IMG/VR virus record: IMGVR_UViG_3300031576_000196
Span: 1-35,263 of that record
From: a virus
Length of the DNA: 35,263 bases
Direction: 5' to 3' (one strand)
Shown here: positions 1 to 35,263 of the stretch, piece by piece
Position numbering within the stretch: position 1 is the first letter of the stretch
Layout of the letters: every line of letters begins with the position of its first letter
Program-made: the position numbers and the translations under genes
Notes under the pieces: generated by a model
What the model was told of the DNA's origin: nothing
Databases searched by the model: none
What the model saw: only the letters and a program-made list of their open reading frames with translations

Positions 1-1
1 T

Positions 2-778
2 ACCGGGGCGGGACTCCAAGCCAATGCGCTGGCCGGCCAACTGGATGACACCGCGACCAATACCTGCACGGAAAACCAGTTCTGCCACGTGCGGATCACG
101 GCAGCGGGATTGCTGATGGTGAGTAGCACGGTAAGTTCATTCCCGGACAATGAGCCGTTCAACGTGGCCCAGATGAACGGAGTGGCCGTGACCATGGGCA
201 ACGGCGTTGCCGGCACCGGGGTGCAGCGGGTTACCATCGCGTCCGACTCTACCGGGCAAGTGGCCATTGCTTCGCTGCCCAATGAGGGCCAGCAGACGGC
301 GGCCAACTCCATCAGCGTCGCGCCGGACACAGACAATGACGCGATCGGGGCCACGGGAGCCGCGCCCCCGGGGGAGGCGGTGTTCGCCGGCGGGTTGCAG
401 AGCGGAGCGACCGGAGGATTCCTGGGCGGCATCACGGTCTGCGACTCCCAGCAGCGCATTTCCATCACCGCCGACACCCAAATGATCACCGGCGTGTCGG
501 CGCGGCACATCTACATCTGTCACATTGACCTGGTAGTGAGCGCGGCCGACAACGTGGCGGTGGTGAGCGGAACGGGCTCGGTCTGCGCTACCGGCATCGC
601 GGGAGTCTTTGGCGGCTCCACAGCCGCGACAGGATGGAACCTCGCGGCCAATGGCGGCATCGCTACCGGAACCGGCATCGGCTGGGTGGGACGCAGCAAC
701 GCCACCGGCGACAACCTGTGCATCCTGCGCAGCTCGGCCGCGCAGATTTCCGGGAACATCGTTTATGCCATCTACTGA
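2..778 (+). CDS. Putative virion surface/decoration protein (5' partial)
   Basis: The reading frame is open from the first bases of the window. The first in-frame GTG (89) is preceded by coding-like sequence (TGAGLQANALAGQLDD...), so the real start lies upstream. The visible 258 residues are rich in Gly, Ala, Thr and Ser with regularly alternating beta-type sequence and a few cysteines (ITVCDSQQ, YICHIDL, SVCATG, NLCILRSS), and the protein ends in NIVYAIY. This looks like a beta-sandwich virion or tail surface protein. Its C-terminal plan (a Cys-containing strand, a GTG-type loop, a final NxLC...strand) resembles the 177-aa protein at 27471. No enzymatic motif is seen. The gene overlaps the next one by 14 nt. 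The role is inferred from composition and from neighbouring lysis and adhesin genes. Confidence 0.6.
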   Translation, partial: TGAGLQANALAGQLDDTATNTCTENQFCHVRITAAGLLMVSSTVSSFPDNEPFNVAQMNGVAVTMGNGVAGTGVQRVTIASDSTGQVAIASLPNEGQQTAANSISVAPDTDNDAIGATGAAPPGEAVFAGGLQSGATGGFLGGITVCDSQQRISITADTQMITGVSARHIYICHIDLVVSAADNVAVVSGTGSVCATGIAGVFGGSTAATGWNLAANGGIATGTGIGWVGRSNATGDNLCILRSSAAQISGNIVYAIY

Positions 779-2093
779 GTCCGCAGTGAGATTTATTAGG
801 TTTATAACAAGGCTGCTCTGCGTGCTGCTGTTGTGTGCGCCCGTCGAAGCGTCCCGGCTTTTCACCACCGGTTTCGAGACCAACGACTTTACCGCGACCG
901 AGTGGGACACCATCGCAGATGGCGCGCCTACTATCGCTACCACGTCCGGGTGCTCGCCGACAGTAAACTCCGGAACCTACGTCATGCGCGCCCTCCAGGG
1001 CGCCACAGCGGCGCAGAACTACGTGCGCCGCAACTTCTCGGCAGCGAAAACAACGGGCACAGTATCGAAGCGGACCATGATGTGCATCGCGGACTTGCCT
1101 GACACCTTGCCGCAAAGCGTCTTCATCTGGAGCAACGCCAACGGCCTGACCACGGGCAGCGGCCCGGTGCACGTCCGCATCATCACCGGGCCGAAGCTCA
1201 GAATCCGCAACCAGCTTACCGGTACCGACACTGACGGTACTACCACCCTGAACCTGAATCAGTGGTACCGGGTGGAACTGAAAGTGACGCTGAGCGACAC
1301 GACCGGCTTGATTGAACTGAGGCTGAATGATGCGGTCGAGGCCAGCCAGACGAACGTTGACACCCTGGACGGCACGGCTGGGTTCAATCGCTTCTTCCTG
1401 GGCGTGGGAGCAGGGAACGTCGGCTCCACCTCCGCCAACTACGACGTGTTCTTTGACGACATTGCGGTGAACGATGAGACCGGAACTTTCCAGACCAATT
1501 ATCCCGGAAAGGGTAAGACCTTTATGGTCAAGCCGACTTCCGACAACACCGTGGCCTGGACCAAGACCGGGGCCAACTGCTCCGCAACCACCAATACCGA
1601 CTGCGTGGACGACCAGCCGGGCACGCCGGACGATCTCTCGGGCTACACCACCATCGGCACCAACGGCACCGTGGACCGCTTGAACAAGACCGCCTTGGGC
1701 GCGGAGGTCCCCTCCGACGCTGACATGATCCTGATTGATGTCTACACCCGCTTCGGCGCGTCCGGTTCGACGGGTACGCGGCTCTGCAGGATTGACCTGT
1801 GGGACGATGTGGGCACCCAGACTTCCGGCATTGATACCGGAACAGGCTGCGACGGCACCGCCGACACCTGGGCGCTGAACCGCATCGGCCCCACCAACGA
1901 CCACCTGGTCTTTGACTTGGGCACGCGCTCCAAGGCCACGGTGAACGACGCTGACTTCGACATCGGCTACACCAACCGCTCCGCTCACAACAACCGCGTG
2001 ACCTCGGAATGGGGCAACGTGGAATGGACCGAAGCGCCGCCCGCGCCTGCCTGTGTCAACGCCTTACTGCTGCTGGGCGCTGGATGTAACTAA
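765..2093 (+). CDS. Secreted/virion LamG-like (concanavalin A-fold) adhesin
   Basis: A 442-aa protein. The start is set at the ATG at 765, which overlaps the previous stop; the open frame further upstream is only a shadow of the previous gene. Residues 9-30 form a Sec-type signal peptide (RFIRFITRLLCVLLLCAPVEA). Residues about 31-245 read like a jelly-roll carbohydrate-binding domain: F.T..FE..D, then LNQWYRVELKVTLSD, IELRLND and a FFDDIAVNDETG strand, as in LamG and polysaccharide-lyase-like folds. A second beta-rich part follows (about 250-440) and ends in a Pro/Cys-rich tail. The gene lies just before the lysis genes, so a host-surface or glycan-binding appendage is likely. The signal peptide is unusual for a structural phage protein. 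The exact family is uncertain. Confidence 0.6.
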   Translation: MPSTESAVRFIRFITRLLCVLLLCAPVEASRLFTTGFETNDFTATEWDTIADGAPTIATTSGCSPTVNSGTYVMRALQGATAAQNYVRRNFSAAKTTGTVSKRTMMCIADLPDTLPQSVFIWSNANGLTTGSGPVHVRIITGPKLRIRNQLTGTDTDGTTTLNLNQWYRVELKVTLSDTTGLIELRLNDAVEASQTNVDTLDGTAGFNRFFLGVGAGNVGSTSANYDVFFDDIAVNDETGTFQTNYPGKGKTFMVKPTSDNTVAWTKTGANCSATTNTDCVDDQPGTPDDLSGYTTIGTNGTVDRLNKTALGAEVPSDADMILIDVYTRFGASGSTGTRLCRIDLWDDVGTQTSGIDTGTGCDGTADTWALNRIGPTNDHLVFDLGTRSKATVNDADFDIGYTNRSAHNNRVTSEWGNVEWTEAPPAPACVNALLLLGAGCN

Positions 2094-2110
2094 TACGGGC
2101 GACCACGAAC

Positions 2111-2311
2111 ATGGACTATCTCACCAACCTGACACTGGTGCTCAGCTTGCTGAATATCGGCATCTCCATCGGAACGCTGCTGACCACGCTGCGCTACCAC
2201 GGCCGCGACATCCGCGAACTGAAAGCCGGCCGGCGAGAGGATGTAAAAGTCCAGCAGGACCACGGGGAGAGAATCAGTTACTTGGAAGCCCGCCAAGGCA
2301 AGCAGCGGTGA
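2111..2311 (+). CDS. Small one-TM protein, holin-like or hydrolase partner
   Basis: A 66-aa protein. Residues about 6-27 (LTLVLSLLNIGISIGTLLTTL) form one transmembrane helix. The remaining 38 residues are charged and probably helical or coiled coil (RYHGRDIREL...ERISYLEARQ). Its stop overlaps the GTG start of the cell wall hydrolase (GTGA at 2308-2311), which implies translational coupling. Position and topology suit a holin or a membrane partner of the endolysin. The sequence is too short to name a family, and a non-lysis membrane protein is possible. Confidence 0.65.
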   Translation: MDYLTNLTLVLSLLNIGISIGTLLTTLRYHGRDIRELKAGRREDVKVQQDHGERISYLEARQGKQR

Positions 2312-2751
2312 ACCTCTCCTACAGCGAATGGCTCCTGGCGCTGTGTCTCTGGCGGGAAGCGCGCGGCGAAGGCGAAGCCGGGATGCGGGCCGTAGGGCAT
2401 GTGATACGTAACCGGGTATTCGCGGGACAAGGGGACTGGATTACGGTGATCACCGCTCCCTTGCAGTTCACCAGCATCAATCCGCCCAAGAGCAAGGAAG
2501 GCTGGCCCAAGGACGCGCAGACAGTACGCTTCCCCCAGAATGACGACCTACGCTGGCTCACCGCCACACAATTGGCCCACGCCATCTTCGCCGGCCAGGA
2601 TGAAGACCCCACGGGCGTGGCACTGTACTACGCCAACCTCGCCAACATTGACCCGGGAGGCTGGTTTGAGAGAACCATCCTGGGGAATCCCGCCAAATAC
2701 CCGCAAAGTGCTGTGATCGGACGGCACAGCTTCTTCCGCGAACTCTCCTAG
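2308..2751 (+). CDS. Cell wall hydrolase, SleB-like endolysin
   Basis: A 147-aa protein starting at a GTG inside the GTGA overlap with the upstream small membrane protein; the longer frame back to 2053 only shadows the previous genes. Near the N-terminus WREARGEGEAGMRAVGHV is the hallmark of the SleB/CwlJ cell wall hydrolase domain, with Glu17 as the expected catalytic acid. It continues into VIRNRV and later ALYYANLANID and FFREL, typical of the domain end. Established role: cleavage of peptidoglycan glycan strands, here for host lysis. There is no signal peptide, so release would depend on a holin. Its TAG stop is shared, through the palindrome CTAG, with the stop of the convergent gene on the other strand. 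Confidence 0.85.
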   Translation: MNLSYSEWLLALCLWREARGEGEAGMRAVGHVIRNRVFAGQGDWITVITAPLQFTSINPPKSKEGWPKDAQTVRFPQNDDLRWLTATQLAHAIFAGQDEDPTGVALYYANLANIDPGGWFERTILGNPAKYPQSAVIGRHSFFRELS

Positions 2752-3021
2752 GACTCACGATCTCTTCCCCAACTCCTTCGGGGGCTGGGCGGACGCGACT
2801 TCTTCCCCTCCTTCATCACTTCCTGGATGCGCGTTTGGGCCTGATGGACGGCAACCCGGCGGAACCAATCTTCGTTGTCAAAATGACTTCCTTCCCATGG
2901 GGCAGTGGCATTCCACGCTGCAATCTCGGCCAACAATAGTTCCGCCTGCCGCAGCAGTTCGCGGTCGGTTGGCTTCAGTGGCTGCGGGGAATCGTGGTCG
3001 AAACTGCATCCACCAAAACAT
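2748..3021 (-). pseudogene. Small helical phage protein, frameshifted near its start
   Basis: The last gene of the minus-strand operon. The coding-like frame (PLKPTDRELLRQAELLLAE and onward to WGRDRES) has no start codon; it runs back in frame to the TGA stop of the gene upstream. An ATG overlaps that stop (TGATG, ATG at 3021) but reads another frame. The interval is 274 nt, which is 3n+1, and removing one T from the TTTT run just after the ATG (3015-3018 on the plus strand) gives a single frame beginning MFGGCSFDHDSPQPLKPTD. I therefore read it as one small gene of about 90 aa with a one-base insertion. Alternatively the frame starts at the TTG at 2936. Function unknown. Confidence 0.5.
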
Positions 3022-4211
3022 CACTCCTCCTTCTGCGCCGCTAGGCGGGCGCGCGCACGAATTGCCCCAGCGATCTCAATGTCTGCATCCGCCTGTCCAG
3101 CACCGAACACGTCATCCTTGGGCAGCATCTTGTTGTGATAGCAATTGGCGAGTTCTGCACACGCTTCCCGTTCCGCCTCCACGGCCTCGCGGATGCATTG
3201 GCGAGCGAAGTCGCGAAGGAAGTGTCGCAGGGAACCTTGATCAATCTGAACCAAAGAGATTTTGTGCGCCGCGCCGATGGTAAGTGGGTCGGGGAACAAG
3301 CGGCTTGTCACACAACCCATGTGGTGGGCTTTCGTAATCCCGGTTCCGTCCCTGTGCGCGAATCGCAGACACCAATGCGAAGGGTCACCGCTCAGGGAAT
3401 CAGTTGGCTCACCACAAAAACTACATGGGCCATCGTCAGTAGGCACTGGCGCTGTGGCGGGGGAGGAGCCGGAGAGGGCGACTTCGCACGCTTCACGGGC
3501 AGCTTCAATAAAGCTGGCGTCTTTCGGGTTATCGCATACAGCAGCGTTCACAAGACGCGCAACCGAGCCAAGCGCCTCCCTCACTCCCTGTAGCTCGCGG
3601 CGGGCGGCGTCACGCTCATCCAAAGATTCGTTCAAAGCTGTATCCAGCCTGGCTTCCTCAATGCGCCCTACGGCGGCTTCGGCTGAGAGATCGCGGGTGG
3701 ACTGCCGTGCGCCAATTAATTGCTGCTCCAGTTCCGCTGCTCGCTGGCGTAGAGCCATGACCGCTTTCCCTACGTCACTCCCAGCCTTGAGTTCGAGAGC
3801 ATTGGCGATTACGTCAAGCGTGTCGCGCAGGGTCGCACATTCGTCAACTAAGTCACGAGCGTAGCTTCCTAGTTCTTCTTCCGTCCACTTCGTGCCCTCC
3901 GGCACGACACAGCCTGCAATACCCTTGAGGTAATGGTGCAGGGCTGCGTTCTCGGAGGCGGAGCGGTAGGAGGCGTAGGCTTCCAGCATCCGACACAGAT
4001 ATTCGCCGTCGTAGGAGAATGGAATGACATCAGGCCATCTATCCAGCCACTCCCTTGCCGTCTGCGGCGCTTGGCGGGGCGCGGACGTGGTGAACGACGG
4101 CTTCGGACATGGGCCAGAATAACCGTGGTACTTGAACATTTCTTCGCCGACAGGCATCGGCTCCCCGCAGAGTTCGCAAACGCTAACTGACTTCGTTCCG
4201 TCAGCCATCAC
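3021..4211 (-). CDS. Zinc-knuckle and coiled-coil phage protein, function unknown
   Basis: A 396-aa protein. Start is the GTG at 4211 (GTGA overlap with the gene upstream) or the ATG one codon later. It has an N-terminal zinc knuckle (CELCGEPMP...GPCP, residues about 12-35), a central helical or coiled-coil region (about 120-230, LRQRAAELEQQLIGARQ), a second Cys motif (CSFCGEP, about 261-267, followed by WC, H and C residues) and a C-terminal helix of the EREACAELAN...IAGAIRAR type. That C-terminal signature is common in small accessory proteins of temperate phages (Ea22/Eae-like). No enzyme motif is seen. I would call it an early-region accessory protein, perhaps nucleic-acid or protein binding. 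Confidence 0.7.
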   Translation of the reverse strand: MMADGTKSVSVCELCGEPMPVGEEMFKYHGYSGPCPKPSFTTSAPRQAPQTAREWLDRWPDVIPFSYDGEYLCRMLEAYASYRSASENAALHHYLKGIAGCVVPEGTKWTEEELGSYARDLVDECATLRDTLDVIANALELKAGSDVGKAVMALRQRAAELEQQLIGARQSTRDLSAEAAVGRIEEARLDTALNESLDERDAARRELQGVREALGSVARLVNAAVCDNPKDASFIEAAREACEVALSGSSPATAPVPTDDGPCSFCGEPTDSLSGDPSHWCLRFAHRDGTGITKAHHMGCVTSRLFPDPLTIGAAHKISLVQIDQGSLRHFLRDFARQCIREAVEAEREACAELANCYHNKMLPKDDVFGAGQADADIEIAGAIRARARLAAQKEE

Positions 4212-4453
4212 TTCCCTCCCTTGGCCCGGTGCTCGGCGGCGCGCCGCTCAAGTTCGGCTACGCTAACCAGAGCACTTTTACGCTTTAGGATGCCGGTCAC
4301 CACTTCCTCCAGCGCCTCCGCCTTGGCGCGGACGATGAGCGAGGCCACAGCCTCGACAGTGGCGTCCGACTCGCCAACGCCAGTGAAAGCATCCGGATAG
4401 CAAGTCGTCGCAATCTTGTGCGCTTCCACCTTCACGTCAATCCGGTCACCCAC
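4208..4453 (-). CDS. Small helical protein, function unknown
   Basis: An 81-aa protein with ATG at 4453 and a stop overlapping the next gene (GTGA at 4208-4211). The sequence is charged and mainly helical (ATVEAVASLIVRAKAEALEE, then VSVAELERRAAEHRAK). It sits in a run of tightly packed early genes that overlap each other by a few bases, which supports translation. No recognisable family and no Cys clusters. Confidence 0.65.
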   Translation of the reverse strand: MGDRIDVKVEAHKIATTCYPDAFTGVGESDATVEAVASLIVRAKAEALEEVVTGILKRKSALVSVAELERRAAEHRAKGGK

Positions 4454-4643
4454 GGCACACCCTCCGTTTCAGTAACTTAGAAAGCGGCAGAGTGACAATG
4501 ACAGGCGAAAAGAGAATCGGGTCTCCGATGTCATCAAGAGGACGCACGTAGATTTTTAACGTCTTCCCAGAGCGTGAGAAATATCCCCAAGCCTCCGCCC
4601 CGCTCTTCGTTCGCAACTTCGGAATCCAGCCCTTGTCAGCCAT
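4446..4643 (-). CDS. Small protein, function unknown
   Basis: A 65-aa protein, ATG at 4643, overlapping the next gene by 8 nt. A Trp/Tyr-containing beta-type sequence (GWIPKLRTKSGAEAWGYFS, KTLKIYVRPLDD, then PVIVTLPLSKLLKR) suggests a small beta-rich fold. Operon position and overlap support expression. Family not recognised. Confidence 0.6.
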   Translation of the reverse strand: MADKGWIPKLRTKSGAEAWGYFSRSGKTLKIYVRPLDDIGDPILFSPVIVTLPLSKLLKRRVCRG

Positions 4644-4657
4644 CTTCTCCCTCCCCG

Positions 4658-4785
4658 TTATCCGCTGCGCCTCTGGAGCACAGCAATCTTGATTTTGGCG
4701 GCGACCAGTTCACGGAATAGTCGGTCATTCGTTTGGCGAATTAGACGGATTACATCTAGAGCACGTCTGTCGCCAACTCCAACAT
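4658..4785 (-). pseudogene. Small helical protein, probably frameshifted
   Basis: The gap between the HNH gene and the next gene holds a convincing coding frame (ALDVIRLIRQTNDRLFREL, then VAAKIKIAVLQRRSG and TAA at 4658) with no start codon. It is in frame with, and directly behind, the TGA of the HNH gene. An ATG ten bases after that TGA (4785) starts MLELATDVL and hits TAG. The interval is 128 nt (3n+2), so one missing base would join MLELATDVL to DVIRLIRQ. I read it as a roughly 42-aa helical protein with a one-base deletion. Readthrough of the HNH stop is the alternative. Confidence 0.4.
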
Positions 4786-4792
4786 CACACGG

Positions 4793-5152
4793 TCAGACCT
4801 CTAAAGCAATCTTGTCGCGCTCGTTCTCGCTCCTGCTACACGTCCTCAAGTGCCCAGGATTGAAGCAGGCGCGGGACCGGCACTTCTTGGCGTGGCAAAT
4901 CCCCTGACTCCTGGGGATCGGCCCCACCCAGAGCTCATAGGCCAAGCGGTGCACCAGGAACACTTCCCGGACAATCTCCACCAACCCCGCCGGCCGGCTC
5001 AGGATCAGCAGCCCGTAGCCAGACTCAGTTTTGGGGCCGCGCCACACCCAGCACAGCCCTTGCATCGCCCTGTGGGCATAGAGGATGCGGGCTAAGTCCT
5101 TCCGGCCTATGATTTCCACGGCAGTTTGCTGGCGTTTCACAGCTTTTCTCAT
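4793..5152 (-). CDS. HNH endonuclease (zinc-loop, homing-type)
   Basis: A 119-aa protein, ATG at 5152. It has the order of motifs seen in small phage HNH nucleases: CWVWRGPKTESGYG, then VHRLAYELW (first His), then a zinc loop CHAKKC...ACFNPGHL, and an N-terminal helix. The Asn-Pro-x-His-Leu end is the usual metal and DNA-contact part. Established role of the family: DNA nicking or cleavage, often as free-standing homing endonucleases between phage genes. Upstream is a 90-nt gap with a possible tiny ORF; downstream is a frameshifted small gene, so it may be a mobile insertion in the operon. Confidence 0.85.
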   Translation of the reverse strand: MRKAVKRQQTAVEIIGRKDLARILYAHRAMQGLCWVWRGPKTESGYGLLILSRPAGLVEIVREVFLVHRLAYELWVGPIPRSQGICHAKKCRSRACFNPGHLRTCSRSENERDKIALEV

Positions 5153-5155
5153 GGC

Positions 5156-5257
5156 CTAACTACCTGATTCTGCCACTGATTCCCCGGTTTCGTCCGGGTT
5201 TTCCTGCTGGCTACTGCTGCTGTCTTCTCCTATAGAGAAGGAAAAACTACACGGCAC
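5156..5257 (-). CDS. Possible 33-aa acidic Ser/Glu-rich ORF
   Basis: A GTG at 5257, just inside the 3' end of the helicase-methyltransferase gene, opens a 33-aa frame with a strongly hydrophilic, acidic and Ser-rich sequence (GEDSSSSSQQENPDETGESV). The frame ends at a TAG three bases before the HNH start. Composition is coding-like and the packing suits the operon, but the peptide is short, low-complexity and unknown. Confidence 0.3.
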   Translation of the reverse strand: MPCSFSFSIGEDSSSSQQENPDETGESVAESGS

Positions 5258-7856
5258 TTACTTCCTCGGCGGTGCCTTCTAAATCGAATAGCCGGGGCAC
5301 ATTGACGGTGCTTTGGGCGGTGCGTAGGTAGGCTATGCCATCGGCGAAGTAGCCCGGATTTAGCTCCACCCCGATCGCTTTCCGTCCAAGGTTGACCGCA
5401 CAGTAGGGCACCGTCATTAAGCCAGCGAAAGGATCAAAGACAGTTTCCCCATTCATGGAGAACTGCGTGACCACGCGGTTGACGATGTCGAACTGCAAGG
5501 GGCACAAGTGCATCTGCTGGCCGCGCCGCGCCTGGATCATGTTCAAGGTGCGGGCGCGCATGACATCCGTCCACACGTCAGGATGCCAGCTCTGGGGCTG
5601 CAAGAGCATGAAGGTTGCCGGGAGGAGGCTTCCCGCTAGGCGACAGGAACACTCTTGGCAGCATTTATCGCCGGAATGAATGTGGCCACAGTGACGGCAG
5701 CGCTCCAGTGATTCGCTCAGAGCAACATGATGCTCATGGTCATACACTTGGGTGAGGCTGTGCTGGCGGAACAGTTTGAAGATGCGCTCGTGCGGAATAG
5801 CAACTAGATCCCCTGGGACAAGCCAGCGGTTGCCGCTGGAGCGCATGAAACCGTGAGCGTCAATCTGCCAGCGCGAACGGGTGTAGTTTGCTTTCTGCTT
5901 CACGACGGGCACATCGGCATAGCCATTCGATACGTCCGTCGCTGGCTTGCGGAACAGGAGCAGGTACTCTGGCATCCCGGTGCCGATGCGGGAACCATCC
6001 TTGCACTGCTCTGACCATCCCAGACGATAGGTCTGATTATTCTCACGGACTACGTCGGTGACGATGGTTTTGCGCGCCAGGAAGCCGAAGCCGTGTTTGC
6101 TGTAATGGCGGATGCACTCGTCGGAAAAGGGATAGACCACTTGGAACCCCATCCCAGTGAGGCCGGAAGGTGTGACGCGGTCTTTGCAGTGCACGGCCAG
6201 GATGCGCCCGGGCTGGAGGACACGAAACAGATGCGGCGTAAGAAAGTCCATCTGCTCGAAAAAGTGCTGATTAGAGTCAGTGTGGCCAAAATCGTTATAC
6301 GAGGGTGTGTACTCGTACTGCGTGGAGAAGGGAATCGAAGTGATGATCAAGTGGACCGATTGGGAAGGCATGGCCGCAGTTTCGAGAACGCAATCATTGA
6401 GCACGGCGCTCCAACCGTCGCCCTGTTCCTCTTGGCGCTCCACGCCGATCTGCCTAGCCAGTTCTGAGGCAATCGCATTGGTCGCCAGACCGTACTGGTG
6501 AATGATGGCGGTCATCTGGCCGGTGAGTTGCTTGTGCTGTCCCCATTTCTGCTCCAGTACCCGGCGAATCTCACGTTCAGCTTCGGTATAGATCAGGTCA
6601 ATGCGGACCTGCTTGGTTTGCAAGAAGCGATGAATGCGGTGGACGGCTTGGATAAACTCGTTGAACTTGAACCCAATGCCCAGGAAGATGGCCCAAGAGC
6701 AAAACCTCTGAAAATTGCAGCCGGAACCGGCGATAACTGGTTTCGCGGCGAGTTCTTGGATTCCCCCATCGGAGAAGGCGATGATGGCTTGCTCCCGCTC
6801 TTCCAAGTCCTGCGAGCCGTACACGCTGACTGCTTCCGGGAGTGCCTTCTCGAGGGCATGGCGCTCGGCCTCCAAGTCATGCCAGAGGAGACGGTGCGCT
6901 GCTGGGTCAATGGCGCGCAGTTCGAGGAGCTTGGCAATCCTTCCTGCTAGCGAATCGCGCTTTTCACGGGCCGCACTCGACACTCCCAAAGCAGCATTTC
7001 TGAGGAGACGACCTTGGCCGCTGGGATCCGTGCCTGAATCACGATGGTCGCAAGGTAGTTCATGCCAGTTGACTTGTAACTCCGGCAACTCGTAGCCTTC
7101 ATCGGAATGGCCCAGGTCGCTCGGCCGCTGGAGGAAGACGGCCCAACTCGAAACCCATAGCCAGAATTCACGCGACTTGTGGGGATGCAAGGTGAGATGG
7201 TCGGCTTGGGTGCTATCGCGCTTAAAGAAGCGGGTCTTCGCTTGGCCTACGTCCATCACGTCGAGAAATGCTGCGTAAGCCAGCAGCTCAATAAACTCGT
7301 TAGGACTAGGGGTGGCTGTAGCTACAAACCGATAGGTGCCCGTGCCCTCAAAGAGCCGCATCATCTCCCGGAAGGTCTTTGTGCCGCGGAATCCGCGCAG
7401 AATTGCCGCTTCGTCTAAGGAGATGCCGGCAAACTGCCTGGGATCGAGTTTGGCATCACGCACGGTCTCGTAATTGGTGATGTAAAGCCCGGTTTCTGTG
7501 CACTCCTCTATGCGGCGCACAAAGCTGATGGCCAAGCCGACTTTGGCCGCGTCGCGGACGAACTCCTGTCGAACTCCGAGAGGGGCCACGATTAGGAAAC
7601 GGCCGCCAGTCTTTTCTGTGATGAGCCGGGCAACCTCAAGCTGCATGAGGCTCTTGCCTAAGCCGAAGGCAGCGAAGATGGCGGCGCGGCCCTGGCGGAC
7701 GGCCCAGCGCACTATCTCCCGCTGGTGAGGCTTTAGCAGGGGATGGATGGCGGAATCAGACACCGGGAAGCCGTGCTCCACAGAAAGCGCAGCCTTGGCA
7801 CGCAGGAAGGCTTGGTAGCTGGCGCGCGCGTCACCTTGGAGCAGTTGGTGGGTCAT
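5247..7856 (-). CDS. SF2 helicase-DNA methyltransferase fusion
   Basis: An 869-aa protein, ATG at 7856 (ATGA overlap with the DUF4326 gene). Residues about 35-440 form an SNF2/SF2-type ATPase: HQREIVRWA, Walker A FGLGKS (64-69), box II DEAA (148-151), TATPS (180-184) and motif VI QAVHRIHR (403-410). Residues about 480-850 form a beta-class amino-methyltransferase: catalytic motif IV appears as TSIPF (506-510) instead of the usual TSPPY/F, and the SAM motif FDPFAG (807-812) follows at the C-terminus, as expected for this class. Between them lies a zinc ribbon (CRHCG...CCQEC, 720-736). Probable role: N6-adenine or N4-cytosine DNA modification coupled to translocation, for protection against host restriction. 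The Ile in place of the first motif-IV Pro is notable. Confidence 0.88.
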   Translation of the reverse strand: MTHQLLQGDARASYQAFLRAKAALSVEHGFPVSDSAIHPLLKPHQREIVRWAVRQGRAAIFAAFGLGKSLMQLEVARLITEKTGGRFLIVAPLGVRQEFVRDAAKVGLAISFVRRIEECTETGLYITNYETVRDAKLDPRQFAGISLDEAAILRGFRGTKTFREMMRLFEGTGTYRFVATATPSPNEFIELLAYAAFLDVMDVGQAKTRFFKRDSTQADHLTLHPHKSREFWLWVSSWAVFLQRPSDLGHSDEGYELPELQVNWHELPCDHRDSGTDPSGQGRLLRNAALGVSSAAREKRDSLAGRIAKLLELRAIDPAAHRLLWHDLEAERHALEKALPEAVSVYGSQDLEEREQAIIAFSDGGIQELAAKPVIAGSGCNFQRFCSWAIFLGIGFKFNEFIQAVHRIHRFLQTKQVRIDLIYTEAEREIRRVLEQKWGQHKQLTGQMTAIIHQYGLATNAIASELARQIGVERQEEQGDGWSAVLNDCVLETAAMPSQSVHLIITSIPFSTQYEYTPSYNDFGHTDSNQHFFEQMDFLTPHLFRVLQPGRILAVHCKDRVTPSGLTGMGFQVVYPFSDECIRHYSKHGFGFLARKTIVTDVVRENNQTYRLGWSEQCKDGSRIGTGMPEYLLLFRKPATDVSNGYADVPVVKQKANYTRSRWQIDAHGFMRSSGNRWLVPGDLVAIPHERIFKLFRQHSLTQVYDHEHHVALSESLERCRHCGHIHSGDKCCQECSCRLAGSLLPATFMLLQPQSWHPDVWTDVMRARTLNMIQARRGQQMHLCPLQFDIVNRVVTQFSMNGETVFDPFAGLMTVPYCAVNLGRKAIGVELNPGYFADGIAYLRTAQSTVNVPRLFDLEGTAEEVSAV
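7834..7856. repeat. Direct repeat at gene starts (copy 1)
   Basis: CCTTGGAGCAGTTGGT plus GGGTCA (plus-strand sense) recurs with one mismatch at 8160-8181 and, shortened, at 8701-8718. On the minus strand each copy sits at the start of a gene and encodes the N-terminus MT[HD]QLLQG or MTHQL. The copies flank the DUF4326 gene and part of Dam, so they may mark cassette-like shuffling of these genes. Confidence 0.7.
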
Positions 7857-8152
7857 GAATTCGCAATCTCCAAAAGCACATCGGCGTGGCAGGGAACGGA
7901 TTTCCCATCCTTATCTACAAGTGGGCACCAGCAGGCGAGATTCTTGCCGCGAAGCTCACTTTTAATTGCCGCATGACTGTGAACAATGTGTAGCTGGTAA
8001 GCCAGCACCGCGTTTGCTCTTAGATCATGGGTTGGCTCGTCAATATCGCCGACGCGCCAAGGATTTCCCCACTTCGACGGCCGTCCCACGTAGACGGTGT
8101 TCTCCGGCATCTTCCAGCCCTTTGACCGCTTACGCTGAATCCTCGCTGGCAT
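7853..8152 (-). CDS. DUF4326 family protein
   Basis: A 99-aa protein from the ATG at 8152, which has AAGGA 6 nt upstream. A TTG at 8182 inside a TTGA overlap would add MTDQLLQGHT. The core RKRSKGWKMPENTVYVGRP, KWGNPW and ELRGKNLACWCPL with a late Cys-His (CHADVLLEIAN) is the DUF4326 signature. The family is widespread in phages and metagenomes; its biochemical role is not established to my knowledge. Its position between two DNA methyltransferase genes suggests a link with DNA or nucleotide modification, which is inference only. Confidence 0.85.
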   Translation of the reverse strand: MPARIQRKRSKGWKMPENTVYVGRPSKWGNPWRVGDIDEPTHDLRANAVLAYQLHIVHSHAAIKSELRGKNLACWCPLVDKDGKSVPCHADVLLEIANS

Positions 8153-8159
8153 GGTGTGT

Positions 8160-8181
8160 CCTTGGAGCAGTTGGTCGGTCA
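8160..8181. repeat. Direct repeat at gene starts (copy 2)
   Basis: CCTTGGAGCAGTTGGTCGGT plus CA differs from the copy at 7834-7856 by one base in the shared 22. It spans the TTGA overlap between the Dam C-terminus and the DUF4326 gene. The reverse strand carries CAAGGA, the likely ribosome binding site for the ATG at 8152. Confidence 0.7.
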
Positions 8182-8719
8182 AAGTTTAGAACCCTTCACG
8201 CCGCTCAGCAGTATTGCCTTTCCTAGAAACGCTCCCGCAATTCCGCTAGTCTTGAGACATTCGACGTTATCAGCGCCATAGGCAATCAGCGTGCTTGGGG
8301 CAGTTCCGCTTTTTGGCGCGGCTGCCATCGGCGCGAAAGAAGGCAATCCTTCCATGCAGGAATAGGAAGGCGTCCCCTCGCCACACCACTTGCCATGGGT
8401 CTGTTTCAAGGCGACTGAATATCAACAGGATTCCGTTGCCGTGTTGTGCCATCTTCTCCGCCCACTTGCCGACGTGGGGACCATAGGGCGGGTTGCAGAA
8501 CACGCGGCCTTCCCACGGGAGGCTGAGGCCGTCTTGCGGCGGGCAGATTTGGCGTGCCGCGAGTTGCCAAGGAGAAGTCGGGCAGCCGCATGGGTCAAGC
8601 TCAAATGAGCCCAGCATCTCAACCAAGCGCGGCGGAGTCAGCCAGTCGTTCGTGATGCCTTCGCCGGGGCGTTCATGGCCGAATCCGTCACGCACTGCGA
8701 CTTGCAGTTGGTGGGTCAC
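8179..8719 (-). pseudogene. dam: Dam-type DNA N6-adenine methyltransferase, frameshifted
   Basis: GTG at 8719 (GTGA overlap with the gene upstream) opens a frame with the phage Dam signature: NDWLTPPRLVEMLGSFELD, then DGLSLPWEGRVFCNPPYGP (catalytic NPPY) and AFLFLHGRIAFFRADG. This frame stops at 8270. The expected C-terminus, APSTLIAYGADNVECLKTSG, continues in the +1 frame to a TGA at 8179 that overlaps the next gene's TTG (TTGA), so that end is the authentic one. The interval is 541 nt (3n+1); dropping one A from the AAAAA run in GCCAAAAAGCGG restores about 179 aa. Either an indel (mutation or sequence error) or, less likely, +1 frameshifting. The first 149 residues keep the catalytic motif. 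Confidence 0.8.
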
Positions 8720-9090
8720 TGGCTGGCCTCGACCCGTTCCGCATCTGCCAATTTCTCGGCGCTCAAATCCTTAACCCCTAGCAGCGTCATGCCGCGTTCA
8801 ACCAAGTCCGCACCTAGGCTGGAGGCACAGAGCTGGCTAGCACATGCCTCAGTGGAAGACTGCACATATTCCAGTTCCCGGATGCACAGGTAGAGCAATT
8901 GGGCTTCCCGACTGCACGTCTGCCCCGCAGCTTCCATTGATTCACGGAGGATTGTGCGGGCCATGATCATTCGTTGATAGCGTCCAGGGCCATCAGCCTC
9001 CAGCCCACCGCCTTGAGTAAACTGCTCATAGGCGTCATAGGCTTGCAGGAAAACGGTAAGCGCGTCATCTGGGGTCATTGATGGGGTCAC
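8716..9090 (-). CDS. Small helical protein, function unknown
   Basis: A 124-aa protein from the GTG at 9090 (GTGA overlap with the DUF5131 gene), or 120 aa from the ATG at 9078. The upstream part of the long open frame is antisense to the DUF5131 gene and is not coding. The sequence is mainly helical with scattered Cys (DDALTVFLQAYDAYEQF, RMIMARTILRESMEAAGQTC, LLYLCIRELEYVQ) and ends VEASQ, like the IEDSQ end of its neighbour. No family recognised. Confidence 0.65.
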   Translation of the reverse strand: MTPSMTPDDALTVFLQAYDAYEQFTQGGGLEADGPGRYQRMIMARTILRESMEAAGQTCSREAQLLYLCIRELEYVQSSTEACASQLCASSLGADLVERGMTLLGVKDLSAEKLADAERVEASQ

Positions 9091-9986
9091 TGGCTGTCCT
9101 CGATTGGAAATTCGTTCCACTCCCGGCCATCCAGCAGGCGCCCGGAGCGCTTCTTGCCGAGCCTGGCAAAACCAAGGTCGGCTCGTTGGCCAGCCGCATA
9201 ATCCAACTTCGTCACCGGTGCCCACTCTCCCCACTGCTTGAAGAAGAAGGGCACGCCCGCAGCCTGGCACTGGTCGCGCAGGCTCCGCGCCCAGTCTGGA
9301 TCCATGGGCCGCGCATCAGGGCCGCCCTCGCCGCCGACGATCACCCACTCGAGACCGTCACTGTGAAGGAAAGTCCCGTCCTCCAATGGCTCGCGCACGC
9401 ACGCGGTCAGCCACTGGGAAATGGCAATCGGCCCCAGCAGCGGCTCCGCCGAAATCCCACGCACCGCCGCCGGCGTTTGCAGCAATTCAGGAATCAACCT
9501 GTCGGCCTCAGACTGCGTGCCTGCGCTCACCAGCTCCCAGATGTTCGGCGCGGGCTGCCGTCCCGCGTAGCGTTTCGTCAGGAACTCGCGTCGGCGCTCT
9601 GGGCGCTTGGTGAGCACGATGAGCGTGATGTGTGCAGCCTGCTCCATGACGTCGTAAATCCGGGTGATCCACTCGTCCGGGACGAAGGCTGCGTAGAGGT
9701 CCGTCATCGAGCAGGGGAAACACTTAACCGGCTTGCGCCAATGGAGCGGCTGCGCCAGCGTCTTCTCGTCGAGGAAAATCTCTACCTTGCTGCGCTGGTC
9801 AGCGGCGTAGCGGATGCCGTTCCCGAAGAACGTATTCAGGTTCCGCTTCTCGGCGTAGCAGTGCGCGCACAGGGGTGACACCTTCTCGCAGAACCAGCCG
9901 ATCTTCCCAGTCTCCCGGTTGCGTGCCCGGACGGGATTCCACGTCGGCCCGCCGTCCAGCCACTCGATCTTGCTATGGGCGCTCAC
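9087..9986 (-). CDS. DUF5131 (phage Gp37/Gp68) family protein
   Basis: A 299-aa protein, GTG at 9986. The start SKIEWLDGGPTWNPV followed by FCEKVSPLCAHCYAE is the signature of the Gp37/Gp68 family. The CxxxxxxCxxC spacing is thought to bind a metal or Fe-S centre in a radical-SAM-like barrel. Later motifs such as ITLIVLTKRPERRREFL, VSAGTQSEADRLIPEL, GISAEPLLGPI and WVIVGGEGGPDARPMDPDW are typical of the family and it is full length. The exact activity is not established. It belongs to the cluster with two methyltransferases and DUF4326. Confidence 0.9.
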   Translation of the reverse strand: MSAHSKIEWLDGGPTWNPVRARNRETGKIGWFCEKVSPLCAHCYAEKRNLNTFFGNGIRYAADQRSKVEIFLDEKTLAQPLHWRKPVKCFPCSMTDLYAAFVPDEWITRIYDVMEQAAHITLIVLTKRPERRREFLTKRYAGRQPAPNIWELVSAGTQSEADRLIPELLQTPAAVRGISAEPLLGPIAISQWLTACVREPLEDGTFLHSDGLEWVIVGGEGGPDARPMDPDWARSLRDQCQAAGVPFFFKQWGEWAPVTKLDYAAGQRADLGFARLGKKRSGRLLDGREWNEFPIEDSQ

Positions 9987-10043
9987 TGGCTATCCTCCGT
10001 GCGATCCACTCCGCGACTTCCCTGATAGGCGGCTGGCGCTCAT
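9973..10043 (-). pseudogene. Tiny ORF, probably frameshifted
   Basis: ATG at 10043 overlaps the previous stop (ATGA) but gives only MSASRLSGKSRSGSHGG before a TAG. The neighbouring frame reads far more like protein (QPPIREVAEWIARRIASE) yet has no start codon. The ATG-to-stop interval is 71 nt (3n+2), so one missing base would give a roughly 23-aa product overlapping the start of the DUF5131 gene. Very short; listed because it matches the pattern of other broken genes here. Confidence 0.3.
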
Positions 10044-10347
10044 GGCTTCTTGAATTCGACGAAGTTTCCTCTCTTGTCGAGCGCGTACCACACATCAGGC
10101 TTCAACTTTCCTCGACCTTTACCAGTAAGGGCGCAGCGCATTTCAGCGCGCTTGAGTGTTGGATTCCACCAGGCGAGCGCGATGCAACCTTCAGATCCCA
10201 ATCGGGCGCGGTCACGCGCTCGCCTATCTTCACCGGATGCTTGAAGCCGTTGTGGCTGGAGCCATCGGCGGCGCAAAAGCGAACTACCAGAACTTCACCA
10301 TCGGCATTCGCCCATTGGTGCGGCGGTACGACGTTGGATTCACTCAC
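10040..10347 (-). pseudogene. Small protein, function unknown, frameshifted
   Basis: GTG at 10347, with GAGGA 6 nt upstream, begins a coding-like frame (ADGEVLVVRFCAADGSS, GFKHPVKIGERVTAPDWD) that soon becomes implausible. A second frame covers the rest (GCIALAWWNPTLKRAEMRC, then KLKPDVWYALDKRGNFVEF) and ends at 10040 with an ATGA overlap. The interval is 308 nt (3n+2); one missing base near GATTGGGATC joins them as ...APDWD-LEGCIALAWW. Two overlapping genes are the alternative. No family recognised. Confidence 0.5.
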
Positions 10348-10356
10348 TGAAAGTCC

Positions 10357-10689
10357 TCATTTCGCTGAACACTTCAGGGTTGCGGCATCGCACTTCACGC
10401 CTTCGCCGCGCGCCTTTTCCAGCTTGGCGAGAAGATCGGCCCGTTGTATGGACAGCTTGCTGAATTGCTCGGAGGCGGCCGCAGTTTGCTTCTGCACTTC
10501 GGGGCCATCTTTGCCGCAGGGCGCCCAGGCCAGTTGCCAAAGCTGCTGCTGGATGGTGATGGCCTGGTTGAGCAGCATGAGGTCTTTCTTCTCCTCGGCG
10601 GACAATTCCAGGCTGGCCGGTGTCTGGGCAATGGCCAGAGCTACCAGCAGCCAAGGCAGCGCAAGCCAGGTGAATCTATCGGTTCGCAT
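10357..10689 (-). CDS. Secreted helical protein, function unknown
   Basis: A 110-aa protein, ATG at 10689. Residues 1-22 are a Sec signal peptide (FTWLALPWLLVALAIAQ). The mature part is helical or coiled coil (LELSAEEKKDLMLLNQAI, SEQFSKLSIQRADLLAKLEK) with cysteines at about 58, 100 and 107, so disulfides are possible. It would act in the periplasm or outside the cell; a spanin-like or superinfection role can be imagined but nothing in the sequence decides. It overlaps the excisionase-like gene by 14 nt. Confidence 0.7.
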   Translation of the reverse strand: MRTDRFTWLALPWLLVALAIAQTPASLELSAEEKKDLMLLNQAITIQQQLWQLAWAPCGKDGPEVQKQTAAASEQFSKLSIQRADLLAKLEKARGEGVKCDAATLKCSAK

Positions 10690-10909
10690 GAGTGTTGCCT
10701 CCTTGGTTTTCTGTTGCCTGAATGCAGCCTGCGTGTAGCAGCCTGGCTACCTCGCTCTCGGGAATGCGCACTGAACAGTGCCCCAGCCGGATGAAGCCTA
10801 ACTTGCCGTTGCGGCGCCAGCGGCGGATTAACTCCACGCTCACCCGCAACCGCTCGGCAAGCTCCTGTTGCGTCCACAGACGCTCGCTCTCGCGGAGAAT
10901 GGAGGTCAT
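10676..10909 (-). CDS. Excisionase-like helix-turn-helix DNA-binding protein
   Basis: A 77-aa protein, ATG at 10909 (ATGA overlap with the gene upstream). The sequence LWTQQELAERLRVSVELIRRW, then GKLGFIRLGHCSVRIPESEVARLL, is a winged HTH of the HTH_17/excisionase (MerR-related) type. Expected role: DNA binding, either as directionality factor for the recombinase at 20367 or as a regulator of this operon. The tail (ATENQGGNTHANR) is unstructured. Confidence 0.8.
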   Translation of the reverse strand: MTSILRESERLWTQQELAERLRVSVELIRRWRRNGKLGFIRLGHCSVRIPESEVARLLHAGCIQATENQGGNTHANR

Positions 10910-11181
10910 GCGGGCCGCTCCTGGGCTTCCTCACCTTCCACGATCCCGTAGAGGTAGTAGCGCGCCTGGGCATCGTGCGGCCGGTCGCCAAATTCGGCTT
11001 CGTGGATGCAACTCCTGCAATCGCGGCAGCTGTTGAACTCGGGCAAACCGCGTTCAGTAAGGTTCCAGGTGAACTCCAAACGGGGTCTGGCTATGACTGC
11101 TCCGCACAATGCAGAGCGCGGCAAGTCTACGGAGAAGTCCACCGGCTCCGGGCTGAGGTAGAAGTGGGTGCGGGCGCTCAT
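10906..11181 (-). CDS. Small Cys-rich protein, function unknown
   Basis: A 91-aa protein; the ATG at 11181 overlaps the previous stop (ATGA), so the longer upstream frame is discarded. It contains a Cys cluster (FNSCRDCRSC, plus LCG upstream) that may bind zinc, and an acidic C-terminus (YYLYGIVEGEEAQE). The beginning, SARTHFYLSPEPVDFSVD, is beta-like. No known family. Translationally coupled on both sides. Confidence 0.65.
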   Translation of the reverse strand: MSARTHFYLSPEPVDFSVDLPRSALCGAVIARPRLEFTWNLTERGLPEFNSCRDCRSCIHEAEFGDRPHDAQARYYLYGIVEGEEAQERPA

Positions 11182-11411
11182 GGCTTCCTGCCCGCTACTA
11201 CATGCGCCCAAGTGTCCACCCATTTAATAGCTAATTCCGCGAGACGGTCTGACTGTTGATGCGCACGCTCGCACAAGTGGCAAGGAAAACGGTGATGTTT
11301 CATGTGCTTTTTGCTGCTGATGTCTTCCATCCCTTCGCGTTCCGCGAGTAGGTCAATGTATTCTCTGGCAGCACTCTTCGCCTGTTCATGGGTGGGTGGT
11401 GTACTTCTCAT
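11178..11411 (-). CDS. Small protein with Cys/His motif, function unknown
   Basis: A 77-aa protein, ATG at 11411 overlapping the HNH stop (ATGA), and itself overlapping the next start (ATGA). An N-terminal helix (HEQAKSAAREYIDLLAERE) is followed by KHHRFPCHLCERAHQQSD, a Cys-x-x-Cys-x-x-x-His knuckle, and a C-terminal helix. Possibly zinc or nucleic-acid binding. Family unknown. Confidence 0.65.
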   Translation of the reverse strand: MRSTPPTHEQAKSAAREYIDLLAEREGMEDISSKKHMKHHRFPCHLCERAHQQSDRLAELAIKWVDTWAHVVAGRKP

Positions 11412-11767
11412 GTTTGCTTCCTCTTGCTCCACTGCGGCTCTCCGTGATGCTGGCGATGGCAGGCGTGGCAGACCGCCAGCAGGTTTTCGAGCGCATCCGG
11501 ACCGCCCTTGGCGCGGCTCTGGATGTGGTGGGGCTCGAAGTTGTACCAAGTGATCGGCGTCAGGCAGAGTTCCGAACCTTTCCACGCCTCGCAGACTCCG
11601 CCCGACCGGTTAAACAGATGAATCTTGAGCAGGTGCCACCTCACGGGCGTCAAGGGCACGCGCTTGTTGGGATGCAGCACGGATGGCGGCTTGAATTTCG
11701 CACGCTGGCGCAAAGTGGTGCGGCGCAGGGGCAGGCAGGAACGGGCTAAGGGGGTGCGGCGCAGCAT
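11408..11767 (-). CDS. HNH endonuclease
   Basis: A 119-aa protein from the ATG at 11767 (TGATG overlap); a TTG one codon earlier is possible. The N-terminus is basic (RRTPLARSCLPLRRTTLRQR). The HNH core is near the C-terminus: CEAWKG..LC, then EPHHIQSRAKGGPDALENL and LAVCHACHRQHHG, giving His-His, Asn and His plus four Cys for the structural zinc. Established role of the family: metal-dependent DNA cleavage. In phages such proteins act in packaging when beside terminase, or as accessory nucleases in early regions as here. Confidence 0.88.
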   Translation of the reverse strand: MLRRTPLARSCLPLRRTTLRQRAKFKPPSVLHPNKRVPLTPVRWHLLKIHLFNRSGGVCEAWKGSELCLTPITWYNFEPHHIQSRAKGGPDALENLLAVCHACHRQHHGEPQWSKRKQT

Positions 11768-11958
11768 CAATGTAGGCCTCGAATGAACTTTTCATGGCGA
11801 AGGGCGGCCCCCAAATTAGCATCTTCAAATGCCTTGGAAAAAGACTGCTCCGCCCGCTTATATTCTTCAACAGCCGACTCATAGGCGGTGAGGGCTTCGC
11901 GGAGCCTCTCACAGGCATTCAGTAAGTTATTTTCGACGGGGGAAATTTCGCGTTGCAT
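11767..11958 (-). CDS. Small coiled-coil protein, function unknown
   Basis: A 63-aa protein from the ATG at 11958 (TGATG overlap with the membrane protein gene). The frame upstream is antisense or shadow. It is mostly one long charged helix (NNLLNACERLREALTAYESA, VEEYKRAEQSFSKAFED). Nothing indicates a specific function. Confidence 0.65.
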   Translation of the reverse strand: MQREISPVENNLLNACERLREALTAYESAVEEYKRAEQSFSKAFEDANLGAALRHEKFIRGLH

Positions 11959-12194
11959 CAGAACATCCTCCAGAAGGCCCAATCCAGCAGAATGGCCAGC
12001 AGAATGGCGCACAGGATGCCCAGGACCACGCCAGCAATCAGGAAGAAGGTGAAGGCATGGGCGCGCAAGTTGCGCTTTGAGTGGCGCGCTGATTCGTTCA
12101 CGTCGGCGATGCCGATGAAGTATTGCCCGCTGCGCGGGTAGCAGTCCTCAGTGAGCACCTGGCGATCCGAGACGGGATAAACAATCTTGCTCAT
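11958..12194 (-). CDS. Small membrane protein
   Basis: A 78-aa protein; the ATG at 12194 overlaps the Fis-like gene's stop (ATGA). The soluble N-terminal half includes a Tyr-rich segment (YPRSGQYFIGIADVNES); the C-terminal half is strongly hydrophobic (AFTFFLIAGVVLGILCAILL then AILLDWAFW), one long or two short TM helices. It would sit in the inner membrane. Role unknown; phage-exclusion functions are common for such proteins but unproven here. Confidence 0.7.
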   Translation of the reverse strand: MSKIVYPVSDRQVLTEDCYPRSGQYFIGIADVNESARHSKRNLRAHAFTFFLIAGVVLGILCAILLAILLDWAFWRMF

Positions 12195-12514
12195 GCCCGC
12201 ATCTCGCTCTTGGCGCGGATTTGATCTTTGGCCGGTGGACGCTTGCAGGCCCGCGGATCTATGCCCAGAAGTTCGATGCGGCGGCTCAGGGTGTTGCGGT
12301 GCATCCCCAAGTCGTGTGCCGCCTGGCACTGGTTGCCGCCAACTTCGGTGAGTACCATAGTCAGGTAACGGCGCTCCACTTCCTGGAGCAGTTCATGGCT
12401 GGTGATCTGGCTGCGGCGGGCAGTGGCAATCAGCAGCGTGGCGCAGTTGCCCAAGTCGGTTTCATTGAGCGCTTGCCGAAGCAGGTCTTTCAGGATTTGG
12501 CCAGCTTGTTTCAT
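12191..12514 (-). CDS. Fis-family HTH DNA-binding protein
   Basis: A 107-aa protein, ATG at 12514. Residues about 45-88 (VERRYLTMVLTEVGGNQCQA, AHDLGMHRNTLSRRIELLGI) form the HTH_8 domain of Fis and of NtrC-type activators, where the A.x.LG..R.TL..R pattern is the recognition part. The N-terminal half is helical (LLRQALNETDLGNCATLLI). Expected role: DNA bending or transcription control, possibly of phage early or late switching. It overlaps neighbours on both sides (ATGA). Confidence 0.85.
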   Translation of the reverse strand: MKQAGQILKDLLRQALNETDLGNCATLLIATARRSQITSHELLQEVERRYLTMVLTEVGGNQCQAAHDLGMHRNTLSRRIELLGIDPRACKRPPAKDQIRAKSEMRA

Positions 12515-12717
12515 AATGGCGTCTCCTTGCCCGAGTCGGTCGTTTCCAGGGGCAGGTCCCCTTGGCCGGTAAGAATGTCGCGCGAGAGCTTGCTGATGAC
12601 CTGCTCCAGGCGCATGGTGCGATCTTTGAAGTCCTGTTTCACCAAGGCGTACTCGGCTTGGGTGTCTGCCAGAGCGCGCACTGCATGGGCCAGGCTCTTG
12701 GCTTTTTCGCTCTCCAT
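12511..12717 (-). CDS. Small coiled-coil protein, function unknown
   Basis: A 68-aa protein, ATG at 12717, immediately behind the stop of the gene upstream. A continuous charged helix (KAKSLAHAVRALADTQAEYA, KDRTMRLEQVISKLSRDI) is followed by an acidic tail. Its stop overlaps the Fis-like gene start (ATGA), which suggests coupled expression and perhaps a partner role for that protein. Confidence 0.65.
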   Translation of the reverse strand: MESEKAKSLAHAVRALADTQAEYALVKQDFKDRTMRLEQVISKLSRDILTGQGDLPLETTDSGKETPL

Positions 12718-13449
12718 CTAGTCGGCTCCTTCTTGCTGAATGCGGGCAGCTTGGACCTTGGCACTGTCAGCGGACTTCTTGAGTTGCAGATTCGCGGAAA
12801 CGGCGGGTGCAGGGAGCGGAGTGGCGTGCTTGCGGCAGACCCGGCAGAGCGTTTTGCCGAAATTCTTCCGACTCTCGTAGACTTCTTTGCCGTCCCAGAT
12901 GTCCTCGCCGCACTCGCTGCAAATGGCTGCTGCCATCTGAATCTCCGGCATTTCTTCCGCTGGCGTCGGGGCGAGTCCAGCCAGAACCATTACCCATGCG
13001 AATACGTTGCGGAGAGCTTTGGCGCAAGCCCGAGTTTGCGCCATGCTTCGTATCTGAAAGTCTGGCTTCTTGCTCCAGTTGGGTTCGGAAAACATGCAGG
13101 CGGCTTCGGCTGAGGACACGACGTGGCTGGCAGGATTCACGACTTCGGCGAAAGCGACATAACCGAGGAGGACATCGTGGTTGCGGAGTTCGCGCACCTC
13201 ACGCACCCGTGCGGTATGGCCGAAGAAGGTTGCGACAAACTGCCAATCCTCAGCCTGCGGGTAGCGGCGACCGTTAAATTGAACGTGGCTGCCCTTGCGG
13301 TCCAAGAAGCTCTTGAGTGCCTTTGCGACCTTCTCGGCGCGCGCCAGAACAACCTTCGGCTCTTGGGCAAAATCGGGAACGATGGTGATGGCCTGCGGCT
13401 GCACTACGATGGCTTGCACTTCTGGCGGTTTGCTATCTTCTGGGGTCAT
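12718..13449 (-). CDS. Phage protein, possible recombination/ssDNA accessory, with zinc ribbon
   Basis: A 243-aa protein; the ATG at 13449 overlaps the previous stop (ATGA), so the 15 extra upstream codons are dropped. The core (RRYPQAEDWQFVATFFG, SSAEAACMFSEPNW, FQIRSMAQTRACAKALRNVF, AWVMVLAGLAPTPAEEMP) has the RSMAQTRA.AKA.RN pattern that I associate with phage and plasmid proteins of recombination or replication regions. The family name is not certain. C-terminally there is a zinc ribbon (CSECGED...LCRVC) and a helical tail. No nuclease or ATPase motif is seen. Confidence 0.65.
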   Translation of the reverse strand: MTPEDSKPPEVQAIVVQPQAITIVPDFAQEPKVVLARAEKVAKALKSFLDRKGSHVQFNGRRYPQAEDWQFVATFFGHTARVREVRELRNHDVLLGYVAFAEVVNPASHVVSSAEAACMFSEPNWSKKPDFQIRSMAQTRACAKALRNVFAWVMVLAGLAPTPAEEMPEIQMAAAICSECGEDIWDGKEVYESRKNFGKTLCRVCRKHATPLPAPAVSANLQLKKSADSAKVQAARIQQEGAD

Positions 13450-13760
13450 GGCTGAACCTCCACGCCGGCATCCTGCAGGACGCGCTCGGCGCACAGATAG
13501 CTTGCCTTGATTCCCGCTGCGGCTGAGACAGGTTGCTCAATACCAGGGAAATGCTTTCGCAATTCGCGGAGTAAATCGCGCACAGCGTCTGCGAGCGCCG
13601 GAGCCTGCGCGTAAAGCCCGGCGTCCGCTTCGTTCGTCCAAACATCTGCCGTGGTAATGCGCGGTTCATTGGCCGTGCCTACGTGGATATGTCCGTCAGC
13701 GTGCCACACTGTTAGCGGCCCCAGCGTGGGCTGCGCCTTGCGTTTCGTTTCGGTGGTCAT
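13446..13760 (-). CDS. Small phage protein, function unknown
   Basis: A 104-aa protein, ATG at 13760 (ATGA overlap upstream). The N-terminal half is beta-like (GPLTVWHADGHIHVGTA); the middle has the common phage pattern of an Ala-rich helix after APA (YAQAPALADAVRDLLRELRK), a signature of small accessory proteins in temperate phages. Role unknown. Confidence 0.65.
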   Translation of the reverse strand: MTTETKRKAQPTLGPLTVWHADGHIHVGTANEPRITTADVWTNEADAGLYAQAPALADAVRDLLRELRKHFPGIEQPVSAAAGIKASYLCAERVLQDAGVEVQP

Positions 13761-14131
13761 TGGGATTCCTCCTCCGGCCCCTCGGGGCCGTTGCAGCCGG
13801 GCGGATTCTGGCAGTCGGGTGGCAGGTTGGGATTCTGGTTCTCAAAAGGCGTGCCGCGCAGCTTGCGCCGCATCTCGCAGTGGAAGCAGAGCGGATCCAG
13901 ATTCCCCTGCCAGTCGCGGTTGACGGTTTCCTGCTGACAATTGACGCAGGGCACCAGGGGGAAGAGCAGCCCGCCGCCCACAGGAACCAAATGCGGGCGG
14001 CGGTCACCCCCTTTCTCTCGCGCTTTCAAGTACGCGAGGACACCGTTGATTAAGCTCTCAAGCCGCACGAGTGGTGGATGCGGCGGCCTTGGGCCAGGGA
14101 CGGAGTTTGCGTTCACAAGTTCGGCAGACAT
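13757..14131 (-). CDS. Zinc-knuckle protein, function unknown
   Basis: A 124-aa protein, ATG at 14131. A central four-Cys element (CVNCQQETVNRDW, then DPLCFHCEMRRKL) should bind zinc. The flanks are Pro-rich (GPRPPHPPLVR at the start; Pro, Gly and Glu at the end). The 3' end overlaps the next gene (ATGA); the 5' end overlaps the preceding gene by 74 nt, an unusually long overlap here. Possibly a nucleic-acid-binding accessory protein. Confidence 0.65.
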   Translation of the reverse strand: MSAELVNANSVPGPRPPHPPLVRLESLINGVLAYLKAREKGGDRRPHLVPVGGGLLFPLVPCVNCQQETVNRDWQGNLDPLCFHCEMRRKLRGTPFENQNPNLPPDCQNPPGCNGPEGPEEESQ

Positions 14132-14273
14132 AGCGCCTCCGTGGAGCGAGTTCTGCTAAGTTGTCCCTGGCATGGCCGCACTCCAGCAAATCGAAGTAAC
14201 ACAGTGGCTCCGACCATCCGGTGTCGGCGCGGTAGGGAATGCGCTGCACGATCCTGCGCAAAGGGCGTTTCAT
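14058..14273 (-). CDS. Small zinc-ribbon protein, function unknown
   Basis: A 71-aa protein, ATG at 14273. The sequence RIPYRADTGWSEPLCYFDLL, then ECGHARDNLAEL, RRRYVCRTCERK, is a compact CGH...CxxC zinc ribbon of a type common in small phage proteins. The last third overlaps the next gene in another frame. It is the first gene of the long minus-strand operon after a 255-nt gap with promoter-like features. Confidence 0.65.
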   Translation of the reverse strand: MKRPLRRIVQRIPYRADTGWSEPLCYFDLLECGHARDNLAELAPRRRYVCRTCERKLRPWPKAAASTTRAA

Positions 14274-14528
14274 GGCTGGCTCCGGTTCTCGGTAGAGAAG
14301 TGCGGAGACTAAAAGCAGCGGGAGCTAAAGACCGGCGGAAGGGATGTTTTGTTCCGAAATGGGAACGCAGCCAGAGGACTGAAGCAGTTTTACATAATAT
14401 CTCGACTCGGCGGTTATCGGACACAGCCTGATCTTTCGCCGTGGTCAAGATGAGCCGAGTTGTGCTAGGATGAGCCATTCTTCAACCAACCCACGAGTAA
14501 CTACTGGCGGCGCCGCCCAGACGCCGCC
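14274..14528 (-). promoter_or_regulatory. Leader with candidate promoter and operator of the minus operon
   Basis: A 255-nt stretch without a convincing gene; the antisense ORFs across it have no coding character. On the minus strand a TATTAT box lies at 14394-14399 with no good -35. Downstream of it is the inverted repeat GTTCCGAAATGGGAAC (14351-14366), placed near the expected transcription start as a repressor site would be. GGCGGCGCCGCC (14506-14517), just after the 50-aa gene, is a perfect 12-bp palindrome without a U-run. Confidence 0.35.
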
Positions 14529-14681
14529 TTACTTTTTGGTTTTTGCCCATCGAGCGAGTGCGGCCTTTCTTGCCGATGCTCGCCGCTGTGCTTTGGTGAG
14601 CTTCTTGGCTTTGGCCTTACCGCCCAAACGGGCAAATTCGGTGACCGTCATCGGTTGCGTACTTGTGGGCATCTGAGACAT
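14529..14681 (-). CDS. Small basic protein (50 aa)
   Basis: ATG at 14681 gives 50 residues: MTVTEFARLGGKAKAKKL at 11-28, then QRRASARKAALARWAKTKK. This pattern (a short LGGKA.AKKLT motif followed by a basic ARKAA.ARW tail) is a recognisable type of very small phage or bacterial protein, probably DNA binding. It lies between the MerR-like gene and the long operon and may belong to the control region. No Shine-Dalgarno stands out. Confidence 0.65.
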   Translation of the reverse strand: MSQMPTSTQPMTVTEFARLGGKAKAKKLTKAQRRASARKAALARWAKTKK

Positions 14682-14723
14682 AGGGGAAACTCTAATGCCT
14701 ACAAGTAGGCTTTGTCAAGAACT

Positions 14724-14951
14724 TTATTTGCCCTGTTTCCGGGCACTTAGGGAGTTTGGCACAGCCTCCGCCAACTGCTCACGGCGCGCCCGGATCGCCA
14801 GCACCAGTTCCTCAGAATACTGGCGCTCGCCATTCCGCCAGTTCCGGAAGCGGGGGGCTAAGGGGATGTCGCCGGCGCGCTCCCAGCGCAGCAGCGTTGA
14901 TACCGAAACCCCTACCATTTCAGCCACTTGGGAGATGCGGTACTTGGGCAT
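14724..14951 (-). CDS. MerR-like HTH regulator (minimal)
   Basis: A 75-aa protein, ATG at 14951. PKYRISQVAEMVGVSVSTLL, then RWERAGDIP, is the classic N-terminal HTH and wing of the MerR family; the effector domain is absent. It is the first gene of the minus strand and its upstream region carries three 10-bp iterons, so autoregulation of the divergent region is plausible. A DNA-binding switch protein is the best guess. Confidence 0.82.
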   Translation of the reverse strand: MPKYRISQVAEMVGVSVSTLLRWERAGDIPLAPRFRNWRNGERQYSEELVLAIRARREQLAEAVPNSLSARKQGK

Positions 14952-14970
14952 AGTGGGCTTGCCGTAGTTT

Positions 14971-15000
14971 AACCCCAGTCAACCCCATTCAAACCCAGTC
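14971..15000. repeat. Three tandem 10-bp iterons in the divergent control region
   Basis: AACCCCAGTC, AACCCCATTC and AAACCCAGTC follow each other without spacer, period exactly 10 (one helical turn). They lie 20-49 nt upstream of the MerR-like gene, between it and the plus-strand genes. On the minus strand they overlap a weak promoter-like pair (TTGAAT...TAAACT). Same-face spacing suits cooperative binding of a small HTH protein. Confidence 0.6.
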
Positions 15001-15004
15001 ATGT

Positions 15005-15032
15005 GGGTGCAACTCATGGCACCCCTGTTTTT
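15005..15032 (+). terminator. Hairpin plus T-run in a leader (attenuator-like)
   Basis: GGGTGC (15005-15010) and GCACCC (15019-15024) form a perfect 6-bp stem with an 8-nt loop, followed by CTG and TTTTT. In plus orientation this has the form of a short intrinsic terminator, but it lies upstream of the plus-strand genes, so an attenuator or an operator are both possible. Confidence 0.4.
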
Positions 15033-15132
15033 CGCTTGCGGGCGGGCATCTACTGGTTGCAGGGTAGTAGACAGTAGAACCGCTCTCGCCTCACGGCATT
15101 GAGGTGACCCAAACCTGGCAGCCCGATACTGG

Positions 15133-15387
15133 TTGCGCACGGACGACCCGGTCTTTTCCCACTGGATTCGCAAGGGCACGAAACGCTCTCTGCTGAAGCG
15201 CGGACAGGCGCGGGAGTTGCCAGACGGTACGCTTGAAGAAATTGCCCGCCACAGGGTCAATGGGCACGCGCGATCGGTCTTTTTCGACAACGTGCTGCGC
15301 GGGGAGTGGCGCGCTAGGCCATCCGGTCCCTTTGGCATTTCCGTGATGCAGTTCGAAGCCGTTCGAAGGTTCCGCTTCCTTCCATGA
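15133..15387 (+). CDS. Basic protein, function unknown
   Basis: 84 aa from the TTG at 15133; a CTG at 15115 with GAGGTGA 7 nt upstream would add LAARYW and may be the real start. The sequence is basic and helical (DPVFSHWIRKGTKRSLLKRG, QARELPDGTLEEIARH, ARSVFFDNVLRGEW). The stop overlaps the next gene's ATG (ATGA), which supports it over the antisense ORF. Possibly nucleic-acid binding; no family recognised. Confidence 0.5.
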   Translation: MRTDDPVFSHWIRKGTKRSLLKRGQARELPDGTLEEIARHRVNGHARSVFFDNVLRGEWRARPSGPFGISVMQFEAVRRFRFLP

Positions 15388-15596
15388 TTCCAGACACCCT
15401 CACGATTGAACAGTTCTGGCTCCTGGTAGGCGGCTACTGGGTGTTCTCTGCGGGTGTTGGTGCTCTCGAATCGCCGGACGAGCACAGCGGCAAACTATAC
15501 CGCTGGGCCTTCCGTTTTCTCAATACTTTGGCCGGCAATCTGAGCCGTGCCTTCGCTTCCAAAATCCCTGGCGTCAATGGAGGCGCCAAGCCATGA
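15384..15596 (+). CDS. Small membrane-associated protein
   Basis: A 70-aa protein, ATG at 15384 (ATGA overlap). An N-terminal hydrophobic, aromatic segment (QFWLLVGGYWVFSAGVGAL, residues about 9-27) is a likely TM helix, followed by an amphipathic helix (LYRWAFRFLNTLAGNLSRAF). The stop overlaps the lipoprotein start (ATGA). It resembles small holin-like proteins in topology, but the context here is an envelope-protein cluster, not the SleB lysis genes. Confidence 0.65.
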   Translation: MIPDTLTIEQFWLLVGGYWVFSAGVGALESPDEHSGKLYRWAFRFLNTLAGNLSRAFASKIPGVNGGAKP

Positions 15597-16051
15597 TTTT
15601 CCTGTTCCATTCACGCCGCGCCGCAGCAGCCTTGCTGCTGCTGTGCCTGGCGGCTACGGGCTGCAATGACGACGATGTGCGCAAGGCCGCACGTGCGGCA
15701 GATGGCATCGCTTCGGGCCTGGCTGGCGTGCAGAAGGTCAATGTGATCCTGTACCAGGGTGAGCTCATCTCGAAAGATGAGACCAAGGCCATTGCCGTAC
15801 TGGTCCAGCAAGGCACATTGGCGAATGACGAGTTCATTGCCAAGGCGCGCACCCTGCGCGACCTTGATCCGGGAAACAAGGCCCTTATGCTGCAATGGTT
15901 CGGAGAAGTCTCGGCTTCCCTCGACAAGCTGAACCGGGAGGGCGTGCTCCACGTGAAGAATCCAGAAGCCCAAGCCAGACTGAGTGTGGCTTTTGCCTCA
16001 GTGAAAGCAGGAGCGGACATCATCGCCAGCCTGCTGGGAGGCGCGCAATGA
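15593..16051 (+). CDS. Phage-encoded lipoprotein
   Basis: A 152-aa protein, ATG at 15593. A signal sequence (AAAALLLLCLA) ends in the lipobox ATGC with Cys24 as lipidation site; the Asp residues directly after it would favour inner-membrane retention by the E. coli +2 rule. The mature part is helical (RKAARAADGIASGLAGVQKV, then EFIAKARTLRDLDPGNKALM). It lies between a TM protein and a 62-aa protein with ATGA overlaps on both sides, so the three are co-translated. Possible roles are superinfection exclusion or an outer spanin; neither is proven. Confidence 0.75.
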   Translation: MIFLFHSRRAAAALLLLCLAATGCNDDDVRKAARAADGIASGLAGVQKVNVILYQGELISKDETKAIAVLVQQGTLANDEFIAKARTLRDLDPGNKALMLQWFGEVSASLDKLNREGVLHVKNPEAQARLSVAFASVKAGADIIASLLGGAQ

Positions 16052-16236
16052 GTCCTGTGGACAGCAATGCGACCATCATCCTGGCTGCACAACTGGCGCA
16101 GGTAGCCTTGGAACTGCTGTCCAGGATCAAGCAGCAGGAAGGGCTGACGAACGACCAGCTCTTTGACCGAGGAGCCGTCACCAACGCCGCAACCCGCCGC
16201 CAGATCGCGGCGTACTTGGACAGCCTGGAAGGCTGA
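16048..16236 (+). CDS. Small helical protein, function unknown
   Basis: A 62-aa protein; ATG at 16048 overlaps the lipoprotein stop (ATGA). Two helices: ATIILAAQLAQVALELLSRI, amphipathic or hydrophobic, and TRRQIAAYLDSLEG. Coupled to the lipoprotein, so possibly a partner. Confidence 0.6.
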   Translation: MSPVDSNATIILAAQLAQVALELLSRIKQQEGLTNDQLFDRGAVTNAATRRQIAAYLDSLEG

Positions 16237-16244
16237 GGGGGGCG

Positions 16245-16273
16245 TTATTTTTCGTCTCAAAATGAGATATGCT
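16245..16273 (+). promoter_or_regulatory. Candidate promoter with palindromic operator
   Basis: A TTATTT box (16245-16250) and TATGCT (16268-16273) are separated by 17 bp. The end of that spacer is the perfect inverted repeat TCTCAAAATGAGA (16255-16267). An operator within the spacer is a common repressor layout. It is the only large gap in this plus cluster, upstream of the 54-aa gene now split by the transposon. The -35 match is weak. Confidence 0.4.
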
Positions 16274-16284
16274 GGCCCCAGCGC

Positions 16285-16410
16285 ATGCTTTCCCAGCGCA
16301 GAGGAGGAGGATGGGATAAGCCAGAGCGGTTCGGGCCGGGTTTTGCCTGCCTTGCAACCTTGGCGAAGAACGTCAAAGCACCCGCAATCCCCGAAGCTCG
16401 GCCCGAATGA
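16285..16410 (+). CDS. Possible 41-aa ORF
   Basis: ATG at 16285 to TGA at 16410 gives MLSQRRGGGWDKPERFGPGF followed by a helix-like ACLATLAKNVKAPAIPEARPE. Composition is coding-like and the stop lies 6 nt before the next ATG. It starts about 12 nt after the proposed -10, so it would be almost leaderless, or the promoter is elsewhere. No family. Confidence 0.35.
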   Translation: MLSQRRGGGWDKPERFGPGFACLATLAKNVKAPAIPEARPE

Positions 16411-16457
16411 AACCCCATGGAGCGCCTGACCGAATACGAGATTGACCAGGCAGCGGC

Positions 16458-16465
16458 CCGCATTC
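16458..16465. repeat. Target site duplication, left copy
   Basis: CCGCATTC directly precedes the left inverted repeat and is repeated at 18622-18629 directly after the right one. Eight bases is the usual duplication length for the IS1595 family. Confidence 0.88.
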
Positions 16466-16489
16466 GGCAACAATATACTTGCGTAATCA
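16466..16489 (+). repeat. Left terminal inverted repeat of the transposon
   Basis: Starts GGCAACAATATACTTG and ends AATCA at 16489. It pairs with the right end over 24 bp with 5 mismatches (positions 3, 6, 17, 18, 19). Confidence 0.88.
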
Positions 16490-16539
16490 GTAAGTCAAGC
16501 GGACAATGGGGCCATGCGGCTGGCAGGATTCGGGCGCTC

Positions 16540-17427
16540 ATGTCTGGACTCCCCCCGCACAAACGGAGGCGCAGACGATTCATTGTGTTTCAGGCGTTCA
16601 TAGATGACAGCGGCTCTGGCGTTCCGGTCTTTGTGCTTTCGGGTTACGTTGCGCCCGTCTATTGGTGGGAGTCTTTCTCTGAAGAATGGCAGTCATTGCT
16701 TGATCAACCGCCAAAACTGAAATATTTCAAGATGCGCGAAGCGGCGCAACTCAGCGGCGAATTTTCGAGAATGAGAGTCGGCCAACGAAACGAAAGGATC
16801 AAAACGTTTTTTGACTTGATCCGGAAGGCAGCCCATCAGTCAGTCAGTGCGGTAATTCCCATGCAACCCTACCGGCGCATTGTTAAGGGCCGCATCAGGA
16901 AAGAGTGGGATGACCCCTATTTCATCGCATTATTCGACATCGTTAGTCTGCTTCTGGAGGGGCACTTCCGTCTGAAGTTTGCTGGTCGGGTGGAAAAAGA
17001 GTCTGTGCTTGACTTCATCTTTGATGACAATCCAAAACTGGCCGCAAAAGTACCTTACTGGTATCAACTCACGCGCTCACTGCTGCATCCGGTACTCAAA
17101 AAGTCCATTGGGGCCTCGGCTCGGTTTGAGGATGACCATGATTTTCTTCCTCTGCAAGCAGCGGACGCACAGTCTTGGTATTACCGCAGGGTGTTCGCTG
17201 AGAAGTTCGGCGATGAGCCATTCAAAGCAGATTTGCCCAAAGAGATCTTCGCGGAATTGGACAAGATCCCTTCCGCTCTTTCCTTCTGGTCGCCAATGAG
17301 AATGAGATACTTCGTGGAAGGCAGCAATCGGGGCAAGCCAGTCAAGGCGCAGGGAAAGCGTTTTAGTGAAATCAAGCGATTCAAGGATATTCACGATATC
17401 GTTGCAAATGCGGACATGGAATCATGA
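16540..17427 (+). CDS. DUF3800 protein, transposon passenger
   Basis: 295 aa from the ATG at 16540 (AGGA about 10 nt upstream); a GTG at 16585 is the other possible start. The frame further upstream belongs to the interrupted phage gene plus transposon end and should not be counted. Motifs: FQAFIDDSGS (Asp22, Asp23), FVLSGYVAP, a WW..F..EW helix, LKYFKMREA, LDFIFDDN (Asp162-163) and a late LQAADAQSWYYRR (Asp209). These are the acidic positions of the DUF3800 family, proposed to have an RNase H-like fold. No function is established to my knowledge; the acidic motifs suggest a metal-dependent nuclease, which is inference. The stop overlaps the small partner gene (ATGA). Confidence 0.87.
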   Translation: MSGLPPHKRRRRRFIVFQAFIDDSGSGVPVFVLSGYVAPVYWWESFSEEWQSLLDQPPKLKYFKMREAAQLSGEFSRMRVGQRNERIKTFFDLIRKAAHQSVSAVIPMQPYRRIVKGRIRKEWDDPYFIALFDIVSLLLEGHFRLKFAGRVEKESVLDFIFDDNPKLAAKVPYWYQLTRSLLHPVLKKSIGASARFEDDHDFLPLQAADAQSWYYRRVFAEKFGDEPFKADLPKEIFAELDKIPSALSFWSPMRMRYFVEGSNRGKPVKAQGKRFSEIKRFKDIHDIVANADMES

Positions 17428-17594
17428 CGAAGAAAGCATCCAATTACGACAACTTTGACCGCACCATGCGCAAGCTTATGGCGGTGTCACACAGAGAGCT
17501 AAAAGCCAAGCTGGATGCGGAGAAGCGCGCAAAAGCAAGAAAGCGGAAGGCTAAGAAACCTTCCGCTTCCCGCGCATCTGGCGGGGGTGCTTAG
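17424..17594 (+). CDS. Small basic DUF3800-partner protein (56 aa)
   Basis: ATG at 17424 overlaps the DUF3800 stop (ATGA). The sequence NYDNFDRTMRKLMAVSHREL, then KAKLDAEKRAKARKRKAKK and a SASRASGGG tail, is a short amphipathic helix followed by a very basic tail. I recall proteins of the form FDxTMRKxLxVSxxEL beside DUF3800 genes elsewhere, which supports a functional pair (partner, antitoxin-like or loading factor). Its TAG overlaps the transposase stop on the opposite strand. Confidence 0.75.
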   Translation: MTKKASNYDNFDRTMRKLMAVSHRELKAKLDAEKRAKARKRKAKKPSASRASGGGA

Positions 17595-18572
17595 AAAGCT
17601 GCTGTCGGTTGCGTTTCTCCAACCTTGCCAGTCAGTTCGGCATAGGTGAGGCGACGGCCCGCGATGTTGGCCAGCGACAGGTCGAAACGTTCGCGGTCGC
17701 TGAGGGGTTCGCGGTTCGGATGCTTGCGATTGTTGTAACGGAACATTTGCTCATCGAGGTAGCGGAACAAATGGAAAGGCTCGACACTAACGTAGGTTCC
17801 ATGAAGGCCGCGCTTAAGCAGGCTCCAGAAGTTCTCAAGGCCATTGGTGTGAACCTGTCCGCGAACGTAGCCTTCCGCATGGTCAATGACTTCATGCCCG
17901 TAGTTGTCAGCCAGTTCCTTGTAGGAAAGCAGCTTATCGGTGAATACCTGGGTGTCGGCCATGACGTGCTCGCGGACAATCTCGCACACAGCGGGAGCGC
18001 TACGATCCTTCGCCACCCGCGCCCGAATCTTCCCGCCCCGCTCAAGGACGCCAACAACCATTAGCCTTGTTGGCCATGCCGAGTTTCTTTGCCCGCTTGT
18101 GAAGATGGACGTTCCGAGCCTTCGCACCAATGAAGGTTTCGTCCACTTCGATTTGCTTTCCACCACCACCGAGTTTCCCGCCGAAGATGGACTGCATGGC
18201 CAGACGGATGCGATGCATCATGAACCAAGCACTCTTTTGGGTGACGCCGATAGTGCGGGCGACTTCGTAGCTGCTGACTCCGTTGCGGCAATTACAGAGC
18301 ATCCAGACCGCAGTAAGCCACTTATCCAGAGGAATGGGCGAGTCCTCAAAGATGGTTCCCGCCTTTGCGGAGAATTGGCGTTTGGCGTGGACGCTCTTGC
18401 ACTGCCACTTCCGCTGATTCTTGAGGAACACAACATCCTTGCGGCCACAGGCGGGGCAAATCACCTTACCGTTGGGCCAGCGAAGGCGAACCATGTACTC
18501 AAGAGAATTGTCGAGGTCACCGAAGTAGCGGATGGCCTCATGCAAAGTGTGGGGTTGTTTGTGGTGTTTCAT
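17591..18572 (-). pseudogene. IS1595-family transposase, frameshifted
   Basis: ATG at 18572. The N-terminus has a zinc ribbon (CPACGRKDVVF, WQCK) followed by FSAKAGTIFEDSPIPLDKW. The DDE domain begins with IEVDETFIGAKARN (first Asp), then, in the other frame, FTDKLLSYKELADNYGHEVI (second Asp) and GLENFWSLLKRGLHGTYVSV (Glu), ending with FRYNNRKHPNREPLSDRERF. The frames switch within GCTAATGGTTGTTGG near 18062; the interval is 982 nt (3n+1), and removing one A gives ...NKAMVVGVLERGGKIRAR and about 326 aa, a normal family length. Either an indel or a sequence error; family members are usually encoded by one ORF, so programmed shifting is less likely. Confidence 0.85.
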
Positions 18573-18597
18573 GCCCTACATACTAGGGCTTGAGAAG

Positions 18598-18621
18598 TGA
18601 TTTGTCAAGTATATTATTACC
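18598..18621 (-). repeat. Right terminal inverted repeat of the transposon
   Basis: Read on the minus strand it starts GGTAATAATATACTTG and ends AATCA at 18598, matching the left end at 19 of 24 positions, with the shared core AATATACTTG. It lies just upstream of the transposase start. Confidence 0.88.
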
Positions 18622-18629
18622 CCGCATTC
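18622..18629. repeat. Target site duplication, right copy
   Basis: CCGCATTC, identical to 16458-16465. The phage gene resumes at 18630 with AGTACCACGAG, in frame with the left part once one copy is removed. Confidence 0.88.
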
Positions 18630-18744
18630 AGTACCACGAGCGGGAGGCCGCCGACCTGCGCTCCCAAGTGCGCCAAGAGATCACCTTCTGGGGCAACCAG
18701 CGGCGCCGGACCATCCGTGGCCGGCTGTTCGAGTTCGCTGCCTG

Positions 18745-19083
18745 ATGCCCACCGCTGCCAAGGCGAAGCCCGAGCTGGATGTGGTGGAAGATTCGGATGG
18801 TGGCCTAATGCCGACCGCCAGCAAAGCTGAGAAGAAGGCGGGAACGCGGGTGGAGACTGACTCCCTTGGCGAAAAAGTTCAAGAGTATTTGCGTGAACTG
18901 GAACTCGGCCGTTACCACTATAAGAAGGCAGACCAGTTAATGGATGAGTTAGAACTTGAGATGACGCCAGGTGAGGTCGTGCAACTGAGCGCCAAGAAGG
19001 TGGCGACCATGACTGACCGCGGCAGTCGTTTCAATGTGGGCATGAATGCCCGGCGTTTTCAGATCAAGGTGACGGTCAGCTGA
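18745..19083 (+). CDS. Small phage protein, function unknown
   Basis: A 112-aa protein, ATG at 18745 overlapping the stop of the interrupted gene (TGATG). The N-terminus has a short internal repeat (MPTAAKAKPE and MPTASKAEKK, about 21 residues apart), then a helical region (EKVQEYLRELELGRYHYKKA, DQLMDELELEM) and a C-terminal beta-like stretch (SRFNVGMNARRFQIKVTVS). A Lys-rich acidic/basic mix suggests protein or nucleic-acid binding. No family recognised. Confidence 0.65.
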   Translation: MPTAAKAKPELDVVEDSDGGLMPTASKAEKKAGTRVETDSLGEKVQEYLRELELGRYHYKKADQLMDELELEMTPGEVVQLSAKKVATMTDRGSRFNVGMNARRFQIKVTVS

Positions 19084-19094
19084 AAGAGGACCTT

Positions 19095-19283
19095 GTGCAA
19101 GTGAGCCGGGAAGCCGCCGAGAAGATTGCCGACCTGATGGAAAAGCAGTTGGTGCCCGTTCCCGACGGGCAGCTCTCGGTGCGGCTGCTGATGGACATGC
19201 CCGAAGTCCGAAGGGTGCTGGAAGAGCGGCGCACGCGCCGGGCACTGCTGCTGATGTCGGCCAGCGGCGTGCGCACGAATTGA
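19095..19283 (+). CDS. Small helical protein, function unknown
   Basis: A 62-aa protein, GTG at 19095 with GAGGA 5 nt upstream deciding the start; a GTG two codons later is possible. It is mostly helical and charged (SREAAEKIADLMEKQLVPV, MPEVRRVLEERRTRRALLLM). Follows the 112-aa gene closely; operon member. Confidence 0.6.
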   Translation: MQVSREAAEKIADLMEKQLVPVPDGQLSVRLLMDMPEVRRVLEERRTRRALLLMSASGVRTN

Positions 19284-19289
19284 GTCGCA

Positions 19290-19772
19290 GTGTCTCCTCA
19301 AGCGAGTTTCGCAGTCCTGCTGGTGGTGGCTGGCGTGCTGAATTCTGCGGATCAGCCCCAAGAACTGTACTGCCGGGTGCGGCCAGAGACGGGCGCGGTC
19401 TGCTGGGAAAACAAGGCCATTCCCATGGCCTTGTGGGAACCTGCCGCTCCTAAACTTCAAGCGGCGGTGTTCGCAGAGGACTCCGCGCCACCCGCCGACC
19501 AATTTTCGCGTATGGGCAAAGCCTGGTTTCAGTTCAAGGATGGAAGGGCCATGCCCCTGCTGCCCGCAGCCTTCATGGTGAAACCTCTGGGTGCGCTGCC
19601 CAGCCCTGTGCCCCAAGGAGTGATGGCCTGTGAGTTTTTCAAGCGGGTGCGCGGGGTAGGTGAGTACGAAGGCAAGCCGCTGATCGTGCAGGAAACCGTG
19701 CTCAAGTGCGGTGGGGCTTACTACCTGCTGAATGGGGTGCTGTTCCAAGGCTCCAAAACCGAGAGGCCATGA
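19290..19772 (+). CDS. Secreted protein, function unknown
   Basis: A 160-aa protein, GTG at 19290. Residues about 6-20 (SFAVLLVVAGVLNSA) form a signal peptide. The mature protein has four cysteines (LYCRVRP, AVCWENK, MACEFFK, LKCGGAYYL), consistent with two disulfides, and mixed beta-type sequence. It would act in the periplasm or outside. Its stop overlaps the next start (ATGA). No known family; a phage-encoded modifier of the host surface is possible. Confidence 0.65.
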   Translation: MSPQASFAVLLVVAGVLNSADQPQELYCRVRPETGAVCWENKAIPMALWEPAAPKLQAAVFAEDSAPPADQFSRMGKAWFQFKDGRAMPLLPAAFMVKPLGALPSPVPQGVMACEFFKRVRGVGEYEGKPLIVQETVLKCGGAYYLLNGVLFQGSKTERP

Positions 19773-20182
19773 GCAAGAACCGCCGCTATCTTGAGATCCA
19801 AGGCACTCCCGAACCGGAGCAGGAGCAGCCCTCGCTTGTCCCCATCACTGAGCCGGTAGCTGGCCAGGAGACCCAGGCCCGTCCGCAGCCGGGCGCCGGG
19901 ATTCGCGTAGGGCCTTTGCGACACCAACGCGGGCTGCTCGGCAATGACCTATCCGTGGCCGCCAGCGCGGCCGGCCAAGGGCCGGCCCTGGAAGCCATCC
20001 TCGTCATGTACGACGGCTCGGCGCTGTTCCGCGACCGCTTTGCGTCGCCGCTCCGCGAATTCAGCCGCCATTGGGCGCGCGTGGGCCAAGGAACCCCAGG
20101 AATGCACCACAAGCTGGAAGTGTCGGTGTGGGACGCCGACGGCAACGAGCACCGCGGCTCGGAGGAGTGGGACGATCAGTAA
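19769..20182 (+). CDS. Phage protein, function unknown
   Basis: A 137-aa protein; ATG at 19769 (ATGA overlap) sets the start, and the frame upstream shadows the secreted-protein gene. The N-terminal third is Pro/Glu/Gln-rich and probably disordered (EIQGTPEPEQEQPSLVPI); the rest is a compact domain (ALEAILVMYDGSALFRDRF, LREFSRHWARVGQGTPGMHH, LEVSVWDADGNEH). An acidic C-terminus follows. No family recognised. Confidence 0.6.
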   Translation: MSKNRRYLEIQGTPEPEQEQPSLVPITEPVAGQETQARPQPGAGIRVGPLRHQRGLLGNDLSVAASAAGQGPALEAILVMYDGSALFRDRFASPLREFSRHWARVGQGTPGMHHKLEVSVWDADGNEHRGSEEWDDQ

Positions 20183-20265
20183 GCGGCTGGCTGCGCGGCG
20201 CACGGGATGTGTGGCTGCTCGCCTTGGCGCTGATCGGGATCAGCTTCTGGGTTGGGCACTGCTGA
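20167..20265 (+). CDS. Possible 32-aa membrane peptide
   Basis: GTG at 20167, inside the 3' end of the previous gene, opens a 32-aa frame ending in a clear TM-like stretch (DVWLLALALIGISFWVGHC) after a basic start (RSVSGWLRGAR), the positive-inside pattern of small phage membrane peptides. Too short to be sure. Confidence 0.4.
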   Translation: MGRSVSGWLRGARDVWLLALALIGISFWVGHC

Positions 20266-20286
20266 ACTATATTTGGCGTGTATAGG

Positions 20287-20314
20287 GACGTTCCGCGCGC
20301 GCGCGCGGAACGTC
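20287..20314. repeat. Perfect 28-bp palindrome with (CG)n core
   Basis: GACGTTCCGCGCGC is followed immediately by its reverse complement with no loop; the centre lies between 20300 and 20301. The core is a run of alternating CG. It can form a cruciform or RNA hairpin; the 3' flank is CTTCTTCTCC rather than a pure T-run. It lies between the accessory cluster and the recombinase. Confidence 0.85.
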
Positions 20315-20337
20315 TTCTTCTCCAGGCGTCGTAGGGG

Positions 20338-20368
20338 CTTCACAGAATCCGGTTCTGTGAAGTTTTTT
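20338..20368 (+). terminator. Intrinsic terminator, or recombinase-type inverted site
   Basis: CTTCACAGAA and TTCTGTGAAG are perfect 10-bp inverted arms around TCCGG, followed by TTTTTT. This is the classic terminator form closing the accessory cluster. Two 10-bp inverted arms around a 5-bp spacer also resemble a tyrosine-recombinase core site, and the recombinase ORF begins right behind it. Confidence 0.75.
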
Positions 20369-20909
20369 GATTTTGGAATGCCTTTCAAAAGAGCAACTTC
20401 GGGCGCTTCTGCAAGCGGCCAAAGCCTCTCGCCAGCGCGACTGGCTGATGATTCTGGTGGCCTTCTGGCACGGCCTCCGGGCTTCGGAAGTGGTTGGATT
20501 GACGCGGGATGCCATCCAGGACGGGATGCTCACGGTGCGCCGGCTGAAGGGCTCGAAGCGCACCGTACAAGCGCTGGTGAAGCGTGACGATCCCCTACTG
20601 GACGAGGCCAAAGGGCTTCTTGATTACACGTCCCAAATGCACGGCAATCAACTTCTGTTCCCGGTCACTCGAGAACGTTTCTGGCAGCTCGTGCAGCAGC
20701 ACGGCAAGAGCGCCGGCATTCCAAAACGGCTCTCGCATCCGCACATCTTGAAGCACAGCTTCGCCATGCAATTCATTCATTCCATAGGCATTGAGAACGT
20801 GCGGCAGTACCTTGGCCACAAATCCATTTCCTCCACCGGCGCCTACCTGAAAGTCAGCGACGCGGATGCCTCGGCGAGCTTGGAGCGTGCGCTTAAGGGT
20901 TCGGGCTGA
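20367..20909 (+). CDS. Minimal tyrosine recombinase (FimB/integrase-like catalytic domain)
   Basis: 180 aa from the TTG at 20367; TTG at 20373 is the only other close start because TGA at 20358 closes the frame upstream. The first codons overlap the T-run of the terminator. Catalytic residues: Arg38 (HGLRASEV), Lys61/64 (LKGSKRT), His126 and Lys129 in HPHILKHSFA where most members have HxLRH, His151 (YLGHKSISST) and Tyr160 (AYLKV). There is no N-terminal core-binding domain, as in FimB/FimE. Role could be integration, resolution or inversion; the Arg-to-Lys change in box II is unusual and may affect activity. Confidence 0.82.
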   Translation: MILECLSKEQLRALLQAAKASRQRDWLMILVAFWHGLRASEVVGLTRDAIQDGMLTVRRLKGSKRTVQALVKRDDPLLDEAKGLLDYTSQMHGNQLLFPVTRERFWQLVQQHGKSAGIPKRLSHPHILKHSFAMQFIHSIGIENVRQYLGHKSISSTGAYLKVSDADASASLERALKGSG

Positions 20910-20957
20910 TTGAAAAGGTTTGATTGATACAGGACTTTTCTGCCACAAGTGCTGAGG

Positions 20958-21041
20958 ATGACGGCAGACAGATGGCGCGACGAATGGTCCCTGAAGGATG
21001 CGATGCGGCATGAGGAATTTCTAAACCATGCGGGGCGGTAA
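20958..21041 (+). CDS. Possible 27-aa ORF
   Basis: ATG at 20958 to TAA at 21041 encodes MTADRWRDEWSLKDAMRHEE plus FLNHAGR, a protein-like sequence overlapping the terminase small subunit gene by 14 nt. GAGG lies almost against the ATG, so initiation would be weak. Possibly a leader peptide of the late operon. Confidence 0.35.
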   Translation: MTADRWRDEWSLKDAMRHEEFLNHAGR

Positions 21042-21381
21042 GCGTGTCGGCGCGGGTAGACCGCGGCTGCACCCTGAACAACTGACAGCAGCTGTGCCCA
21101 AGCGGACCGCCACGGTCATCCTGGAACTGCGCAAGCGCCCAGATCATGAGAAAGAGTGCCACTGTGAGCTTTGCGAGGGCTGGTTTTGGCTCCATGAGTG
21201 TCCTGACTTGCGCCTGCGCTGGGAAGCACGCAAGCACTACACCGCCTACCGCGACGGCAAACCCGTACAGACTGTGAACCACATCCACGACAAGCCCATT
21301 GACCTGAACGTCTCGCTCTCCCTGGGCGAGCGTATGCGAGTAGCCATGGAGGAAGCAGAGCAGCGTGTCCGCAACCGTTGA
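21028..21381 (+). CDS. Probable terminase small subunit
   Basis: A 117-aa protein, ATG at 21028, directly before the large subunit and overlapping it. It begins MRGGKRVGAGRPRLHPEQL, the basic GGKR.GAGRP start common in phage TerS proteins. A CHCELC motif (residues about 46-51) may bind zinc. The C-terminal helix (LGERMRVAMEEAEQRVRNR) would support oligomerisation. Role: recognition of phage DNA for packaging. The assignment rests on position and N-terminus. Confidence 0.65.
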   Translation: MRGGKRVGAGRPRLHPEQLTAAVPKRTATVILELRKRPDHEKECHCELCEGWFWLHECPDLRLRWEARKHYTAYRDGKPVQTVNHIHDKPIDLNVSLSLGERMRVAMEEAEQRVRNR

Positions 21382-22876
21382 TTGGCCTCTGGCCCTGACT
21401 CGTCGCCTGTACGACTTCCAGCACGACCCGCTGGGCTACGTTTTCTACAACTATCCCTGGGGCACGGGCGAGCTGGTGAACTACCACGGACCGCGCACCT
21501 TCCAGAGGGAAGTGCTGGAGTACATCGGTGCTTGGTTCAAGAATCCTGAAACCAGGGACAAGGTCTGCCGCATCGCCATCGCTTCCGGCCAAGGCCCCGG
21601 CAAGACCACGCTGGGCGCGTGGGTAGCATCGTGGGCCAAAGACACGCTGCTCGATGCCATGGTGCGCGTGACCGCCAACACCGACCGCCAGCTCACCACG
21701 GTGATGCAACCTGAATTTTCGCGCTGGCACCGGCGCGCGCTGAATGCGGATGACTGGCGAGTGCACAGCCAATCCATCAAGGCCGCTGATCCGCAGCATG
21801 AGGATACTTGGCGCCTGGACTTCATGCCCTGGTCGGCCGACAACCCCCAAGCGTTTGCCGGCAAGCACAATGCCGGGCGGCGCATGGTATTCATCATCGA
21901 AGAAGCGAGCGAGGTTTCAGACGAGATTTTCCGCGTGGCCAACGGCGCACTCACCGACGCCAACACGGAAAAGCTCATCCTCATCATCTCCAATCCCACC
22001 AAAAACACCGGCTATTTCTATGAGGCAGTGTTCGGAGCCCAGCGTGACCGTTGGAAGTCCTGGGTGATTGACTCGCGGGATGTCGAAGGCTGCAACATCG
22101 CCGAGATTAACGGCTGGCTGGCCGAGTGCGAAGGGAATGAGGATGCCGATTATTTCCGGGTACGAGCTCGCGGACTTTACCCCAAGGGCGCCAGCGGCCA
22201 GTACATTGACCTGGAAACCATTCGCCAAGCCCAAACCCGGCCAGTTCGCTCCCTCCCTGATGACCCTCTGATAGCTGGCTGTGACTTTGCCTGGGGCGGA
22301 CCCGCAGACAACGTCATCCGCTTCCGCAAAGGCTTTGATGCCCGCTCTGTCCCGCCCGTCCGAGTGAAAGGCGAGTTCACCCGTGACCCGGCAGTGATGC
22401 GGCAGAAAATCGTGGAAGCCCTCACCGGCACCTACAACGGCGAAAAGGTTGCCATGATGTTCTGCGATTCGGCCGGAATTGCCGGGCCGGTGGTCGCCCA
22501 GGTGCGGGCGCTGGGCTTCCAGAACATCCTAGAAGTGAACTTTGGGGCCGACTCCCCCGACCCCAAGGCGGTTTACTGGCGGGACTGCATGTGGATGCGC
22601 CTCCACGACTGGCTGCCCCAAGGGGCGATTGACAAAGACCCTGGCCTGGCGGCGGACCTCGCCAAGCCGCAACTGGTGTTTGACGGGAAACAGCGCATCA
22701 AGCTGGAATCCAAACAACTGATGATGCGCCGGCTGGCGAAGATGGGCATCGAGGCCAGTTCTCCGGATGATGCCGACGCCCTGGCCCTGACGTTTGCCAT
22801 GCCCGTAGCGCCCCAGATTCCCGTGCCTGAGTTTTCCGGCGCCCGGCAGTATGGAGCGGACGCATGGATGGCGTGA
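21365..22876 (+). CDS. Terminase large subunit
   Basis: A 503-aa protein, GTG at 21365. Its N-terminal ATPase has Walker A SGQGPGKTT (about 74-82) and Walker B MVFIIEEAS (174-182) with SNPT as motif III. The C-terminal RNase H-like nuclease has AGCDFAWGG (Asp307), FCDSAG (Asp368) and DDADALAL (about 471-478). Full length for the family. Role: ATP-driven packaging motor and headful or site-specific cutting at the portal. It overlaps TerS upstream and a 66-aa ORF downstream. Confidence 0.93.
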   Translation: MSATVDWPLALTRRLYDFQHDPLGYVFYNYPWGTGELVNYHGPRTFQREVLEYIGAWFKNPETRDKVCRIAIASGQGPGKTTLGAWVASWAKDTLLDAMVRVTANTDRQLTTVMQPEFSRWHRRALNADDWRVHSQSIKAADPQHEDTWRLDFMPWSADNPQAFAGKHNAGRRMVFIIEEASEVSDEIFRVANGALTDANTEKLILIISNPTKNTGYFYEAVFGAQRDRWKSWVIDSRDVEGCNIAEINGWLAECEGNEDADYFRVRARGLYPKGASGQYIDLETIRQAQTRPVRSLPDDPLIAGCDFAWGGPADNVIRFRKGFDARSVPPVRVKGEFTRDPAVMRQKIVEALTGTYNGEKVAMMFCDSAGIAGPVVAQVRALGFQNILEVNFGADSPDPKAVYWRDCMWMRLHDWLPQGAIDKDPGLAADLAKPQLVFDGKQRIKLESKQLMMRRLAKMGIEASSPDDADALALTFAMPVAPQIPVPEFSGARQYGADAWMA

Positions 22877-23064
22877 GCCGCTTCCAGCGCAAAAAGGCGC
22901 AGCGCCGCGCAGCTAAGGCGGGAATCAGGCTGAATCCTTATCGCTATGACACTTGGCCAGCCGCGAAAGTCAGACCCGCGAAACCTGTGCAACCCAGCCT
23001 GTTAATGCTCCCGACTTTGCAGCAGGTGCAAACTGCCGAACGCTCCCGACTCCGTCATGCCTGA
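22864..23064 (+). CDS. Small basic protein, function unknown
   Basis: A 66-aa protein, ATG at 22864, overlapping the end of TerL by 13 nt and the portal start by 8 nt. It is very basic (SRFQRKKAQRRAAKAGIRLN) with a Pro-rich second half. Its conserved place between terminase and portal suggests a packaging accessory or DNA-binding role; not recognised. Confidence 0.6.
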   Translation: MDGVSRFQRKKAQRRAAKAGIRLNPYRYDTWPAAKVRPAKPVQPSLLMLPTLQQVQTAERSRLRHA

Positions 23065-25108
23065 AGAAACCGACGAACAGAACCCGAAGAACGCTGACGA
23101 CTTCATGGCCACGGCGCGCGCCCGCTTTGACCAGGACGTTTCCGAGGAGCAGTCCATTCGGAATGAAGCTGAGATTGACGTGCGCTTTGAGGCTGGTGAC
23201 CAGTGGGATGAGAAGGTGCGCCAAGACCGCATAACTGCCGGGCGTCCGGTGATGACCTTCAACCGCTCGCACACCTTTGTGCAGCAGGTTTCCAACGAAG
23301 CCCGGCAGAACCGCAGCCAGGTCAAGTTCATCCCCTCCGAAGATGGCGACAAGGACACGGCGGAAGTCTATGAAGGTTTGGCCCGGCACATCCAGTACAA
23401 CTCGCAAGCCCGCATTGCCTTTGAAACCGCCATGGAATGTGCGGCGGGCGGGAGTTTCGGCTTCTTCCGCTACCTGCCGGAATATTGCAGTGAGGAGAAC
23501 TCCGACCAGGAAATCAAGGTCGTCCCGGTCTTCAATCCCTTCGCGATCTACGGCGTCCTGTTTCCCGCGTGCTTGAACATCGAACCGCGGCATGCCTTCG
23601 TGGTCGAGTACCTGACCAAAGAGGAGTACAAGCTCCAATATCCCGATTCGGATATGGCTTCGCTGGACTGGGACGAAGCCCAGGCGACCTGCGGCGATTG
23701 GGTGGGAGACAAAGTCCGCATCGCAGAGTATTGGGTGCTGGAAGAAACCCCGCAACCCGGACGCAAGCCGAAACGCTCGGTGAAGTTCTACAAGATCAAC
23801 GGCGTGGAAGTTCTGGAAGAAACCACCTGGCTGGGCCGCTGCATTCCGATTTTCCCAGTACTCGGCAAGCTGCGGTTTGTGGATGGAGCCCCGCAACTGT
23901 TCTCCGTGATCCGGTTCCAGCGCGATGCTCAAAGATTGGTGAATGTTTACAAGACGCGCATCGGGGAGATCATGATGACCCAGCCCATTCAGCCCTACTT
24001 GGTCCCCAAGGGCTCCATTTCTCCCCAGGACAGGGTGCTCTGGGAGCGCATGAACCTGGAGCTGCGCTCCTTTCTGGAATACAACGTGGTGGATGCCGCA
24101 GGGAAACCTGTTCCGCCGCCCATCCGCCAGGTCTTTGAGCCGCCAATTGCCGCGCTGAGTGCTGCCGCCTTGCAGGAAATTGACGACATGAAGGCCACGG
24201 CCGGCATTTATGACGCCTCGTTGGGCCAACGCTCGAATGAAACCTCTGGCCGCGCCATCCAGAAACGGGAGCAGCAGGCGTCGCTCACGAATCTGCACTT
24301 TTTGGACAACCTGGACCGCACGCAGCAGAAGGCCGGCGCGGAACTTGCCTACGTCATCCCCAAGTATTACGACACCCCGCGCATGGTGCGCATTCTGGGC
24401 GAGGACGAAGCCTCGAAGATCGTCCGCATCAACCAGCCCTTCCAGGAGCAGGGCAAAGAGAAGTTCTACCACGTCGGCGGCAACCTCAAAGTGGGTGGCA
24501 AGCAGCGGAATATCGGCAAATATGACGTGGTGGTGACCATGGGCCGGGCCTTCTCCAGCAAGCGCATGGAATCATTTGACATGATGGCCCAAGTGCTCAT
24601 GGGCAGTCCTGACATCCTGCCCATGATTGGCGACATCTTCTTCCGAAACTCCGACTTGGCGGGTGCTGATCAACTTGCCGAACGCTTCAAGAAGATGCTG
24701 CCTCCGAACTTGCAAGACCAGCCCGAAGGCCAGCAGCCGGTCCCGCCGGAGATCGCGCAGAAGCTGGCGGCCCTGATGCAGCAGCATGAGGCGCTTACCC
24801 AAGCCCTCAATGACGCGAACCAGAAGCTGGAGAGCAAGCTGCCCGAGCTCGAAAGCAAAGAGCGCATGGAGACCGCGCGCCTGCTGCTGGAGACGCAGAA
24901 GCTGGAACTGGAAAAGCAGAAACTGCTGCTGGAATCCGCGAAAATTGACTCTGCCGATGCGCTGAAAGCCGCACAAATCGAGTCCACGGAAGCCATTGCC
25001 GTGCTGAAAGCGGACATCGAGGCCATCAAGGCCGGAATGCAGTTCGAGGCCGCCGAGGCCGCCCGCCAAGCCCAGCAAGGCGCCGAGGCCATCCAAGCCG
25101 GCAACTAG
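23057..25108 (+). CDS. Portal protein, P22 type
   Basis: A 683-aa protein, ATG at 23057. RARFDQDVSEEQSIRNEAEI, then FEAGDQWDEKVR, RPVMTFNRSHTFVQQVSNE and QNRSQVKFIP are typical of the P22-like portal N-terminus. The middle carries IAEYWVLEETP and the clip/stem region, then DDMKATAGIYDASLGQRSNE. The C-terminus is a long coiled-coil barrel helix (residues about 590-680, METARLLLETQKLELEKQKL). Role: dodecameric portal vertex for packaging and tail attachment. A terminator follows at 25134. Confidence 0.92.
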   Translation: MPEETDEQNPKNADDFMATARARFDQDVSEEQSIRNEAEIDVRFEAGDQWDEKVRQDRITAGRPVMTFNRSHTFVQQVSNEARQNRSQVKFIPSEDGDKDTAEVYEGLARHIQYNSQARIAFETAMECAAGGSFGFFRYLPEYCSEENSDQEIKVVPVFNPFAIYGVLFPACLNIEPRHAFVVEYLTKEEYKLQYPDSDMASLDWDEAQATCGDWVGDKVRIAEYWVLEETPQPGRKPKRSVKFYKINGVEVLEETTWLGRCIPIFPVLGKLRFVDGAPQLFSVIRFQRDAQRLVNVYKTRIGEIMMTQPIQPYLVPKGSISPQDRVLWERMNLELRSFLEYNVVDAAGKPVPPPIRQVFEPPIAALSAAALQEIDDMKATAGIYDASLGQRSNETSGRAIQKREQQASLTNLHFLDNLDRTQQKAGAELAYVIPKYYDTPRMVRILGEDEASKIVRINQPFQEQGKEKFYHVGGNLKVGGKQRNIGKYDVVVTMGRAFSSKRMESFDMMAQVLMGSPDILPMIGDIFFRNSDLAGADQLAERFKKMLPPNLQDQPEGQQPVPPEIAQKLAALMQQHEALTQALNDANQKLESKLPELESKERMETARLLLETQKLELEKQKLLLESAKIDSADALKAAQIESTEAIAVLKADIEAIKAGMQFEAAEAARQAQQGAEAIQAGN

Positions 25109-25133
25109 CCCACAAGTTTTTTAGCGAGGAGCG

Positions 25134-25163
25134 AACCGTCCCTGCTGTAAGGGGCGGTTTTTT
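25134..25163 (+). terminator. Intrinsic terminator between portal and scaffold genes
   Basis: AACCGTCCC and GGGGCGGTT form a 9-bp stem with one G-U pair and an 8-nt loop, followed by a T-run ending at 25163. It is well formed yet lies inside the head gene cluster, so it should set gene dosage by partial termination or by processive antitermination. Confidence 0.8.
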
Positions 25164-25222
25164 CTGCGCGATTTCGCCCTAGCGGGAGGCGAAAAACCCC
25201 GCGTACATCCACGGAGAACCCG

Positions 25223-26146
25223 ATGCCCGAAGACACGCAGGACATTCAAGTTCAAGACCCAGCCGAGTCCGCCTCCAGCGCCGAAGAGCAAGCCGCAGAG
25301 CTGCAGGACAAAATCGCCGCCGGTTCGGAACCGGCGAAAGCAGGCGAGTCAGACCAGCAGGAGGAGGAGAAGAAAGGCCGCCTCCAGCGCCGCTTCGACA
25401 CCCTCACCGCGCGCGCCAAGCAAGCCGAAGCTCGGGCTCAAGAAGCCGAGCGGAAACTTGCCGAGCGCCAAGCGGCCGAGTCGGTGAAGCCGGCGGAAAC
25501 CCGCACCAAACCCAAACCGGGCGACCTCGACAAGAACGGCCAGTCCAAATATGCCACCTATGAGGACTTTGTCGAAGACCTCGCAGACTGGCGAGCAGAT
25601 CAGAGAACCGCAGCCCTGAGAGCCGAACTTCAGCAGGCGGAAAGCACCCGCAAAGCCCAAACGGAAACCCAGACCATGCAAGCGGCCTGGCAGGAACGAG
25701 TAGAAGCGGCGCGCGAACAGCACACCGACTTCGACAACCTTGCCTTTGCCGAGGATTCCCCGGTCCGGCTCATTCCCGAAGGCTCGGCAATGGATGCCTA
25801 CATCCTGCGTGCTCCCAACGGCGCGGAACTGCTCTATCACCTGGCCGAGAACGAGGACGAAATCACCCGCATTGTGGCTTTGGGACCGTTCGAGCAGGTC
25901 GCCGAACTGGTCAAGCTGGAACTGAAACTCGCGCCCCCGGAATCCGCGGGTGAAGGCGAAGAGGGCGGGGAGAAACCCGCCAAGCCCGCCATCCCCATCA
26001 GCAAGGCTCCCACTCCCCCCAACCCGGTCAGACGACCGGCGGGCACTAGCAAAGCGTTCAACCCCATGGATTCAGCAACGTGGACGGATCACGAAGATTA
26101 CGTCCGCAAAATGGAAGCCTGGGAGAAACGCAATGGGGGACGGTGA
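25223..26146 (+). CDS. Scaffolding protein
   Basis: A 307-aa protein, ATG at 25223. It is highly charged and helical: an acidic disordered start, a coiled coil (RLQRRFDTLTARAKQAEARA), a conserved YEDFVEDLADWRADQ element, a FDNLAFAEDSPVRLIPEGSA domain, a Pro-rich linker and a C-terminal DSATWTDHEDYVRKMEAWEK segment likely to bind coat protein. Placed between portal and coat as in P22-like phages. Role: transient internal scaffold for procapsid assembly. Confidence 0.88.
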   Translation: MPEDTQDIQVQDPAESASSAEEQAAELQDKIAAGSEPAKAGESDQQEEEKKGRLQRRFDTLTARAKQAEARAQEAERKLAERQAAESVKPAETRTKPKPGDLDKNGQSKYATYEDFVEDLADWRADQRTAALRAELQQAESTRKAQTETQTMQAAWQERVEAAREQHTDFDNLAFAEDSPVRLIPEGSAMDAYILRAPNGAELLYHLAENEDEITRIVALGPFEQVAELVKLELKLAPPESAGEGEEGGEKPAKPAIPISKAPTPPNPVRRPAGTSKAFNPMDSATWTDHEDYVRKMEAWEKRNGGR

Positions 26147-26177
26147 GTCAATCGCGCCAAAGGAGCGCAAATAATCA

Positions 26178-27392
26178 GTGGCTAACACCATCAACACTCT
26201 CACCTTCATTGCAGAGGAGATGCTGCGTGAGTTTGAGAACAATTTGCAGTTTGTGAACAACCTGGATGGAGAAGATTTCACCTCCCGTTTCACCCAATCC
26301 CCCAAGGCCGGTGAAACCTTCAAGATCCGCAAACAAGTGCTGTACTCCGGCCGCACCGGTGAAACCTACACGGCGGAGGACTACACCGAGCGCACTGTGG
26401 ATGTCACCGTGCAACTCACGGATGGCATTGACATCACGCTCACCAACCGCGAATTGATGTTCCAAATCGACCGGCTGAAGGAAAAGGTAATCAATCCTGC
26501 AGCCAAAATGCTGGCCTCAATCGTGGACACCAAGGCCCTGGAGATCGCCACTCGCGCGGTTTTCAATGCCGTGGGCACGCCGGGAACGATTCCGGCGTCG
26601 CTCAAAACCTACAACGAGGCGCGCGCCAAGATGGCTTGGCAGGCCGTTCCCCAAGACGGACACGCGCTGCTCATTACCCCCGATATGCACGTGGAGGCGG
26701 TGGATGCTGGGAAGGCGCTGTTCAACCCCACCGCTGCCATCGGAGAGCAGTACAAGGATGGCGTAATCGGCCGTCATGCGGGCGCCAAGGTGTATGAAAT
26801 CCAGAACCCCTACACCCACACCGTAGGGCCGCTGGGAGGCGCTCCGCTGGTCAATGGGGCCGCGCAGAGCGGCGCCAACTTGATCACCGATGCCTGGACT
26901 GCGGCGGCTGCCGCACGCCTCAAGAAGAGTGACATTTTCACCGTCGCCAACGTCAATGCAGTGAACCCGTTCACGAAGAAGAGCGTGGGGAAACTGTTGC
27001 AGTTTGTGGCCACGGCGGATGTCAGTTCGGATGGTGCGGGCAATGCAACCATCCCCATCGCACCCTCCATCGTGCTCACTGGGCCGTACAAGAATGTGGA
27101 TGTTGGCCCAGCCGACAACGCCGCATTGACGATCTTGGGAGCGGCCAACACGGTCAGTCCGCAGGGACTCCGCTTCCAGCGCGACTCTTTCATCTTCGGC
27201 GTCTGCAAGCAGCCGGAGCCAGGGGGCGTGGAATTCGCCAAAGTGGTGACGAGCAGCAGGAGTGGGATCAGCCTGCGCTTCATCCGCGACTGGGACACGC
27301 CGAACAACAAGCAACTCAACCGCTTTGACGTGGTCTGGGCGATTTCGGAGAAGGGTGCATTCCCCGAGTGGGCCTGCCGCGTTGCCAGCTAA
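26178..27392 (+). CDS. Major capsid protein, P22 coat type (HK97 fold)
   Basis: A 404-aa protein, GTG at 26178. It begins ANTINTLTFIAEEMLREFEN, as P22-like coat proteins do, with FVNNLDGEDFTSRFTQSPKA, a DITLTNRELMFQIDRLKEKV element and ALLITPDMHVEAVDAGKALF. A beta-rich inserted region is seen around 250-320 and the C-terminus is NRFDVVWAISEKGAFPEWAC. Expected role: icosahedral shell subunit with the HK97 fold. A strong terminator follows, as is common after coat genes. Confidence 0.92.
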   Translation: MANTINTLTFIAEEMLREFENNLQFVNNLDGEDFTSRFTQSPKAGETFKIRKQVLYSGRTGETYTAEDYTERTVDVTVQLTDGIDITLTNRELMFQIDRLKEKVINPAAKMLASIVDTKALEIATRAVFNAVGTPGTIPASLKTYNEARAKMAWQAVPQDGHALLITPDMHVEAVDAGKALFNPTAAIGEQYKDGVIGRHAGAKVYEIQNPYTHTVGPLGGAPLVNGAAQSGANLITDAWTAAAAARLKKSDIFTVANVNAVNPFTKKSVGKLLQFVATADVSSDGAGNATIPIAPSIVLTGPYKNVDVGPADNAALTILGAANTVSPQGLRFQRDSFIFGVCKQPEPGGVEFAKVVTSSRSGISLRFIRDWDTPNNKQLNRFDVVWAISEKGAFPEWACRVAS

Positions 27393-27406
27393 CGCTGCAA
27401 ACTGAA

Positions 27407-27446
27407 GCGGCGGATTGGCATTTACTCAGTCCGCCGCATCTTTTTT
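27407..27446 (+). terminator. Intrinsic terminator after the coat gene
   Basis: GCGGCGGA (27407-27414) and TCCGCCGC (27430-27437) form a perfect 8-bp stem with a 15-nt loop; ATC and TTTTTT follow. Placed 14 nt after the coat stop. Confidence 0.82.
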
Positions 27447-27470
27447 CGCTTTTAGGAGGAGCAAGAACTC

Positions 27471-28004
27471 ATGAAACGGACAATCGCCGTAGCAGCAGTC
27501 TTGGCCCTGTGCGCGCTTCTGGTCTATGCGCAGCAGCAGGCGCTGGTCTCAAAGGATGCCGCAAGCATGACCAACTCCGGCGCGGCGGCCGGCGAGGGCG
27601 TTCACCTGCGGGCTGACCCGGAAGGCCGCCTGTTCGTCCGCACACATCACCCCAACCGCATTTCCTGTGTGGTCGCGGTTTCGACTGCAATCACCGTGCA
27701 AGCGGTAGGTGGGAGCTGTGCCGCGCCCGGCAGCGGCCTTTCCATCTACGTAACTGATGCCAAATTCGGAACCAGCGCCGCCGCAGGCGTGGCCGCAGAC
27801 TCGTTTCCCACCCTGAAGTATGGCACCGGGGGCACATGCGGCTCTGGCACCACCGTTTTCTGGCAGGCGCTCATCGCTGCGAACACAACCTTGGAATCTA
27901 GCTACTTCCAACCTATCAAGATCCCCGCAAACAATGAGTTGTGCTGGATCATGACCACCGCCGGAAGCAAGGTGGTCGAAATCCGGGGCTATATCGCCCC
28001 CTAG
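27471..28004 (+). CDS. Signal-peptide-bearing virion-associated protein
   Basis: A 177-aa protein, ATG at 27471 with a strong AGGAGGA upstream. Residues 1-20 (IAVAAVLALCALLVYA) are a Sec signal. The remainder is beta-rich with cysteines (NRISCVVAV, GGSCAAPG, TCGSGTTVF, NELCWIMTT). The final strand NELCWIMTTAGSKVVEIRGY parallels the end of the protein at position 2-778, so the two may share a fold used for capsid decoration or host binding. A signal peptide immediately behind the coat gene is unusual. Confidence 0.65.
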   Translation: MKRTIAVAAVLALCALLVYAQQQALVSKDAASMTNSGAAAGEGVHLRADPEGRLFVRTHHPNRISCVVAVSTAITVQAVGGSCAAPGSGLSIYVTDAKFGTSAAAGVAADSFPTLKYGTGGTCGSGTTVFWQALIAANTTLESSYFQPIKIPANNELCWIMTTAGSKVVEIRGYIAP

Positions 28005-28039
28005 GGCTATATCGCCGCTTTGAAAGGGAGGATCTCGAT

Positions 28040-28801
28040 TTGCCGGTCATTGCCTCACCCTACGAGCTCTACCAGCACACCACCACGGGAAAGAAGCTGA
28101 TTCACCACGCGCTGCGGCTGCTGGGCGCGATTGGACAAGGCGAGGAACTCGAACCTGCCCAGATCGCGGACGGCCTCGAAGCCCTCAACAAGATGCTGGA
28201 TACGTGGAACACGGAGGACTTCTGGCTTTATGCGGTCGAACGCCGGGGCTTTGTCCTGATCGTCGGGACCCAGGACTATACCATCGGGCCGTCTGGTTCC
28301 CTGGACATGCCCCGCCCCACTTTCCTGGTGCAAGGCATGTGCTTCCTGGAAGACGTGAGCCAGTCGCCGAGCGTGGAGTATGAACTGAAGGTGTATGACA
28401 ATGCGGCGGAGTGGGGAAGGGAAATGCAAAAGGGTTCGGCGGCGGCCCAGCCTTATGCCCTGTACTACGCCTCGGATTTCCCTTTGGGAACCATCAGCTT
28501 ATATCCGAAACCCGATGCGGCCGACAATCTGGTGCTCTACGTCCCTGTGCAACTCGCGCAACTGAGCTCGGCTGTACAAAACGTGCTGCTGCCTCCTGGC
28601 TACGCGGAGGCCATTGGTTTCAACTTGGCGCTGCGATTGGGGCCAGAGTATGACCGCGCACCCTCGGCCTACGTGATCGCTCAAGCCCTGGAAGGGAAAT
28701 CGGCCATCAAGATGCGGAACATCCAGCCTTCCCTGATGCGCTGCGATGAGGCCCTCCTCGGGCCGGGCGTGTTCGACATTCTGACCGGCAGGTATCGCTG
28801 A
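28040..28801 (+). CDS. Tail accessory factor, P22 gp4-like
   Basis: 253 aa from the TTG at 28040, chosen because GGGAGG lies 8 nt upstream; the longer open frame to 27941 overlaps the previous gene. It contains LGAIGQGEELEPAQIADGLE and ALNKMLDTWNTEDFWLYAVE, the helical start typical of gp4-like proteins, then beta-rich segments and GYAEAIGFNLALRLGPEY. Role in P22: binds under the portal and closes the packaged head before gp10 is added. Confidence 0.75.
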   Translation: MPVIASPYELYQHTTTGKKLIHHALRLLGAIGQGEELEPAQIADGLEALNKMLDTWNTEDFWLYAVERRGFVLIVGTQDYTIGPSGSLDMPRPTFLVQGMCFLEDVSQSPSVEYELKVYDNAAEWGREMQKGSAAAQPYALYYASDFPLGTISLYPKPDAADNLVLYVPVQLAQLSSAVQNVLLPPGYAEAIGFNLALRLGPEYDRAPSAYVIAQALEGKSAIKMRNIQPSLMRCDEALLGPGVFDILTGRYR

Positions 28802-28941
28802 TGCCCTTTAAGAAGGTGGGCAAAAACCAATACGCTTCACCCTCCGGGAAGCGCTTCACCAGCGCCCAGGTGCGAATGTACTACGCCACGGAGGGATTCA
28901 GCCGTAAGCCGAAGGCGAAGAGACCGAAGCAACGGGTTTGA
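28801..28941 (+). CDS. Small basic protein (46 aa)
   Basis: ATG at 28801 overlaps the gp4-like stop (TGATG). The sequence FKKVGKNQYASPSGKRFTSA, then QVRMYYATEGFSRKPKAKR, is basic with Tyr and Phe, of a type often seen as tiny ORFs between tail genes. Its 3' end overlaps a convergent minus-strand gene by 44 nt. Confidence 0.65.
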   Translation: MPFKKVGKNQYASPSGKRFTSAQVRMYYATEGFSRKPKAKRPKQRV

Positions 28942-29159
28942 ATCCATAGGCAGTTTGGAATCGTGACAGGATGCGGCCTGACTCTGACAGGAGCCGCACA
29001 ACCTCACGGTCATAGTAGTAAGTCGTTCCCAGCACCGTGCAACTCGGAATCACGATTTTCGTTTGGGAACGACCACACGCGGCCCAGCGGAATGGCTTCT
29101 TGCAGCGCCAGTCCGCCTAGCGCCATGCCCGCAAGTGACAAAAATCCGCGGCGGTTCAT
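28898..29159 (-). pseudogene. Tat-signal-like small protein, frameshifted, antisense in the late operon
   Basis: ATG at 29159 on the minus strand gives NRRGFLSLAGMALGGLALQE, a twin-arginine-type leader (RRGFL), then WSFPNE. This frame ends at 29010, but the next frame continues convincingly as IVIPSCTVLGTTYYYDREVV, RLLSESGRILSRFQTAYGFK and stops at 28898. The interval is 262 nt (3n+1); removing one A of the AAAA run at 29056-29059 joins both. The product would be about 86 aa. It is the only minus-strand gene in the late block. The antisense plus ORF is much less protein-like. Confidence 0.6.
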
Positions 29160-29175
29160 AGGAGCATTTTAGCTG

Positions 29176-29340
29176 ATGCGAGCCGCGATTCAACTCGCGC
29201 CGGATGAAGAAGGCAGACCGCTGGTGAGACTCTGGCCGGAGACTCCGGAAGAAGAACTGCTCGCACGTTTAGTGGATGGTTGCCCAGCCATCGCTTTTGA
29301 GTTCATGGTCCCACACTCCACAGAAGTCGAGGCCGATTGA
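29176..29340 (+). CDS. Small acidic protein (54 aa)
   Basis: ATG at 29176 to TGA at 29340, overlapping the gp10-like start (TGATG). The sequence IQLAPDEEGRPLVRLWPETP, then EEELLARLVDGCPAIAFEFM, is acidic and domain-like. It is divergent to the minus-strand Tat-like gene, from which it is 16 nt apart. Function unknown. Confidence 0.6.
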   Translation: MRAAIQLAPDEEGRPLVRLWPETPEEELLARLVDGCPAIAFEFMVPHSTEVEAD

Positions 29341-30782
29341 TGCAGCAGCCTGCCTTCATCGGACCGGCCTACCAGTTGGGGAGCGTTGCCGTGGACGCCC
29401 AGCAGTGCATCAACTGGTTTCCCGAAGTCAACGAGTTGGGCACCGGCAAGAACCAGGAAGTTGCGGCCTTGGTTCGTCGCCCAGGTCTGAAGAAGCTGGC
29501 CACCGTGAGCCCCGGCCCCTGCCGCGGCATGTGGGAGCGCACCTCGGGTGGCACCCGCCACATGGTTTCCGGCAACAAGCTGTTCGACATCACGGACAGG
29601 TTCAATCCGGTTGACAAGGGAACGCTCCAAACCTTGACTGGCCCTGTGGGCATGGCGGACAACGGCCTCCAACTGCTCATCGTGGATGGCCTGAAAGGAT
29701 ACGTGCTCACCTATGCCACGGGCGGCTTCCATACCATCGCTGATCCTGACTTCCCGCCGGCCACTCACTGCGCTTTCCAGGATCAATACCTCATCGTCAA
29801 CAACGCCGGGACGCGGCAGTTCATGGTCTCGGCACTGTCCGATGCGACCGACTGGGACACGCTGGATTTTGCCTCTAAGGAAGGCCTGCCGGACAACATC
29901 ACGGCCCTGGTTTCCGACCACCGGCAACTCATCCTTGGGGGTTTCCGCTCCACAGAAATGTGGGACAACACCGGCCATCCCGATTTTCCCTTCGAGCGCA
30001 ACAACGGCGCTTTCCTTGAACACGGCTTGGCGGCCGGCCACACCCTGAAGAAGTTCAACGAGTCGGTCTATGGGGTGGGCCGCTCCGAACACGCTGCCGG
30101 GATGGTAGGCCGGCTGGTGGGGTACAACCCCGAGCGCATCTCCACGGTCCCCCTGGAAACCGCCATCGCCGGCTATGGTGACCTGTCGGTGGCAACCGCG
30201 TGGGCGTATGAGTGGAAAAGACACCCCTTCTACCTCATTGATTTTGTCGGTTCCGCGACCACTTGGGTTTATGACGGCTCAACCGGACTCTGGCATGAGC
30301 GCAAGAGCATGAGCAGCGAGGGAGTGCTGGACCGCTGGCGCGCCCAGTACCACGTTTTTGACGGCGAGCGGCACCTGGTCGGCGACTACCAGAATGGGAA
30401 TTTGTACCAACTGGATGATGACACTTTGACCGATGATGGCCGTGAAATCTTCCGCCGCCGGCGCGCGCCGCATCTTTCCAATCAAGCTGAACGGCTGGTT
30501 TGCAGCCGCTTCGAGCTGGACATGGACGTAGGACGTGGCCCTATGCCGCACTTGCTTGCTCCCGATGGACAGCCCCGCGATCCCATGGTGATGCTGCGCG
30601 TCTCGAAAGACATGGGCAAAACTTGGGGCATGGAACGCTGGAAAAGCGCAGGCCGGGCAGGAGAAACCCGCAAGCGGGTCATCTGGGACCGCCTGGGCTG
30701 GGCCTACAACTGGACGTGGGAGGTCACTATCACTGACCCGTTCGCGGCCACGCTGATTTCCGCCTTTCCGAGGTTCTCCTGA
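29340..30782 (+). CDS. Packaged-DNA stabilization protein, P22 gp10-like
   Basis: 480 aa from the ATG at 29340 (TGATG overlap); a TTG one codon earlier is possible. The opening FIGPAYQLGSVAVDAQQCIN, WFPEVNE, and the repeated beta-propeller-like segments (TRHMVSGNKLFDITDRF, LIVDGLKGYVLTYATGGFHT, GERHLVGDYQNGNLYQLDDD) match gp10-like tail hub proteins. The end WTWEVTITDPFAATLISAFP is also typical. Role: stabilises packaged DNA and connects the portal and gp4 to the distal tail. Confidence 0.8.
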   Translation: MQQPAFIGPAYQLGSVAVDAQQCINWFPEVNELGTGKNQEVAALVRRPGLKKLATVSPGPCRGMWERTSGGTRHMVSGNKLFDITDRFNPVDKGTLQTLTGPVGMADNGLQLLIVDGLKGYVLTYATGGFHTIADPDFPPATHCAFQDQYLIVNNAGTRQFMVSALSDATDWDTLDFASKEGLPDNITALVSDHRQLILGGFRSTEMWDNTGHPDFPFERNNGAFLEHGLAAGHTLKKFNESVYGVGRSEHAAGMVGRLVGYNPERISTVPLETAIAGYGDLSVATAWAYEWKRHPFYLIDFVGSATTWVYDGSTGLWHERKSMSSEGVLDRWRAQYHVFDGERHLVGDYQNGNLYQLDDDTLTDDGREIFRRRRAPHLSNQAERLVCSRFELDMDVGRGPMPHLLAPDGQPRDPMVMLRVSKDMGKTWGMERWKSAGRAGETRKRVIWDRLGWAYNWTWEVTITDPFAATLISAFPRFS

Positions 30783-31327
30783 TGGCGCTGCCGCATCTTC
30801 CTGCGCCGCCCGACGATTTGGGAAGCGCGGCCGGAAAGCGCTGGATGCAACTGCTGTGGCGCAAGCTGGGAGAGTTCAGCGATGAGGCTCCTATCAAGGC
30901 AGCGAACATCACCGGCATCTTGGCCAGCGCCAACGCCGCGCCTGGCATCATCCGCAACCTGACCAATGACGCAACCATTGACTCCGTTGACGCGGGCGCC
31001 AGCGCCACGGTGCGCGTCTACGGTCCAGGGGGAGTGGGTTCCAACTGGAACCGCTATCGCAATTTAGCCCTGGCGGGCAGCCCTGCCGCAGTGCAATTCA
31101 CCGGCAAAGCCTACAGCACACGCTACTATGCGGCCTTGGATACGGTGACGCTCCAGTGGACCATCTCCACCCAGCTTAAGGATGTGACCGGGGACAACAT
31201 GGTGATCTTCTCCCTGCTGACCAAGGATGCTGGCGGAGGCGGAGGCGCGTCGGGGGGAGGAGCGTCCGCCGCCGGAGGCTCGGGCGGCGTAGGTGCTTCG
31301 GGCGGCGGTTACGGGATGCTGCTCTGA
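30782..31327 (+). CDS. Probable tail-associated protein with Gly-rich C-terminus
   Basis: A 181-aa protein, ATG at 30782 (TGATG overlap). An N-terminal helical part (AAGKRWMQLLWRKLGEF) is followed by a beta-rich domain (ATVRVYGPGGVGSNWNRYRN, AVQFTGKAYSTRYYAALDTV, VTLQWTISTQL) and a roughly 30-residue Gly/Ser/Ala tail (GGGGGASGGGASAAGGSGG). It is next to gp10, so a distal tail or fibre base component is likely. Family not recognised. Confidence 0.6.
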   Translation: MALPHLPAPPDDLGSAAGKRWMQLLWRKLGEFSDEAPIKAANITGILASANAAPGIIRNLTNDATIDSVDAGASATVRVYGPGGVGSNWNRYRNLALAGSPAAVQFTGKAYSTRYYAALDTVTLQWTISTQLKDVTGDNMVIFSLLTKDAGGGGGASGGGASAAGGSGGVGASGGGYGMLL

Positions 31328-31542
31328 TGTGCAAGGAAATCTCACGCAAGTTTCGCCCGGATCATCGTGACGTTGAAGTGGTCTACGAGGATTGCTTCGG
31401 AGTGCGCAAACTGCTCTACGTGGGACTCAGCCGGCCCACGCCTGTAGATGTGGAAGCCGAGATCCAGCGGGTGTTCCAGGAAGATGACCAGTTGACGGCC
31501 AACGTCAAGGCTGCGGTGGATGGATTGCATGTCAAACTCTGA
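31327..31542 (+). CDS. Small protein, function unknown
   Basis: A 71-aa protein, ATG at 31327 (TGATG overlap). Mixed sequence (FRPDHRDVEVVYEDCFGVRK, LLYVGLSRPTPVDVEAEIQR, VFQEDDQLTANVKAAVDGL). The acyl carrier protein gene begins inside its last codons. No family recognised. Confidence 0.6.
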   Translation: MCKEISRKFRPDHRDVEVVYEDCFGVRKLLYVGLSRPTPVDVEAEIQRVFQEDDQLTANVKAAVDGLHVKL

Positions 31543-31768
31543 GTGCTGCGACCGAGTGCGCCGAGTAATCGCCGAAGCTGCGGCTGTCTCTCTGGATGAG
31601 GTAACCACAGACAGCACGCTGGGCTCGCTGGGCCTGGACTCCTTGGAAACCGCGCAGTTAGTGATGGACATTGAGGATGCTTGGAACCTGGAAATAGCCG
31701 ATGCCGAGTTCAACCGGCTTACCACGGTGGGAGAACTTGTCCAATGGATGACCGCACAGACCGCTTGA
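31529..31768 (+). CDS. Acyl carrier protein (phosphopantetheine-binding)
   Basis: 79 aa from the ATG at 31529. It aligns well by eye with bacterial ACP: CDRVRRVIAEAAAVSLDEVT (helix I), DSTLGSLGLDSLETAQLVMD with Ser38 in the conserved DSL as the 4'-phosphopantetheine site, and helix III/IV IADAEFNRLTTVGELVQWM. Length is normal. Established role: carries acyl chains as thioesters after host phosphopantetheinyl transferase action. No fatty acid or polyketide enzymes are near; the only acyl-handling neighbour is the overlapping GNAT gene. An unusual gene for a virion module. Confidence 0.88.
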   Translation: MSNSECCDRVRRVIAEAAAVSLDEVTTDSTLGSLGLDSLETAQLVMDIEDAWNLEIADAEFNRLTTVGELVQWMTAQTA

Positions 31769-32256
31769 GCGGGAAAGTTGCTGAGGTGGTGGACAGTACC
31801 GACCGAGTCCGCGAAGCCGTAGAGGCCGACATCCCGCGCATCGTGGAGATGGGAATGCGCAGCTTGCGTGACGGGCCTTACGGTGAGCACATCGGCGCAA
31901 ATCCCGAGCACGGGAAAGCCTTCGCCGGGGACATGGTGCGCGGCCAAAATTCTATCGTCCTGCTCTATGAGCGCGGGGGGCGAGTGGAAGGCTTGTTGGC
32001 TTTCATCGTCTTTCCACACTTTTTTTCGGGCGAGCGCACGGCGCAGGAAATCATGTGGTGGGTGGAGCCGGAAGCGCGGAAGGGCAGTTCCTTCAGCCGC
32101 ATCCCCGCTTTCATGCTGTTCCGCGAAGCCGAGCGCCTGGCGAAAGAGATGGGAGCGATGCAGATGCAGTTTACCGCCCCCACGCCGGCCATCGGAAAGC
32201 TCTACGAGCGCGCGGGCTATCGCCAGATCGAAATCGGATACCAAAGGACTCTGTAA
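31744..32256 (+). CDS. GNAT-family acyltransferase
   Basis: 170 aa from the ATG at 31744, overlapping the ACP gene by 25 nt. GNAT-like order: an N-terminal VREAVEADIPRIVEMGMRSL helix, strands NSIVLLYERGGRVEGLLAFI, then EIMWWVEPEARKGSSFSRIP (strand 4 and the acyl-CoA loop, less canonical than R/QxxGxG/A), FREAERLAKEMGAMQMQF and a C-terminal KLYERAGYRQIEIGYQRTL, the typical GNAT end. Expected to transfer an acyl group to an amine; overlap with ACP raises the possibility that acyl-ACP is the donor. Phage GNATs near tail genes are not rare; the ACP pairing is. Confidence 0.78.
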   Translation: MDDRTDRLSGKVAEVVDSTDRVREAVEADIPRIVEMGMRSLRDGPYGEHIGANPEHGKAFAGDMVRGQNSIVLLYERGGRVEGLLAFIVFPHFFSGERTAQEIMWWVEPEARKGSSFSRIPAFMLFREAERLAKEMGAMQMQFTAPTPAIGKLYERAGYRQIEIGYQRTL

Positions 32257-32259
32257 ACC

Positions 32260-33171
32260 ATGCCAGCCATCAGTACAGGACTCGCCATCGGGTTAGGCGC
32301 CATTAGCGCCGGCACTTCGATTGCTGGTGGTCTCATCGCCCGCTCCGGTGCCAATCGCCAGGCGGAAGCGGCTGAGCGATCCTCGCGGGAAGCTGTTGCC
32401 GAAAATCGCCGCCAGTTCGATCTCACCCGTGCCGACCTGGCCCCATGGATTTCAACCGGCTCGGACGCGATTCGCACCCTGGGCTTCCTGCTGGGCTTGG
32501 GGCCGGATCCCAACCGAGCTTCCACGACTGCTGGCATCCCCAGCGGCATCCCTCCGGGCGGCATCCCCTTTGAAGGCGGGGAGCGGGACTTCCCGCGCGG
32601 CCCACGCGGGCCGCGTTCGCCCACGCTAGACTCAACGCTGGCCGGACCTGGCTTCCGCCAGTTCACGTCAACCGGCACCACGGGCCAGACCGTCCCAGGC
32701 GTCAACCTGCCTGCCGGTGACTTTGGCGCACTCAATCGGGACTTCACGCTGGCCGACTTTGAGGCCGACCCTGGCTATGCCTTCCGCTTGGCGGAAGGGC
32801 AGAAGGCGCTGGAGCGCTCGGCGGCCGCAGCCGGAGGGCTGTTTTCAGGCCGGCAGTTAAAGGACACCATCCGCTACGGGCAGGACTTTGCCTCAAATGA
32901 ATTAACCAACGCCTTCAACCGCTTCGAGCATAACCGCGCGGGCCGCTTCAACCGTTATGCGAACTTGGCCGGCGTCGGCCAGCTAGCAGCCACGGACTTG
33001 GGACGCTTCGGGGCGGACAACGCCCGCACCATCGGCGACATCATCATCGGGGGGGCGACCTCGGCGGCCGCCTCGCGCGCTGCCGGCAGCAACGCCTTGG
33101 CGCAGGGCATCACCGGGGGCATCGGCCAAGGGCTGAGCTGGTATCTGTTGAGCCAGTTGGGGAGGCAATAA
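32260..33171 (+). CDS. DNA ejection/internal virion protein
   Basis: A 303-aa protein, ATG at 32260. The N-terminus is Gly/Ala-rich and membrane-like (GLAIGLGAISAGTSIAGGLI), followed by a helical DNA-transfer-type segment (REAVAENRRQFDLTRADLAP, WISTGSDAIRTLGFLLGLG). A conserved FEADPGYAFRLAEGQKALER, AAAGGLFSGRQLKD element follows, common in podoviral DNA transfer proteins of this kind. The C-terminus is Ala/Gly-rich. Role: internal protein ejected to help DNA cross the envelope. Comparable in position to P22 gp7/gp20. Confidence 0.75.
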   Translation: MPAISTGLAIGLGAISAGTSIAGGLIARSGANRQAEAAERSSREAVAENRRQFDLTRADLAPWISTGSDAIRTLGFLLGLGPDPNRASTTAGIPSGIPPGGIPFEGGERDFPRGPRGPRSPTLDSTLAGPGFRQFTSTGTTGQTVPGVNLPAGDFGALNRDFTLADFEADPGYAFRLAEGQKALERSAAAAGGLFSGRQLKDTIRYGQDFASNELTNAFNRFEHNRAGRFNRYANLAGVGQLAATDLGRFGADNARTIGDIIIGGATSAAASRAAGSNALAQGITGGIGQGLSWYLLSQLGRQ

Positions 33172-33175
33172 CCAC

Positions 33176-34483
33176 ATGCTACAGTTCTATCGCACCGAAC
33201 CCGTAGTCCCGCAACTGCCCAACCCGCTGGAAACGGCGGGCCAACTGCTGACCCTCAAGAGTGCCATGCAGCAGCAGCGCATCGGCTCCATGCAAGAGCA
33301 GCAGATGCAGCTTGAACTGGAGGATCAGCAGAAAATCCGCCAAGCCTTCGCCGAAGCGCAAGGGGATTGGGACAAGACCTTTGAACTGGCCTCGCAGATG
33401 GGGGTCTCACCGGCAATGCTGGCGAAGTTGGATGCTGGGCGGCTGGAGCGCCGTCAAAAGCTGGCAGCAGCCACGAAAGAAGAGCGCGAAGCCTGGCTGA
33501 AACAGGCGGAGATCACGGGACAGGCCAGCTTGGCCTTCAAGGAACTGCGGGCCAAGAATCCGCAAGAGGCAGAGCAGGCCTATGCGGCTTTCCGGCCACG
33601 TCTGGAAGAAGCCTTGGGGCGAAAACTTCCCGACCAGCTTCCCGATGACGGCACGCTGGACTTCCTGATTATGTCGTCGAAGACGAGCATGCAGGAACTG
33701 CGGGCGCAAAAAGGTACGCCCGGCGTGGATGTGCCATTTTCTCCTGAGGTGGAAGCCCAGAAAAGACGGATCAGCGACGCCGCCCGGGAACGCCAACTGG
33801 TGCCCGGCGTGGATGTTCCTTACCCGCCGGCGGTCGAACAGCAAAAGGGTCGCCTCGCGGCGGCCGGACGTACCATCATCAGCCCCGGACAGTCCTTCCG
33901 CATCCTCAGTGCCGACGAGAGCAAGGCCATGGGCCTGCCCCAGGGCACGGTAGCCCAAGTCAACGCTGCTGGGAAGGTGGATGTGATTAGCCAGCCGAAC
34001 GCGAAGATGACTGGGGCACACAGTACGGCCCTGCGCTACCTGCTGCGCGGTGCGCAGGCCAGTGATGACATCTTGGCAGTCGAGGACAAGATCTCCAAGA
34101 TGGGACTCGGTGGACAGACGCGACTAAAGTTCGCCCCAAACATCGCGCAGACGGAGGAAGGCCAGCTCTACAAACAAGCCGCCCGATCCTTCACTGAGGC
34201 GCGTTTGCGGAAAGATTCGGGCGCGGCCATCCCGACCTACGAGTTCGACAACGATGAGCGCATGTATTTTGCCCAGCCTGGCGATTCCAAGGAAGTTCTC
34301 GCCCAGAAGCGCACCGCACGCGCGAAAGTCCTCGAAGGTATCGCAGCGGAAGCGGGGCCGGCCTTCGAGGACTACTTCGGGGAAGCCTTTAAGCCCGGCA
34401 TGTTCGTGGAGAAGTATGCGCCGATTCGCCGCCCACAGGGAACTGGTGGCGAGCGCCCGCCGTTGAGTTCTTTCGAGAAATGA
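33176..34483 (+). CDS. Internal virion/DNA injection protein
   Basis: A 435-aa protein, ATG at 33176. The first 130 residues are Gln-rich and helical (LKSAMQQQRIGSMQEQQMQL). The middle has a repeated unit (GVDVPFSPEVEAQKRRI and GVDVPYPPAVEQQKGRL, about 27 residues apart). The C-terminal part is helical (LRYLLRGAQASDDILAVEDK) and ends near FEDYFGEAFKPGMFVEKYAP. The gene order suggests a gp20/gp16-type ejection protein. Name not certain. Confidence 0.65.
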   Translation: MLQFYRTEPVVPQLPNPLETAGQLLTLKSAMQQQRIGSMQEQQMQLELEDQQKIRQAFAEAQGDWDKTFELASQMGVSPAMLAKLDAGRLERRQKLAAATKEEREAWLKQAEITGQASLAFKELRAKNPQEAEQAYAAFRPRLEEALGRKLPDQLPDDGTLDFLIMSSKTSMQELRAQKGTPGVDVPFSPEVEAQKRRISDAARERQLVPGVDVPYPPAVEQQKGRLAAAGRTIISPGQSFRILSADESKAMGLPQGTVAQVNAAGKVDVISQPNAKMTGAHSTALRYLLRGAQASDDILAVEDKISKMGLGGQTRLKFAPNIAQTEEGQLYKQAARSFTEARLRKDSGAAIPTYEFDNDERMYFAQPGDSKEVLAQKRTARAKVLEGIAAEAGPAFEDYFGEAFKPGMFVEKYAPIRRPQGTGGERPPLSSFEK

Positions 34484-34487
34484 AGCC

Positions 34488-35263
34488 ATGCCCCAAGCCT
34501 TTGACCTAGAAGCTGCACGCAAGGCGGGCTATTCGGATGCGGAAATTGCCGCTCACCTGGCCAGCACACGCAGCTTTGACTTGCAACGAGCTCGCGGGTC
34601 GGGCTACTCAGACGCGGAGATCATCCAGCACCTCACGACTTCGCCGCTGGAACGTCCGAACACGCCGGAAACCGCCGCCCACGAACGGTTCATGGGTACC
34701 GGTACAGCGAAAATCGGAGCTTCGCCACAAGCTTTCTCCGCGAACTGGTGGAAATCGAAGTTTTATGAACTCGCGGATGCTTTCACGCAAGGTCTGCCAG
34801 CCGCAGGAGCGACGGCGGGCATGATGATCGGAGGTGGTCTAGGTGCAGGCGGTGGAACCTTGGCGGCGCCTGGTCCCGGAACCGCTGCTGGCGGCGTAAC
34901 TGGCGCTGTCGGTGGTGCAGGCATGGGTGGAATGGCAGGAGAGGCTTCACGCCAAATCATTCGGCGAGTGTTGGGTTTTGAAGGACCAGAAACGCCCACA
35001 GAAGCCGCGCTGGACATCGCCACCGAAGGTGCGTTGCAGGGCGGCATTGAAGCGGGTACGGCGGGATTGGGGCGCTTGGCAGCACCCTTGAGGCGGGGCG
35101 CAGCGGCTCAATACACCCGCGCATTGCGCCCGACAACTCTGGAAAACAAGGCCATCGCAGAGGGAGTCACACCCAAACTCCTGGAGCGCGGGGTGCGCGG
35201 CACTACCGAGGCCATCGAAAAGCGTGCGTCCACGGAAGTCGGCAAGCTGCGCCCCCAACTGGA
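34488..35263 (+). CDS. Large internal virion/ejection protein (3' partial)
   Basis: ATG at 34488; the frame runs off the window end without a stop. It begins with two tandem copies of a 23-25-residue unit (FDLEAARKAGYSDAEIAAHL and FDLQRARGSGYSDAEIIQHL). A helical linker follows, then a long Gly/Ala-rich membrane-like region (residues about 103-150, TAGMMIGGGLGAGGG), and a helical part (LRRGAAAQYTRALRPTTLEN). GYSDAEI repeats at the start of very large ejection proteins are known from podoviruses. Probably the largest protein of the ejection set. Confidence 0.7.
   Translation, partial: MPQAFDLEAARKAGYSDAEIAAHLASTRSFDLQRARGSGYSDAEIIQHLTTSPLERPNTPETAAHERFMGTGTAKIGASPQAFSANWWKSKFYELADAFTQGLPAAGATAGMMIGGGLGAGGGTLAAPGPGTAAGGVTGAVGGAGMGGMAGEASRQIIRRVLGFEGPETPTEAALDIATEGALQGGIEAGTAGLGRLAAPLRRGAAAQYTRALRPTTLENKAIAEGVTPKLLERGVRGTTEAIEKRASTEVGKLRPQL

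Follow-up and report, generated by a model that had tools for sequence, protein, structure and literature searches.

An acyl carrier protein gene beside the ejection-adjacent GNAT gene of a P22-like short-tailed phage

In the phage studied here, a gene for an acyl carrier protein (ACP) lies immediately upstream of a gene for a GNAT-fold acyltransferase, within the block of genes that encodes the virion. The locus raises the question of whether the two proteins form a dedicated pair, in which the ACP would supply the acyl group that the GNAT transfers, or whether a carrier gene has come to lie beside an enzyme that functions without it. The sequence studied, which we call the window, is the complete IMG/VR virus record IMGVR_UViG_3300031576_000196, 35,263 bases in length. 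It carries the P22-like virion block of a short-tailed phage, in which the adaptor (PF11650/PHROG 637), Hc3/gp10 and the ejection protein were recognized by profiles, and the terminase, portal, scaffold and coat genes were assigned from position and from similarity to relatives. The features of the interval between the neck and the ejection genes are the following.

29337–30782, + strand: head-closure protein Hc3, P22 gp10-like, left boundary of the slot (PHROG 578, 1.3e-111; 66% identity to L002)
30782–31327, + strand: 181-residue Gly/Ala-rich protein, function unassigned (open reading frame; weak PHROG match, 0.0066)
31327–31542, + strand: small gene for 71 residues, overlapping the downstream ACP gene by 14 nt (open reading frame)
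31529–31768, + strand: ACP, 79 residues, with Ser38 in LGLDSLE (PF00550, PHROG 5934, structural model)
31640–31642, + strand: TCC codon of ACP Ser38, the predicted phosphopantetheine attachment site (sequence; alignment of 19 viral ACPs)
31744–32256, + strand: GNAT-fold acyltransferase of PHROG 1249, 170 residues (PHROG profile, structural model, structural matches)
32077–32106, + strand: codons of GNAT residues 112–121, the cofactor-binding loop RKGSS-FSRIP (alignment of 28 sequences)
32260–33171, + strand: ejection protein, P22 gp7-like, right boundary of the slot (PHROG 598, 8.2e-41)

The ACP gene, the GNAT gene and their adjacency are confirmed, with matches far beyond chance. A sequence-only reading of the window had placed the two genes between tail and ejection genes, and the profile matches of the flanking genes, Hc3 on the left and the ejection protein on the right, bear this out. 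The same reading had described the phosphopantetheine site GLDSLE as intact, which it is: Ser38, within LGLDSLE, is invariant across the window ACP and 18 other viral ACPs, as are L34, G35, D37, L39 and E49, in an alignment where the window protein is 29–37% identical to the others. The open reading frame, for which an in-frame ATG at 31520 is a possible alternative start, matches the Pfam PP-binding family PF00550 (6.2e-13; 49.2 bits against a curated cutoff of 20.8) and PHROG 5934, “acyl carrier protein” (2.8e-11). Its AlphaFold2 model (pLDDT 90.7) has the four-helix ACP fold, with a helix at residues 38–52 and the DSL serine at the start of helix II, and the best match in the PDB is the Thermus ACP 1x3o (TM 0.94). 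The closest NCBIfam models are those of general bacterial ACPs (3.2e-16), yet the protein scores under their curated cutoffs, and it falls under those of the AcpP equivalogs of fatty acid synthesis as well (TIGR00517, 55.4 versus 70.45 bits; best PRK00982 subfamily, 58.9 versus 71). The protein is AcpP-like, with carrier motif and fold intact, and a holo form is predicted. No phosphopantetheinyl transferase (PF01648) was detected anywhere in the 35,263-nt window, in a search in which control genomes were positive, and charging by the host AcpS is therefore the most likely route to that form.

The neighboring open reading frame matches the PHROG 1249 acetyltransferases (4.8e-14), and its model (pLDDT 90.5) has a clear GNAT fold with 660 PDB matches at E up to 0.001; N-acetyltransferases lead, and the matches listed are mostly acetyltransferases. 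Among the matches listed, both its structural and its profile neighbors are acetyl-CoA N-acetyltransferases. The label “GNAT” is correct, and acyl transfer is predicted from sequence and model, but the protein is divergent, because its match to Pfam Acetyltransf_1 (0.019) is below the cutoff. Pfam returned Acetyltransf families alone for this protein, with no match to the toxin-activating acyltransferase profile (HlyC/CdiC type). A strictly invariant catalytic glutamate was considered and set aside: all 28 aligned sequences have Glu102, but only 74 of 104 do in a wider set.

The cofactor loop of ordinary GNATs binds the pyrophosphate of CoA. In the window protein this loop reads RKGSS-FSRIP-A, with five extra residues that are absent from the 27 aligned relatives, and the block is modeled at lower confidence (78). 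Most of the 104 distinct family sequences have a loop of the form R-x-G-x-x-G/A; the stricter motif R/Q-x-x-G-x-G/A is found in 6 of the 104 and is missing from the window GNAT. An acyl-ACP donor would presumably have no need of the contact between this loop and the CoA pyrophosphate.

How tightly the two genes are joined depends on where the GNAT begins. The overlap of 25 nt given in the sequence-only reading holds if translation starts at ATG 31744, which is preceded by a GGGAGAA motif. Residues 1–20 of the resulting protein are modeled with low confidence and are missing in relatives, whose GNATs begin near residue 21; a start at GTG 31786/31789, which would abolish the overlap, is therefore possible.

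If the two proteins work together, their genes might be expected to stay together in related phages. When either the ACP or the GNAT was used as a single query, scans of IMG/VR gave no match, and the ACP had no tblastn match in 50,697 phage records; profile-based scans were needed to find relatives of either. We anchored IMG/VR scans on Hc3, the GNAT, a second GNAT clade, the ACP and the coat protein, and ran profile searches across the 344 loci fetched; these include redundant and fragmentary contigs, and the counts describe the fetched set rather than frequencies. The GNAT family is present in 186 loci. Of these, 77 also have a detected ejection protein, whose gene starts no more than 300 nt from the end of the GNAT gene in 75 of the 77 cases. 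PHROG 1249-type GNATs were seen directly before a gp7-like ejection gene in the window and in L094–L096, L264–L319 and L334–L342. An ACP occurs together with the GNAT in two independent contigs only, the window and IMGVR_UViG_3300017917_001353 (which appears as L202, L249 and L320), and in 182 of the 186 loci the profile search found no ACP nearby.

The closest relatives of the GNAT are in L094, L095 and L096 (53, 49 and 49% identity). There, the order is Hc3, one or two other genes, the GNAT and the ejection protein, with one more gene before the ejection protein in L096. In L095 and L096 a gene for 82–83 residues directly precedes the GNAT and overlaps its start by 4 bases; the 71-residue gene of the window, compared by position only, occupies the corresponding place in the slot. 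The complete records of L094, L095, L096, L025, L100 and L112 were also searched, and no ACP was found in any of them. Compared with these loci, the window looks like the pattern expected of a single-gene insertion in its lineage. The adjacency is thus not kept in related phages, being absent from L094, L095, L096 and the 182 loci above, and the two genes occur independently of each other, the outcome that had been named beforehand as counting against a dedicated pair. Such a pair is not supported as a conserved module; the arrangement looks like a rare ACP add-on beside a conserved virion-block GNAT rather than a conserved two-gene system.

Other comparisons extend the survey. The nearest capsid relative, L002/L328, has a coat protein 77% identical to that of the window, but it is no guide to ACP conservation because its sequence ends ~100 nt past Hc3, and the IMG/VR scans found no sister phage of >60% identity that covers the interval from Hc3 to the ejection protein. 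Among the 25 commonest Pfam families surveyed, the neighbors of ACP genes in viral contigs are mostly not GNATs, although isolated GNAT neighbors would not show at this depth of listing. A scan of bacterial genomes returned two distant GNAT relatives only, neither with an ACP nearby.

It is less simple to account for the second contig. L202 is a 102-kb contig from a different kind of phage, in which an ACP gene lies between two GNAT genes (1648–4712). The ACP gene overlaps the upstream GNAT gene (Acetyltransf_1, 5.9e-11) by 4 bases and is separated by 13 nt from the downstream one, whose product matches PHROG 1249 (2e-5) and has the ordinary cofactor loop of the family. The contig also encodes a fatty-acid desaturase (PF00487, 2.2e-10) and, elsewhere (L345, 174–473), a 99-residue AcpS-like protein (PF01648, 2.3e-4, below cutoff); possibly, judging from this match, the phage brings its own carrier-charging enzyme. 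In L241, a relative of this locus, the corresponding two genes adjoin each other and no ACP separates them, and the L202 ACP therefore looks inserted too. In L243 (record G010, a 159-kb phage), whose GNAT is 86% identical to that of L202, the ACP gene is at 122317–122544, about 33 kb from the GNAT gene.

With both genes, their folds, the conserved position of the GNAT and the absence of the ACP from relatives as observations, the explanation we favor, at about even confidence, is that a single AcpP-like ACP gene was inserted before a standing GNAT gene and that its host-charged product is an auxiliary carrier rather than an obligate partner of the GNAT. The GNAT would be a standing member of the neck-to-ejection slot in P22-like short-tailed phages; in nearly all of them it would work without a phage ACP, with a CoA thioester or host acyl-ACP presumably as its donor. 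In the window phage, the ACP gene would have entered just before it, and the two are probably cotranscribed, presumably late, and may be translationally coupled. Once charged, in all likelihood by host AcpS, the ACP would most likely act by itself late in infection, as an auxiliary carrier that works on the host acyl-ACP pool. Two observations count against insertion as the whole account: the adjacency in L202, which pure chance placement predicts poorly, and the insertion in the cofactor loop, found in the window GNAT alone among the 28 aligned. Together, the second independent adjacency of an ACP and a PHROG 1249 GNAT and the unique loop insertion are a hint, drawn from sequence comparison, that keeps a link between the two proteins alive.

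That link would be strongest in a dedicated pair, which we regard as unlikely although it survives better than the other alternatives. Here, the GNAT would take an acyl chain from the host-charged phage ACP and attach it to a component of the virion. The adjacent ejection proteins are the most plausible targets, and acylation would help these to enter the membrane, by analogy to the ACP-dependent toxin-activating acyltransferases or to FeeM. The sequence-only reading had also proposed acylation of a host-surface component, or a late-stage diversion of host acyl flux, as things that a phage ACP might allow. Lipidation of delivered proteins by ACP-dependent acyltransferases has precedents in HlyC, CyaC and CdiC (PMC8510554), and FeeM is a precedent for an acyltransferase that depends on acyl-ACP (PMC4897644). 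The window GNAT would share an acyl-ACP donor with all of these and, with the toxin-activating group, also the lipidation of a delivered protein; it differs in that Pfam does not match it to the toxin-activating group, and neither this group nor FeeM is among the top structural and profile matches listed, which are acetyl-CoA enzymes. The tight spacing and overlap of the two genes in one operon argue for a pair, as do the independent adjacency in L202, with a desaturase and an AcpS-like protein on the same record, and the five-residue insertion in the loop that would contact the CoA pyrophosphate. Against it, the ACP is missing from 182 of 186 GNAT loci, the GNAT of L202 has retained an ordinary loop, and its close relative in L243 has its ACP far away. 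A more specific form of this proposal, that the ACP is the dedicated donor for a GNAT that fatty-acylates an ejection protein and has partly given up its CoA loop, with a similar pairing having arisen independently in an unrelated larger phage, seems to us improbable.

Slightly more doubtful still is a non-enzymatic reading, in which the GNAT-fold protein takes the place of T7 gp13 and helps to assemble the virion, while the ACP is a small partner with a structural or regulatory role of the kind that ACPs have in some non-lipid complexes. In T7, gene 13 occupies this position, flanked by tail gene 12 and by gene 14 for an internal protein, and the annotation of a gp13 relative says that gp6.7 requires it for incorporation into the virion; the interrupted cofactor loop of the window GNAT and its Pfam signal below cutoff would also fit a protein that has no catalytic role. 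T7 gp13 (PF11090) is likened to the GNATs by position only, however, and a comparison of the GNATs with the gp13 family profile was not significant (12 columns, probability 8%). Moreover, most members of the GNAT family keep the R-x-G-x-x-G/A loop, as expected of enzymes, and the matches of the ACP model in the MukBEF and Nfs1 complexes merely reflect the likeness among ACPs. As a sequence homologue of the GNATs, T7 gp13 was not established with either one sequence or a seven-member profile.

Least probable, in our estimate, is that the ACP has no role and is carried along neutrally or in decay: it has no close phage homologue, and its third-position GC is 0.66 as against ~0.76 in most neighboring genes (though 0.68 in the adjoining small gene), but its reading frame is unbroken, no motif residue has been lost, and 29–37% identity to the other aligned viral ACPs does not obviously indicate a fresh capture.

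The adjacency combines known parts in a rare way and is not a new kind of system. Phage ACP genes have been reported, with functions described as unclear (PMC5463345, PMC8224337), and some acpP genes of roseobacter prophages lie between fabG and fabF (PMC8224337). With the known phage ACPs (PHROG 5934; roseobacter prophage acpP, PMC8224337; ORF 32 of Erythrobacter phage vB_EliS-R6L, PMC5463345) the window ACP shares a small stand-alone form and an intact DSL serine, but it lies in a virion block before a GNAT, whereas other viral ACPs mostly have other neighbors. Similarly, the PHROG 1249 GNATs of Pseudanabaena phage Pam1 and Roseobacter phage SIO1, annotated as acetyltransferases, belong to the same family and the same virion-block region, but they have no ACP neighbor, and the window GNAT has a longer N terminus and the loop insertion. 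In the L202 locus, too, an ACP gene immediately precedes the gene for a PHROG 1249 GNAT; the differences are the kind of phage (102 kb), the second GNAT upstream, and the desaturase and AcpS-like genes on its record. In the literature searched, which was incompletely covered, we found no paper dedicated to a phage-encoded ACP and none that combines a phage GNAT or acetyltransferase with ejection proteins, and no reported function for the ejection-adjacent GNAT of short-tailed phages. An ACP beside this GNAT, together with a second independent case, thus offers a concrete route to asking what the donor and the target of the GNAT are. Even if the ACP were only a passenger, the comparison would still show that the GNAT is a conserved part of the slot between neck and ejection genes.

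The window contains other genes that bear on the biology of the phage. A tyrosine recombinase (PF00589, 3.7e-21) is encoded just upstream of the terminase (20367–20909, + strand), which suggests that the phage is temperate. An IS1595-type transposase lies at 17591–18572 on the minus strand, split into two overlapping open reading frames, a zinc ribbon (18045–18572) and a DDE domain (17594–18169); this looks like a frameshifted insertion sequence within the phage record. The transposase matches many groups, with ~42% identity or less among the matches listed, and does not point to a host. Also on the minus strand, a protein of 869 residues (5247–7856) has a C-terminal N6/N4 DNA methylase domain (PF01555, 5.6e-13) and a long N-terminal region that appears helicase-like by eye. 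A Dam-type methylase is encoded at 8270–8719.
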